This document shows, one piece after another, positions 1 to 64,000 of a stretch of 64,000 nt of DNA. Every line of letters starts with the position of its first letter. The first letter of the stretch is position 1. The DNA lies in NCBI GenBank assembly GCA_947073545.1, contig CAMTMP010000018.1:1-64000 (forward strand). Direction: 5' to 3'. Under the pieces are notes generated by a model. It was not told where the DNA came from, did not search any database, and saw only the letters and a program-made list of their open reading frames with translations. Source of the stretch: an uncultured bacterium. GTDB lineage: Bacteria > Bacillota > Clostridia > Lachnospirales > Lachnospiraceae. Position numbers and translations under genes: made by a program.

Positions 1-144
1 TCGTTCCCGGCATTTTTTGTGCAAAAAATGAAAGCGGAAACGAAGCCATAGGAATAGTTTTCGGACAGTCTGGGGGGTATACTGTCAAGGTATATCTTTA
101 ATCATAGAGGACACCGGAGGAAACAGAGTATGAGGGAGGGAAGC

Positions 145-3100
145 ATGAGGACTATCAATGGAAGACGTATGAGAAAAAGAGCAATGGCCATGCTGCTGGC
201 GTGTGCCATGCTTTTTTCATGCACGGATCTGACGGCGCTGGCGGCGGAGCCGGATGTGAAGACAGAGGTAACGGCGCCCGGCGGGGAATCGGAAGCGGCG
301 GAGCCGGGGAAAGACGATACCACGGATGACAGCGGTGGAGGAATCGGACAACCGGATCAACCGGAGCAGGGAGACGGTGACGAAGAGATTCCGGGCACCG
401 GGGCAGACGGGGAAGGAACGGAAGACCGGCCCGGGACGGAAGATGTCACGGATGAGGATGATACGGGTGCGGCGGACGGAGAGAATGTGACGGACGGGCC
501 GGATGACGATGCGGGTGAAACAGATGAAGGCAGTGTGAACGATGATGCCGATAAGGAAGGGAAAGATGAGTCGGACAAGCCGGACGCCGGTGACGGGGAA
601 GATTCGGAGACCGGACGGGACGAGGAGGAGAGCGTTTCGGACAACAGCGTCTCGGAGAACAGTGTTTCGGAAAACAGTACCGATTCGGAGACAGAGCCGG
701 GATTATCCATGCAGAGAAATATATCCGTGGAAGCATCCGGAGGGCTGGGAAGCCTTCTTCTGGACGAATTACAGCTTGCGGCACAGGAGGAAGCGGATGC
801 GGCCACAGAGGCATATGGGATTTCAGAGATTAAAGTGGAGGGGACAAAGGCGGAAGCATCCGTTCATGCGGCCGGCGACTGCACAATTGTCGTAAGCGTG
901 TATGAGGAGGGGAGCAATAGGCTTGCAGCCTCCGGACATGCGCCTGTCTGGCAGGGAGAAAGCAGTGTCAGCGTGAAAATAGAGACGGACAGTATGCCGG
1001 AATTTTTTGTGGTAAAGGGCTATCTCGTGGATACGGACAGCCTAAGGCCGTTAAGCAAAGAATACGGTTCTTCTATGTACACGGAAACGATGCAGGCGTT
1101 TCTGAAAAAGACGACGGACGATTTTGACGAGAGTCAGACTGTCAATCTGGATGAGGATAAGACAACAAATTTTGTTGTGGTGAACGACGAAGTTGTACTG
1201 ATCAGAGAGAAAGAAGCCGGGGAAAGCAGTGCCAATGAACTGATTTCCTACGACGAAAGTACGAATACATATGCATTTACCAATGTGAACGACAAGATTA
1301 CCGGGCTGCAGGAGGGCGATATTTTTGTCTATCAGTACAATGAGAGCGATATTTTGCCAATAAAAGTCGGTGATATCCGGCTGGAAAATGAAATAAATGC
1401 AGTGATTACGGCAGTCAATGATGAACTGTGTGTGGAGGATATATTTCAGTATGTCAGAATAGACGAAAATCGTGGTACTGCTGACGCGGAGGAGATCGAT
1501 CCGTCAAAATGCGCGAAAGGGGTTACTTATCTGGGGAGAGGGTCGGAGGCAGGGAGGGCGATAGAAGGATCTGTCGATATACAGCCGGATAGGTTCTCAT
1601 GGGATTTAAACTGGCCGGAAGACGGAGAAGAGGAAAGCGAAGAGCATCCTTTTGGCGCGAAGGGGGATGTAATCGCAGCATTAGGGATCGAAGTAAGCGT
1701 GAAATATTACTTTGATCTCCATCCTATTGATACGCATAAGGAAAGCATATGGCATGTAGACATTGGGATTGTCGGGGATGCGAAGCTGGAGGGAACGATC
1801 AAGCTCTGGGGGGAGGGATCGATTCCGATTTTGATGGCTCCTGTTGAAATAAATACAAATCTGTTGACGGTCAAATATATTCCGGAATTGGTGTGGGGAG
1901 TGGAGTTTGAAGGTTCGCTGAAAACGGAGTTTACAATTTCTGCGGGAATAAAGCTGGGAGAAGACGAGGAGGGTACGGGTCCGTATTTCAACGCGGAATG
2001 GAATACACTGGAGCTGAGTGCTGAACTGAACGGTTATATAGGAATTCAGTTCAATCCGGAGCTAAAGGTACTGGGAATCCTCGAGGCGGAGCTTGAAATA
2101 GGGGGCCGTGGCGGGTTGGAAGTATCTTACGGCGCAGGTATATCCTCTACAACGCAGGAAGAGACTACAAGACATGAATGTGAAGGAGCGTGTATATCGG
2201 GAAACGGATACGTCAGCATTCCGTTTGAGGGCGGACTGAAGATATTGAAATTGAGAGAGGTTAATTTGAATGAGCAGTTTGAACTTTCGGGTGAACTGTT
2301 AAAAGTGTCATTTGGAAATTTTTATTATTCGTTCAAAAATAGACAATTTGGCTGGGGCGAATGCCCGTTTAAAGAATATAAGACACTGGTTATGGTCAGG
2401 ACGCTGTCGGATGAGCTTGTATCCGGCGCGAAGGTTACCATCGAGGGAGCTGATGTTGAGGAAAAAACGAACGAGCAGGGAGTAGCCCTGATCTGGCTGC
2501 CAGGAGGGAGCCAGATGATATATGCTGCATACGAAGGGAAGAACGGTTCCAAACGTATCAATATAGACGGCATCAAGAGCGTAGAAGTGATTCTCGGGAT
2601 GTATGCGGGACTGGGGAAGGATACGGTGACCCAGATATGTCTGGGGCATTTTGACAGAAGTGCGGCGGTTACGAGTGACGGAAGTCTTTATACGTGGGGA
2701 AGCAATGCGCTGGGAAGTCTGGGAACCGGCGGAACCGATGATAAGAGCATTCCCACGAAAGTGATGGATCAAGCAAAAACGGTGCTGTATGGTTCGGAGA
2801 GCGGCGCGCGGACCAGCGCTGCAATCACCGAAAAAGGGGAATTGTATACATGGGGGGAGAACCATCGTAACGCATTGGGCAACGGCACAACAGATAATCG
2901 TTACACACCGGGAAAGATCTTGGACAACGTGAAATCGGTCTGCCTCGGATATTATAACGGTGCGGCAGTGACAAAAGACGGACAGCTGTATATGTGGGGA
3001 GCGAATGGTAGTGGTCAGCTTGGAACCGGAACGACTGTGGACCAGCCGACACCGATGAGGATACTGGCGGATGAGAATGTAAGGGAAGTCGGTCTGGGTA

Positions 3101-6100
3101 CCGATATGACTTTCGGATACAGCGCGGCGGTCACGACAGATGGAAAATTATATATGTGGGGCTATAATGGCCACGGCGAGCTTGGCAATGGCGATACATA
3201 TGGGAAGAGAGAGCCGGTCAGAATCCTTGAAAACGAGAAAATAAAAAAAGTCTGCCTGTCGCAAAGGAATGGATACAGCGCGGCGGTGACCGAAAGCGGA
3301 CAGTTGTATCTGTGGGGCGCTAATTTCTACGGTCAGCTCGGGAACGCTACGACGGCATACCAGACGGAACCGGTCAGAGTGCTGGAAGGGATTAAGGTGA
3401 AGGAAATTGAACTCAGCAGAGGATCAAACGCCGGTGGCCAAAGCGCAGCGATCGCGGAGGACGGCAGCCTGTATCTGTGGGGGAGAAATACATATGGTCA
3501 GCTCGGAACCGGTGATACCGATAATCGCACGGTGCCGTTCCGGCTGGAACAGCTTGGGAAAGTGAAGGCTGTCCGGCTGGGAGAGGATAACACGGCAGCT
3601 ATTACGGAAGGCGGAGAGCTGTATATGTGGGGGCGCAATAGAGCCGGTAAGCTTGGTGATGGAACGACAACGGACAGGCAGGAACCTGTCAAGATATTGG
3701 ACGATGTGGTGTCGGTCGAGGTGCAGGACGCTTATACCGCAGCGGTTACCGTGGACGGCAGCCTGTGGATGTGGGGACTTAATAATAATGGACAGCTTGG
3801 AACTGGCGAAGAGTCATTTACGCCTGTCACAAGCCCGGTCAGAGTCACATTCTCTGCGGACACAGGAGCGGCCGCGCAGCGTATTTTGGAAGGGTATGCG
3901 GCTGATGGGGAAGGCGTTTTATCACCCGCAGGAGAAACATACCTTTATGATGAGGAAGCTTTGGAATCCAAAGAGGCGGCATACGTCTATGTGACGATGC
4001 GGACTGCGTCCTACCCGGAGAATAGCCCGGCGATTACTGCGGACGCGGACAATCCAGCGAAGCAGACGGCTGATTTCTCGGGGCTGAAGCCAAAGGAAAC
4101 CTATAACGTATATGTCATGAAGGACAGGGATGCCATACAGCGTTTTTCCAATGGTAATCTGCTGTATATCATGCAGGCGGTTTCGGGAGAGGACGGAAGT
4201 CTAAGTGTGACGTATGAGATGCGGGAAGCCTGTGCGCAGCCGGATGTATTCTGTGTGGGGATGACCCGGACAGACTTGTCGGCGGCGGAAATAAGCGTGC
4301 CGGACATCATCTATGACGGGGAAGCGCATGTGGCCGAAGCGCATGTGGTCTGCAACGGCAGGACACTCATCGCCGGGAGCGATTTCGAGCTTTGCGGGGA
4401 TGTGCTTGTCTCGGAAATCGGGGAATACAAAGTTCTGGTCAGGGGAACCGGCACTTACTGCGGTGAAAGGGAAGTGACTTTCCGGGTAAAGAATGACGAC
4501 GGCGGCGACCCGGATCAGCCCGACCCGCCGGATCCGGTATACGGCGATGTCCTTCCGGAGGATGTCCCGGCGGATGGCAAAATCCCGGAAGGGCTCTGGA
4601 TTGCGGGCGTTGCCGGGACGGGTTATGACTATACCGGCAAAGCAGTAAAACCGGAGGTGCGCGTTTACGACCATATGACACGGCTGAAAGAAAAGACGGA
4701 CTATACCATCGCATATAAGAACAATACGAAAGCATATGAGACGGTGTACGGGGAGCCGGGATTTGAGGAGAAGAAGGCGCCCACGATCACGGTGACGGGC
4801 AAAGGGAATTATACCGGTAAAGAGATACAGACATTCCGGATCCTGCGTCTGGATATCGGTGCGGGACAGGGGGCTGACGGGACGCCGACGGAGGATACCC
4901 CGTTTGCGGCGGACAATATGACCATTGCCTACAAAAAGGCAGCCCAGAAGCCGGTTCCTGTGCTCCTTTGGAATGACAGGAAATTGAAGAACAAGACCGA
5001 ATATACAGTTGCCTATTTTGACAGTACGGGCGAGAAGAGGCTGGATTCGGTGAAGGAAGAGGGAAACTATATCATCGAGCTTGCGGGGCAGGGCAATTTT
5101 ACAGGTACCAGAAGAATTGGCCTGACCGTCACGGGAAAGCTGAAGCTGATGGGGAAAATGGCCGTGTCGAAAATCCCGAACGCGGTCTATACCGGAAGCG
5201 CCATTGAGCCTGCGGTTACAGTGCGGGACGGGAAAGCACAGTTAAAAGCCGGTGAGCATTACACGGTAGCCTACAGTCACAATACACAGATCGGTACGGC
5301 TTATGCCATTATCACGGGCAAGCCGGAGGCCGGATACAGCGGCACGAAGCGGGTCGGCTTTAAGATCACGGGGACTGCTATAAATAAGGCTGTTGTGACA
5401 GGACTGTCGGGCAGGAGCTTCGTATATGGAGGCATAAACCATGAGCCGGAACTGGCCCTGCGTATTAAGATTGACGGGAAGGATGAGGGGCTTGAGAAGG
5501 GAACGCACTATACGGTATCCTGGCAGAAAAACCGGGATGCGGGAACTGCAACGGTGGTCTTTACGGGAAAAGGCCGTTATACAGGTACTTTGAAGAAGAC
5601 CTTTAAGATCCGGCCGTACAATATCGCGGGGGATGAAAAAGGCCGGATTCACGCGGCGCCGGAAAATGAAGCGGTTCCCTATGCCAAGGGCGGCGCAAAA
5701 CAGGGAGCGGTCGTCACATTCACAAGAGATGACGGCACCACATTGACGCTGGAGGAAGGGAAAGACTATACACTGTCCTACCGGAACATCAACGCGCTGA
5801 GTGACGGAAGCGGCGGGAAGCAGCCGACGATCACGGTTAAGGGAAAGGGAAATTTTGCCGGTACATACAGCCAAAAGCTGACTTATCGGATCGCCACACA
5901 GGATGTGGGCATGTTGACGCTTATGGCGGCTGATAAGACGTATCAGAACAAGAAAAACAATTATGCCACAAAGGTGACAGTCACAGACTTGGACGGTAAG
6001 TCTCTGCGGGCCGGAACGGATTATGAAAAAACGTTTGTGTACACCTATAAAAACGAGACTACTGTGAAAACAGGGACAGCCGCGGACAGCGGTACAGCGG

Positions 6101-6498
6101 TGCGCGCGGCAGGAGAAACGGTAGGCAAAAATGATGTGATTCCGGCGGGAACGGTCCTTCAGGTGAAAGTGACGGCCAAGGATGGCGGTAACTATACGGG
6201 AATATTGACGGGTGAATACCGCATTGCGCAGGCATCCATCTCATCCGCGTCCGTGTCTGCTTCGAAACAGATCTATACGGGACAGGAGATCAAGCCGGAT
6301 AAGAGCCAGTTTACCGTTAAAATCAAGGGAAAACAGGTGCCGGAGGATCAGTGGGAAATCGTGCCGGACAGTTACAGGAACAACGTCAGGAAGGGAACGG
6401 CCAGTGTGATGATTCGTGGCTTGGACAATTACGGCGGCACCAAAACGGTTAAGTTTACCATCAGGGCGAAAGGATTCTTCTGGTGGTGGAGGAAGTGA
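145..6498 (+). CDS. Giant secreted RCC1-repeat surface protein with acidic N-terminal region and C-terminal YTG/GxGNYTG-type repeats
   Basis: Signal peptide-like N-terminus (MRKRAMAMLLACAMLFSCTDLTALAA); at least seven 'LYxWGxNxxGQLGxG' RCC1-like repeats (about 2620-3850); C-terminal repeats with 'GKGNYTG', 'GKGRYTG', 'GLDNYGG'. Alternative start at 130. Confidence 0.85.
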   Translation: MRTINGRRMRKRAMAMLLACAMLFSCTDLTALAAEPDVKTEVTAPGGESEAAEPGKDDTTDDSGGGIGQPDQPEQGDGDEEIPGTGADGEGTEDRPGTEDVTDEDDTGAADGENVTDGPDDDAGETDEGSVNDDADKEGKDESDKPDAGDGEDSETGRDEEESVSDNSVSENSVSENSTDSETEPGLSMQRNISVEASGGLGSLLLDELQLAAQEEADAATEAYGISEIKVEGTKAEASVHAAGDCTIVVSVYEEGSNRLAASGHAPVWQGESSVSVKIETDSMPEFFVVKGYLVDTDSLRPLSKEYGSSMYTETMQAFLKKTTDDFDESQTVNLDEDKTTNFVVVNDEVVLIREKEAGESSANELISYDESTNTYAFTNVNDKITGLQEGDIFVYQYNESDILPIKVGDIRLENEINAVITAVNDELCVEDIFQYVRIDENRGTADAEEIDPSKCAKGVTYLGRGSEAGRAIEGSVDIQPDRFSWDLNWPEDGEEESEEHPFGAKGDVIAALGIEVSVKYYFDLHPIDTHKESIWHVDIGIVGDAKLEGTIKLWGEGSIPILMAPVEINTNLLTVKYIPELVWGVEFEGSLKTEFTISAGIKLGEDEEGTGPYFNAEWNTLELSAELNGYIGIQFNPELKVLGILEAELEIGGRGGLEVSYGAGISSTTQEETTRHECEGACISGNGYVSIPFEGGLKILKLREVNLNEQFELSGELLKVSFGNFYYSFKNRQFGWGECPFKEYKTLVMVRTLSDELVSGAKVTIEGADVEEKTNEQGVALIWLPGGSQMIYAAYEGKNGSKRINIDGIKSVEVILGMYAGLGKDTVTQICLGHFDRSAAVTSDGSLYTWGSNALGSLGTGGTDDKSIPTKVMDQAKTVLYGSESGARTSAAITEKGELYTWGENHRNALGNGTTDNRYTPGKILDNVKSVCLGYYNGAAVTKDGQLYMWGANGSGQLGTGTTVDQPTPMRILADENVREVGLGTDMTFGYSAAVTTDGKLYMWGYNGHGELGNGDTYGKREPVRILENEKIKKVCLSQRNGYSAAVTESGQLYLWGANFYGQLGNATTAYQTEPVRVLEGIKVKEIELSRGSNAGGQSAAIAEDGSLYLWGRNTYGQLGTGDTDNRTVPFRLEQLGKVKAVRLGEDNTAAITEGGELYMWGRNRAGKLGDGTTTDRQEPVKILDDVVSVEVQDAYTAAVTVDGSLWMWGLNNNGQLGTGEESFTPVTSPVRVTFSADTGAAAQRILEGYAADGEGVLSPAGETYLYDEEALESKEAAYVYVTMRTASYPENSPAITADADNPAKQTADFSGLKPKETYNVYVMKDRDAIQRFSNGNLLYIMQAVSGEDGSLSVTYEMREACAQPDVFCVGMTRTDLSAAEISVPDIIYDGEAHVAEAHVVCNGRTLIAGSDFELCGDVLVSEIGEYKVLVRGTGTYCGEREVTFRVKNDDGGDPDQPDPPDPVYGDVLPEDVPADGKIPEGLWIAGVAGTGYDYTGKAVKPEVRVYDHMTRLKEKTDYTIAYKNNTKAYETVYGEPGFEEKKAPTITVTGKGNYTGKEIQTFRILRLDIGAGQGADGTPTEDTPFAADNMTIAYKKAAQKPVPVLLWNDRKLKNKTEYTVAYFDSTGEKRLDSVKEEGNYIIELAGQGNFTGTRRIGLTVTGKLKLMGKMAVSKIPNAVYTGSAIEPAVTVRDGKAQLKAGEHYTVAYSHNTQIGTAYAIITGKPEAGYSGTKRVGFKITGTAINKAVVTGLSGRSFVYGGINHEPELALRIKIDGKDEGLEKGTHYTVSWQKNRDAGTATVVFTGKGRYTGTLKKTFKIRPYNIAGDEKGRIHAAPENEAVPYAKGGAKQGAVVTFTRDDGTTLTLEEGKDYTLSYRNINALSDGSGGKQPTITVKGKGNFAGTYSQKLTYRIATQDVGMLTLMAADKTYQNKKNNYATKVTVTDLDGKSLRAGTDYEKTFVYTYKNETTVKTGTAADSGTAVRAAGETVGKNDVIPAGTVLQVKVTAKDGGNYTGILTGEYRIAQASISSASVSASKQIYTGQEIKPDKSQFTVKIKGKQVPEDQWEIVPDSYRNNVRKGTASVMIRGLDNYGGTKTVKFTIRAKGFFWWWRK

Positions 6499-6654
6499 GA
6501 ACGATGCGGAATTTGACAGAGCCGTGAATGGTAACCTGAGAAGAAATCCGGCTTGACGACGCGGAGGCTTTCTACTATAATCATATCTGTCACGGAAAAC
6601 AAATGTATATTTTCTCAAATGCTATCACAGAATGAAGATATGGAGGAAAATAAA

Positions 6655-6846
6655 ATGGCAGATATTACAAAGAACACGACAATAGGAGAGGCGCTCAGAA
6701 TCAATCCTGATATTGCGCCTGTGCTTATGGAGATCGGTATGCACTGTCTCGGCTGTCCTTCCGCACAGGGTGAAACCTTAGAGGAAGCGGCTATGGTGCA
6801 CGGCATCGACGCGGACGACCTGATGGCGAAGATTGCGGCGGTTTAA
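6655..6846 (+). CDS. DUF1858-like (hybrid-cluster-protein-associated redox disulfide) small protein
   Basis: [52 protein letters not shown]; typical CxxC-containing DUF1858 pattern; RBS 'ggagg' upstream. Confidence 0.8.
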
Positions 6847-6902
6847 ATCTGACTGATAATGATTGGCGTGACAGGGTTCAGGCCAACGGATTTACAACAA
6901 AA

Positions 6903-6952
6903 GAAATCCCGCACCGGTTCCGAAAACTCGGATGACGGTGCGGGATTTTAAT
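6903..6952. terminator. Intrinsic terminator hairpin
   Basis: aaatcccgcaccg ... cggtgcgggatttt inverted repeat followed by T-rich tract. Confidence 0.75.
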
Positions 6953-6977
6953 TTGCGCAGGTAGGTTGATCACTTTA

Positions 6978-7742
6978 TTAAATACGGGCCAGCGTCTCCA
7001 CGGCGCTGTCCTTAATCAACGGTTCGAAATGCTCCTCCAGATATGCCTTGGCGGAGTTCGCTGTCTTTTCAGGTCTGCCGTACTCTGAGATCAGACTGCA
7101 GATGCGGTTGAAATCACCGGTGTCCAGCTCCTCGGGAGCAACCAGTAGAAGATAATTGCCTCCGGCAGCATCTTTGTACAAGGTATTGGAGCTTCGGCAG
7201 GTGCCAATTACGCGGGCCAGTCTGCTCACTTCACGCAGAGAACGGAAGGAGAAGAGACGGCTGGCCATTTTTTCATGACCGGAAAGGGCTGGCTGCGTGC
7301 TTCCTTTGGAGGTGGGTTTCGGGGATGGAGCAGATTCTTCCGCACCGTTCATCCGGCGAAGGAGATTGAGAACCTCGTCCGCACTGTCGGCAAAAGCTTC
7401 CATCAGCGCCTCGTTATCCTCGGCCTCTTCTGTTTCATATTCATCGTCATGGACGGAGGGTGCAAACTTGGCGAAACGGGTATCGAGCTCTTCGGGATCT
7501 TCCACTTTGGTGACGATCAGCACAATACATTCGGCATTTAAGGGAATCGCTTCGATCATGAGAGGAATATCCTCGGCCTCAAAACCGCATTCATATGCCG
7601 CCTGCTGCATGAGGTCGCGGAAAAGGCTCTTTGCTTTTTCTGTGCCGTAGGCCAGTTCGCTGATCTTTAATTCTCTGTTCAGCAGATCTTCTCTTGTGAG
7701 GGTGCAGCGGATTTGCTGCTCGTTCACTTTTTCTATTTTCAT
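6978..7742 (-). CDS. mecA: Adaptor protein MecA
   Basis: MKIEKVNEQQIRCTLTREDLLNRELKISELAYGTEKAKSLFRDLM: characteristic MecA N-terminus and acidic linker. Confidence 0.9.
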   Translation of the reverse strand: MKIEKVNEQQIRCTLTREDLLNRELKISELAYGTEKAKSLFRDLMQQAAYECGFEAEDIPLMIEAIPLNAECIVLIVTKVEDPEELDTRFAKFAPSVHDDEYETEEAEDNEALMEAFADSADEVLNLLRRMNGAEESAPSPKPTSKGSTQPALSGHEKMASRLFSFRSLREVSRLARVIGTCRSSNTLYKDAAGGNYLLLVAPEELDTGDFNRICSLISEYGRPEKTANSAKAYLEEHFEPLIKDSAVETLARI

Positions 7743-7898
7743 GTCGTTGTTCTCTTCCTTCTATTTTATAATAATGGCATAATCGCCGGGGAAGGTTCCC
7801 CACATATCTTAAGTTAAGTGTATCTTAATCCCAGAGGTCGGTTTTAGTCAATAGTGCGCGATAAGTGTTTAAAAAATTTTAATAATTTTAGAAAATGC

Positions 7899-7928
7899 TT
7901 GCAATTCCTGTCAGATTATGGCTATAAT
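7899..7928 (+). promoter_or_regulatory. Sigma-A-like promoter upstream of candidate ncRNA
   Basis: TTGCAA (7899-7904), 18 bp spacer, TATAAT (7923-7928). Confidence 0.6.
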
Positions 7929-7934
7929 CTAACT

Positions 7935-8060
7935 ACAAGGTGTCTCTGGCAGTCCGCAAGGAAAGGAGGCATGCGTAATTTAAATAATAACATCTGTGTC
8001 TTGGCCGGTATCTTTTGGCAAAGACAGTCTTATGGGCAACGTGCCTTGTCAGAGACCATA
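7935..8060 (+). ncRNA. Candidate structured RNA (unassigned)
   Basis: Nested helices: GTCTCTGGCA(7942-7951)/TGTCAGAGAC(8047-8056), GGCATG(7968-7973)/CGTGCC(8040-8045), TGTCTTgGCC/GGCaAAGACA(7997-8026), plus TCC-GCAA-GGA mini-hairpin; strong promoter just upstream; no good ORF. Confidence 0.45.
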
Positions 8061-8148
8061 TCTTATTCCCATCTAAGCGCCGGGTTGATTCTATAAGAAT
8101 TTCCTTTGGTACACAAAATATAATTCACAAGGAATGAGTAGGTTATAC

Positions 8149-8354
8149 AGTTATTTTTCAAATTCATCTGCATGTCAGAGTCATCTTCAGAACTATTTCC
8201 GCCCTCCTATATCATATGCCGTTAGTATATCACGGTTGAGCTATTTTATAGTTTTTTTGTTAATCCTTTTGGGAGACGGCACAGGAGGGCCTGTTATTGT
8301 GTTGGTTTTGGGAGGCTTCCCGCTATGTGACGCTGTCATTGCCTGAAAAAAACT
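8149..8354 (+). ncRNA. ssrS: Candidate 6S-like RNA (rod with central bubble)
   Basis: About 200 nt rod: GCATGTCAGAGTCA(8170-8183)/TGACGCTGTCATTGC(8328-8342); central bubble with GGGA-GGCT-TCCC hairpin on the 3' side (8310-8321); apical GCCCTCCT(8201-8208)/AGGAGGGC(8283-8290) and TGCCGT(8217-8222)/ACGGCA(8276-8281). Confidence 0.45.
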
Positions 8355-8463
8355 AATGACTGAAAGGGAATAGTTTGTTATAATCGTAGTGGACGCGGCG
8401 GGCAGGAGAGGGAAAACTTCCCTGCCCGTTCCTACTACAGACGTTCAAAAAGGAGCTGGACAA

Positions 8464-10167
8464 ATGAAAAAAATAATTCCGGTGATAATTGCAGTCATCC
8501 TTATTTTATTGATCGGTGCGGTTGGATTTGGAGCAAAACTGCTGGAAAAATATTCGTATTCAAAAGAAAGAGCGGATCTGACAGAGTATTTCGGCGCTGC
8601 GGGGGAGAATGACGTACCCATTATTTTGCAGGATGAGCAGATAGAAGAGCATGCGAAACTTTTTGACGGCATGTGCTATTTTGATATAGCTACGGTGCAT
8701 AAATATTTTAACGACAGGTTTTACGAGGACAAGTCGGAGAACAGCCTTCTATACACGACGCCGGATATGGTCTATGCGAACGTGATCGGAACGGGGACGA
8801 TTACCGGTTATGACGCGGACTTTGTCGAGAGCGGTGAAAGCTGCGACTACACTGTTTCACGTTATGAAGGGGAGACGCTCTATATCGCGGCGGACTATGT
8901 AAAAAAATACGCTAATTTTTCCTATGAGCTTTTCACGGAGCCGAATCATATGCAGGTGTATACCGAATGGAACAGGCGTCAGACCGCGGCCGTAAAGAAA
9001 GACACGCAAGTGCGCTATCAGGGCGGTATCAAGAGCGAAATTCTGACGGATGTATCGGCGGGAGATCAGGTGATCGTACTGGAGGAAATGGAAACATGGA
9101 CGAAGGTGAAGACACAGGACGCCTTTATCGGTTATGTGGAAAACAAAAAGCTGGGCGAAAAGACGGAGGAGGAGCCGGTTCCAGTGACGGACTATGTGGA
9201 ACCTGAGTATAAGGCGAATACGCGTGATTATAAGATCAATCTTGGCTGGCATGTGATAGGAGGCGTGGACGGCAATAGTACGCTGGAGGCGGCTGTCTCG
9301 CAGACGAAAGGACTAAACGTGATTTCCCCGACATGGTTTACTCTGACGGGAAACGAGGGAGAGTTCAGCAGCTTTGCCACCACTTCTTATGTGGAAAAGG
9401 CGCATGAAATGGGGCTGGAAGTCTGGGCGCTTGTGGGCAATGTGGACAGTGTGGATGTGGACATGTACACGGTTCTTGGGAAAACATCCAACAGGCGGCG
9501 GTTGATTTTACAGCTTTTGGCGGCGGTTAGGGAATATAATTTGGACGGCCTCAACATTGACTTTGAAAATATCAGTCTGGACGCGGGGGAACCTTTTGTC
9601 CAGTTTATCAGGGAGTTATCCATCCCCTGTAGAAAATACGGCATTGTGCTCTCAGTGGACAACTATGTGCCCATGAACCACACGGATCATTACGACCGTG
9701 CAGAGCAGGGTGTGGTGGCGGATTATGTCATTATCATGGGATATGACGAGCATTATAACGGCAGCGACGAGGCAGGGAGCGTTGCATCCATCGGCTTCGT
9801 GGAGAAAGGCATTGAAAATACAGTGGCGGATGTGCCGAAGGAGAAAGTGATCAACGCACTTCCGTTTTATACCAGAATCTGGGAAACCGGAACGGACGGA
9901 GTAAGCAGTCAGGCGGTGGGCATGGAAATGGCGCGGACCTATGTGGAGGATCACGGAATAGCTGTACGCTGGGACGAGCAGACCTGCCAGAATTACGGGG
10001 AATTTCAGGATGGAGACAGACTGTGTCAGGTGTGGCTGGAAGACGCGGAGTCCATCAGAGTAAAACTGAACATTATGGAAAAGTACGAGATTGCGGGCGT
10101 GGCGTCATGGCGTCTTGGCTTTGAGACGGCGGACATCTGGGATGTGATCGGGGAATATATGAACTAA
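8464..10167 (+). CDS. Glycoside hydrolase family 18 protein with SH3-like domain (SleL/YaaH-like)
   Basis: N-terminal TM; SH3-like 'DVSAGDQVIVLEEMETWTKVKTQDAFIGYV'; GH18 'YNLDGLNIDFENIS' and 'ADYVIIMGYDEH'. Confidence 0.85.
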   Translation: MKKIIPVIIAVILILLIGAVGFGAKLLEKYSYSKERADLTEYFGAAGENDVPIILQDEQIEEHAKLFDGMCYFDIATVHKYFNDRFYEDKSENSLLYTTPDMVYANVIGTGTITGYDADFVESGESCDYTVSRYEGETLYIAADYVKKYANFSYELFTEPNHMQVYTEWNRRQTAAVKKDTQVRYQGGIKSEILTDVSAGDQVIVLEEMETWTKVKTQDAFIGYVENKKLGEKTEEEPVPVTDYVEPEYKANTRDYKINLGWHVIGGVDGNSTLEAAVSQTKGLNVISPTWFTLTGNEGEFSSFATTSYVEKAHEMGLEVWALVGNVDSVDVDMYTVLGKTSNRRRLILQLLAAVREYNLDGLNIDFENISLDAGEPFVQFIRELSIPCRKYGIVLSVDNYVPMNHTDHYDRAEQGVVADYVIIMGYDEHYNGSDEAGSVASIGFVEKGIENTVADVPKEKVINALPFYTRIWETGTDGVSSQAVGMEMARTYVEDHGIAVRWDEQTCQNYGEFQDGDRLCQVWLEDAESIRVKLNIMEKYEIAGVASWRLGFETADIWDVIGEYMN

Positions 10168-10317
10168 CCGCAATGTGACAGCGTAGTGAAAATCCTGTAC
10201 GGAAGGGGTATCTTCCGGCCATTCTCTTCATATACATGCACTAAGATGCATATAGGCAGAGCCAAATCAGCAGATTGCCAAACAGTGGGCGAAGGCGGAT
10301 TTTGGCCTGGGTGAAAA

Positions 10318-11046
10318 ATGGAGAAAAAAGGATCGGAAAAATATGACGGGCTTGTCAAAATCGGACTGCTTCTGCTGCTGGCGGCAGCCTTTGGATTTGC
10401 TCTGCGGGGCGGGGCGCGTATGGTGTCCTCGAACCGGATTTTGCCGGACAAAGCGGAGAAGGAAAAACCGTGTGTGGTTATCGACGCAGGACATGGCGGA
10501 GCAGATCCCGGCAAGGTGGGCGTGGACGGCAGTCTGGAAAAAGACATTAACTTAAAGATTGCGAAAAAACTGGCTCTCTTTCTCGCGGCGGCGGATGTGG
10601 ACGTGGTACTCACAAGGGAAGACGACGCCGGGCTTTATGACGAGAATGTTTCCAATAAGAAAGTGCAGGACATGAAAAACCGTGTGGCGTTGATTGAGGA
10701 GAAAAAACCGGCATTGACGGTGAGTATCCACCAGAACAGTTACCATGAGGAGTATGTGCACGGCGCGCAGGTCTTCTATTACGAAGGCAGCGATGAGAGT
10801 AAAGCGATTGCGGAGCGTATGCAGCAGGTGCTGGCTGAGCAGATCGATCCGGATAACGCCAGACAGGCGAAAGCGAACAGCAGCTATTATTTATTGAAAA
10901 AGACATCGTCGCCTATTGTTATCGTGGAGTGCGGATTTCTTTCCAATTACGAGGAGGCGCAGAAACTTTCCTCGGAGGCCTATCAGGAGAAGGCGGCATG
11001 GGCGATCCATTTGGCGATTCTGAACCATCTGAACGCGGCGGAATAA
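10318..11046 (+). CDS. cwlD: N-acetylmuramoyl-L-alanine amidase (CwlD-like, Amidase_3)
   Basis: VVIDAGHGGADPGKVG, TREDD, SIHQNSYH, IVIVECGFLSN motifs. Confidence 0.85.
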   Translation: MEKKGSEKYDGLVKIGLLLLLAAAFGFALRGGARMVSSNRILPDKAEKEKPCVVIDAGHGGADPGKVGVDGSLEKDINLKIAKKLALFLAAADVDVVLTREDDAGLYDENVSNKKVQDMKNRVALIEEKKPALTVSIHQNSYHEEYVHGAQVFYYEGSDESKAIAERMQQVLAEQIDPDNARQAKANSSYYLLKKTSSPIVIVECGFLSNYEEAQKLSSEAYQEKAAWAIHLAILNHLNAAE

Positions 11047-11127
11047 ATATGATCCAAAAGAGACTGTGGTGCAGGCTTGGGGCCGGGCATAGGCATATGA
11101 CAGATACAGAGTGAGAAGGATGCGGAT

Positions 11128-12177
11128 GTGGATACAAAGGTAATCCGGATAGAAGAACTGCAAAGAGAGGAAGCGGCGATACGGGAGGCAGGTGAGATCG
11201 TCAAGGCGGGAGGTCTGGTGGCGTTCCCTACAGAGACGGTTTACGGTCTGGGGGGAGACGCGCTGAATCCGGCCTCTTCCCGAAAAATTTATGAAGCGAA
11301 AGGCAGACCTTCCGACAATCCGCTGATTGTGCATATTGCGGACATGGAGGCTTTGGCGGCCATCGTAAAGAGTGTGCCGGAATCTGCCAAAATGTTGGCG
11401 GAGGCTTTCTGGCCGGGGCCGCTCACCATGATTTTGGAGAAATCGGATCTGGTGCCGAAGGAGACGACTGGCGGGCTTGAAACGGTGGCGGTGCGTATGC
11501 CGTCGGACGCCGTGGCTTTGGCGTTTATCAGGGCGGCTGGCGGATATGTGGCCGCGCCCAGCGCCAACCGTTCCGGCAGACCGAGTCCTACCCGTGCCAC
11601 CTATGTGGCGCAGGATTTGGACGGAAGGATAGAAATGATATTGGACGGTGGTGACGCTACACTGGGACTGGAATCCACGATTGTGGATCTGACGGCGGAA
11701 CCGCCCGCGATTCTGCGCCCCGGGTTTATTACCGGGGAAATGCTCCGGCAGAAGCTTGGACGTGTGGAGGAGGACGAAACGCTTTTTTCTGCAGACAGCG
11801 GACAAGCCCCGAAAGCGCCTGGCATGAAGTACCGGCATTACGCGCCGAAGGGAGAACTGGTAATTGTGAGAGGGCAGACGGAGGCGGTAACGGACTACAT
11901 CGGCAAAGAACTTGCCCAAATGCGCAAAAACAAGAAAAAGACGGGCGTTATTGCTACCGATGAAACACTGGATAAATATAAGGCGGATGTGCCGCGAAGC
12001 GTCGGGAAAAGAACGGATGCGGACGCGGCGGCGAAAGGGCTGTACCGCATTCTGCGGGAGTTTGACGACGAGGGTGTGGAAGCAATTTATTCGGAGAGCT
12101 TTGACGGGGAGGGCGTCTCTCAAGCGGTAATGAACCGGCTCCTAAAAGCGGCGGGACATAGAGTGATCAACGTGTGA
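11128..12177 (+). CDS. ywlC: L-threonylcarbamoyladenylate synthase (Sua5/YrdC/YwlC)
   Basis: GGLVAFPTETVYGLGGDALNPASSRKIYEAKGRPSDNPLIVHI; APSANRSGRPSPT; C-terminal Sua5 domain. GTG start. Confidence 0.92.
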   Translation: MDTKVIRIEELQREEAAIREAGEIVKAGGLVAFPTETVYGLGGDALNPASSRKIYEAKGRPSDNPLIVHIADMEALAAIVKSVPESAKMLAEAFWPGPLTMILEKSDLVPKETTGGLETVAVRMPSDAVALAFIRAAGGYVAAPSANRSGRPSPTRATYVAQDLDGRIEMILDGGDATLGLESTIVDLTAEPPAILRPGFITGEMLRQKLGRVEEDETLFSADSGQAPKAPGMKYRHYAPKGELVIVRGQTEAVTDYIGKELAQMRKNKKKTGVIATDETLDKYKADVPRSVGKRTDADAAAKGLYRILREFDDEGVEAIYSESFDGEGVSQAVMNRLLKAAGHRVINV

Positions 12178-12245
12178 GAAGAAGTTTTGCGTCTCACACA
12201 GAAGAATGCCAAATAGACGGCGTTCACAAATAAATACAGGAAGCG
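12172..12245. repeat. Structured intergenic repeat (copy A of GTGTGAGAAGAA family)
   Basis: GTGTGAGAagaagttttgcgTCTCACAC plus GAATGCC/GGCGTTC hairpin; matches 19721-19832; first 6 nt are the final codon and stop of ywlC. Confidence 0.65.
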
Positions 12246-12277
12246 GCGTTTTGCGCGCTTCAGAAAGGCAGGAAAAT

Positions 12278-12709
12278 ATGATAGCAATAGGAAGTGACCA
12301 CGGCGGATATGATTTAAGGCAGAAGGTAATGGCACATTTGAAAGAGCGGGGACTGGAGTATAAGGACTTTGGATGTCCGGATAAAAGCTCCTGCGACTAT
12401 CCGATTTTCGGCGCGGCGGTGGCGAAGGCGGTGGCTTCCGGAGAGTGTGACAGGGGTATTGTGATCTGCACTACAGGCATCGGAATATCCATGACGGCGA
12501 ACAAGGTAAAGGGAATACGCTGTGCACTCTGCGGGGATCCGGTTTCCGCGAGACTGACGAGAGAACATAATGACGCGAATGTGCTTGCTATAGGTGCGGC
12601 GATTGTCGGAGAAGCGGTTGCGCTTGATATCGTGGATATTTTTCTGGACACGCCTTTTTCTCATGGGGAGAGGCATCAGAGAAGAGTGGATTTGATCGAG
12701 AACTGTTAG
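12278..12709 (+). CDS. rpiB: Ribose-5-phosphate isomerase B
   Basis: MIAIGSDHGGYDLRQKV; GIVICTTGIGISMTANKVKGIRCALC; HNDANVLAIGA. Confidence 0.92.
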   Translation: MIAIGSDHGGYDLRQKVMAHLKERGLEYKDFGCPDKSSCDYPIFGAAVAKAVASGECDRGIVICTTGIGISMTANKVKGIRCALCGDPVSARLTREHNDANVLAIGAAIVGEAVALDIVDIFLDTPFSHGERHQRRVDLIENC

Positions 12710-12719
12710 GTTAGGAGAA

Positions 12720-12845
12720 ACGATTGAAAAATCACACTGATGTGCTGATTTTTCAATCTCGAGTTTGCGCCGGAGCCACAAACTCGGAATCGCAGCCGAG
12801 AATTTAAGATTCTCGGCGCGTGCCTTCGCAAAAAGCTCCGGCATG
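12720..12845. repeat. Nested inverted-repeat intergenic element
   Basis: GATTGAAAAATCA/TGATTTTTCAATC; CGAGTTTG/CAAACTCG; GCCGAGAAT/ATTCTCGGC; outer GCCGGAGC/GCTCCGGC. Confidence 0.65.
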
Positions 12846-12854
12846 GAGGAAAAT

Positions 12855-14054
12855 ATGGAAAGGAAACGAAGAGCGGCTGCCTGCCTGACGCTTGTTCTGC
12901 TTTGTGGCATAATGCCGCTCTCCGTGCAGGCTACGGAGGAGACCAGAAAGCAGATCGAGGAAGCGGAGCAGCAGCGGGAAGAGACGGAAGGCAAACTGGA
13001 TGAGACGGAAGAAAAACTGGAGGGACTTAACGAGCAGCACAGTTCCCTGCAGGGCGCGCTCTCTACACTGAACACGGAGCTTACGCAGGTAAGCAACAAT
13101 CTGAATGATCTGGAGGAGCAGATTGCCGACAAGGAAGAAGAGATTGCCAATCTGGAAGAGCAGATTGCGCAGGTGGAGGAGGAGCTGGCGGAAGCGATTG
13201 CCTTAAAGGAAGCACAGTACGCCACCATGAAAAAGCAGATTCAGTTTGCTTATGAGCGCAGCAGCAATCTTTATATGGAGCTGTTTTTTTCTTCGGGAAG
13301 TCTGTCTGATTTTCTGAATAAAAATGAATATATTGAGCAGCTTTCCGCCTATCAGGGAAAGGTGCTGGACGAGTATAAAGCAGCGCAGGCGGCCATGGAG
13401 CAGAAGCAGGCGGAACTGGAGCTTGCAAAAAAGGAGCAGGAAGAGAACCGGGAGGAGCTGGCGGAATACAAAGTGCAGGTGGTGGCGGAGCAGGGACGTG
13501 TTTCCGGGCTTGTGAGCCAGACGTCAAGCAATCTGAACGCTACGGAGAATCAGATTTCCGAGGCGGAGGCGGAGGCTCTTGCCTACGAGCAGCGGCTCAA
13601 AGAGCAGGAAGAAAATCTTTCCGCGCTCCGCGCCAAGCTGGCGGAGGAAATCCGCATGGCCGAGTTGGCATCCCAGTCGAGCTGGCGAGATATTTCCGAA
13701 GTGAGCTTCGCAGAGGGGGACAGATATCTTCTGGCGAATCTGATTTACTGTGAGGCGGGCGGCGAGTCCTATGCCGGACAGGTGGCAGTCGGCTCGGTGG
13801 TAATCAACCGCGTGTTGAGTTCCGTATACCCCGATACGGTAACCGGAGTCATTTACCAGTCGGGACAGTTTTCACCCGTGGCCAGCGGGCGTCTTGCGCT
13901 TGCGCTGGCGGAGGGCAGAGCCACCGGAAGCTGTTATCAGGCGGCAGATGAAGTCATGGGCGGCACCACCAATGTGAGCAACTGTGTCTATTTCAGGACA
14001 CCCGTAGACGGAATCGAACCCCGCTACAGAATCGGCGGGCATATTTTCTATTAA
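12855..14054 (+). CDS. Secreted coiled-coil protein with C-terminal cell wall hydrolase (SleB-like) domain
   Basis: Signal peptide; long coiled coil; C-terminus 'LLANLIYCEAGGESYAGQVAVGSVVINRVLSSVYPDTVTGVIYQ..QFSPV'. Confidence 0.88.
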   Translation: MERKRRAAACLTLVLLCGIMPLSVQATEETRKQIEEAEQQREETEGKLDETEEKLEGLNEQHSSLQGALSTLNTELTQVSNNLNDLEEQIADKEEEIANLEEQIAQVEEELAEAIALKEAQYATMKKQIQFAYERSSNLYMELFFSSGSLSDFLNKNEYIEQLSAYQGKVLDEYKAAQAAMEQKQAELELAKKEQEENREELAEYKVQVVAEQGRVSGLVSQTSSNLNATENQISEAEAEALAYEQRLKEQEENLSALRAKLAEEIRMAELASQSSWRDISEVSFAEGDRYLLANLIYCEAGGESYAGQVAVGSVVINRVLSSVYPDTVTGVIYQSGQFSPVASGRLALALAEGRATGSCYQAADEVMGGTTNVSNCVYFRTPVDGIEPRYRIGGHIFY

Positions 14055-14084
14055 GCATTGAGCGTGCAGATTTGTGACAGATCG

Positions 14085-14205
14085 GACAGAAGAAAGCTTG
14101 CTTTCGGATGGCTGAGATGGCGCAAATCTATAGGGCGAAAGCCCGAGATGAGCAAAAGGAAGCCGTGAAGCGGCATTTTTGCGAATCGGCACGGCGGGGT
14201 AGAGG
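14085..14205. repeat. Nested inverted-repeat intergenic element
   Basis: AGATTTG/CAAATCT; GAAAGCttGCTTTC; GGGCGAAAGCCC; GCAAAA-ggaaGCCGtgaagCGGCa-TTTTTGC; shares GATGAGCAAAAGGA and TTTTGCGAAT with 20815-20870. Confidence 0.65.
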
Positions 14206-14208
14206 AGA

Positions 14209-14685
14209 TTATCTATATTTTTCCAACGGCTCCTGCAGCTTCTCAAACCCGCCGTCATAGATCACCTGCAGCAGATGGCTGAGAGTCAAAAGCGCCTGCT
14301 TTAACATGGCGTCGTTCAAAAGTCCGGCCTCTTTGGCGGTAGCAAGCTCGTCGATATCCACGACCTTCACAAAGCCGTCGGGATAAATGATGACATCAGC
14401 CAAAAGATCTGTAATGATATATGTGTCGGTTTGGGCGTCGTGGTCGTAATCCACAATGTCGCAGTACCAGTATAGAAGAGAGTCGTTTTTGTCATAGAAA
14501 CGGCTCACTTTTATGCCCTCCCGCAGATAGTAGCAGGAGAGACCGTGGTGCAGATCTTTTCTGGGCTTGAGAGTGTGCCAGGCAGTCACGATAATATCTT
14601 CGTCGCGGTAAAGAAGCCTGTCGTCTTTTAACAGGACGCATTCTTCCGGAATCAGTCTCTTGCGGTAAAGAATCGGATCTGTCAT
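14209..14685 (-). CDS. DUF402 domain-containing protein
   Basis: YYLREGIKVSRFYDKNDSLLYWYCDIVDY..TYIITDLLADVIIYPDGFVKVVDIDEL, typical DUF402. Confidence 0.8.
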   Translation of the reverse strand: MTDPILYRKRLIPEECVLLKDDRLLYRDEDIIVTAWHTLKPRKDLHHGLSCYYLREGIKVSRFYDKNDSLLYWYCDIVDYDHDAQTDTYIITDLLADVIIYPDGFVKVVDIDELATAKEAGLLNDAMLKQALLTLSHLLQVIYDGGFEKLQEPLEKYR

Positions 14686-14860
14686 GTTTTATCTCCCCCC
14701 AATCGCTTTGTTATTTAAACGTACACTGCCGAGAGATAAATGTCAACGTTTCCCCGAAAATTTGCCCATTATTGAACTTGGTCTGGACAAAAGTACCAAA
14801 AATGAGTATAATTTTCTTGTTAGGCTTTTGGGAAATTCTGTGGATTGGGAAGGCGGTATT

Positions 14861-15139
14861 TTGAAGTATCATAGAACTGTTTATCAGGCGTTAACGATGA
14901 TCACACAGTTTGGCGTCAACATGCTTGTTCCCATCTTTCTCTGTTCCTTTGCAGGAATGTTTCTGGACAGGAAATTTGGGACCGATGTCTGGATGGTGGC
15001 GCTTTTTTTCGTAGGCGCGCTTGCCGGATTTACCAATGTGTTCCGGTTTGCGAGACGGATTTACGAGACGCCGGCAAAGACGCGAAGGCGCAGTACACAG
15101 AAAAAAGAAGAGATGGAAGAGAATGAAAAGAAAAATTGA
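14861..15139 (+). CDS. AtpZ/AtpI-like F0F1-ATPase assembly protein
   Basis: QFGVNMLVPIFLCSFAGMFLDRKFGTDVWMVALFFVGALAGFTNVFRF; TTG start at 14861 proposed (ORF open from 14684). Confidence 0.7.
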   Translation: MKYHRTVYQALTMITQFGVNMLVPIFLCSFAGMFLDRKFGTDVWMVALFFVGALAGFTNVFRFARRIYETPAKTRRRSTQKKEEMEENEKKN

Positions 15140-15536
15140 TCAAACGCTGCTTGAGCTTTGGATAGGCATTATGGTATACGGCGTTATTTTTGAGATTGTA
15201 CTTCTATTTTTTTCCCGGGACCCCGCTTACAGTATAGGACTCTGGATCGGCGTGCTGCTCGCCGTTGCGGGCGCGTTTCATATGTGGTGGTCCTTAGACC
15301 GGGGACTGGATCTGCCGGAGAAGGAAGCCGTAAAGAGTCTGGGCGCGCAGAATATCATACGCTATGCGGCTCTTGTGATTGTGATAGGAGCGCTTATGCT
15401 GGTGGATTTCGGGAATCCGATTTTCACGTTTTGCGGCTATATGGGTATGAAGGTTTCCGCATATCTGAATCCGCTGATCCACAGGCTCAGGACAGGAAAG
15501 AAGGAACAGGAAATTTCGGACGGTACTGCTTTATAA
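15123..15536 (+). CDS. ATP synthase subunit I-like membrane protein
   Basis: Four predicted TM segments, small protein immediately preceding atpB. Confidence 0.7.
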   Translation: MKRKIDQTLLELWIGIMVYGVIFEIVLLFFSRDPAYSIGLWIGVLLAVAGAFHMWWSLDRGLDLPEKEAVKSLGAQNIIRYAALVIVIGALMLVDFGNPIFTFCGYMGMKVSAYLNPLIHRLRTGKKEQEISDGTAL

Positions 15537-15659
15537 AGGCACAGGCCTGCATGACTTCATCTGCTGGTGGCGCAGCGTGTGGGCCGTGCGGCGGGCAGGA
15601 AAAATATTCCTACCCGGTTAAGACTTTACATACAATTATGTGTAGAAGGAGGTGAGAGG

Positions 15660-16379
15660 ATGGGACAGGGAATTATGTTGTCCGGCGGTGCGGATATTGA
15701 CTTTATGATTCACGGCGTTTTTTCCTATGAGCTTTTTGGGCAGACCGTGTGGATCACCACCACCCATGTGTGCGTGCTGATCGTCATGCTGGTGATCATA
15801 GGTTTCTGCATTGCGGCGAACCGCGTTGTTAAGCACGCTTCGGAAGTTCCGGGGACTTTCCAGAACATTGTCGAGCTGGTGGTGGAAATGCTTGACAAGA
15901 TGGTTGGCGGCGTTATGGGGAAATTCAGCCCGCAATTCCGCAACTACATCAGCACGATATTTATTTTTATCCTGCTGAGCAATATTTCGGGACTGTTCGG
16001 GCTCAGACCGCCGACGGCGGATTACGGCGTCACATTACCTATGGGTGTCATGACGTTTGTGCTGATCCACTTCAACAAGTTCAGGTATCAGAAAGTGAAG
16101 GGCGTGCTCTCGGGATTATGTGATCCGTGGCCGATCTGGGCGCCAATCAATGTGATCGGCGATGTGGCGGTGCCGATCTCTTTGTCGCTGCGTTTGTTCG
16201 CAAACGTTCTGTCGGGCACTGTAATGATGGCGCTGGTGTATGCACTCTTGTCGAAGATCGCCATTATCTGGCCGGCTGCGCTCCATGTGTATTTCGACCT
16301 GTTTTCGGGCGCGATTCAGACATATGTGTTCTGTATGCTGACCATGACGTACATCACGGATGCCTGCACGACGGAGTAA
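15660..16379 (+). CDS. atpB: F0F1 ATP synthase subunit a
   Basis: RPPTADYGVTLPMGVMTF, PISLSLRLFANVLSGTVMMAL; strong RBS aaggaggtg upstream of 15660. Confidence 0.95.
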   Translation: MGQGIMLSGGADIDFMIHGVFSYELFGQTVWITTTHVCVLIVMLVIIGFCIAANRVVKHASEVPGTFQNIVELVVEMLDKMVGGVMGKFSPQFRNYISTIFIFILLSNISGLFGLRPPTADYGVTLPMGVMTFVLIHFNKFRYQKVKGVLSGLCDPWPIWAPINVIGDVAVPISLSLRLFANVLSGTVMMALVYALLSKIAIIWPAALHVYFDLFSGAIQTYVFCMLTMTYITDACTTE

Positions 16380-16404
16380 AAACTATAAACCATATGTAGA
16401 ACAC

Positions 16405-16808
<404 letters not shown>

Positions 16809-16810
16809 TC

Positions 16811-16918
16811 AGTTACGGCGGGCATCAGACCGTTCCAAATTATTTTGCAATAGATCTGATGCTTGGCACAATATAAGTGTTTTACGGCCAGGGCAGCGAG
16901 TGCGCCGATCCGTAATGC
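16811..16918. repeat. Nested inverted-repeat element in atpE-atpF spacer
   Basis: Outer TTACGG/CCGTAA; inner GCATCAGA/TCTGATGC. Confidence 0.55.
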
Positions 16919-16945
16919 ACATTTTAATGAAAGGAGGACTGACGC

Positions 16946-17506
16946 TTGAGTACGACAGTTGCGAATTTGGCGTTGGCGTCCGCGGAGATGGCGCCGAGGT
17001 TGTTTGACCTCGACTTACAGTTGATCGCGGATTCCGTGCTGATGATTATAGCTGTGTTCTCGCTCTTTCTGATCGCTTCCCATCTTCTGTTTAATCCCGT
17101 GCGGGATATGATGGAAAAGCGGCAGGAGCGCATCAAAAGCGAGCTGGATACGGCGGCATCCGACATGGAAAATGCCAGAGCGTTGAAGGAAGAGTACGAG
17201 AAGAAGCTGAAAGAAATTGACAAGGAAGCTGAAGAAATTCTCGCGGAGGCGCGCAAGAAAGCTTTGGCGAATGAAAATAAGATCGTGGCGGACGCGAAGG
17301 AGGAAGCGGCAAGGATTCTTGAGAGAGCCGAAGTGGAGGCAGAGCTTGAGAAGAAGAAGGCCGTTGACGAGGTGAAGCGCGAGATGGTAGTGCTTGCATC
17401 CATGATGGCTGCCAAGGTAGTGAACGCGGCAATCGACACCACTGTGCAGGACAGTCTGGTGGAGGAGACGCTTAAGGAAATAGGTGAGAGCACATGGCTA
17501 AGCTGA
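16946..17506 (+). CDS. atpF: F0F1 ATP synthase subunit b
   Basis: N-terminal TM followed by charged helix 'FNPVRDMMEKRQERIKSELDTA'; TTG start. Confidence 0.92.
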   Translation: MSTTVANLALASAEMAPRLFDLDLQLIADSVLMIIAVFSLFLIASHLLFNPVRDMMEKRQERIKSELDTAASDMENARALKEEYEKKLKEIDKEAEEILAEARKKALANENKIVADAKEEAARILERAEVEAELEKKKAVDEVKREMVVLASMMAAKVVNAAIDTTVQDSLVEETLKEIGESTWLS

Positions 17507-18039
17507 TTTCAAAGACATACGGTGACGCGTTGTTCGAACTTGCGGTGGAAGAAGGTAAGGTAGACGTCCTGTTGGAAGAAATGGAACAGCTTCAGAAAAT
17601 CCTTGCGGAGAATGCGGATTTCGCCAGACTGATGAATCATCCTAAGATCATTAAAGAGGAGAAGATCGAGGTTGCGAAAACCGTGTTTGCGGGAAGGGTA
17701 TCCGAGGAGCTGCTCGGGTTTCTCACTATCATTATCTCGAAAGACCGGTACAGGGAGATCGACGAGATCCTGAAATATTTTGTCGCCAAGGTTAAGGAGT
17801 ATAAGGGAATAGGCATCGCCACAGTGACGACAGCCGTTCCGCTTAAGGACAGCCAGTGTAAGGAAGTTGAGAAGAAACTGCTTGACACCACACAGTATAA
17901 GTCCATGGAGATCAGTTATGACGTGGACGCTTCCCTGATCGGGGGCATGGTGATCCGAATTGGCGACAGAGTTGTTGACAGCAGCATAAGGACGAAATTG
18001 AACGAGCTGCAGAAGGATCTGCTAAAGGTACAGATTTAG
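17494..18039 (+). CDS. atpH: F0F1 ATP synthase subunit delta
   Basis: YGDALFELAVEEGKVD ... ISYDVDASLIGGMVIRIGDRVVDSSIRTKLNEL. Confidence 0.93.
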   Translation: MAKLISKTYGDALFELAVEEGKVDVLLEEMEQLQKILAENADFARLMNHPKIIKEEKIEVAKTVFAGRVSEELLGFLTIIISKDRYREIDEILKYFVAKVKEYKGIGIATVTTAVPLKDSQCKEVEKKLLDTTQYKSMEISYDVDASLIGGMVIRIGDRVVDSSIRTKLNELQKDLLKVQI

Positions 18040-18049
18040 GCGGAAATAT

Positions 18050-18195
18050 GTGAACAAGTAATCATTCGGTGCAGGCCGAAGCATTGATTGCCGAAGCCGC
18101 AAGAATATGATTCAGGTGTGCGAAATTCCATCGCCGAAGACGATTCGGAATGAATTTTGCATTGGAACTGTAAAGGCATTGAACAGTTACGAATA
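18050..18195. repeat. Nested inverted-repeat element in atpH-atpA spacer
   Basis: AATCA-TTCGG/CCGAA-TGATT; CCGAA-gacga-TTCGG; GCGAAATTCC/GGAATgaATTTTGC; AACTGT/ACAGTT. Confidence 0.55.
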
Positions 18196-18214
18196 AAAAG
18201 AAAGGTGCGTATGA

Positions 18215-19850
<1,636 letters not shown>

Positions 19851-19864
19851 AGGAGGGTAATGCT

Positions 19865-20731
19865 ATGGCCTCAATGAGAGACATAAAAAGGCGTAAAGGC
19901 AGTATTCAGAGTACACAGCAGATTACCAAAGCTATGAAACTCGTTTCTACCGTTAAACTGCAGAGGGCGAAACAGCGAGCAGAACAGTCGAAGGCATATT
20001 TTAACTGTATGTATGAGACGGTGACATCCATGCTGGCTAAGACCGGCGGCTTAAATCATCCCTACCTGACGGCCGGGGAATCGCAGAAGAAAGCGATGAT
20101 CGTGATTACCTCCAACAGAGGTCTTGCGGGTGGCTACAATTCCAATGTCGTGAAATTGATCACAAAGGGCGATTTTAAGAAGGAAGATCTGCGTATCTAT
20201 GCGATCGGCAAGAAGGGCAGGGATGCCTTGAACCGGGGCGGTTATGAGATTGTGGAGGAAAATTCCGATATCATTGAGGAGCCGTCCTATGTAGATGCGA
20301 TGGCTTTGTGCGATAGGGTGCTTGCCTCCTTTGCGGCGGGGGAAATCGGAGAGATTTATCTCGCTTATACGGGATTTAAGAACACGGTGGTTCATGTGCC
20401 TACGCTTCTGAAGCTCCTCCCCGTGGAACCGGTGCAGAATGCGAAGGAAGAGACGCAGGAGACAGGAAGCAAAGCGCTGATGAATTTCGAGCCGGCGGAC
20501 GACGAGGCGCTGGATATGATTATTCCCAAATATGTCACCAGCCTGATCTACGGCGGCTTGGTAGAAGCGGTTGCGAGCGAGAACGGTGCGAGAATGCAGG
20601 CCATGGATTCCGCAACGAGCAATGCTGAGGAAATGATAGATCACCTATCGCTGATGTATAACAGAGCGCGTCAGGGATCTATTACGCAGGAATTAACAGA
20701 AATTATCGCAGGTGCAAATGCGATCTCGTAA
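19865..20731 (+). CDS. atpG: F0F1 ATP synthase subunit gamma
   Basis: MASMRDIKRRKGSIQSTQQITKAMKLVSTVKLQRAK; C-terminal 'YNRARQGSITQELTEIIAGANAI'. Confidence 0.97.
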   Translation: MASMRDIKRRKGSIQSTQQITKAMKLVSTVKLQRAKQRAEQSKAYFNCMYETVTSMLAKTGGLNHPYLTAGESQKKAMIVITSNRGLAGGYNSNVVKLITKGDFKKEDLRIYAIGKKGRDALNRGGYEIVEENSDIIEEPSYVDAMALCDRVLASFAAGEIGEIYLAYTGFKNTVVHVPTLLKLLPVEPVQNAKEETQETGSKALMNFEPADDEALDMIIPKYVTSLIYGGLVEAVASENGARMQAMDSATSNAEEMIDHLSLMYNRARQGSITQELTEIIAGANAIS

Positions 20732-20734
20732 ACC

Positions 20735-22322
<1,588 letters not shown>

Positions 22323-22334
22323 AGGCAGGCAATT

Positions 22335-22412
22335 GTTCAGTACAGGATTTTGCACACCGTTTAAAATCCGTATGAAAACATAGCGGCAGCTATGAGGGTA
22401 CTGAATAGCCGC
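22335..22412. repeat. Nested inverted-repeat element in atpD-atpC spacer
   Basis: TTCAGTAC/GTACTGAA enclosing GGATTTT/AAAATCC and CATAGCggcaGCTATG; alternative GCGGC/GCCGC pairing next to atpC RBS. Confidence 0.7.
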
Positions 22413-22425
22413 AGGAGGTAAATAT

Positions 22426-22836
22426 ATGGCTGAGGACAGCAGAAACTTTACATTAAAGATCATCACACCGGACAGAGTGTTCTTTGAGGATGAGGTGTCC
22501 ATGGTGGAGTTTAACACGGTCGAGGGCGAGGTCGGCATATATAGGGAGCACATCCCGATGACGATGATCGTTGCGCCCGGAATCCTCACGATCACGAAGG
22601 ATCAGGAGGTGTCTGAAGCGGCTCTGCATGCGGGGTTTGCCGAGGTGCTTCAGGATCAGGTCACGGTGCTTGCGGAGATTATAGAGTGGCCTGACGAGAT
22701 CGACGTGGAACGTGCGGAGGAATCCAAATCCCGCGCCGAAGAACGTATCAGGGAACATGCGCCGGGAACGGACATGCGGAGAGCGGAAATGTCTCTGAAG
22801 AGAGCGGTGGCGAGAATAGAGACAGTACACAAATGA
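22426..22836 (+). CDS. atpC: F0F1 ATP synthase subunit epsilon
   Basis: [49 protein letters not shown]. Confidence 0.95.
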
Positions 22837-22847
22837 CGGGGTACTAT

Positions 22848-22873
22848 GGGGGAACGGATCGATCCGTTCCCCT
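22848..22873 (+). terminator. Terminator hairpin at end of atp operon
   Basis: Perfect palindrome GGGGAACGGATC/GATCCGTTCCCC followed by tgttt. Confidence 0.65.
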
Positions 22874-22915
22874 GTTTATACACAGACGAAAGGAAAAGGA
22901 GAAGGGGCTAGGCAT

Positions 22916-24907
22916 TTGAAGCGCCCGGAGACGGAGAAGATGCGGAAAATTCAGACGAAAATTATTGCTATAGTGGTATTGGCTACAGTGTGTATTTCAG
23001 TAATTGCGGGGATTATGGGTACGATGGTAACCCGGTATTCCACTACGTCGGCACTGGAGAAAAATGTTCTGGAAACGGCGGAGCTTGCCGCGCTGGCAGC
23101 GGAAAATATGATCTCTACCTATACGCTGACCATAGCGGAAATGGCATCGAATCCGACTCTTGTGGATGAAAATATTTCGCCGGAGGAAAAGCAGGCGTTC
23201 ATTCAGGAACGGGTAGATGCTTATTATATGCGACTTGGCGGCATGACTGATGCAGAGGGTTATGACGTGGTTCATGATGTGGACATCTCCGGAGAACCCT
23301 TTTTTCAGGCGGCTGTACAGGGGAACAGCTATATGTCTACTCCCTATATAGACGGTAATGATATGTATATCATGATTGCCGCTCCGATCAGGGAAGGGGA
23401 TGCGGTGAAAGGCGTGCTCTATTTTCAGTGTGATACCGATATTTTACAGTCTATCATTGAAGGGCTGAAGATCGGAGAGGAAGGCGAGGCTTATATTCTG
23501 GATAAAGAAGGCACCACAATTGCTTATGTGGATCAGGAGTCGGTGCTGAATCAGGAAAATATCATGCGGGCAGCGGCAGCGGCTCCCGAGGATGAAGGGC
23601 TTCAGACAGTCGCGGCAATCGAAAAGAAAATGACGCTTGGTGAAATTGGTGTGGAACGATTCTATTACGCGGAGGACCAGTCCAACAATATTCAGAGCTA
23701 CGCGCCCATTGCGGGGACGGATGGATGGTCAATTGCGGTGACGCTGGACGAGGATGAGTTCATGCGTCCGGCAGAGTACGGAAATTTGTTTCAAACCGCA
23801 ATCTGTATCGTGGCGTGTATTGTGATTATCCTTATTTCCATGAAAGTCAGCCGTTGTATTGTGACCCCGGTTGTCAGGTGTGCGAAACGGATACAGACGC
23901 TTTCACAGGGTGATCTGGAAAGCCCTGTTCCAGAGGTAAAGAGTAAGGACGAGACACGGATACTGGCGGATTCCACGGCACAGCTGGTCAAAGATTTCGG
24001 TGCAATTGTACATGAAATGCAGGATATCCTCGGCGCGATAGCGGACGGAAATCTGACCAGAGAAGTTTCCGGGCAGCCTTATCCCGGTGATTTTGCTGTT
24101 TTGTGGGAGTCTTTGCGGGTCATCAGCGAAAAACTGAATGTTACCATGGCGGGTATTGTCTCTGCATCCGGCCAGGTTTCGACGGGATCGGATCAGGTGG
24201 CGGCTACTGCCGCAGCTCTATCCCAGGGCGCAGTGGAACAGACAAGCGCAGTGGCAGGCCTTTCAGGGACCATTTCAAGTATGAGTACGGAGGCAAAGGG
24301 GATTGCGCAGCTTACGGAACAGGCAAAGGAAGTTGTGGGCGAGGCGGGAGAAAAGCTTCAGGAGAGCGGTGGATATATTGACAGTCTGAATCAGGCGATG
24401 GATCAGATTACGCAATCGTCCGATGAAATCAGCCGCATCATAGATACCATTGAAAATATTGCTTTCCAGACAAATATTTTGGCGCTTAACGCAGCGGTGG
24501 AGGCGGCACGCGCCGGGACGAGCGGAAAAGGGTTTGCCGTGGTGGCGGAGGAAGTGAGAAATCTGGCGATCAAGTCGGATCAGGCGGCGAAAGCGACCAA
24601 GGAGTTGATTGAGCGGTCCGTCAATGCGGTCAAAAGCGGAAGTATTGTTGTGGGGAAGGTGACGGAATCGGTGACTGCCGCAGAAAAGATGGCGGGCGGG
24701 GCAGTAGAACAGATGGAGCAGGTGACGGACGCCGTGGCGGATCAGACGGATGCAATCGAACAGATTGCCGCAGGTATTGAGCAGATATCCGGTGTGGTGC
24801 AGAATAATTCCGCGACTGCACAGGAAAGCGCGGCTACCAGTCAGGAATTATCCGGCCAGGCAGCAATGCTCCAACAACTTGTGGGAAATTTCAAGATAAA
24901 AAAATAG
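22916..24907 (+). CDS. Methyl-accepting chemotaxis protein (periplasmic dCache-like sensor, HAMP, MCP signal domain)
   Basis: N-terminal TM, extracellular region, second TM (about 23790-23860), HAMP, and hairpin '[40 protein letters not shown]'. TTG start at 22916 or ATG at 22940. Confidence 0.92.
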
Positions 24908-25005
24908 GAAATTTGCGTCAGCGGGATGCGGCAGTATAAAAATTTTCACGTTCCGGCCACCTTGCCATATGATAAAATAAAGCGACTGATAAACATGGTG
25001 AGTAT

Positions 25006-25380
25006 ATGAGACAATCGAGAATTTTACCGTTTTACATGGCTTATCCAATGCCGCTCTTCTACCAGGAGCAGGATACGGTGACGCGGGATTTGGAATATCT
25101 GCAGGAGATGTATCCTGCGGAGGCGAAGAAATACCAGAAGGTGATTGCGGAGATTCTGGATCGGTTAGACTATGAAGGCAGCATGATTTACGACGAATAT
25201 CCCGATAAGTGGCAGATTTATCGGCTGACACGGGTCGTTGTGGATAAACTGCAGCAGGATGAAAGTGCGGAACCGGAACAACAAGACTGGAACCGTATCA
25301 CGGAATTTGTGCAGGTGCTGCTGTGCGGCGAGATCTATAAAAAGCGCCATATGAATCAAAACGGGGTTCTGAAGTTTTGA
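25006..25380 (+). CDS. Conserved hypothetical protein
   Basis: 124-aa ORF in operon-like position, coherent coding composition. Confidence 0.65.
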   Translation: MRQSRILPFYMAYPMPLFYQEQDTVTRDLEYLQEMYPAEAKKYQKVIAEILDRLDYEGSMIYDEYPDKWQIYRLTRVVVDKLQQDESAEPEQQDWNRITEFVQVLLCGEIYKKRHMNQNGVLKF

Positions 25381-25398
25381 CAGGGGAATTATGAATAC

Positions 25399-27939
25399 AT
25401 GAAGAGAGCAATCATAAAGGGGCTGCTGCTGGGGTGCATCTTTGCGTTCGCGCTGATGATCTTAAGCAGGGTAATGAATCAGGGAAATACGGATATGACG
25501 ACCGAGATGGGTGAGGCGACTTACCCTGTGCTGTCCATGTATGTGGGCGATTACAGGGTAGGGAGTCTGCATGGGTACGCCCAGAGTATGGAGTGCGCCT
25601 ATCTGCGGGACAACCTCCAGCCTATCGGTGAGGACAGAAAGATAGATGTGAAGATGGATACTTACGGGCAGGTAATCGACACAATCGGCTTCGAAGTGAG
25701 GAGCCTTGACGGTGAACGGCTTGTAGAGAGCACCCCCGTGGAAGAATATGAGATCAATGAGGATGAAACTTCCTTTTCTATCACGTTAAAGGATCTGATT
25801 GAGAATGATACCGAATATATGCTGGTTTTTCTCGTTACGCCGGCTGACGGCGAGCCGATCAGATACTATACCAGAATTGTTTTAAGCGATTCACTTCATG
25901 TCCGCGAGAAGCTGGATTACATCACGGATTTTCACGAGCGCACGTTCGACAGGGAAGCGGCGGCGGAGTTGACGAAGTATTTGGAATCCAATGCGGAGGG
26001 GGATAATACCACTTTCCATAAAGTGACGATTCATTCCAGTTTTAATCAGGTGACGTGGGGAGAGCTGCCGGTAAAGAGAGTGACGGATCCGTGTATTATC
26101 ATCAGAGAGCTTGCGGAGCAGACAGGCTCCTTTCAACTGGAATATCTGGTGAACATAAGGAATGGAAAAAGGACGGATTATTACCGGGTAAACGAATTTT
26201 ACAGAATCCGTTATACGCCTGACCGCATGTACCTTCTTGACTTTGAGAGAACCATGGAGCAGATTTTTGACGAGGAAGCAGAGGTATATGTAAATGATAA
26301 GATTGTGCTTGGAATTACAGGGGAGAATGTGGAGCTTAAGGAGAGTGACGGCGGTAATGTATTTGCCTTTATAGTGGCGGACAAGCTATACAGTTACAAT
26401 GTGACAGACAATAAGCTGGCCAGACTTTTCAGCTTTTACGGCAATACGGAGGAATTGAGGGATCTAAGAAGTGCGTATGACAGACATGATATCCGCGTAC
26501 TGACGGTGGATGAGACGGGGAATATTCTGTTTCTGGTCTACGGCTATATGAACAGAGGACGGCATGAGGGCTGTGTTGGCGTTGCGCTTTATGCCTATAA
26601 CAGTGTGGCGAATACCGTGGAGGAGATGGCGTATATCCCATACGACAAGTCTTATGAGCTTTTAAAAACGGATATAGAGAAGCTTTCCTATCTGAGCAGG
26701 ACGGGTATTTACTATTTTATGCTGGACGGCAGCATATATGCGGTGGATGTGCGTACCCTTTCTCTTCAAACGGTAGTGACAGGATTGAAAGAAGGCGGCT
26801 GCCATGTTTCGGAGTCCAATAAGATGCTTGTCTGGCAGGAGGGCGATGATCTCTATGCGGCCACGGATCTTATTCTGATGAATCTGAATACACAGAAGCA
26901 GACGAAGATCGAGGCGGGGGCAGGTGAGCATATTTCGGTCGTGGGATTTATGGGGGAAGATTTGATTTACGGACTTGCCAAAAGGAAGGATATCCGGGAG
27001 AACAGTACAGGGATTACGACTTTTCCCATGTATTGTCTGAAAATCCAGAGTGATGACGGAAGCGTACTAAAGACGTACCAGAAGGAGAACGTTTATGTGG
27101 TGGAGAGCGAGATTGAGGAGAATCAGCTCACACTTTCCAGGGTCGTGTACGATGAGGAGAGCGAAAGCTATGTGCCGACACAGGCCGACCAGATTATGAA
27201 TACGGAGGAAGTCAGAAACGGAAATAATGTGCTGGGCTTTGTGATTACCGAAACCTATGAAACCATCTGCCAGATTACGGTGAAAGACGAGATAGACGCG
27301 AAGGGGTTAAAGGTTTTGACGCCGAAAGAAATTCTGTTTGAGGGAAACCGCTCCGTGGGAGAACTGGGGGACGGCCCTTCGGAAAACTATTTCTATGTGT
27401 ACGGTAAGAACGGCATCGAAAATCTCTTTGTCAATCCCGGCAGGGCGGTGGAACTGGCATACCGCGTGGCCGGTGTGGTCGTGGACGACGACGGAGATTA
27501 TGTGTGGCGCAGGGAGACGAGAAGCATGCGCAATCAGATTATGGCGATTACCGAGGAAGAGGTGACGGAGAGCGAGAGTTCGCTTGCGGTCTGTCTCGAC
27601 ACGATACTAAAATTCGAGGGGGTTTCCAGAAATACGCAAAGACGCCTGAACCAGGGGGACAGCGTGATGGATATTCTGGAGAGCGATCTGATAGATTGTA
27701 CCATACTGGATCTTTCCGGATGCAGTTTGGACGCGGTTTTGTATTATGTAAATAAAGATATTCCGGTGCTGGCCATGCTGGAGGACGGAAACGCGGTGCT
27801 TATCACAGGCTTTAATGAGCTGAACATTGTAGTGATGGATCCGGTGGCGGGGACATTGGAAAAGAGGGGGATGAATGATTCGACAGAGTGGCTGAATGAG
27901 AATGGCAATCAGTTCATCGCCTATATCAGAAAAGAGTAA
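25399..27939 (+). CDS. Large membrane-anchored hypothetical protein with C-terminal C39-peptidase-like region
   Basis: N-terminal TM (IIKGLLLGCIFAFALMILS); C-terminal 'NKDIPVLAMLEDGNAVLITGFNELNIVVMDPVAG' resembles C39 fold. Confidence 0.75.
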   Translation: MKRAIIKGLLLGCIFAFALMILSRVMNQGNTDMTTEMGEATYPVLSMYVGDYRVGSLHGYAQSMECAYLRDNLQPIGEDRKIDVKMDTYGQVIDTIGFEVRSLDGERLVESTPVEEYEINEDETSFSITLKDLIENDTEYMLVFLVTPADGEPIRYYTRIVLSDSLHVREKLDYITDFHERTFDREAAAELTKYLESNAEGDNTTFHKVTIHSSFNQVTWGELPVKRVTDPCIIIRELAEQTGSFQLEYLVNIRNGKRTDYYRVNEFYRIRYTPDRMYLLDFERTMEQIFDEEAEVYVNDKIVLGITGENVELKESDGGNVFAFIVADKLYSYNVTDNKLARLFSFYGNTEELRDLRSAYDRHDIRVLTVDETGNILFLVYGYMNRGRHEGCVGVALYAYNSVANTVEEMAYIPYDKSYELLKTDIEKLSYLSRTGIYYFMLDGSIYAVDVRTLSLQTVVTGLKEGGCHVSESNKMLVWQEGDDLYAATDLILMNLNTQKQTKIEAGAGEHISVVGFMGEDLIYGLAKRKDIRENSTGITTFPMYCLKIQSDDGSVLKTYQKENVYVVESEIEENQLTLSRVVYDEESESYVPTQADQIMNTEEVRNGNNVLGFVITETYETICQITVKDEIDAKGLKVLTPKEILFEGNRSVGELGDGPSENYFYVYGKNGIENLFVNPGRAVELAYRVAGVVVDDDGDYVWRRETRSMRNQIMAITEEEVTESESSLAVCLDTILKFEGVSRNTQRRLNQGDSVMDILESDLIDCTILDLSGCSLDAVLYYVNKDIPVLAMLEDGNAVLITGFNELNIVVMDPVAGTLEKRGMNDSTEWLNENGNQFIAYIRKE

Positions 27940-27953
27940 AAAAGGAGGCGCGT

Positions 27954-28616
27954 ATGCTGCAAACGAACTTCTCGGTGATTCTTGACATGGACGGCACTAT
28001 TTTTGACACCGAAAGACTGGTATTAGACTGCTGGGAGCGTGTAGGCGATAAGCATGGGATTCGGGATATCAGGGAGGTATTCATGCGCTGCATCGGCACG
28101 AATAAGGTGCGCACACAGGAGATTGTCTACGAGCATTACGGGAAGGACTTTCCTTTCGAAAAGTTTAGTGAGGAAAGTTCTGTGCTGTTTCATGAGATCA
28201 CGGAAAAAGCGGGAATCCCCGTGAAGAAGGGCGCGGAGGAACTGTTGGAATATCTGTCGAAAAACAGGGTTTCGCTGGGGCTGGCTTCCTCCACCAGACT
28301 TGCCGCTGTCACGCAGGAGCTGCAGACGGCAGGACTTTACGACTATTTTCAGGTGGTGGTGGGCGGCGATCTGCTAAAGAACAGCAAACCGGCTCCGGAT
28401 ATTTATCTGATGGCATGTGAGCGCATGGGCATCCTGCCGGAAAATACATACGCGGTCGAGGATTCCTACAACGGCATCCGCTCCGCGCACAGCGCCGGAT
28501 TGCGGCCTGTTATGGTGCCGGATCTGACACCTGCTACAGAGGAGATGCGGAGTTTAAGTGTGGCGGTGTTTGAGGATTTGCTTCAGGTAAAAGAATATTT
28601 TGAGAAAGCGCTGTAA
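27954..28616 (+). CDS. HAD family hydrolase (beta-phosphoglucomutase-like)
   Basis: VILDMDGTIFDTERL; LGLASSTR; KPAPDIYLMA; VEDSYNGIRSAHSAGL. Confidence 0.88.
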   Translation: MLQTNFSVILDMDGTIFDTERLVLDCWERVGDKHGIRDIREVFMRCIGTNKVRTQEIVYEHYGKDFPFEKFSEESSVLFHEITEKAGIPVKKGAEELLEYLSKNRVSLGLASSTRLAAVTQELQTAGLYDYFQVVVGGDLLKNSKPAPDIYLMACERMGILPENTYAVEDSYNGIRSAHSAGLRPVMVPDLTPATEEMRSLSVAVFEDLLQVKEYFEKAL

Positions 28617-28628
28617 AAGGAATAAGAG

Positions 28629-28655
28629 CCCCCTGCAGAGAATCATTGCAGGGGG
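28629..28655. terminator. Bidirectional terminator between convergent genes
   Basis: CCCCCTGCA...TGCAGGGGG. Confidence 0.7.
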
Positions 28656-28668
28656 TGTATTATTTTGA

Positions 28669-29220
28669 TTATCGGGTTTCTACGAAGATGCGGCTGCCGT
28701 ATTTTTGCAGCGCCGTCAGCAGTATCATCCCCAGAATCCCACAGGAAATGACTTCCCCTGCGCCCACGGTCAGGCAGTAGAAGCCGAGACACTGTATCAG
28801 AGTCATTCCTTCGATTAACAGGCCGTAGCCGTAGACCAATATAAGAGGCACGATAATTGTATTGGCGAGAATCGGGCATACCGGTGCGCACCATTTCCAT
28901 TTTCGCAGGGCATAGGTGCCGAGCGCGCCGAGCAGCGTGGCCAGAGAGCCGAAAACAATATCTGGCAGAGCACAGCCTGTCAGAATATTGCTTAAAAGGC
29001 AGCCGATAAACAGTCCCGGAATGGCAGCGGGCGTAAAATAGGGTAAAACGGTGAGCGCCTCCGAGAAGCGTACCTGGACAGCGTAATTGGCCAGCCCGAA
29101 GGCGTTTGCGATAAAGGTCAATACGATGTAGAGTGCGGCGATCATAGCCGCCTGCGCCATGAAAAGCGCGTGAGTGTGTGCGGTTTTCACGGAAACCGCC
29201 TGTGTGTTTTGTGTTTTCAT
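28669..29220 (-). CDS. queT: QueT family queuosine precursor transporter
   Basis: AQAAMIAALYIVLTFIANAFGLANYAVQVRFSEALTVLPYFTPAAIPGLFIGCLLSN; preceded by preQ1 riboswitch. Confidence 0.9.
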   Translation of the reverse strand: MKTQNTQAVSVKTAHTHALFMAQAAMIAALYIVLTFIANAFGLANYAVQVRFSEALTVLPYFTPAAIPGLFIGCLLSNILTGCALPDIVFGSLATLLGALGTYALRKWKWCAPVCPILANTIIVPLILVYGYGLLIEGMTLIQCLGFYCLTVGAGEVISCGILGMILLTALQKYGSRIFVETR

Positions 29221-29233
29221 GCAGTTGTCTCCT

Positions 29234-29272
29234 TTAGTTTTGTTTTACGTCAGGAAGGTCTCGAACTGACGT
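29234..29272 (-). promoter_or_regulatory. preQ1-I riboswitch upstream of queT
   Basis: Minus strand ACGTCAGTTCGAGACCTTCCTGACGTAAAACAAAACTAA: P1 stem ACGTCAG/CTGACGT, C-rich loop, A-rich tail ending ACTAA directly before AGGAG RBS. Confidence 0.8.
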
Positions 29273-29441
29273 GTATATTTGCCGAAACTCCGGCGCTTCC
29301 GGATATTTCAACCTTTCCCAGTATAGCAGGAGAGGCGATATAATACAAGCTGTATTTTTTATATGTTCCTTTTTATGATAACCGATTATTTTGCTGTTTA
29401 TAATTCCGGGTTTGAAAGGCAAACCCGCGTAGCCGATTCTG

Positions 29442-30641
29442 TCAGGCATTTGCTGTATCCTGCTCCTGGGCATGATACCTCGTCACAATCGACTGGATAC
29501 GCTCCACAGGGTTCAAAAGGTCGCTGATGGAAGCGTCGTGATTGAGGGTGTCGATGATATAGGCGATGTACTTGCTCATATCGCAATCGATGTACCACTC
29601 ACGGGCAAGAAGCTCAGGTGTCTGGTAGATCAGATTCGTGGTCAGGACACGGCAGATGGTGCCCTCCTCATAAGCCTTATCAAACCGATACAATCCGGCG
29701 GTAAATAGCCCGAAGGTAGCGAAGACGAAAATCTTTCCGGCTTTGCGCTCTTTTAACGCGGCCGCCACCTCCAACACGCTTTCGCCGGAGGAAATCATGT
29801 CATCGATGATAATCATATCCTTGCCTTCGACATTGCTGCCTAGAAACTCATGGGCGATAATCGGATTTCTTCCGTTTACGATGCGGGTGTAGTCCCGTCT
29901 CTTGTAGAACATACCCATATCCAGACCGAGTACGTTGGCGATATAAATCGCCCTGCTCATGCCGCCCTCGTCCGGACTGATCACCATCATGTGATCACTG
30001 TCGATCTGTAATTTCTTTACATGGGTCAGAAGTCCCTTGATAAATTGGTAGGCGGGCTGTACCGTCTCGAAGCCGTGCAGGGGGATCGCGTTCTGTACAC
30101 GGGGGTCGTGGGCATCAAAGGTGATAATATTATCCACGCCCATGCTCACCATTTCCTGAAGCGCGAGGGCGCAGTCGAGAGACTCCCTAGCGGAACGTTT
30201 GTGCTGTCTGCTCTCATAGAGATATGGCATAATCACGGTGATGCGCCTTGCCTTGCCGCCAACCGCTGCTATGATACGCTTTAAATCCTGATAATGATCG
30301 TCGGGGGACATATGATTTTCGTGTCCACAGAGAGAGTAGGTGAGGCTGTAGTTAGCCACATCTACCATTAGATAAAGATCAGTGCCGCGCACAGATTCTT
30401 TGATGACGCCTTTTCCCTCGCCGGAACCAAACCGGGGAACTGCCGCATCCAATATATAAGTATCGCGCTGATAGCCGGAGAACGCAAGGGAATCTTTGTG
30501 CTCGCTTTCGCGTTCCGTGCGCCATTTTACCAGATAGTAGTCCACCTTTTCGCCAAGTTTGCGGCAGCCTTTCAGGGGAATCATCCCCAGAGAGCCGACG
30601 GGTATGGTCTCCAGATTTCTTTTCTCCTCGCGTCTGTTCAT
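29442..30641 (-). CDS. prs: Ribose-phosphate pyrophosphokinase
   Basis: RITVIMPYLYESRQHKRSARESLDCALALQ, FDAHDPRVQNA, ISPDEGGMSRA, DMIIIDDMISSGESV. Start assigned at MNRREEKRN. Confidence 0.92.
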   Translation of the reverse strand: MNRREEKRNLETIPVGSLGMIPLKGCRKLGEKVDYYLVKWRTERESEHKDSLAFSGYQRDTYILDAAVPRFGSGEGKGVIKESVRGTDLYLMVDVANYSLTYSLCGHENHMSPDDHYQDLKRIIAAVGGKARRITVIMPYLYESRQHKRSARESLDCALALQEMVSMGVDNIITFDAHDPRVQNAIPLHGFETVQPAYQFIKGLLTHVKKLQIDSDHMMVISPDEGGMSRAIYIANVLGLDMGMFYKRRDYTRIVNGRNPIIAHEFLGSNVEGKDMIIIDDMISSGESVLEVAAALKERKAGKIFVFATFGLFTAGLYRFDKAYEEGTICRVLTTNLIYQTPELLAREWYIDCDMSKYIAYIIDTLNHDASISDLLNPVERIQSIVTRYHAQEQDTANA

Positions 30642-30689
30642 AAAAATATCCTTTCGCAATGGGTTAGTATTTCGCAGTAATTTCCTTTT

Positions 30690-31649
30690 CTATTTCCTAA
30701 GTTTATGCATTCGGATATCCTCCCCGGCAAGTCTGCAAACCTCAAAATTGCTTGTAATACGGGAAAAAATGCGGTCGGAATAACGATCCCGTAATTCTGC
30801 CAGAGAAAAATTGGTAGATATCAAAGTAGATTTTTTGCCGAGCTGCCTTTCATTCAGAAGCGAAAAGAGCTGGGACGCGGTGAACTGATTTGTCAGCTCC
30901 GTACCTAAATCGTCAATGATAAGCAGATCACACTGATAGAGATCAGAGTAGGTGTTTTGCCGTTCATCCCTGCTTTTGGCATCAAAAGAAACCTTCGACA
31001 ATAAATCAAACAGACCTGCCGCTCCGAAATAAATTACGGAATGCCCTTGATCCATCAATTCTTTCGCCACACAGCCGGAGAGAAATGACTTACCTGTTCC
31101 CACTGTACCATAAAAAAAGAGATTGCGGTAGTCTGAATTAAAATTTTTGATAAAACTCTCACAGGTATTAACTGCGTGCCGGAAAAGGGCCAAAGCCTCT
31201 CCCGTATAATATTCATACGAAAGCAGGCTGAAATTGTTGTGTTTCAGCATATCCTGAATGCCCGACTGCTCGTAAAGAAGGGAGATTTCCGCCTGCCTGA
31301 GACAGTGGCATTTTTCACGGTCAATGTAGCCTGTGTCCCGACAGTCGGGACAGACAAAGACCGGTTCCAGATAATCTGCGGGAAGACCGGCATCCGATAA
31401 AAGCTGTTTTTTCTGTTTTTTTAAGACAGCGAGATTTTGGCGCAGCTCGTCAAGAGCGGCATCATCCCCAAAGAGAAGCTTTTTTCCCTGAGAAGCGGAG
31501 AGAGAGGCTGTCTCATCCTCCAGCTCGCGGTATCCGGGGAGACGTTTGTATACATAATCACGCCTGCGCTCTGCCTCCAACCGGCTTTGCCGCTGTTTCT
31601 CTTCATATTGCCGAAAAATCCGGTCGTACTGCGTGTTTGTTAAGGGCAC
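30690..31649 (-). CDS. DnaC/DnaI-like AAA+ helicase loader
   Basis: CPDCRDTGYI..CHCL zinc-ribbon; NLFFYGTVGTGKSFLSGCVAKEL; LLIIDDLGTELTNQF. Confidence 0.88.
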   Translation of the reverse strand: MPLTNTQYDRIFRQYEEKQRQSRLEAERRRDYVYKRLPGYRELEDETASLSASQGKKLLFGDDAALDELRQNLAVLKKQKKQLLSDAGLPADYLEPVFVCPDCRDTGYIDREKCHCLRQAEISLLYEQSGIQDMLKHNNFSLLSYEYYTGEALALFRHAVNTCESFIKNFNSDYRNLFFYGTVGTGKSFLSGCVAKELMDQGHSVIYFGAAGLFDLLSKVSFDAKSRDERQNTYSDLYQCDLLIIDDLGTELTNQFTASQLFSLLNERQLGKKSTLISTNFSLAELRDRYSDRIFSRITSNFEVCRLAGEDIRMHKLRK

Positions 31650-31662
31650 GGGCGCCTCCTTA

Positions 31663-32787
31663 CTAGTTGCTTAGAATTTCTTTTTCCAATGCCTGCTGAA
31701 TGGCATCAAAATCATAGTCGTGCTGCGTAAACTGGTTAAACTTATTTGTGGATACAGAGGGACGGTTTGTCCTGCTGCGGCGATGGTTCTCGTCCAGTGA
31801 TTTGATATCGCCTTTATGGTGAACGCCAGCCTTGTGCCAGTTTGCAAGAATACTGTCCGCGTATTCAAAGCGGTGACTGTCCGTGGCAAGCACCGTGCGC
31901 TCGCAGGCGGTGAGAATGACATCGTTTTCAAAGCCGTAGAACTTACGCCAGCGGTCGATGTAGGCAACCTCTGTCTCTGTGGGAATATTGTTTTTTCCGA
32001 GGGCACGCATGATTTCGTAAACGGCTTTATCATATTTTCCGGCCAGAGAAGCGGCCTGTTTCTGGGTGGTAATGCCCTGCTCGGCCCAGCTTATGGCCAC
32101 TTTTTCTATGTAACGCAGATCTCTTTTTCCGCGGTCGACGCAGTATTGGATCAGGTAATCGGTCAGATCCTCGGAGAATCCCAGTTTGTCCATTATGAAA
32201 AGTATGGTACGCATATCGTTTGCGCTCAACGGTTTTTTCAGATACTGCTCTGCCACAAACAGAAGTCTTGCGGTATCTTCATTTGCTTTAAAATCGCGGA
32301 GCTGATCCGCCGTATAATTCGGTTTTTCCACAGAAAGCGGCTGTATCTGCGGCTGTGCCGGAACTGCTTTACTTACGGCCGGATAGGTGACTGGCGGAGC
32401 CGATGTTTGTGCAGAAACCGGCGCAGGCACAAAGGGCGTCGTCACGCTCGGATAAGTGGCCATGGCAGGAGTAGCCGGAACCGGGGCGGAAGAACTGGAA
32501 TCCATCAGATGGATGCCGGTAATATTCTTTTGACTATCATAGTCAAGAACTAAAAGGCGGTTTCTTTCCCAGTATTTGAGGGCGCGTATCACGTCCTTTT
32601 CCGTGTAGTTGAATTTATCGGCGATATTGCCTATGCTTGTGTCGAGTCTGGCGCGCATCATGCGGATCAGGTAAAGGTAGATCTTTAACTGCGCATCGTT
32701 GGCGTCCTGCATGTACTCGTCAATAAAACGGTTTGAAATAACTGTGGAATCTGTATAGTTGTCCTGATAAATTGTCAAAAACCCCAT
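31663..32787 (-). CDS. DnaD domain replication protein
   Basis: Winged-helix N-terminus and DnaD-like C-terminal 'YDKAVYEIMRALGKNNIPTETEVAYIDRWRKFYGFENDVILTACERTV'. Confidence 0.88.
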   Translation of the reverse strand: MGFLTIYQDNYTDSTVISNRFIDEYMQDANDAQLKIYLYLIRMMRARLDTSIGNIADKFNYTEKDVIRALKYWERNRLLVLDYDSQKNITGIHLMDSSSSAPVPATPAMATYPSVTTPFVPAPVSAQTSAPPVTYPAVSKAVPAQPQIQPLSVEKPNYTADQLRDFKANEDTARLLFVAEQYLKKPLSANDMRTILFIMDKLGFSEDLTDYLIQYCVDRGKRDLRYIEKVAISWAEQGITTQKQAASLAGKYDKAVYEIMRALGKNNIPTETEVAYIDRWRKFYGFENDVILTACERTVLATDSHRFEYADSILANWHKAGVHHKGDIKSLDENHRRSRTNRPSVSTNKFNQFTQHDYDFDAIQQALEKEILSN

Positions 32788-32956
32788 TTTACACCCCTAT
32801 ATTAAAGACTGATACCTCGATACCGCGAGAACCGGCAGCCCCTTATCTGCCGCTTGCCGCGTGCATTTATGAGTATAGCATGTGTTTTTGGGAAAAGAAA
32901 TGGGCAATCTGTAACAAACGAATATGCGTTTATGAATGACGGGCCGGTCATTCTTT

Positions 32957-33072
32957 TGTGGATAGTGTGGACAACCTTGGAAAACATTATGAAACCGCAT
33001 GTTCTATTCCACAAAAATATCCACAGAAAAAACGGATTGTCTCAGGTTCTTTTCTGTGGATATTGTGAATAA
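32957..33072. promoter_or_regulatory. Cluster of DnaA-box-like 9-mers
   Basis: TGTGGATAG (32957), TGTGGACAA (32966), ATATCCACA (33017), TGTGGATAT (33055), TGTGAATAA (33064); each one mismatch from TGTGGATAA/TTATCCACA. Confidence 0.6.
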
Positions 33073-34452
33073 TTATTTTTGTAACAGGTTTTCACCGATT
33101 TTTACGACGTCGCCCGCACCCATAGTTATCAACAAATCATCCTTTGTGCATTTTTTCAAAAGATAATTTTCTATTGCCTCAAAGGTAGGGAAGTATTGGC
33201 AGGAGTGTCCCAGCGACCGGATTTTTTCCTGCAGGGTTTCCGAGCTGATGCCCAGCGTATCCTTCTCTCTGGCGGCGTAGATATCTGCCAGGACGATCTC
33301 GTCAGCAAGAGAGAGGGCGGAGGCAAAATCCTCTAAAAAGGCTTTGGTCCTCGTGTAGGTATGGGGCTGGAACACGCACCATAGACGCTTGTGGGGATAT
33401 TGCATTGCGGCGCTCAAGGTGGCACGGATCTCGGTGGGGTGATGGGCGTAGTCATCGATGATATTGACGCCGTTTACCTGACCCTTGTATTCGAAACGTC
33501 TGTCCGTTCCGGTAAATGCCAGAAGTCCTGCGCCGATCACTTCATCCGAAAGCCCGAGCAGATCTGCCAAAGCGATGGCGGCCAGAGCGTTCAGGATATT
33601 GTGATCTCCGTGTACCCGTAAGGAAAATCTCCGTGCCCCGCCTTCTTTGCCGGGCAGGGAAAAAGAAGGAAAGCCGGATTCGTCATAAGCGATCTGCGAC
33701 GCGGTATAGTCCAGGCCGGAGGAAAGACCGTAGGTAATCACGCGGCAGGAAAGACCTTCTGTCAGCTCTTCGTACCGTTCAATATCGCCGTTGATGATGA
33801 GGGCGCCGTCTTCGGGACAAAGGAGAGCAAAACGACGGAAAGAATTTCGAATATCCGAAAGGTCTTTAAAGAAGTCCAGATGGTCTTCTTCTATATTAAG
33901 TATAATGCCGATTTTCGGGAAAAAGTTTAAAAAGCTGTTTGTGTACTCGCATGCCTCCGTGACAAAGAGCTCGGATGAACCCACTCTGATATTGCCGCCG
34001 ATGGGCCGGTAAATGCCACCGATAGAAAGGGTAGGATCGGCTTTTGCGTTCAGAAGAATTTGGGAAATCATGGAGGTCGTAGTCGTTTTCCCGTGGGTGC
34101 CGCTCACGGCAACGGGCGTTTCATAGTTCTTCATCATTTGCCCTAAAAGTTCCGCCCGGGTCAGCGTGGGAATGTTTAATTTCTTTGCGGCAAGCAGCTC
34201 GGGGTTATCGCTTTTAATGGCTGCGGTATAGACGACAAGGTCGATGCTGCTATTTAGATTTTCTTCCTTTTGTCCGTAATAAACCTTGACGCCACGCTCT
34301 TCCAGCATACGGGTCAACTCAGAAGGAGCGCGGTCGGAACCCGATATCGTAAAGTTTTCTGTCAAAAGAATCTCGGCAAGGCCGCTCATACTGATACCGC
34401 CGATTCCGATGAAGTAGATGCGGATCGGTTTGTGAAAATCAATCTGGTACAT
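33073..34452 (-). CDS. murC: UDP-N-acetylmuramate--L-alanine ligase
   Basis: IYFIGIGGISMSGLAEIL; VAVSGTHGKTTTTSMI; DDYAHHPTEIRATL. Confidence 0.95.
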   Translation of the reverse strand: MYQIDFHKPIRIYFIGIGGISMSGLAEILLTENFTISGSDRAPSELTRMLEERGVKVYYGQKEENLNSSIDLVVYTAAIKSDNPELLAAKKLNIPTLTRAELLGQMMKNYETPVAVSGTHGKTTTTSMISQILLNAKADPTLSIGGIYRPIGGNIRVGSSELFVTEACEYTNSFLNFFPKIGIILNIEEDHLDFFKDLSDIRNSFRRFALLCPEDGALIINGDIERYEELTEGLSCRVITYGLSSGLDYTASQIAYDESGFPSFSLPGKEGGARRFSLRVHGDHNILNALAAIALADLLGLSDEVIGAGLLAFTGTDRRFEYKGQVNGVNIIDDYAHHPTEIRATLSAAMQYPHKRLWCVFQPHTYTRTKAFLEDFASALSLADEIVLADIYAAREKDTLGISSETLQEKIRSLGHSCQYFPTFEAIENYLLKKCTKDDLLITMGAGDVVKIGENLLQK

Positions 34453-34756
34453 GGGGTATCTCCCTTTTACAGTTTTTATTAGTATTATACTCATTCCATA
34501 GGAAAAAACCAATATAAAGTTAAGAAATGCAAAAAAACAGGTTAATATGTAAAAATTAACAAAGACGTTGAAAAATGGAATAAAATATTGTATATTATTA
34601 ATATATCAAAAGGACTAAAAACGGAGAATTCTTGTAAATTGTATTCAGTTTTTAGTCGGCCTGTGGTATACTTTACATATAGCTATATTTTTGTGATAGA
34701 TATGGACAGATATGAAGGCATGAAAATACAATATTAAGAAATAAGAGGTGATAAAG

Positions 34757-36031
34757 ATGGTAAAGAAAGAAATGATTGCCATGCTTTTAGCTGGCGGTCA
34801 GGGAAGCAGATTGGGAGTGCTTACGTCGAAGGTGGCCAAGCCTGCGGTGTCCTTCGGAAGTAAGTACCGGATTATCGACTTCCCGCTCAGTAACTGCATT
34901 AACTCAGGCGTCGACACGGTAGGTGTGCTGACGCAGTATCAGCCCCTCAGGCTGAATACACATATCGGTATCGGCATACCTTGGGATTTGGACAGAAATA
35001 TCGGCGGCGTTACGGTTCTGCCGCCTTATGAAAAGAGTGCGAACAGCGAATGGTATACCGGAACGGCGAATGCGATATATCAGAATATCGACTACATGGA
35101 AACCTTTAATCCCGATTATGTGTTGATTCTCTCGGGGGATCACATTTATAAGATGGATTATGAGGTAATGCTCGATTTCCATAAGCAGAATGGCGCTGAG
35201 GTGACCATTGCGGTTATGCCGGTTCCGATGGAAGAGGCGAAACGTTTTGGCATTATGATTACCGATGAAAACCGCAAGATTACGGATTTTGAGGAGAAGC
35301 CTGCTAACCCGCGCAGCAATTTGGCGTCCATGGGTATTTATATCTTTAACTGGAAGACGCTCAAAGAAGCCCTGCTCGCCAATTCGGAGCAGCCGGGATT
35401 GGATTTTGGTAAGCACCTGATTCCCTATTGCCACAAGAAGGGCGCGCCGCTTTATGCCTACGAGTTTAACGGGTATTGGAAGGATGTGGGAACGCTTCAC
35501 TCCTTCTGGGAAGCGAATATGGAGCTGATCGACATTGTGCCTGAGTTTAACCTCTACGAGGAGTATTGGAAGATCTACACGAAGAGCGAGATCCTTCCGC
35601 CTCAGTATCTGTCTTCGGACAGCGTGGTGGAGAAAAGCATTATCGGGGAAGGATGCGAAATCTTTGGACAGGTTTACAATTCCGTGATCGGCTGCGGCGT
35701 TACCGTCGGTGCGGGTACGGTGATCCGGGATTCCATCGTTATGAACCAGACCCGAATCGGTGAAAACTGTGAGCTCTATAAAGCGGTTGTCGCGGAGAAC
35801 GTAGAGATTCAGGATCATGTAAAACTGGGTGTGGGAGATCCTGTTCCCAATGAGACAGATCCGCATATTTACGATCACGAGTTGGTGACGGTAGGCGAGA
35901 AGAGTGTGATCCCGAAAGGGGTAAGCGTAGGGAAAAATTCGGTGGTGTTTGGCGTGACTACACATGACGACTACCAGGATTCATATCTTCCCAGTGGTAA
36001 AACTTTGATTAAGGCAGGTGATAAATCGTGA
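34757..36031 (+). CDS. glgC: Glucose-1-phosphate adenylyltransferase
   Basis: [44 protein letters not shown]. Confidence 0.95.
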
Positions 36032-37146
36032 GAGCAATCGGAATTATCTTAGCAGGTGGTAATAATCACAGGATCAGGCAGTTGACCCAGAAGCGCGCGG
36101 TCTGTGCGATGCCCATAGCGGGAAGCTACAGAAGTATTGATTTTGCGCTCAGTAATATGTCCAATTCCCATATTAATAAAGTGGCTGTGCTTACGCAGTA
36201 TAACGCGGGCAGTCTGAACGAGCATTTGAGCTCGTCCAAATGGTGGGACTTCGGACGGAAGCAGGGCGGCCTGTTTGTGGAGACGCCTGCAGTGACGGCG
36301 GAGAGCAATGCCTGGTACCGCGGCACGGCGGATGCGATTGCGCAAAATCTGTCTTTCTTAAAGAACAGCCATGAGCCATATGTAGTGATTGTTTCCGGCG
36401 ACTGCGTTTATAAGATGGATTATAATAAGATTCTGGAGTATCATATAGAGAAGAAAGCGGATATCACCGTAGTCTGCAAGGATCTTGCGCCGAGCGCTAA
36501 TGTGGAGCGTTATGGGACGCTTAAAATGAACGAGGACAGCCGCATCGAGGAATTTGAAGAGAAACCGGTAGTGGCTAAGTCCAACACCATTTCCTGCGGT
36601 ATCTATGTGGTCAGAAGAAGAATGCTGATCGAAATGATCGAGAAGTGCAGGGAAGAGGACCGGTATGATTTTGTAAAAGATATTCTGATCCGTTACAAGA
36701 ACCAGAAGAGGATTTACGGTTATAAGCTGAAGGACTACTGGAGCAACATTGCTACCGTGGAAGATTATTTCAGGACGAACATGGATTTCCTCAAACCGGA
36801 GATCAGGGATTACTTTTTCAAACAGTATCCGGACGTTTATTCCAAAGTGGATGATCTGCCGCCGGCCAAGTATAATGTGGGCGCTAAGATCAAAAACAGC
36901 CTGATATCCAGCGGATGTATTGTTAACGGCACAGTGGAAGATTCCGTGATCTTTAAAGAAACTTATATCGGAAGCAATTGCTACATAAAAAATTCCATCA
37001 TTTTGAATGATGTGTATATCGGCGATAATACACACATCGAGAATTGCATCGTAGAGAGCAGAGGAACCATCCGGGCGAACTCTTACCATAAGGGAGAAGA
37101 AGGGATAGAAATTGTGGTGGAACATAACGACAGATATTCACTTTGA
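36028..37146 (+). CDS. glgD: Glucose-1-phosphate adenylyltransferase subunit GlgD
   Basis: [43 protein letters not shown]; overlaps glgC by 4 nt. Confidence 0.95.
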
Positions 37147-37358
37147 CCAAACGGATAATTTGTGTTATGATAGGCAGGATATGTGTTGACGGGGATGAGG
37201 GGTGATTGCTAAGAAGGTGTAAGTTGTCTGTAACAGGGGCATAATTTAGTTAAATGTTTATTACAAGCTACGTGGCTTGATGAGTATGACTTGTGTAGAA
37301 AGCTTGTGAAAACCGGTAGATTCCGGACCGGTATCATATGATAAGGAGGCTGAGCTTC

Positions 37359-37631
37359 ATGAGAATTACTGATGTCCGCGTGCGTAAAATGACTCAAGAC
37401 AGCAAGATGAAGGCAATCGTCTCGATCACGATTGACGATGAATTCGTGGTTCATGACATTAAAGTAATTGAAGGCGAAAAAGGTCTGTTCATAGCTATGC
37501 CGAGTAAGAAGGCATCGGACGGCGAGTACCGAGATATCGCGCACCCGATTAATTCTGAGACTCGGGACAGAATCCAGAGAATTATTCTGGACAGCTATGA
37601 AAAGGCGCTTTTAGAACCGAATAGTGAGTAA
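37359..37631 (+). CDS. spoVG: Septation protein SpoVG
   Basis: [51 protein letters not shown]. Confidence 0.96.
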
Positions 37632-37648
37632 AACGTATATGCGATGGG

Positions 37649-37674
37649 AAAAGGACGTGAGAGCGTCCTTTTCT
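37649..37674 (+). terminator. Terminator after spoVG
   Basis: AAAAGGACGtgagagCGTCCTTTT. Confidence 0.65.
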
Positions 37675-37758
37675 GCGGAAAAAGAGAGAAAAACGGCAAT
37701 AGACTTTGGATTCCTATTATGGTATACTGTCTTTAATCAATGAATAAGCGGGGAAGCT

Positions 37759-37800
37759 AAAAAGCAACCAACTACTTTGGTGAGCGGCGGTTGCTTTTTT
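37759..37800 (+). terminator. Terminator/attenuator hairpin upstream of pth
   Basis: AAAAAGCAACC...GGTTGCTTTTTT. Confidence 0.65.
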
Positions 37801-37829
37801 GATGTCTAAATTTTTGAATCGAGGTATCT

Positions 37830-38423
37830 ATGTATATTATTGCAGGTCTGGGAAATCCGGAGAAAAAATATATAAATACGAGACACAACATCGGCTTTGA
37901 CGTGATCGACGCGATTGCGGAAAAGAACGATATCGTGCTAAGTGAAAAAAAGCATAAAGCGGTGATCGGAAAGGGAATCGTTGCAGGACAGAAAGCGGTT
38001 CTCGTAAAGCCGCTCACCTATATGAATTTGAGTGGTGAGAGCATCCGAAGCGTCATAGACTTTTATAAGGTGGACGAAAAGGAAGAGCTGATTGTGATCT
38101 CGGACGATGTGAGTCTTGATATGGGACAGATCCGCATCCGCAAGCGGGGCAGCGACGGGGGACACAACGGCCTGAAAAATATCATCATGCATCTGGGGCA
38201 CGACGAGTTTATCCGGGTGCGCATGGGCGTGGGAGAAAAGCCGCCGAGGATGGATTTGGCAGACTATGTGCTGGGTCATTTTTCCGCCAAGGAGCGGGAA
38301 GTGATGAACGAGGGCGCAAGAACCGCAGCGCTTGCTATCGAGAAAATGATTGCGGAGGGACCTGATGCAGCTATGAATCAGTATAATGTGCGGAAACGCC
38401 CGGCGAAAAAGGACGAAGAATAG
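37830..38423 (+). CDS. pth: Peptidyl-tRNA hydrolase
   Basis: IAGLGNPEKKYINTRHNIGFDVID; VKPLTYMNLSGES; GHNGLKNI. Confidence 0.96.
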   Translation: MYIIAGLGNPEKKYINTRHNIGFDVIDAIAEKNDIVLSEKKHKAVIGKGIVAGQKAVLVKPLTYMNLSGESIRSVIDFYKVDEKEELIVISDDVSLDMGQIRIRKRGSDGGHNGLKNIIMHLGHDEFIRVRMGVGEKPPRMDLADYVLGHFSAKEREVMNEGARTAALAIEKMIAEGPDAAMNQYNVRKRPAKKDEE

Positions 38424-38457
38424 GCAGTATCAGTTATAAAGACAGAAAGAGGTTACC

Positions 38458-41400
38458 ATGAGAGCATTACTTGCCCCGCTTTCGGAGCTGGGAGAATACG
38501 AAGAGATACGGGAGATGCTTGCGAGAGGAAGGACTTCCGCTGCACTGAGCGGCTGTGCGGACTCCCAAAAACTGCATATGATTTATGGGCTGGGCGAGGG
38601 ATTCCGTCGGAAGCTGATTATCACGTTCAATGATCTGCGGGCAAAAGAACTGTATGAAGATTATCAATTCTATGACAGGAATGTGATGCTATATCCGGCG
38701 AAGGATCTGATCTTCTTTCAGGCGGACATTCATGGCAATCAGCTCACCAAGGAGCGGATCAAGGTTTTCCGCAGAATGGCGGAGGGCGTGCCGCTTACCG
38801 TAGTTACCACTTTTGACGCGCTGATGGCACCGCAGGTTTCCCTGGAAGACTGGCGTCAGTATGTCATATCCATAGACAGGCGGTCTTGCGTGGTGGAGCA
38901 TGAACTTGCGGGTGACTTGGCAGGGCTCGGCTACATCAGATGTGATCAGGTGGAGGAGCCCGGGCAGTTCAGCATCCGGGGCGGCATAGTCGATATTTTT
39001 GACCTGACGGAGGAAAATCCTTACAGAATCGAGCTGTGGGGGGATGAAGTGGAGTCGATCCGCAGTTTTGACGTTTTGAGCCAACGCTCCATTGAAAAGC
39101 TGGAGGCGGTGTCCATTTATCCGGCAGCAGAACTTATTCTGTCCAAAGAGGAACTTTCGACAGGGCTGAAAAAAATACAAAAAGAGGCAAAGAAACAGGC
39201 GGAAGTGCTCAGAAAACAAATGAAGACCGAGGAGGCGCACCGGATTGAAGTGCAGAACCGGGAGCTTACCGAGGCACTTACCGAACTTGGCATTTCTTAT
39301 AATGCGATTAATTTAGACAGCTATGTGCGTTACTTTTTCCCGGAACTATCGTCCTTTGCGGACAGCTTTGCGGGGGAGGGGGCCTGTGTTTTTTTAGACG
39401 AGCCGCTGCGGATTAAGGAGCATGTGGATGCGGTGGAGCTGGAATTTCGGGAGAGCATGGCACACCGGGCGGAGAAGGGGTATATTTTGCCGGGACAGAT
39501 GGACGTTCTGTTTTCGGCGGCAGCGGTGGCGGCAGGACTGGAAAACCGCCGTGTTGTGTGCCTTTCCTCCATGGAAGGAAAAAATCCGCTGATCAGGACG
39601 GAGCAAAAGTTTGCCGTGCAGGCCAGAAGCCTTTCTTCCTATAACAATAGCTTTGAGTCGCTGGTGAAGGACTTAAAAAATTATAAGAAAAAGGGCTATC
39701 GCATTTTGCTGCTTTCCGGGTCGCGGACCCGCGCCAAACGGCTGGCGGAGGATCTGCGGGATCAGGAGTTAAACGCTTTTTATACGGAAGACCCCATGCG
39801 CGAGGTGCAGCCGGGGGAAGTGATGACGGCCTACGGGAGAGTCCGCAAGGGGTTTGAGTACCCGCTCTTGCAGTTTATGGTGATTGCGGAGAGCGATATT
39901 TTTGGCGCGCAGAAAAAGAAGAAAAGAAAGAAGAAAGTATACGAAGGCCAGAAGATCAACGACTTTAATGATCTGAAAGTAGGAGACTATGTGGTGCACG
40001 AGAGCCACGGTCTGGGAATTTATCAGGGCATTGAGAAGGTGGAAGTAGAACATGTGGTGAAAGACTACATGAAAATCTCCTACCGGGACGGCGGTGTCCT
40101 CTATGTGCTGGCGACAGGGCTTGATGTGATCCAGAAATATGCTTCGGCGGACGGCGGCACGAAGCCTAAGTTAAATAAGCTGGGCACACAGGAGTGGTCC
40201 AGAACCAAATCTAAGGTGCGCACGGCGGTGGAGGAGATCGCCGGGGATCTGGTGGAGCTTTACGCCGCCAGACAGAACGGAAAAGGGTACTGCTACGGGC
40301 CGGATACGGTCTGGCAGAGGGAGTTCGAGGAGATGTTTCCTTTCGAGGAGACGGAGGATCAGGTGCTTGCCATCGCGGCCGCCAAGGAGGACATGGAGAG
40401 CGAGAAAATCATGGATCGTCTTGTCTGCGGAGACGTGGGTTACGGAAAGACGGAGATCGCCATCCGCGCGGCGTTTAAGGCAGTGCAGGAAAATAAGCAG
40501 GTGGTCTATCTGGTGCCCACCACCATTCTGGCCCAGCAGCATTATCACACCTTTGTGCAGAGAATGAAGGATTTCCCCGTGCGGGTCGACCTGCTTTCCC
40601 GGTTTCGCACGGCCGCAGAGCAGAAAAAGACGATCACGGATTTGAAGAAGGGTATGGTGGATATCGTGATCGGTACCCACCGTGTGTTGTCCGCGGATGT
40701 GGAATACAAGGATCTGGGGCTTTTGATCATCGATGAGGAACAGCGTTTCGGCGTGACCCATAAGGAAAAAATTAAAAAATTGAAAGAGAATATAGACGTG
40801 CTGACACTGACGGCGACGCCCATTCCGCGGACGCTCCACATGAGTCTGGTGGGTATCCGGGACATGAGTGTGCTGGAGGAGGCGCCCGAGGACAGGCTGC
40901 CGATTCAGACCTTTGTCTGCGAGTATAATGAGGAGATGGTCAGGGAGGCGATCGTCCGCGAGCTTGCAAGGGAAGGACAGGTTTACTACGTCTACAACAG
41001 AGTGAACAATATCGCGGATGTGGCGGCGGCGATCAGCGACCTCGTGCCGGAGGCGAACGTGGCGTTTGCCCACGGACAAATGAAGGAAGCGGAGCTGGAA
41101 CGGATCATGTTTGATTTCGTGAACGGGGAGATCGACGTGCTGGTATCCACTACCATCATCGAGACGGGGTTAGATATATCTAATGTAAATACCATAATTA
41201 TCCACGATTCCGACCAGATGGGGTTATCCCAGCTTTATCAGCTCAGGGGACGCGTGGGACGCTCTAACCGGACAGCATACGCATTTCTTATGTATAAGCG
41301 GGATAAGGTGCTTAAAGAAGTGGCGGAAAAGCGGCTTGAGGCGATCCGGGAATTTACAGAGCTGGGAAGCGGCTTTAAGATCGCCATGCGCGATCTGGAG

Positions 41401-42009
41401 ATCCGCGGCGCGGGCAGCCTTCTGGGAAAAAGCCAGCACGGCCACATGCAGGCGGTGGGGTATGACCTCTACTGCAAAATGTTAAACGAAGCGGTCAAGA
41501 CGAAGAAGGGCATTTCCGTGATCGAGGATTTCAATACCCTCGTGGATCTGGATGTGGACGCTTACATTCCGCCGCAATACATTGTGAACGAAGTGCAGAA
41601 GCTGGATATCTATAAACGGATCGCGGGGATTGAGAACGAGCGGGAGTGTGACGATATGCGGGAAGAGCTTCTCGACCGGTTCGGCCAGATTCCGAAGTCG
41701 GTGGGAAATCTTCTGCGGATCGCGCTGATCCGCTCCCATGCCCACAGGCTGTATATGACGGAGGTGAAGGGAAAGAACGAGCGGATCAGCTTTACCCTGC
41801 GGCCGGATGCGCCGATCCGGGTGGAGAACATTCCGCTGCTCATAAGCGATTACGGCGGGAGGCTGCGGTTTGACCCCAAGGGTGATCCCACCTTTTATCT
41901 CCGTTACAGGAAGTGCGGGGTGATCGAGAAGGATGAGGAGACATTGCTTATGCTGACGGGGGAGGCGCTGACGAAGATGGAGGAACTGCTGCTTGTCGGC
42001 GCGGGCTGA
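38458..42009 (+). CDS. mfd: Transcription-repair coupling factor
   Basis: CGDVGYGKTEIAIRAAFKAVQ; DEEQRFGVTHKEKIK; TRCF C-terminal domain. Confidence 0.97.
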   Translation: MRALLAPLSELGEYEEIREMLARGRTSAALSGCADSQKLHMIYGLGEGFRRKLIITFNDLRAKELYEDYQFYDRNVMLYPAKDLIFFQADIHGNQLTKERIKVFRRMAEGVPLTVVTTFDALMAPQVSLEDWRQYVISIDRRSCVVEHELAGDLAGLGYIRCDQVEEPGQFSIRGGIVDIFDLTEENPYRIELWGDEVESIRSFDVLSQRSIEKLEAVSIYPAAELILSKEELSTGLKKIQKEAKKQAEVLRKQMKTEEAHRIEVQNRELTEALTELGISYNAINLDSYVRYFFPELSSFADSFAGEGACVFLDEPLRIKEHVDAVELEFRESMAHRAEKGYILPGQMDVLFSAAAVAAGLENRRVVCLSSMEGKNPLIRTEQKFAVQARSLSSYNNSFESLVKDLKNYKKKGYRILLLSGSRTRAKRLAEDLRDQELNAFYTEDPMREVQPGEVMTAYGRVRKGFEYPLLQFMVIAESDIFGAQKKKKRKKKVYEGQKINDFNDLKVGDYVVHESHGLGIYQGIEKVEVEHVVKDYMKISYRDGGVLYVLATGLDVIQKYASADGGTKPKLNKLGTQEWSRTKSKVRTAVEEIAGDLVELYAARQNGKGYCYGPDTVWQREFEEMFPFEETEDQVLAIAAAKEDMESEKIMDRLVCGDVGYGKTEIAIRAAFKAVQENKQVVYLVPTTILAQQHYHTFVQRMKDFPVRVDLLSRFRTAAEQKKTITDLKKGMVDIVIGTHRVLSADVEYKDLGLLIIDEEQRFGVTHKEKIKKLKENIDVLTLTATPIPRTLHMSLVGIRDMSVLEEAPEDRLPIQTFVCEYNEEMVREAIVRELAREGQVYYVYNRVNNIADVAAAISDLVPEANVAFAHGQMKEAELERIMFDFVNGEIDVLVSTTIIETGLDISNVNTIIIHDSDQMGLSQLYQLRGRVGRSNRTAYAFLMYKRDKVLKEVAEKRLEAIREFTELGSGFKIAMRDLEIRGAGSLLGKSQHGHMQAVGYDLYCKMLNEAVKTKKGISVIEDFNTLVDLDVDAYIPPQYIVNEVQKLDIYKRIAGIENERECDDMREELLDRFGQIPKSVGNLLRIALIRSHAHRLYMTEVKGKNERISFTLRPDAPIRVENIPLLISDYGGRLRFDPKGDPTFYLRYRKCGVIEKDEETLLMLTGEALTKMEELLLVGAG

Positions 42010-42233
42010 TGTTGGGAAAGGGTGGTTTGGGAACAAAATACTTATATTGTATGTGATGGGAAAATGGGGCAGAGAAATCTGTCCCATTTGCAAGTTATTT
42101 ACAGGTGCCAAATATATCAAGAAGCTCTCGCGGAGTTACAATAAAAGGTTCTTGTAAAAAAATTTTTGTTTAAGAATGAACCTCACGCAATTACATGACG
42201 AATATAAAGTGAACAGGCAGGGGAGGTGAGGCG

Positions 42234-42758
42234 GTGAATGCAGGGGAAATAGAAAAATGTATAGATGGTTTTGGCACGGACGTATATAGATTCTGTCTGA
42301 AACTCTGTCTGGACAAAGCGGATGCCGAAGACTTGTACCAGCAGACTTTTCTCAAAGCACTGGAGACAGAGTGGACACTCGACTGGGAGAAAAACCCGAG
42401 GGCGTTGTTCTTTTCTTTCGCCTATCACCTCTGGAAAAGCGACAGAAGAAAACAGGCACGCCGGAATAGGATCGCGCCTTGCAGTAATATGGATGAGGAG
42501 ATGGAGGCGGTTATGCAGTCTGAAGGAGACGTGGAAGAAGGTTATCTTCAGAAAGAACTGGTCGTGCAGGTGCGCCGGATCATACAGACGCTCCCGGAAA
42601 AATTCCAAGTGCCGCTGTATTTATTTTACCTTTCCGAGTGTTCCGTGGAGCAGATCGCGGCTGTCATAAAGAAACCGCCCGGCACGGTGAAAAGCCGGCT
42701 GTTCAAGGGAAGAAGTTTAATAAAGAAAAGATTGGAGGAAGCAGGTTATGGGAGATAA
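42234..42758 (+). CDS. RNA polymerase sigma factor, sigma-70 family (ECF-like)
   Basis: DVYRFCLKLCLDKADAEDLYQQTFLKAL and LPEKFQVPLYLFYLSECSVEQIAAVIKKPPGTVKSRLFKGRSLIKKRL; GTG start. Confidence 0.88.
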   Translation: MNAGEIEKCIDGFGTDVYRFCLKLCLDKADAEDLYQQTFLKALETEWTLDWEKNPRALFFSFAYHLWKSDRRKQARRNRIAPCSNMDEEMEAVMQSEGDVEEGYLQKELVVQVRRIIQTLPEKFQVPLYLFYLSECSVEQIAAVIKKPPGTVKSRLFKGRSLIKKRLEEAGYGR

Positions 42759-43125
42759 TCACCCTGATATGGAAATAGAAAAAGTAATCCGGGCGTCTGT
42801 GGAGATGACGGATGTGCCGTCCCCGGAATTGAATCGCAAGCTCAAAGCGGTTCTGCGTGAGCAGGAAGCTGTCCTGCAAAAGCAGCCTGTCATGCGTAAG
42901 CTGTCACTTTGGTATGTGCCGATGGTTTTGAATCTGATCACCTTTTCTATGCTGGCATTTTTGGCACGGATCATAATTGAAAATATGTATTTATCTTACT
43001 TTGCCGCCGGGAGCTGCCTTTATGTTGGTGCGGCGGGGATATTGCTTACTCTGGTTGGCTTAAAAAGGTCGAACATAAAAGAGGAAATTACGATTCGCAT
43101 TGGGAAAAGAGGTGTATTGGTATGA
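42748..43125 (+). CDS. Small membrane protein, possible anti-sigma partner
   Basis: Overlaps sigma factor gene by 11 nt; two TM segments in C-terminal half. Confidence 0.65.
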   Translation: MGDNHPDMEIEKVIRASVEMTDVPSPELNRKLKAVLREQEAVLQKQPVMRKLSLWYVPMVLNLITFSMLAFLARIIIENMYLSYFAAGSCLYVGAAGILLTLVGLKRSNIKEEITIRIGKRGVLV

Positions 43126-43928
43126 GTTTTCTGGAAAATGGCGGTTTCGGAGGTCTTTCCATGTTGTATCCCGTTCTGATTATCGGGTCTGCATTTTTTG
43201 CGCTGTGCGGCTCCGCCTTTTTCGCGGCGTGGGTGTATCAGGACTGTAAAAAGCGGGGCGATGATCCGGTGCTGTGGGCGGTTATGGTTTTTGCGGTTTC
43301 GCCCTTTATCGGATTGCTTCTCTACTTTCTACGCCGCTCGGAGATAAAGACGGCATGTCACGCCTGCGGACATCGAATTTCGGTAACTGCAAACTATTGT
43401 GAAGAATGTGGAACAAAGATTGAAAAGGAGGATGATCAAATGATGGTAAAACAGGGAACGCATCATTTAAAGCTTATTTTTGCAGGCATTGTGAGTATGG
43501 CGCTTATGCTCGTGTGTCTGACCGGATTTATTGTAAGTGCGGCTTCCGGGAACGGTATCAACACTAATATCGCTTCCAATGAGCGGGTATGGAACATGGG
43601 TGTGATTTTGGATTACAGCACCTATCGGAACGGCGTCTGGAAGCTGCATTTTAAAAGCGCCAGCGACGGATTTGTGAAAGAAAAGAATATGACGGTCACG
43701 GACGCGGATACCCAGACGCTCTACGCGGATATTTCCTGCGGCATGGTGCCGGAGGGTGCAACGCTCATCCTGTGGCTGGTGCAGGGGGACGTGGTCAAAT
43801 CCGTTGACGTGACGAATCTTTCCGAACCGCTGGCATACCCGCTGGATGAATTTGAGAATGGAAAAGTGTATGTCAGACTGCAGATCAACGGTGTGGAAGA
43901 TACGGTTTCGGAAATTTATATTCAATAG
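43122..43928 (+). CDS. Membrane protein with zinc-ribbon (CxxC...CxxC)
   Basis: N-terminal TM pair; CHACGHRISVTANYCEECGTKIE; third TM; overlaps previous gene by 4 nt. Confidence 0.7.
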   Translation: MSFLENGGFGGLSMLYPVLIIGSAFFALCGSAFFAAWVYQDCKKRGDDPVLWAVMVFAVSPFIGLLLYFLRRSEIKTACHACGHRISVTANYCEECGTKIEKEDDQMMVKQGTHHLKLIFAGIVSMALMLVCLTGFIVSAASGNGINTNIASNERVWNMGVILDYSTYRNGVWKLHFKSASDGFVKEKNMTVTDADTQTLYADISCGMVPEGATLILWLVQGDVVKSVDVTNLSEPLAYPLDEFENGKVYVRLQINGVEDTVSEIYIQ

Positions 43929-43997
43929 TAAAAAAGGATGCCCGCGTAAGACTGCTGTGTGATATGATAATAGCAAAAAACTGAGGAGGAAACTACT

Positions 43998-45545
43998 ATG
44001 GCAGGCAGACCGAACTGGCTTAACACAGCAATCTTTTATGAAATTTATCCGCAGTCCTTCAACGATACCAACGCTGACGGTATCGGGGATATGCAGGGCA
44101 TTATCGAAAAACTGGATTATATCAAGGAGCTTGGCTGTAACGCGCTCTGGCTGAACCCCTGTTTTCTGTCACCCTTCTACGACGCGGGGTATGACGTGGA
44201 GGACTACTTCACCGTTGCGCCCCGCTACGGGACCAATGAGGATCTGGTGCGGCTTTTTAAGGAGGCGCATAAACGGGACATGCACGTGCTTCTGGACTTG
44301 GTGCCGGGACACACATCGGTGAACCACAAATGGTTTCGCGAATCCATGAAGGCGGCACGAAACGAGTACACGGACCGCTATGTATGGACGGACAGCACGT
44401 GGGAAGAGCCGGACGGCATGAACGCCCTCAAGGGGATTTCGGAGCGCGTGGGCGCCTGTGGGGTGAATTTCTTCTCTCATCAGCCCGCACTAAACTATGG
44501 ATATTATAAGCCTGATCCCGAAAAGAAATGGCAGCAGGCGATGGACGCGCCGGGACCGCTGGCGACGAGGGAGGCAATGAAAGACGTGATGCGCTTCTGG
44601 CTTTCGGCGGGCTGCGACGGGTTCCGTGTGGATATGGCGCACTCCCTTGTGAAAAACGACGAGGACAGCAAGGGCACGATCAAACTCTGGCAGGATGTCA
44701 GGGCGTTCCTTGACAGGGAATTTCCCGCGGCAGTGCTGGTTTCCGAGTGGGGCGAGCCGGATAAGTCTCTGGCGGGCGGTTTCCATATGGATTTTCTGCT
44801 GCATTTCGGCCCTTCCCATTACAACGACCTGTTCCGCTGCGACGAGCCTTGGTTTTCCAGAAGGGGAAAAGGGGATATCAAAGCGTTTTGGGAGAAATAT
44901 CAGGAGAGCTATGATAAGTCCTGCGGCGGACTGATCTGCATTCCTTCCGGCAATCACGACATGGAAAGGCTGGCAAGGAGGCTTGATAAGGAGGAGATGA
45001 AGCTTGCTTTCGCCTTCTTACTGACCATGCCAGGCGCGCCTTTTATTTATTATGGCGACGAAATCGGCATGCGGTATGTGGAAGGGCTGCATTCGGTGGA
45101 AGGCGGTTATGAGCGGACCGGTTCGCGTTCTCCTATGCAGTGGGATGATTCCCTGAATGCCGGTTTTTCGGCGGCGAAGTCGGAGTTGCTTTACATTCCG
45201 CAGGACAGCGCGCCGGATCGCCCGACGGCAGCAGCGCAGATGGGGGATGTGGATTCCCTCTACAGCGAGGTGAAACGGCTGATTGCGTTCAGGCAGTCCC
45301 ATGCGGCGCTTCGCAACGACGGTGAAATAGAGTTTTTGCAGAGCGATAATTATCCGCTCGTGTTTGTCCGCAAATCCGAGAATGAAAAACTGCTGGTGGT
45401 TATCAATCCTTCTGACAGAAAGCAGCCTTTGAACGGCGGGATGAAACCGGGCGAAGCGCTCTACACGATAGGCGGAAAGCTCGAAGGCACGGAGGGCGGC
45501 TTTGCGGTGGCGCCTTGTTCTGCGGGCATATATCGGTTATCTTGA
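43998..45545 (+). CDS. Alpha-amylase family (GH13) glycosidase
   Basis: AIFYEIYPQSFNDTNADGIGDMQGI; GCDGFRVDMAHS; SGNHDMERLARR; FIYYGDEIGM. Confidence 0.92.
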   Translation: MAGRPNWLNTAIFYEIYPQSFNDTNADGIGDMQGIIEKLDYIKELGCNALWLNPCFLSPFYDAGYDVEDYFTVAPRYGTNEDLVRLFKEAHKRDMHVLLDLVPGHTSVNHKWFRESMKAARNEYTDRYVWTDSTWEEPDGMNALKGISERVGACGVNFFSHQPALNYGYYKPDPEKKWQQAMDAPGPLATREAMKDVMRFWLSAGCDGFRVDMAHSLVKNDEDSKGTIKLWQDVRAFLDREFPAAVLVSEWGEPDKSLAGGFHMDFLLHFGPSHYNDLFRCDEPWFSRRGKGDIKAFWEKYQESYDKSCGGLICIPSGNHDMERLARRLDKEEMKLAFAFLLTMPGAPFIYYGDEIGMRYVEGLHSVEGGYERTGSRSPMQWDDSLNAGFSAAKSELLYIPQDSAPDRPTAAAQMGDVDSLYSEVKRLIAFRQSHAALRNDGEIEFLQSDNYPLVFVRKSENEKLLVVINPSDRKQPLNGGMKPGEALYTIGGKLEGTEGGFAVAPCSAGIYRLS

Positions 45546-45661
45546 CTCTTTTAATGGATTTGTTTTCTGCTCTGTGATATAATTAGCGCAGTCTATGCAG
45601 TTCTTGAGCCGGTTTATCAATAGAGCTGAGACAACGGTCTGTTAAAGGAGAATCATGATAG

Positions 45662-46996
45662 ATGGAACCCATATGGGAATTTTTTGAAAACATGAATGAA
45701 CTGGTTTACGTCGCAGACGTGGACACTTATGAATTTATTTATATGAATAAGAAAGCGCTTTCGATCTGCGGACTCAACTCTCGGGAACAGACCAGAGGTA
45801 AGAAGTGCTATGAGGTGCTGCAAAATGCTTCCGCGCCGTGCGAGTTTTGTAATAACAGGGAACTTGTTCCGGGGCAGTTTAAAGAGTGGCGCTATTACAA
45901 TCCTGTCTTCAACAAACACACATTGGTGAAGGATACCGTGATAGAGCGGGACGGCAGAAAACTGCGTATTGAGATTGCCGTAGATATCAGTGCGGATACC
46001 AATCAGAAGGAGATCATCCGAGACTATCAGAACAGGGAAGCGCTGATCAACGAGGCGCTGCGGACGGCTATGCTTGCACCCGATCCGGACACTTCATTAA
46101 AGATTGCGATTGAGTATCTGGGTAAGGTGCTTGGCGGCGAACGGGTATATATTTTCGAGAAAAACGAGCAGGGCGGCGACGACAACACTTACGAGTGGGT
46201 GGCAAACGGCGTGAGCCCGCAAAAGGACAACCTGCAGAATGTTCCGTCGGAGGTCTGCGACGGATGGTACCGTCTCTTTGCAGAGGACAAGTGCGTGGTG
46301 ATTGCTGATATAGAGGACGTCAGGACAAAGAATCCGCTCCAATATGAGATATTGAAACAGCAGGATATCACTTCGATTACGGTGGTGCCGTTGTATGAGG
46401 ACGGAAGAGTAATCGGATTTTACGGGGTGGATAATCCGCCGGCAGAATCTTTACACTATATTTCCAATATGCTGCAGATCATGGGGCACTTCATGGAGTC
46501 CCTGCTGAAAATGCGGAATCTGGTCAGAAATCTGGAGAGAATGTCCTATCTGGATCAGCTCACCCAGATCGGAAACCGTCATGCCATGGTAAAATATACG
46601 GAAAATGTGCGTGGAGAGAACGTGGGAATCGTTTACGGGGATATCACAGGACTGAAGCGGGTGAACGATGCGGAGGGGCATGAGGCGGGGGACCGCCTGA
46701 TACTTGCGGCCACCGCATGTATGAAGGAGGCGTTCGGGGACGCTTACAAGTTGTTCCGCATCGGAGGAGATGAACTGCTGGCGATTTGCGTGGGTATCGG
46801 AGAGACGGAATTTAGGGAGAGGGTCGCACGCTTGAGAAAAATTATGGCGGAGTCTTCCGTTAATATGGCGGTGGGCGCTGATTGGGCAAATAAAAGCGAA
46901 GCCGGAGTCAGCGTCGTGCTCGCCGCGGCGGAGACGCAGATGTACAAGGATAAGGCGGATTACTACAGGCGTACCGGGATTGACAGGAGAAGGTAA
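45662..46996 (+). CDS. PAS/GAF-containing diguanylate cyclase (GGDEL variant)
   Basis: PAS-like N-terminus, GAF-like middle, 'DITGLKRVNDAEGHEAGDRLI ... LFRIGGDELLAI'. Confidence 0.85.
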   Translation: MEPIWEFFENMNELVYVADVDTYEFIYMNKKALSICGLNSREQTRGKKCYEVLQNASAPCEFCNNRELVPGQFKEWRYYNPVFNKHTLVKDTVIERDGRKLRIEIAVDISADTNQKEIIRDYQNREALINEALRTAMLAPDPDTSLKIAIEYLGKVLGGERVYIFEKNEQGGDDNTYEWVANGVSPQKDNLQNVPSEVCDGWYRLFAEDKCVVIADIEDVRTKNPLQYEILKQQDITSITVVPLYEDGRVIGFYGVDNPPAESLHYISNMLQIMGHFMESLLKMRNLVRNLERMSYLDQLTQIGNRHAMVKYTENVRGENVGIVYGDITGLKRVNDAEGHEAGDRLILAATACMKEAFGDAYKLFRIGGDELLAICVGIGETEFRERVARLRKIMAESSVNMAVGADWANKSEAGVSVVLAAAETQMYKDKADYYRRTGIDRRR

Positions 46997-47043
46997 GCGC
47001 TTTACAAATGAGCGGGAAAAAGCGGCTGCAGAAGTGCGTGGTT

Positions 47044-47100
47044 CCGGTTTTGACATGACGATGTCGGGAGAGACTTGTCGTGTCAAAACCGGATTTTTTT
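47044..47100 (+). terminator. Strong intrinsic terminator
   Basis: CCGGTTTTGACAtGACGA...TCGTGTCAAAACCGG followed by ATTTTTTT. Confidence 0.85.
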
Positions 47101-47275
47101 GCTCTTTTACGGACGCTCTAAAATTGTTGATGATAGGATATTGTAAAAATTCGATCATGGATGTCCCCCGAAATGTTTGTTTTAAGTCCCAAATATAGGA
47201 CTTCATAAATGTTATTCTCTTTTCAGAACACAAGTTCGTTTGAAAAAGTGAACCGGAATGAAAGGAGAAAACGAG

Positions 47276-47377
47276 ATGAAGGGATATGCGGTAGAGAGCG
47301 GTTACATGGGATTTGTAAATGGGGTATACATGTTATTTGCCAGTGAAACGGATTATGCGGATTATATGGCGGAATAG
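47276..47377 (+). CDS. Small protein, 33 aa (not in supplied ORF track)
   Basis: ATG with AAAGGAG RBS 9 nt upstream; MKGYAVESGYMGFVNGVYMLFASETDYADYMAE stop. Confidence 0.6.
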   Translation: MKGYAVESGYMGFVNGVYMLFASETDYADYMAE

Positions 47378-47626
47378 TGGGCATAGTTTATGAAGATGGG
47401 ATAAACGGCCACAATTTCCGTCTATTTTTCGGTTGATAGAAATGGGGGAATACAGTACAATACAAATGTATGCGATCAGCGTACAGAAAGTTTTGGGCGT
47501 AATTTTGCGAACCGACGTGCAAAGACTGCGACTGCGGTATGGAGCGAAAACATATTTGCCGGAGAGCGAACATAGGTATAAAATAGCGCATAAATTGAAA
47601 ATAGATACAAATGCGCAGGAGATTTT

Positions 47627-48391
47627 ATGGTAAAAAAGATAGATGGAATATCTGTGAATTATATAGACGAGGGTGAGGGGGAAACCGTACTTTTGCTGCA
47701 TGGCTGGGGCGCTAATATCACGCTGTACCGGAGCGTGATCGATACACTGAAGCAGGGAAGAAGGGTGATTGCTCTGGATATGCCGGGATTTGGCAAGACA
47801 CCGGAACCGCCTGCGCCCTGGTGTGTGGATGATTACGTGGACTTTGTCCTGAAGTTTATCGCCTCCTTTTCGATAAAAAGACTTAGCGTGGTGGTGCACT
47901 CCTTTGGCGGAAGAGTATTTTTTAAAATGAATGCGAGAGAAAATCTGCCCTTTGTCGTGGAGCGGGCGGTGCTGATTGACAGTGCCGGGATTCTGCCGAA
48001 AAAGAGTCTGCGGCAGAAGATCAGTCTCAGATGTTACAAGATCGGCAGGGCTTTTATGAGCACGAAAGTGATGCATTTCCTCTACCCGGATGCGGTGGAG
48101 GATATGAGACGTAAACGCGGCTCTTCCGACTATAACAATGCGACGCCTTTGATGCGGACGACGCTGGTTAAGGCGGTTAACGAGGATTTAGAACCGCTGA
48201 TTCATCTGGTGAAATGCCCGACGCTTCTGATCTGGGGCGATTTAGACACGGCCACGCCCATAGAGGATGCGAGGCGGATGGAAGAGCTGATCACTGACGC
48301 CGGGCTGGTGGTGTGTGAGGGCGCGGGGCATTTTTCCTATGCGGAGCAGCCGGCGAAGGTGAACGGAGCGCTGCAGGCGTTTTTCGGCTGA
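47627..48391 (+). CDS. Alpha/beta hydrolase
   Basis: VLLLHGWGANITLYRSVID; LSVVVHSFGGRVFF; LIWGDLDTATP; EGAGHFSY. Confidence 0.9.
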   Translation: MVKKIDGISVNYIDEGEGETVLLLHGWGANITLYRSVIDTLKQGRRVIALDMPGFGKTPEPPAPWCVDDYVDFVLKFIASFSIKRLSVVVHSFGGRVFFKMNARENLPFVVERAVLIDSAGILPKKSLRQKISLRCYKIGRAFMSTKVMHFLYPDAVEDMRRKRGSSDYNNATPLMRTTLVKAVNEDLEPLIHLVKCPTLLIWGDLDTATPIEDARRMEELITDAGLVVCEGAGHFSYAEQPAKVNGALQAFFG

Positions 48392-48514
48392 GAGTGCGCT
48401 TGTGCGGATTGTGATGCAGAATTGGTTATCATAGGGAGATTTGCGCTTACGGACACATAGAAAGCCGCTGAAAAGAAGGATTGCGTTTAGCATGGAGAGG
48501 AATCACAGGCAGGA

Positions 48515-50146
48515 ATGGACATGATAATCTTTGGCATATGGCTTGCCACCTATTTGGTGGGAACGGTCATGTATATTTTATATCTGACGCATATGTTTCA
48601 ACAGAACTCGTATAAACCGAGAGAATACGGGGAGTGGATGCGGGTGCATACCAATGTGGGCAGACTGCTTGGAAAATGCCTGTATGCGCTGATTTCCCTT
48701 CCGCTGGCGGCGGTCGGGAACACGGGATGTTTGATCGCGGCTTGCGTTATGAATGCTATGACTATTTTGGTCAACAAACCCCATAAAGCGAAGAAGCCGC
48801 TGGTGTATACGCCCCGCGTAAAGAGGATGCTTGTCACTACAGGAATCTTGTATGCGTTTGCGGTGGCAGTGACAGTGTTTCCCGGATTATGGATGGCCGC
48901 GGGCGGAGCGGTGCTTTTGACTTCTCAGGGGATATTGCCACTGCCGGAACACCCGCTTCTGAGAAATGTGGAGCTGATCTTACTGCTTTTGTTTGTTTTA
49001 CAGCCCATTCTCATTTTGCTGGCAAATGGGATTAACCATCCGATAGAGAAGAAAATCGATCAGTATTATATCGATGATGCCGCACGCATTCTGCGGGAGA
49101 TGCCGGATCTGAAAATTATTGGCGTCACGGGCAGTTACGGAAAGACCAGTGTGAAGTATTATTTGAGCGCGTTACTTTCCACACAGTATAACGTCCTGCA
49201 TACCCCGGGCAACTATAACACGACGCTGGGGGTGGTGCGGACGATCCGGGAAAATATGAAGCCATTTCACGAGATTTTTATCTGCGAAATGGGAGCGAGA
49301 GAAGTGGGGGATATCAAAGAGATCTGCGATTTGGTGCATCCGGATTACGGAATCATTACCTCTATCGGCCCGCAGCACCTGCAAAGTTTCCACACGATAG
49401 AAAATATAGTTTCGACTAAGTTTGAGTTGGCGGATGCGGTGCCTGCGACCGGAAAAGTATTTCTGAATTACGACAATGAATATATTAGAAATGCCGGGAC
49501 GGATAAGAATACAGTCAGTTATGGGGTCACAGCTAAGAACGCGGACTTCCGCGCTTATGACATTGCGGTTTCCCCGAGAGGTTCCTCCTTTAAAATGAAG
49601 GACGAATCCGGAAAGGAATATGAATTTTACACGAAGCTGGTGGGCAGCCACAACGTGCAGAATATTGCGGGCGCCATTGCCGTGGCGCACACGCTGGGGA
49701 TTCCCATGGAGAAGCTGCTCTATCCGGTGAAACAGTTGGAGAGCGTTCCCCACAGGCTACAGCTTGTGAAGCAGGGCGACAGGATATTGCTGGACGACGC
49801 ATATAATTCCAACAAAAACGGGTTTGAGGCGGCGCTCGATACGCTGGCAATGTTTAAGGAACTGCGCATACTGCTGACGCCGGGAATGGTAGAGCTGGGC
49901 GAAAAACAGTATGACGAAAATAAAGAAGTAGGCGTCTACGCCGCTGACAAGTGCGACTATGCCGTGCTCGTCGGCAGGGAGCAGACGAAGCCGATTCAGG
50001 ATGGGCTGTTGGAAGCCGGATTCCCGAAAAACAGGATGATTCCGGTGGACGATCTGCAGGAGGCGTTTCGAATGGTAAATGCAATTCCCGGTGAGAAACA
50101 AAAGGTTATCCTGATCGAGAATGATTTACCTGACAATTATGCGTAA
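48515..50146 (+). CDS. Mur ligase family protein (MurF-like) with N-terminal transmembrane segments
   Basis: Multiple N-terminal TM segments then GVTGSYGKTSVKYYLSALL, TPGNYNTTLGVVRTI, LDDAYNSNKNGFEAAL. Confidence 0.88.
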   Translation: MDMIIFGIWLATYLVGTVMYILYLTHMFQQNSYKPREYGEWMRVHTNVGRLLGKCLYALISLPLAAVGNTGCLIAACVMNAMTILVNKPHKAKKPLVYTPRVKRMLVTTGILYAFAVAVTVFPGLWMAAGGAVLLTSQGILPLPEHPLLRNVELILLLLFVLQPILILLANGINHPIEKKIDQYYIDDAARILREMPDLKIIGVTGSYGKTSVKYYLSALLSTQYNVLHTPGNYNTTLGVVRTIRENMKPFHEIFICEMGAREVGDIKEICDLVHPDYGIITSIGPQHLQSFHTIENIVSTKFELADAVPATGKVFLNYDNEYIRNAGTDKNTVSYGVTAKNADFRAYDIAVSPRGSSFKMKDESGKEYEFYTKLVGSHNVQNIAGAIAVAHTLGIPMEKLLYPVKQLESVPHRLQLVKQGDRILLDDAYNSNKNGFEAALDTLAMFKELRILLTPGMVELGEKQYDENKEVGVYAADKCDYAVLVGREQTKPIQDGLLEAGFPKNRMIPVDDLQEAFRMVNAIPGEKQKVILIENDLPDNYA

Positions 50147-50207
50147 GCACGCAGGCGAAGCGTTGTTTGGCAGGCAGGGGAATAATGAAGGAGGTAACTT
50201 AGCGGCT

Positions 50208-51389
50208 ATGAAAATTCGGGTAGGAGTCTTTTTCGGCGGTAAGAGTGTGGAGCATGAGGTGTCTGTGATCTCCGGCTTACAGGCTTACAATGCTTTCAAC
50301 AAAGAAAAATATGATTTGGTGCCCATCTATATCACGAAGGAGAATGAACTCTACACGGGAGAGCTTATAGGGGATATCGCCAACTACAGAAATATCCCGG
50401 AACTTTTGAAAAAGAGCACCCGCGTCTTCTTGATGGGGGAGAAAAATGGCGTAAAATTGATTCAATATCCTGAAAAGAAATTTGGCAGCTCCGAGGTGGC
50501 GCAGATCGATGTAGCATTCCCTGTGGTGCACGGCGCGAATGTGGAGGACGGTTCCCTGCAGGGGTTTTTGAGACATTACAATATTCCGTTTGCGGGATGT
50601 GACGTGATGTCTTCGGCGGTCACCATGGATAAATATGTGATGAAGACGGTGCTCAAGGACAATGAAATTCCGGTTCTCGACTGTGTGACGCTGTATGGGA
50701 AGGAGTACGAGAGCGGCGAGCAGGCGGCTTATGACAAGGTGGAGAGAAAGATCCCTTATCCCGTTATCGTAAAACCTGTCAATCTGGGCTCCAGTGTGGG
50801 AATCAAAGTGGCGAAAGACCGGGAAGAATTGAGGGAGGCATTGGAGTATGCCTTTACATTCGGATCGAAAGTCCTCGTCGAGCGGGCGATTATGAATCTG
50901 CGTGAGATCAACTGCGCGGTTCTGGGAGACTACGAGGAGGCGCAGGCATCCGAGTGCGAGGAGCCGATCTCCAGTGATGAAATTTTAAGCTATGAAGATA
51001 AATATGTGGCGGGGGGCAAAGGCGGCTCCGAGGGCATGAGAACTGCGAAAAGAGAGCTGCCGGCGGATTTGACGTCCGAGAAGCGGGAAGAGATCCGGGA
51101 ACTGGCGGTGAGAACGTTCCGGACGCTTGGCTGTAATGGGGTGTCCCGGATTGACTTTATGATTGATAAGGATACGGATCAGGTGTATGTAAACGAGATC
51201 AATCCTATTCCTGGCTCCCTTGCCTTTTATCTCTGGGAGGCGCTTGGAAAGCCGTACGCGGCGCTTTTGGACGATATGGTCAAACTGGCGCTTAAGAGAG
51301 AGCGGGAGGAACAGAGTATGCTGACCTCTTTTGAAAGCAATATTTTACAGAATGCGAACCTCTCCGGTACGAAGGGTGTGAAGAAATAG
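50208..51389 (+). CDS. ddl: D-alanine--D-alanine ligase
   Basis: VGVFFGGKSVEHEVSVISG; YPVIVKPVNLGSSVGI; YVNEINPIPGSLAFYLWEALGKPY. Confidence 0.93.
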   Translation: MKIRVGVFFGGKSVEHEVSVISGLQAYNAFNKEKYDLVPIYITKENELYTGELIGDIANYRNIPELLKKSTRVFLMGEKNGVKLIQYPEKKFGSSEVAQIDVAFPVVHGANVEDGSLQGFLRHYNIPFAGCDVMSSAVTMDKYVMKTVLKDNEIPVLDCVTLYGKEYESGEQAAYDKVERKIPYPVIVKPVNLGSSVGIKVAKDREELREALEYAFTFGSKVLVERAIMNLREINCAVLGDYEEAQASECEEPISSDEILSYEDKYVAGGKGGSEGMRTAKRELPADLTSEKREEIRELAVRTFRTLGCNGVSRIDFMIDKDTDQVYVNEINPIPGSLAFYLWEALGKPYAALLDDMVKLALKREREEQSMLTSFESNILQNANLSGTKGVKK

Positions 51390-51394
51390 GCGTG

Positions 51395-51436
51395 AAAAAG
51401 CGGTTGCCGATCCGATCAGGATGACAACCGCTTTTA
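51395..51436. terminator. Terminator between ddl and carbonic anhydrase
   Basis: AAAAAGCGGTTG...CAACCGCTTTT. Confidence 0.75.
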
Positions 51437-51473
51437 TAACCAGCCTGTCAAGGCTTTTTCGACTGCTCCGGGG

Positions 51474-52046
51474 TTAGTCCATAAATTCTACTTTGCCGCT
51501 GTCAATATGATAAATGGCGCCGCACACCTTGAGAGGTGATTCGTCTGTGAGATGCAATTTCTCTTTGATGATGGAAACGCTTCTCTCCACATTCAGGCAG
51601 CTTGCTTTCAGCGCATCCGTCTCGTCGCCGATCGCTTTTTTGATTTCGTCGGTTATGTATTTTACAAATCCGTCGGGGCTGCTGCTCAAAGCCGCTCCAA
51701 CGGCGCCGCAGTTTGTGTGTCCCAGAACGACAACCAGATTGGTGCCGAGGTGGTCTGCAGCGTATTCCACGCTTCCGAGCTGGTGATTATCCATCACGTT
51801 GCCTGCCACGCGGATGGTGAACAGTTCGCTGATGCCTGCGGAAAATACTGCTTCCGGAATCACGCGGGAATCGGAACAGGTGATAATGGTCGCGTAGGGA
51901 GTCTGCCCCTCGTCGCAGGTTTTCTTTCTGATCTCGGGGGATACATCGCCCGGATTACTGGAAACGGTCAGGTAACGCTCGTTTCCCTCTTTCAGTTTTG
52001 CAATTGCCTCTGCAGCGGATAAATTTTGATGTGCCATAGTTTTCAT
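51474..52046 (-). CDS. Beta-class carbonic anhydrase
   Basis: IITCSDSRVIPEAVFSAGISELFTIRVAGNVM; VVLGHTNCGAVGAAL. Confidence 0.92.
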   Translation of the reverse strand: MKTMAHQNLSAAEAIAKLKEGNERYLTVSSNPGDVSPEIRKKTCDEGQTPYATIITCSDSRVIPEAVFSAGISELFTIRVAGNVMDNHQLGSVEYAADHLGTNLVVVLGHTNCGAVGAALSSSPDGFVKYITDEIKKAIGDETDALKASCLNVERSVSIIKEKLHLTDESPLKVCGAIYHIDSGKVEFMD

Positions 52047-52067
52047 GCCTCCGTTTCTTTTTTATTC

Positions 52068-52162
52068 CCGCGAGCAACGAGCCAAGTGATTGCTTGCAAG
52101 CATTTGGCGACTGCCGCGAGGGTCGAAGCCCTGCCTCTCCCGGCAGGGCTTTTGACTCGCTA
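52068..52162. repeat. Composite inverted-repeat element upstream of carbonic anhydrase gene
   Basis: GCCAAgtgatTGCTTGCAAGCAtTTGGC; GTCgAAGCCCTGCCtctcccGGCAGGGCTTttGAC. Confidence 0.65.
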
Positions 52163-52448
52163 TCTGCGCATCTGATTTACTAACAAAAGTATAACATGAT
52201 TGCTCTTGTTTTGCATCAATATTTGCTTTTTCGTTACTGGAAATCCCGCAGATATATTATTTAAAGAATTGTATTTATGCAAACAGTTTTTGATCAAATC
52301 GCAGCATATGTAAACGAACGCTGTTTGATGGAAGTTTTTGGTGAAGCTGGAGTGATGTGCAGCTTAATGTATATAATTTCCTACTCTACAAATAATAGTA
52401 AAACACAAAAATAAAATAACTACGATTTGTAGATGGAGGTTATAGCAT

Positions 52449-52991
52449 ATGAAAGCAACGGGCATTGTCAGAAGAATAGATGATCTGGGACGCATTGTAA
52501 TCCCCAAGGAGATCCGCAGAACCTTGCGGATCAGGGAGGCGGACCCGCTTGAAATATACACGGACAGGGAGGGCGAGATCATTTTAAAGAAATACTCGCC
52601 AATCGGTGAAATGGGTACTTTTGCCAAGCAGTATGCGGAGAGCATGGCTCAGGTGTCGGGACACATCGCGTTGATTACTGACAGGGATCAATTCATCGCG
52701 GTGTCGGGTGGCATGAAGAACCTGTTAGGCAAATCCATCAGCAGGGAGCTGGAGGAGAAAATCGACCACAGAGAGAGCGTAGTGGCTGCCAAAGGAGACA
52801 GAAATTTCATACAGGTCAGTCTGGAGGGGGATGATTTCAGCCATGAAGCCATAAGTCCCATTATTTGCGAGGGGGACGTGATTGGCTCTGTGATATTGGT
52901 GGAGATGGATCACAAGTCCAAGATGGGAGAGGTAGAGCAGAAGTTGATCCAGTCGGCGGCGGGATTTCTGGGACGACAGATGGAACAGTAA
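52449..52991 (+). CDS. spoVT: Stage V sporulation protein T (AbrB family with GAF-like C-terminus)
   Basis: MKATGIVRRIDDLGRIVIPKEIRRTLRIREADPLEIYTDREGEIILKKYSPIGE. Confidence 0.95.
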   Translation: MKATGIVRRIDDLGRIVIPKEIRRTLRIREADPLEIYTDREGEIILKKYSPIGEMGTFAKQYAESMAQVSGHIALITDRDQFIAVSGGMKNLLGKSISRELEEKIDHRESVVAAKGDRNFIQVSLEGDDFSHEAISPIICEGDVIGSVILVEMDHKSKMGEVEQKLIQSAAGFLGRQMEQ

Positions 52992-53000
52992 AAAGCGGAA

Positions 53001-53048
53001 AAACAGATGGAGAACCGTGGAACGGGCGGGTCTCCATCTGTTTTTTTG
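53001..53048 (+). terminator. Terminator after spoVT
   Basis: AAACAGATGGAGA...TCTCCATCTGTTTTTTT. Confidence 0.85.
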
Positions 53049-53374
53049 CGTTATATCGGAAAAATTGCGCTGGGGAAATATGCTTTTGCTTACTACTACA
53101 AAGAAAATGCGGAATTATGAATATTTATAGTGTGTGAAACAGTTAGTTTTCGCAAAGTATACCTCAAAAAGTGCAATCTATACCAAATCCATGGCGGTTG
53201 TCCCGTTTTTTATATACAATACACTCAATTTATTGATTATTTAGAGATATTTCAGGAAAAGAAGAGACTTTTTTTACCGTTTCATTTTGCAGAGGCTTTG
53301 GCAAAAACACGACGGCTGCTTTGGCAGATGAGTGGTTTCACGGGGACGTATAAATCAAAAAAAGGAGGAAACAA

Positions 53375-54913
53375 ATGAGGAATACGGAAAACATGGAAAA
53401 TGCAGCAGTAATGGAGAATGTGGAGGACATGGAAGATACAGTCCGGACAAAAGAAATGGAAATGAGGCGAAAGGATTATAAAGACCTCATGGCGAAAGGC
53501 CATGTCAAAATCAATTATAGTGATTATGTAATATTTGGAGATTCAAATTCAGAAAACATCATAGAGGAATCGGATGTGGAATTATGGGCGGGGGCAGAAG
53601 TCTTACCCAGCTTTTCGGTTAAAGCCGTGATAAATAGCGGTGGCATAGACAAACTGACATGGAATAGTAGTGGAAACGTTCTGAACATGAGGAAAACCGG
53701 TAAGATATGGGATCGGGTTGGAGTCAGTTGTTGTTATGATGTCTATGCTGACACGAATCGAATTATGATCTGTTGTGACGAGGATACGCTGAGAAATGCC
53801 AATCCTTTCGGAACCAGATCATTTAAGGCGATTATGGTAAAGGCGGTATATTCCTATATTGTACCGGCATATTCCACCGTTGATCTGACGGTGTCAATGA
53901 ATCTGCACTTTTTCAAACGAGGGGGAGAGACGTCCGTCGCATACATAGGAGGGGTAGTATCAAGTACTGATACATGGACTACGGCAACGAAAAGCAGGAT
54001 CGCCAATTGGGCGGATCATAATGGCGTTATTCAGCCGAGAAACGATAAAGACTGTACAAAAGCACAAAGTAACAGCGAGGATGCCGAGTTTCATTTAGGA
54101 CTCAACGATTATGACTGCGGCGAGCAGAAGAACGATACGAATGAAGCAAAAGTCTGCTATGCGACTTTTTATTTCATGTGTGCCGTAGAACAGGCAAATT
54201 CCATTAACCACAGGCTGCTGATGTTTGACAGAGCGGATGACAAATGGAGCACAAAACTTACCGGAACTTCAACGATTTATTATGATCCCAACGGGGGAGA
54301 GATGGAACAGACACAGCAGACGTTCACGTTTGCACCGGACAAATATACCGCAGTTACGCTATATACGGCACACAGGCAGGGCTATATCCTTTCGGGATGG
54401 TATGACAGGATAGCAGACCGGTGTTATGCGCCAGGCGGTATCTTTACAGAAAACCGGGGTGTCAGGCTGACAGCCATGTGGGTTCCGGCGCAGTCATCTT
54501 ACACAGTGAACCATTTCTTCCAGAATATGGATGGCAGTTATCCGGAAACGCCGGATCGTACGGAACAGTATACGGGTCCCACGGGAGCGACCATTTCTGT
54601 GCGGGTCATGGAGCAGGAAGGGTTCTCCAGTCCGGAAAACAGCCATGTAAATATTTCCGAAGACGGTCCACAGTTTGTCAATTTGTTTTATGAGAGAAAA
54701 CAATATACAATAACATTCCTTGCCAACGGCGGCGTATTCACAAGCGGATATGACATGGAGACAGAGGATTTCATGTATGAAACGCCGGGAACCCAGATGA
54801 TGTATCCAAGGGTGGTGTCAAGGGAGGGCTACACTTATAAATGGTCAAATACATTATCGAAGATGCCTGCCGAGGATGTCACGGTAAGAGTGATCTGGAC
54901 ACCAAAGAAATAA
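53375..54913 (+). CDS. Signal-less protein with unknown N-terminal domain plus InlB-type (Listeria-Bacteroides) repeats
   Basis: N-terminal 250-aa domain homologous to next gene; 'YYDPNGGEMEQTQQTFTF...GYILSGWYDR' and 'ITFLANGGVFTSG...REGYTYKW' B-repeat motifs; no signal peptide or TM. Confidence 0.8.
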   Translation: MRNTENMENAAVMENVEDMEDTVRTKEMEMRRKDYKDLMAKGHVKINYSDYVIFGDSNSENIIEESDVELWAGAEVLPSFSVKAVINSGGIDKLTWNSSGNVLNMRKTGKIWDRVGVSCCYDVYADTNRIMICCDEDTLRNANPFGTRSFKAIMVKAVYSYIVPAYSTVDLTVSMNLHFFKRGGETSVAYIGGVVSSTDTWTTATKSRIANWADHNGVIQPRNDKDCTKAQSNSEDAEFHLGLNDYDCGEQKNDTNEAKVCYATFYFMCAVEQANSINHRLLMFDRADDKWSTKLTGTSTIYYDPNGGEMEQTQQTFTFAPDKYTAVTLYTAHRQGYILSGWYDRIADRCYAPGGIFTENRGVRLTAMWVPAQSSYTVNHFFQNMDGSYPETPDRTEQYTGPTGATISVRVMEQEGFSSPENSHVNISEDGPQFVNLFYERKQYTITFLANGGVFTSGYDMETEDFMYETPGTQMMYPRVVSREGYTYKWSNTLSKMPAEDVTVRVIWTPKK

Positions 54914-54940
54914 GGACAAAAACAAGGAGGGACGGCAGCG

Positions 54941-57487
54941 ATGGATGATAATATAAAAACAATAGCAACGGAGAACAAAAGGCTTGGCGGGGACATGGGA
55001 GAAGTGGACGGCACATTGAAGCCGCTGCTTCAATGCGAATATGTCATGAAGGCTCTGCAGAACGGCAAACATATCAATGACCTGACATGGAACAGCATGG
55101 GCGATAAATCGAATTATAATGCGGACGGTGCGATTAAGTTTCCTGTATGGCACCGGTGTGGAGTAAGCTGCTGCGCTGACGGAAAGAACGAAACGCCGCA
55201 TTATATCGTGGGAGATTATGACAGATGCATAGAAGATACGCACGGTAACAAATACTTTAAGGCAGTCATGATAAGAGGGGAACTCAAGGTTACGGTTCCC
55301 GCCTATACGACGGCATATGTCTATGTCACGATGGCAGCGAGCCTGTTCAAATTTGGCGGAGATACATCAAGCACATGGGTGGGAGGTATTGTTTCGGACT
55401 CCGATTTTTGGAAAACGGTCAAGGACAGCAATCATAATGGGTGGGCAACTTGTGAAAACAGCGGTTTATTGCCGGCTAATGACGAGGATCATGTTACGAT
55501 CATACAAAGCGATAACGAGGATTATTCATCATGCGAGTTGGGAATTGTCAATTACAAGGCTGACGAGATTACCAATGAGACAGAGCAGGAAATCCATCAG
55601 GAGGCAAAACCTGTCTATATTGTATGTACAGTGGAAAAAGCGAGTACCATCAATCAACGACTGATGGTTGTGGATAATATACCGGGCTTGAATACTATAG
55701 ATGCGGACGTCTTGTTCCGGGCGAAGATTATCTATACCGGGGAAGCCGTCGATACGGAGGAAAAGCACGAGTATGTGTTCAGCTATAAACGTCCGACTGC
55801 CGTGAAATTCAGAAAGCCGGAACGCCCCGGATACCAGTTAGGCTGGCTGGAGGAAGCCACGGGAAGATACTATCCGTCAACATGTTATTTTGGCGAGCAA
55901 AGAGGAATCAAACTGACGGCACAGTGGACGGCGCTTTCCGTAGTTTACGATGTGGAGCATTATCTCCAAAAGACGGACGGCACTTATTCCAATGAGCCGG
56001 ATTACATAATAACCGCCAGAAATCTGGCGGATGCCGACGCCTTTGCTCCGGTAAAGCAATATGCGGGTTATGGCAAGCCAAACTGGGAACCGGCGACAGT
56101 TAAGGGAGACGGGAGTACGGTAATCAAATGCTATTATCCCATTTTAGAGTTTCCCATAGAATTTTGTGCCAACGGCGGTACGTTTCGTGAGGACGGAACC
56201 GATTTCCGTGTCTGCACAGAGGTGTATTCCAAACGGCTTATGGTCTTTCCACCGGATTTGAATGCGCGGGAAGGATATAAGTTTGAACGCTGGGAGCCGA
56301 AACTGCCTGACGCTATGCCGGCTAAGAAAGTGACGACAAGGGCGGTGTGGACAAAACTGAACAATTATTATGTGGAGTATGAAGGGGAGGGCGCCACAGG
56401 GGGCGTGATGCCGAGACAGACCCTTGAACTGAACCAGTACCAGAAGTTGGATGCAAATACCTATGTGCGGCAGTACGAGGTTTTATTTGATATTGACGGA
56501 GAGGAGCAGACAAGTTCAAAACGGGCAGAGTATTTGTTTACCGGTTGGGCAAAAGTAAGCGGTGGCCCCAAAGTCTATGATGACGAATCCTTTGTCCGCA
56601 ATCTGACGAACGCGGCAGAAGCCACGGTGACACTTTATGCGGCATGGGAACCGCAGGGAGTCGAGCCGCCCCGCCCTGCGGAGAACGGTTTCTACTTTGA
56701 CGGGTGGTATGAAGATAAGGAATGTAAGATAAGAGCCACAACTGTCGAAGGACAGTATATTCCATCAGAAAATACGACACTGTATGGGCAGATGATAAGT
56801 AAAGAAATACCGGAGATAAGCTGGTATCAGGATGAGCAGGAACCGGTTGAAACACGAAGGATTTATGCCCGGTGGAGCAAAGACAGTAAGATTAAGTCTT
56901 ATGTGGTGCATCTGTTTTGCAATGAGGATGAGGTTTACTTTAATGCAAATATATTGCCGGATGGCGCTGAGTTGTTGGAGCAAGGCGGAATTTCCGTTAA
57001 AACGCCAGAGGATGATTCCGACATGGTACTTGTTGATATGACCGAAATCTTTAAGGAGAATACGAACGGTGGGGTATATACATTTACGGTACAGCCTCAG
57101 ATAGAGGGCGTTGTGACGAGCCCCTGCGGGGATGCGGAAATTACAGCATTGGCAAGACCGGAGAATTTGGGCTGGCAAGAGCCGTATACTGCGGTATGGG
57201 ATGGCGTTGAAGAGGCGGAGTATTATTTATTGTGGATGGTTGATGAAGATGGGAATTTGCTTAATGATGTTTATGATTTTGGACAGTTAAAAGATGTGTT
57301 GAAAGTAAATGAACAAAATCGTATTGTGGTATATGCCAGTGGAAATGCAGAGGAAAGTATAGATCTGAGTGTAGTTTTTGATTTGACACTTATGTCGATG
57401 AGTTATCAAGTGTTGGCATATAGTGACCAAAAAAATGTATATACTCCGCAATATGATAAACCAACGAGTGTAGTCACTTCTTGGTAA
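54941..57487 (+). CDS. Paralogous signal-less protein with unknown N-terminal domain, multiple InlB-type repeats
   Basis: Shares LTWNSxG...GVSCC...FKAVMxx...VPAYxT...FGGxTSxxxxGGIVSxxDxW with 53375-54913; repeats 'FCANGGTFREDG...EGYKFERWEPK', 'YLFTGWAKVSGG', 'FYFDGWYEDKECK'. Confidence 0.8.
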   Translation: MDDNIKTIATENKRLGGDMGEVDGTLKPLLQCEYVMKALQNGKHINDLTWNSMGDKSNYNADGAIKFPVWHRCGVSCCADGKNETPHYIVGDYDRCIEDTHGNKYFKAVMIRGELKVTVPAYTTAYVYVTMAASLFKFGGDTSSTWVGGIVSDSDFWKTVKDSNHNGWATCENSGLLPANDEDHVTIIQSDNEDYSSCELGIVNYKADEITNETEQEIHQEAKPVYIVCTVEKASTINQRLMVVDNIPGLNTIDADVLFRAKIIYTGEAVDTEEKHEYVFSYKRPTAVKFRKPERPGYQLGWLEEATGRYYPSTCYFGEQRGIKLTAQWTALSVVYDVEHYLQKTDGTYSNEPDYIITARNLADADAFAPVKQYAGYGKPNWEPATVKGDGSTVIKCYYPILEFPIEFCANGGTFREDGTDFRVCTEVYSKRLMVFPPDLNAREGYKFERWEPKLPDAMPAKKVTTRAVWTKLNNYYVEYEGEGATGGVMPRQTLELNQYQKLDANTYVRQYEVLFDIDGEEQTSSKRAEYLFTGWAKVSGGPKVYDDESFVRNLTNAAEATVTLYAAWEPQGVEPPRPAENGFYFDGWYEDKECKIRATTVEGQYIPSENTTLYGQMISKEIPEISWYQDEQEPVETRRIYARWSKDSKIKSYVVHLFCNEDEVYFNANILPDGAELLEQGGISVKTPEDDSDMVLVDMTEIFKENTNGGVYTFTVQPQIEGVVTSPCGDAEITALARPENLGWQEPYTAVWDGVEEAEYYLLWMVDEDGNLLNDVYDFGQLKDVLKVNEQNRIVVYASGNAEESIDLSVVFDLTLMSMSYQVLAYSDQKNVYTPQYDKPTSVVTSW

Positions 57488-57499
57488 GGAGATGGATTT

Positions 57500-60400
57500 A
57501 TGAAACGAAGAAGGCAAAGAAAAAAACACCGCTTTTTTGCTGCTTTACTCTGTTTTTGTATGCTGTTTACGATGCCGGGAATACAAAATGTATTCCCGGT
57601 AATTGCGGCAGGACAGGAGGAAAGTTTTCGACAAGAAAGTATTATTACGGCATTTGATCCTTTATCAGAGGAAGTTAAAGAACAGACTGTATTCACGGGA
57701 ACGGACAGGTGTGAGTTAGATTTGCCCGAAGAATTAACAGTCTATTTGTTGCGGAAATCCTCCGAACAGAAAGCGGAAGAAAGCGAACAGGAAAATATTG
57801 GGGAAACCAATGATATAGAGAAAAATTCTGATACAGAAACTAGGGACGAACAGCCGGAGGATGACGGTGAATCAGCAGAGAAAACGGACGAAACAGACAC
57901 CGAAGATGAAGAAGGCGGTACAGGGGAAAGTGTGCCCGTAGAGGAACAGGGTAAAAGCGAAACCGAACAGGAAAGTATGCCCTCGGAGGAACAGCAGGAA
58001 AGTGCGCCCGCACAGGAAACCCATACCGTCACCATGCAGGAATATCTAGCGGAGAATGTGATTCCCGTGCAGACCTTGGAGGACACACAGACAGAAAAGC
58101 AGGAAGAAACCGTTACGATAGACGGTGTGACATGGCAGTCTGAGCCAGAATATGACGGAAGTATGGAGGGAACATATACCTTTACCGCTGTTTTGCCCGA
58201 TGGCTATACACTGGCGGAGGGTGTCAGCCTGCCGGAAATTATGGTAACGGTAGAGAGCGGCATAGACGCTATCATACAGACATTGCGCGACCGGATAGCG
58301 GCACTGCCGGATGCGGAAGAATACCTTGCCTTAGAACCAAATATGGAGGATGAGGATGCCTATGCGGAATGGGAGGAAAAGCTGTATGTGTACGCAGAAG
58401 AAACACTTGCCATTTGGGAGGAATATGAGGCGCTGACAGAAGAACAGAAGGCGCAAATGTCAGAAGAAGAACTGATAAAACTGACGGCATGGGTGGAGAT
58501 TGCGGAAACACTTGCAGAAAGCAGTCAGGTCATGGCGGCAGATGGTGTTTCGCACACGCATTGTTTCTGCGGCGGAAATATAAATGCGGGAGACCATACT
58601 AATACTGACCATACAAATGATTTTGCGTATAATAAGATTCTTACTTCAAATGCCAGTAATAAGCTCCTGATTGATGGGATAGTGAAGGAGAATTATACCC
58701 TTACATCGGGGAGTTATTATTTGGGGGATGATGTAACACTAAATTCGGAGCTTATCATTGAAGATAATAGTACAGTTTATATTTGTCTGAATGGAAAAAA
58801 ATTAGAGAATATTAACACAACGGGGTGTGTTATTTGCGTAGGAAAAGGCAGTACCTTCACGCTTTGCGATTGCGATAATAGCGAAAAAGGATGTATTAGA
58901 GAAGGAAAGGGACATACTGATACTGATGGAAAATTTCGTGGTGGAGCAATATATATGTACTCTAAAGCCACATTTAATATGTTTGGTGGAGTAATTATAC
59001 AAAATGAAGCTGAGAATGGTGGCGGCGGAATTTATTCCGCTGGTAACGCTGATGAGTTTTGTACATTTAATATGTATGGTGGAGAAATTATAAATAATTC
59101 TACTAAAGGGCAGGGAGGGGGAATACTTACTTTAAAAACCCATATAAAAATATTCGGAGGTAATATTGAGGAAAACACTGCTGGTACTCAAGGTGGAGGA
59201 ATATATGTGGATGGCGATATAACAATATCGGACGCATCTATTATCAATAACAAAGCTAATCAACTTGGCGGTGGTCTATGTTCTGGGCTGAATGCAGTGC
59301 TCTCTATATCTGGTGCGGTAGATATTTCTGGCAACACGGGTAAGAATGGTGCAGTAGATAATGTTTTTTTAAGAAATAACGTGTTGATTAATGTTATCAG
59401 TAATTTAGAAGGCTCGTCCATTGGAGTTAATGTACAAATGTCGCCGACACCGACAAAACCTGCTCCTGTACAAGTGGCAGGTGGAAAAGAATATGGAATC
59501 ACGGCTGCTGACTGGAGTTGCTTTTTTAGTGATAAAGATGGCTATGAGATTTTGTGGAAGGAAACAACAGATAATTCGGGAAAATCACTCAATGAGTTAT
59601 GGCTGGCTTTACCGGGAAGCTGCGACCTCGGAGGGTTTGACCTATCGGCAAGTGGTGCAACGCTTTCTCCGTCATTTGATCCGGACACTACAAGATATAC
59701 CTCGACGGTTGCTAACAGCGTTGATGAAGTCGGTATTACGGCAACACTGGCAGATACGGCGGCAGGGGCAGACATTACAATCAAAATTAACGATGGTACG
59801 GCAGAAGAAATGGGAAATGGGGTGCCGAAAACAGTTAATCTTGTCGAGGGCAAGAATACGATTGCAGTTACCGTAACTTCCGGCGGAGTGTCGAAAATAT
59901 ACACCATTGAGATTACAAGGGAAGAAGCTCCGACTGGTTTTACTGTTACTCTCAACGGCAATGGTGGCAGCGCCGGAACGAATGTTACTTCCTATGTTCC
60001 GGGAACGAAAGTAACATTGCCGATAGACTGGACGAAAACGGGCTATGAATTTGCAGGCTGGTACGACAATGAGAACTGCACTGGAACAGAAGTAAAAGAG
60101 ATTTCTGCCACAGCGACCGGGGACAAGGAATATTGGGCAGGCTGGACGCCCAACACCTATCAGGTGACATTTGATTACCACGGCGCAGACGATGGAAATA
60201 CCACCGCGAGCAAAAACGTGGCTTACGACAGCAAATATGGCGCACTCCCCATGCCTTCCAAAAGAGGATATACCTTCAAAGGCTGGTACACCGAAGCGGA
60301 CGGGCAGGGCAGTGAAGTCGATGCGGACACGGTTGTAACGAAAACCTCCGACCATGCCCTTCATGCTTGGTGGAAGGATGAGACACCGCCCAATAAACCC

Positions 60401-63331
60401 GTGCTGCAGGATGGCGTGACCCTGCCTGCGGATTGGACAAATGCACAGAACAAAATCCCGCTGAAGCTGTATGACGGCGTGGGTGTGACCGGGCTGATGG
60501 TAAGCGTTGACGGAAGTCCTTTCGCAGAAGTAAACGGTTTTCCGGGTGGAACAGGCAGCGTGCTTTATGATTACGCCCCTGTTCCGGAGGGAGAGCATAC
60601 TTATCAGTTTAAGACAAAAGACGCGGCAGGCAACATTTCCGCTGCAAGTGATATTTTTACGGTCAGACTGGATAAGAAAAAACCTGTGATCGGTACGCTC
60701 ACTTACGAGAACAAGGCAAAGGACTTTTTGAACTGGATTATCGGCAAAAAAAGTATGATTGTCCATGTGCCTGTCACGGATGAGGGCAGCGGCGTGGAAA
60801 AGATCAGCTACACACTGACGCCGAGAAACGCAGACGGCGGCCTTGACGGAAGCAGCGCGGAGACAAAGACAGCGGCGGTTAAGGTTGGGGGGGGGGTAGA
60901 AATCACATTTGATGTTGATTTCAGAGGAACCATTGCCATAGGCTGTACCGACAGGGCGGGCAATGCCGCTGACAGCGTAACCATAGGTACGGCAGGCGCG
61001 GGCGGCGTGATCGTGGAGGATACCGCGCCGGAGATCACCGCTGATGTAAGAGCGGAGTATTACGATACCGCCGAGGATATCCATGTGACGGTAAAGGATG
61101 ACACGAAAAATGCTATCACAGCGGGAATCGCCACTGTCACCTATCAGGTCGGGAATGACACGACAAAGTCTGTCACCTTTGATACAAGTGTATTGCAGGC
61201 AGAGATTACCTTTACCGTCCCTGCATCAGAGATATCCACGGGCGTCACGGAAATAATGTGCAGCGCCACGGACAACGCCGGAAATGAAGCGTCAAAGCGC
61301 TTTATCGTAAAGGTCAAAGGACCGGAGAAAAAGCCTGCGGCGGCAATCGATTATCGGGAAGAAAAGTTGAAAAACCTCGTGCCCGGTGAAAAATACGCCA
61401 TAGACGGGACGGAATATACAGCGGACGGGGAAGGATGCATACCGATCGCAGAGGGCTGGTTTGACAGTACCCTCAGCATCATCAAAAAGGGCAGCGGCAG
61501 TGAGACCACAGACAGTCCGGCGCAGAGTCTTCCCATCCCGGCAAGACCCGCAAAACCCACACCTACGGGCGCAGATGTGACTACGCCAGGGGGGACGGGA
61601 AAGCTGACCGGACTGACAGCGAATGTCACCTACGAGATTTCCACGGACGGCGGCAAGACGTGGGTGAGCGAGACGGCAAACGGAAGCGGCGAGATCACAG
61701 GGCTTGCACCCGGCACTTATGTGGTGCGTGTAAAAGCCGGAGCCGCAAACTTTGCCAGTGAAAACAGCGATTCCGCGAAGATAAACGCCTATAAAGTCAA
61801 AGTGACCTTTATGGCAAATGGGGAGAAGTATCAAGAGATTACGTTAGATTACGGCACCGACCTGACAGATGTTCCGGCCGTGCCGCCGAAAAAGGACGCG
61901 GGAGACCAGACCTATACAGGCCGGTGGTGCAGCGATGAGCAGGGTACCCCTGCGGTATTCACCGACATCACGGCGGATATGACAGTCTATGCGGTCTACA
62001 CAAAAGTCTATGCGGTTACTATGCAGAGAGGCACAGGCTATACCCTGTCGGCAGAGACAGGCAGTGAAAGCCCCGTCAAGGAGGGCGAAAGCTTTACCTT
62101 CCGCTTTGCGTTAAGCAAGGGTTACCAAAAGACTGCCGGTTTTGCGGTGAAAGTGAACGGTGTCAAAGTGGAACTGACGGCGGCGGAGCCATACACCTAT
62201 ACCATTGCGGACATCCGGGAAAACAAGACCGTCACCGTGGAGGGTGTGGCCAAGAAACCGGAAAAACCGTCAGATCCCGGCGGAGATAAAGACGAGGAGG
62301 ACGACCCGGAACCGGAGGAGTCTACACCGGACACCGGAGACCAGACGCCGGGGAATCCCACACCCAGACCGCCCGTAAACCCGCCGGATACACCCAAACC
62401 GCCTGCACCGGACACTGCATCCATGACGGATAAAGGGCCGGAGGGCAGACCGGAAAGCATACCCGCGGCAGAAAAGGAGCCGGAGGACAGACCGGTCACC
62501 ACACCGAAACAGGAGGAAGCCGGGAAGCCGGAAGAAGAATCCGGAGCAGGCGGAGAAAAAGCGGGCATGCCGGAAGCGGACAGCGCGGATGACCGGACGC
62601 AGGTGCCGGACGCTACAGATTCCGGGAAGCTGTCAGATGGCACGAAGATACAAACGGCGGAAGTGAAGATCGGAAACGGCAAGGTCATCGTGACGGTGGT
62701 ATGTGAGGAAGAGAAGTGTACCGCAGTCGTGGCGGATACCGAAGCAGTCGTAAAGGCGGTACTGACGCCCGGCCGGCAGGAGATCGTAAACAGCGGCGAG
62801 ACCATAGAGATCCGGGTAGACGTGACGGATATTTCCGAAAAGGTGCCCGCACAGGATAAGGAAGTGATCGAGAGAGGCATCGAAGCGTACAGGGAAGAAG
62901 TGCCGGGGCTTGTGCTTGGCATGTACGTTGATATTTCCATGTTCATTAAGATCGGGGATGGAGACTGGAACGCCATCACGGAGACGGATGCACCCATAGA
63001 AGTGGTGGTCAGTATCCCCGAAAAACTGCTGGGTGGCGGCAGAGAATACTACATCATCCGCGCTCATAACGGCGAATATACCTTTATGAATGATTTGGAC
63101 GATGTGCCGGATACCATCACCATCAGCACGGATCTGTTTTCGAGCTACGCTATCGCCTACGTGGAGACAGAAAGCACAGACACAGACGCAGAATGCGGGC
63201 TATGCCATATCTGTCCTACTTTCCTTGGACTATGTTACTTTATCTGGCTGGCGGTTATTTTAGCAGTCATTCTGATCGTGATACTTGTGGTATGGCGCCG
63301 GAGGAAAGAGGAGGCGGAGGAACAGAGTTAA
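57500..63331 (+). CDS. Giant membrane-anchored surface protein: acidic region, polymorphic beta-helix-like GGGI repeats, cadherin-like/InlB B-repeats, C-terminal TM
   Basis: Signal peptide (FFAALLCFCMLFTMPGIQNVFPVIA); GGGIYSAG/GGGILTLK/GGGIYVDG repeats; 'VTLNGNGGSAGTNVTSYVPGTKVTLPIDWTKTGYEFAGWYDNENCTG'; C-terminal 'CGLCHICPTFLGLCYFIWLAVILAVILIVILVVWRRRKE'. Confidence 0.88.
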   Translation: MKRRRQRKKHRFFAALLCFCMLFTMPGIQNVFPVIAAGQEESFRQESIITAFDPLSEEVKEQTVFTGTDRCELDLPEELTVYLLRKSSEQKAEESEQENIGETNDIEKNSDTETRDEQPEDDGESAEKTDETDTEDEEGGTGESVPVEEQGKSETEQESMPSEEQQESAPAQETHTVTMQEYLAENVIPVQTLEDTQTEKQEETVTIDGVTWQSEPEYDGSMEGTYTFTAVLPDGYTLAEGVSLPEIMVTVESGIDAIIQTLRDRIAALPDAEEYLALEPNMEDEDAYAEWEEKLYVYAEETLAIWEEYEALTEEQKAQMSEEELIKLTAWVEIAETLAESSQVMAADGVSHTHCFCGGNINAGDHTNTDHTNDFAYNKILTSNASNKLLIDGIVKENYTLTSGSYYLGDDVTLNSELIIEDNSTVYICLNGKKLENINTTGCVICVGKGSTFTLCDCDNSEKGCIREGKGHTDTDGKFRGGAIYMYSKATFNMFGGVIIQNEAENGGGGIYSAGNADEFCTFNMYGGEIINNSTKGQGGGILTLKTHIKIFGGNIEENTAGTQGGGIYVDGDITISDASIINNKANQLGGGLCSGLNAVLSISGAVDISGNTGKNGAVDNVFLRNNVLINVISNLEGSSIGVNVQMSPTPTKPAPVQVAGGKEYGITAADWSCFFSDKDGYEILWKETTDNSGKSLNELWLALPGSCDLGGFDLSASGATLSPSFDPDTTRYTSTVANSVDEVGITATLADTAAGADITIKINDGTAEEMGNGVPKTVNLVEGKNTIAVTVTSGGVSKIYTIEITREEAPTGFTVTLNGNGGSAGTNVTSYVPGTKVTLPIDWTKTGYEFAGWYDNENCTGTEVKEISATATGDKEYWAGWTPNTYQVTFDYHGADDGNTTASKNVAYDSKYGALPMPSKRGYTFKGWYTEADGQGSEVDADTVVTKTSDHALHAWWKDETPPNKPVLQDGVTLPADWTNAQNKIPLKLYDGVGVTGLMVSVDGSPFAEVNGFPGGTGSVLYDYAPVPEGEHTYQFKTKDAAGNISAASDIFTVRLDKKKPVIGTLTYENKAKDFLNWIIGKKSMIVHVPVTDEGSGVEKISYTLTPRNADGGLDGSSAETKTAAVKVGGGVEITFDVDFRGTIAIGCTDRAGNAADSVTIGTAGAGGVIVEDTAPEITADVRAEYYDTAEDIHVTVKDDTKNAITAGIATVTYQVGNDTTKSVTFDTSVLQAEITFTVPASEISTGVTEIMCSATDNAGNEASKRFIVKVKGPEKKPAAAIDYREEKLKNLVPGEKYAIDGTEYTADGEGCIPIAEGWFDSTLSIIKKGSGSETTDSPAQSLPIPARPAKPTPTGADVTTPGGTGKLTGLTANVTYEISTDGGKTWVSETANGSGEITGLAPGTYVVRVKAGAANFASENSDSAKINAYKVKVTFMANGEKYQEITLDYGTDLTDVPAVPPKKDAGDQTYTGRWCSDEQGTPAVFTDITADMTVYAVYTKVYAVTMQRGTGYTLSAETGSESPVKEGESFTFRFALSKGYQKTAGFAVKVNGVKVELTAAEPYTYTIADIRENKTVTVEGVAKKPEKPSDPGGDKDEEDDPEPEESTPDTGDQTPGNPTPRPPVNPPDTPKPPAPDTASMTDKGPEGRPESIPAAEKEPEDRPVTTPKQEEAGKPEEESGAGGEKAGMPEADSADDRTQVPDATDSGKLSDGTKIQTAEVKIGNGKVIVTVVCEEEKCTAVVADTEAVVKAVLTPGRQEIVNSGETIEIRVDVTDISEKVPAQDKEVIERGIEAYREEVPGLVLGMYVDISMFIKIGDGDWNAITETDAPIEVVVSIPEKLLGGGREYYIIRAHNGEYTFMNDLDDVPDTITISTDLFSSYAIAYVETESTDTDAECGLCHICPTFLGLCYFIWLAVILAVILIVILVVWRRRKEEAEEQS
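60887..60896 (+). repeat. Poly-G(10) homopolymer within coding sequence
   Basis: aaggtt GGGGGGGGGG tagaaatc; in frame as GTT GGG GGG GGG GTA GAA. Confidence 0.9.
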
Positions 63332-63355
63332 GAATTTACTAGAATGAGAGAGGAC

Positions 63356-63390
63356 AGGGCAGGGATAAAGAAATTTATCGCCTGCCCTCT
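63356..63390. terminator. Terminator-like hairpin
   Basis: GGGCAGGGATAAA...TTTATCGCCTGCCC. Confidence 0.6.
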
Positions 63391-63412
63391 CTGCGGTAAT
63401 ATTTTCGGTTGA

Positions 63413-63453
63413 AAAAATCCGATGTTCCAAGGATGGAATCCATCGGATTTTAC
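63413..63453. terminator. Bidirectional terminator hairpin
   Basis: AAAATCCGATG...CATCGGATTTT. Confidence 0.7.
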
Positions 63454-63457
63454 TATG

Positions 63458-63700
63458 TTACGCTTCTTCAGGTAAAAGTTCGATCATAAGCTGCATTTGA
63501 AACGCCCTGTCTTTGGTAGCGTGTTTTAGATCTTCCAGCCTGTTTGATTCTATAAGAATAGAATAAAGAGTATTGATGCGGGTTTCTCCTTCGATTCTGC
63601 CCTCATTACGTTCTTCTTTGGCAATTCTTTCCATAATTTCACACATAACCTGTTGGCCCTCCTCGGTTTCTTTGTACCGGCGTTTACTGCAGGAGGTAAC
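63458..63700 (-). pseudogene. C-terminal remnant of Rpn/PD-(D/E)XK nuclease family transposase-like protein
   Basis: Reading frame YKETEEGQQVMCEIMERIAKEERNEGRIEGETRINTLYSILIESN..; only the C-terminal tail of such proteins is present. Confidence 0.5.
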
Positions 63701-63708
63701 GGGAAATA

Positions 63709-63915
63709 TTACAGATTATTGGAATATGCCATAGCCTGCTGGCTGAGTTCGCGCACGCTGAGACCTTCATCTAAAGATTCCTGATGCCATTTTGTGTAAT
63801 CAAATGGTTCACGGTTAATCAAAACGATAAATCTCTCCGCATCGACATAACCTAATTTAGAGATTAACGCACTTATTCCTTCCTGTTTAATGACGGCATC
63901 TGTTTTCATATTCAT
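63709..63915 (-). CDS. Small antitoxin-like protein
   Basis: MNMKTDAVIKQEGISALISKLGYVDAERFIVLINREPFDYTKWHQESLDEGLSVRELSQQAMAY; start codon overlaps stop of the upstream partial ORF (ATGA). Confidence 0.55.
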   Translation of the reverse strand: MNMKTDAVIKQEGISALISKLGYVDAERFIVLINREPFDYTKWHQESLDEGLSVRELSQQAMAYSNNL

Positions 63916-64000
63916 TCCTCCATTTCACTTACAAAAACAATAGGATTAACTATTTTAATTTCTGGTATTGGTGTGTTCAGTAATTTTTTATCGGTAGTTA
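63912..64000 (-). CDS. Partial CDS (C-terminus), possible PIN-like toxin partner
   Basis: Open frame to window edge: TTDKKLLNTPIPEIKIVNPIVFVSEMEE stop; too short to assign firmly. Confidence 0.4.
   Translation of the reverse strand, partial: TTDKKLLNTPIPEIKIVNPIVFVSEMEE

Follow-up and report, generated by a model that had tools for sequence, protein, structure and literature searches.

The analyzed window is a 64,000-nucleotide stretch of DNA corresponding to contig C18 of a 4.37-Mb assembly (G000; 94 contigs). Homologous contigs bearing names come from Lachnospiraceae MAGs, so the organism probably belongs to this family. Its forward strand contains a gene for a giant surface protein of 1943 amino acids, which matches List_Bact_rpt (PF09479, 1.2e-27) and a cadherin-like domain (PF12733, 6.1e-14) in Pfam and contains a poly-G tract. 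The features of the locus are as follows.

53375..54913, + strand: gene of 512 aa, second upstream of the tract gene, with a List_Bact_rpt repeat of its own (ORF list, Pfam)
54941..57487, + strand: upstream neighbour, 848 aa, also with one List_Bact_rpt repeat (ORF list, Pfam)
57500..63331, + strand: giant surface protein gene (P0001), 1943 aa, with the Pfam matches given above
57500..57613, + strand: signal peptide-like N-terminal segment MKRRRQRKKHRFFAALLCFCMLFTMPGIQNVFPVIAAG (by eye from the translation)
59660..59923, + strand: cadherin-like beta-sandwich domain, aa 721-808 (Pfam)
60158..60367, + strand: best List_Bact_rpt (Flg_new) repeat, aa 887-956 (Pfam)
60887..60896, + strand: poly-G tract, exactly G10, coding for Gly1130-Gly1132 and the first base of Val1133
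60897..60898, + strand: TA immediately 3' of G10, the genus-wide flank signature
60897..60899, + strand: TAG, in-frame stop once the tract is G9 (recomputed products)
60910..60912, + strand: TGA, in-frame stop once the tract is G11 (recomputed products)
63233..63295, + strand: C-terminal transmembrane (TM) segment at about aa 1912-1932, with RRRKEEAEEQS behind it (by eye from the translation)

The 848-aa gene is separated from the tract gene by a 12-base gap, and the two are probably co-transcribed. At the other end of the window (130-6498), a 2122-aa protein carries many RCC1-type beta-propeller repeats.

The preliminary description of this locus had reported ten G residues read as GTT GGG GGG GGG GTA GAA, and both the exact count and the frame were reproduced in ORF 57500-63331. 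The predicted products for tracts of G8, G9, G10, G11, and G12 are 1136, 1132, 1943, 1137, and 1133 aa, respectively. Loss of one base thus leads to an immediate TAG and gain of one base to a TGA a few codons later, as had been claimed, and either change costs the protein about 806-811 residues, among them the TM segment (about 800 in the earlier estimate). Of these five products, the 1943-aa one alone retains the hydrophobic C-terminal segment with the RRRKEEAEEQS tail, and the assembly carries G10, with the frame open to the anchor. The marks of a poly-G contingency locus include a homopolymer of at least about 8 bases in an ORF, leader, or promoter, a product that is abolished by a one-base change, an excess of tracts over chance, an association with surface or surface-modification genes, and the presence of ON and OFF genotypes. 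The first two are found at the locus itself (G10, with G9 and G11 lacking the anchor), and the other three concern the rest of the genome and its relatives.

Poly-G tracts in the genome and their reading frames

The run was not significant within the 64-kb window alone, since 66 of 100 dinucleotide shuffles had as many G8 matches. Run counts in the window dropped roughly five-fold for each added base (G3, 978; G4, 214; G5, 49; G6, 8), followed by the single G10. The whole genome contains 17 G-runs of at least 9 bases (fifteen of exactly 10, one of 9, and one of 11) and seven G8 runs. Given the five-fold decrease per base and the small number of G8 runs, the fifteen G10 runs cannot be explained as the end of a random length distribution, and the genome shows an excess of tracts over chance. 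In the pooled loci, G7 is almost missing and the lengths peak at G10; these loci were chosen for their tracts, which biases the height of the G10 peak but not the G7 gap.

Genes with tracts in this genome encode four Acyl_transf_3 acyltransferases, a GDPD, a GNAT, an AraC regulator, a BspA-LRR surface protein of 1611 aa with the G tract just behind its signal peptide, and a response regulator with the tract near the gene end. Pyruvate-formate-lyase-like and citrate-lyase-ligase-like genes also carry tracts. Outside coding regions, a tract is located in the leader of a GntR regulator, a C10 run lies within the spacer of the MBOAT gene promoter (TTGCTT-17-TACAAT), and the spacer of another acyltransferase promoter (TTGACT-17-TATTAT) contains a G8 run. 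At 699-2234 of locus L051 (G000:C78), a G10-TA site lies about 220 bases behind an ORF resembling a group II intron reverse transcriptase (putative). Pfam assignments associate the tract genes with surface structures or their modification, and the bias of the tracts toward surface genes is evident in this qualitative sense.

Among the large genes of the window, those examined belong to the normal chromosome (such as mfd, ATP synthase, and Mur ligase), which argues against a location on an integrative element. MutL is full length in this genome and in nearly all congeners, which rules out loss of mismatch repair as the cause; because MutL is intact, slippage may be slow.

Both open and broken frames occur at the tracts. 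The acyltransferase gene C1:14790 is broken at G9, with matches to Acyl_transf_3 profile positions 3-56 before the tract and 61-321 after it in another frame, and this frame is predicted to be open at G10. A second acyltransferase gene (C1:8234) is broken at G11, and gene C7:80608 is out of frame at G10. In other species, Acyl_transf_3 is split at G10 into profile positions 3-98 and 113-322 (L165), and a C5-cytosine DNA methylase (L132, G002:C110, about 3246-4738) is divided by a frameshift at G11 into profile positions 2-211 and 237-322, possibly representing a phase-variable methylome switch. The sampled G-sense coding tracts comprised 34 ON and 21 OFF at G10, 1 and 4 at G9, and 2 and 4 at G11, as assigned by a loose classifier that favours OFF calls. 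ON and OFF genotypes are thus present among the tract genes, in the kind of mixture expected under phase variation. Many of the coding tracts put the gene out of frame at G10 but leave both flanks open, as if the genes were still expressed, and this could also reflect slippage of RNA polymerase or the ribosome on G10, by which G9 and G11 alleles would still give some full-length protein. Phase variation explains the out-of-frame alleles equally well, and the motif occurs irrespective of codon phase as well as in promoter spacers; we therefore consider slippage during expression extremely improbable.

Conservation, gain, and flanking sequence of the tracts in the genus

The pattern HG10HNH is present in 64 of 78 genomes of the genus, at about 312 sites compared with 15 for the same pattern with G12, making G12 about 20 times rarer than G10. 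Several tracts are shared at orthologous positions by two to four species (73-85% nucleotide identity), and the lengths of orthologous tracts differ between species (10/13, 10/12, and 10/11). The leaders of GntR regulators contain G9, G10, or interrupted runs (GGGAGGGGG, GGGGAGGG, and GGGGAGG) ahead of a retained TAAAA or TATAA. In flagellin leaders (L219-L225, L234, and L236), G7, G9, G10, and GGGGCGGGG are found directly before the start codon, and in the arrangement G10-TAAA-ATG the run occupies the Shine-Dalgarno position. At 4947-5310 of locus L127 (G002:C84), an identical sequence borders a scaffold gap on both sides, with G11 on one and G10 on the other, as if a tract of variable length had broken the assembly. 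This hints at a mixed population, although sequencing slippage could also explain it. A similar gap at L158 has G15 on one side and G13 on the other.

Relatives of the 1943-aa protein are encoded in 63 of the 78 congeneric genomes. The nearest homologues have no tract at this site and read K-DGEAEITF where the protein in the window has KVGGGVEITF. The tract in the 1943-aa gene is species-specific, and its three glycines replace a D-G-E motif that probably forms a turn, which makes an ON protein plausible. The preliminary description had named non-G codons in close relatives as evidence against a switch. Such codons do exist here as the D-G-E motif, but the relatives are other species with 64-68% identity, and within this protein family tracts have arisen separately in individual species and at differing places. 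Five further family tracts were found in three species, all at different positions: two homologues in G043, one of them about 4,440 codons long, are each out of frame at G10, and in-frame G10 tracts are present in one homologue in G044 and in two in G073. The occurrence of five further tracts (three ON and two OFF) in three species within one family argues for repeated gain under selection.

These observations also bear on a passive origin, in which the genus would be mutationally prone to G-runs near ten and the tract would slip occasionally without being selected as a switch. Such a hot spot would account for tracts in genes that are not clearly surface-related and in intergenic DNA, for the restriction of the tract in the 1943-aa gene to one species, and for the birth and decay of runs seen in the orthologous GntR leaders. 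It would not readily account for the concentration of tracts in acyltransferases and giant surface proteins, their recurrence at different positions within one protein family, or their maintenance at the same site across species. We regard an unselected hot spot as unlikely, though deserving some weight.

The G10 runs share a distinctive 3' flank. Summed over the table, HG10TA occurs 222 times across the genus compared with 24 for the reversed control pattern, and TA follows 67 of 93 sampled G10 runs (about 70%), from regions not selected for TA, compared with 6-7% of G3-G5 runs. A or T (W) is enriched at positions -8 to -5 and A at +3 to +5, giving TAAAA on the right side. The preference holds in codon phases 0, 1, and 2, in poly-C coding tracts, and in non-coding DNA; being present in every phase, in both senses, and outside genes, it is a DNA-level property, and a codon or stop-codon effect is ruled out. 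Outside the genus, G10-TA sites are rare, although within the family they still outnumber the control. The preference itself is absent from some species of the genus. TA also follows 7 of 15 G12 runs, which makes it a weak candidate for a strict fixer of length ten.

A -10 box is not the general cause of TA because a TTG box at a sensible spacing accompanies only about a dozen of 163 tracts, mostly at a spacing of 19. The arrangement TTGNNN-N9-G10-TANNNT, with a total spacer of 19, occurs at L103, L111, L112, L157, L162, L179, and L303; removal of two G residues from these promoter-like loci would give 17, the usual optimum. TA is the start of the -10 box in a minority of tracts and precedes the start codon in flagellin leaders, and neither role covers the coding tracts. 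The TA flank and the sharp peak at ten are not predicted by slippage alone. The likeliest account, which we offer as a conjecture, is that the flanks affect the ease with which runs lengthen, or else their stability.

A protein or nuclease that recognizes (A/T-rich)-G10-TAAAA and holds the run at ten would also produce such a pattern, making the site a regulatory or recombinogenic element and not a freely slipping tract. The frequency of TA after G10 regardless of codon phase, in poly-C runs as well as in non-coding DNA, the enriched W and A positions, and the rarity of G12 would fit this explanation. On the other hand, tracts without TA exist, some congeneric species show no preference, and tract lengths do vary and break frames. 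Orthologous leaders with stepwise purine runs (GGGGAGG, GGGAGGGGG, G9, and G10) before TAAAA indicate gradual growth with no insertion of a unit, and a mobile element delivering G10-TA as a unit is likewise not supported. We find a recognized element of this kind quite improbable. A small chance may be given to a further speculation, namely that G10-TA is a dedicated hypermutable element whose A/T-rich left side and TAAAA right side recruit or tune a factor setting both the length of ten and the switching rate, so that a single system would serve surface genes, promoters, and leaders while mismatch repair is kept.

A candidate genus-wide poly-G phasome

We propose that the G10 tract in the 1943-aa gene is a slipped-strand contingency locus within a genus-wide poly-G phasome, and we assign this reading a probability of roughly 0.7 on the basis of comparative sequence data. 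The slipped-strand switch suggested in the preliminary description is supported by G10 tracts in surface genes throughout the genome and genus, by sister genes broken exactly at their G tracts, by members of the same protein family with their own G10 in ON and OFF states, and by orthologous tracts that differ in length between species. Counted against the switch are the lack of a tract at this position in homologues from other species and the intact MutL, the length peak at 10, which is sharper than free slippage suggests, the TA preference, which slippage does not predict, and the few tracts in genes that are not obviously surface-related (e.g., the pyruvate-formate-lyase-like gene).

Under the proposed mechanism, replication slippage would now and then add or remove one G, shifting the frame into a stop within a few codons. 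G10 would be the ON state, giving the full anchored 1943-aa surface protein, and the OFF state would yield a fragment of about 1130 residues without the anchor, which may be secreted, released, or degraded. Back-slippage would restore the ON state. The phasome would extend to surface-polysaccharide acyltransferases, giant adhesin-like proteins, flagellin leaders, regulators, and promoters. For the tract at 60887-60896, we infer a useful switching rate, reversibility, and adaptive value under phage, immune, or niche selection.

Campylobacter, Neisseria, and Mycoplasma are well-known examples of G-tract slippage; Campylobacter is not known to possess MutSL. The phase-variable CwpV of Clostridioides difficile is switched by site-specific DNA inversion, unlike the homopolymer described here. 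The present tracts resemble the poly-G phasome of Campylobacter jejuni in that G-tracts occur genome-wide in surface-modification genes that are individually ON or OFF (PMC8437040), while the host belongs to a different phylum and has MutL. CwpV is described as a phase-variable large cell-wall protein with a novel genetic switch, and the present protein is similar in being a large surface protein of a clostridial bacterium (PMC2784873). In Bifidobacterium breve, the sortase-dependent pilus genes bbr_0113 and bbr_1889 contain intragenic G10/G11 tracts in which a one-base slip fuses or splits the ORF, and mixtures of tract lengths, measured with maximum-depth sequencing, changed in the mouse gut (PMC9187656). 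Our case shares with this Gram-positive gut commensal an intragenic G tract in a surface-structure gene (PMC9187656). In contrast to the one or two pilus clusters per genome reported for B. breve, about 17 tracts are distributed here among many gene types, promoters, and leaders; almost every one is exactly ten bases long, and TA follows most of them. They are known from genome sequences, whereas those of B. breve are known from population measurements. The 3' TA signature and the sharp G10 peak are features of the present tract set, which is set apart by these two properties and by the number of tracts in a lineage that keeps MutL. Our literature searches, which did not reach most subscription journals, turned up no publication that deals with homopolymer phase variation in Lachnospiraceae.

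If the proposed reading is true, a species-rich lineage of Lachnospiraceae has a large poly-G phasome of the kind mainly associated with Campylobacter, Helicobacter, and Neisseria. The 3' TA signature provides a simple sequence handle for finding such switches and raises the testable question of how flanking sequences control homopolymer length. Isolates and assemblies of these bacteria would then be mixtures of surface types, which bears on phage resistance, immune recognition, and strain-level metagenomics.
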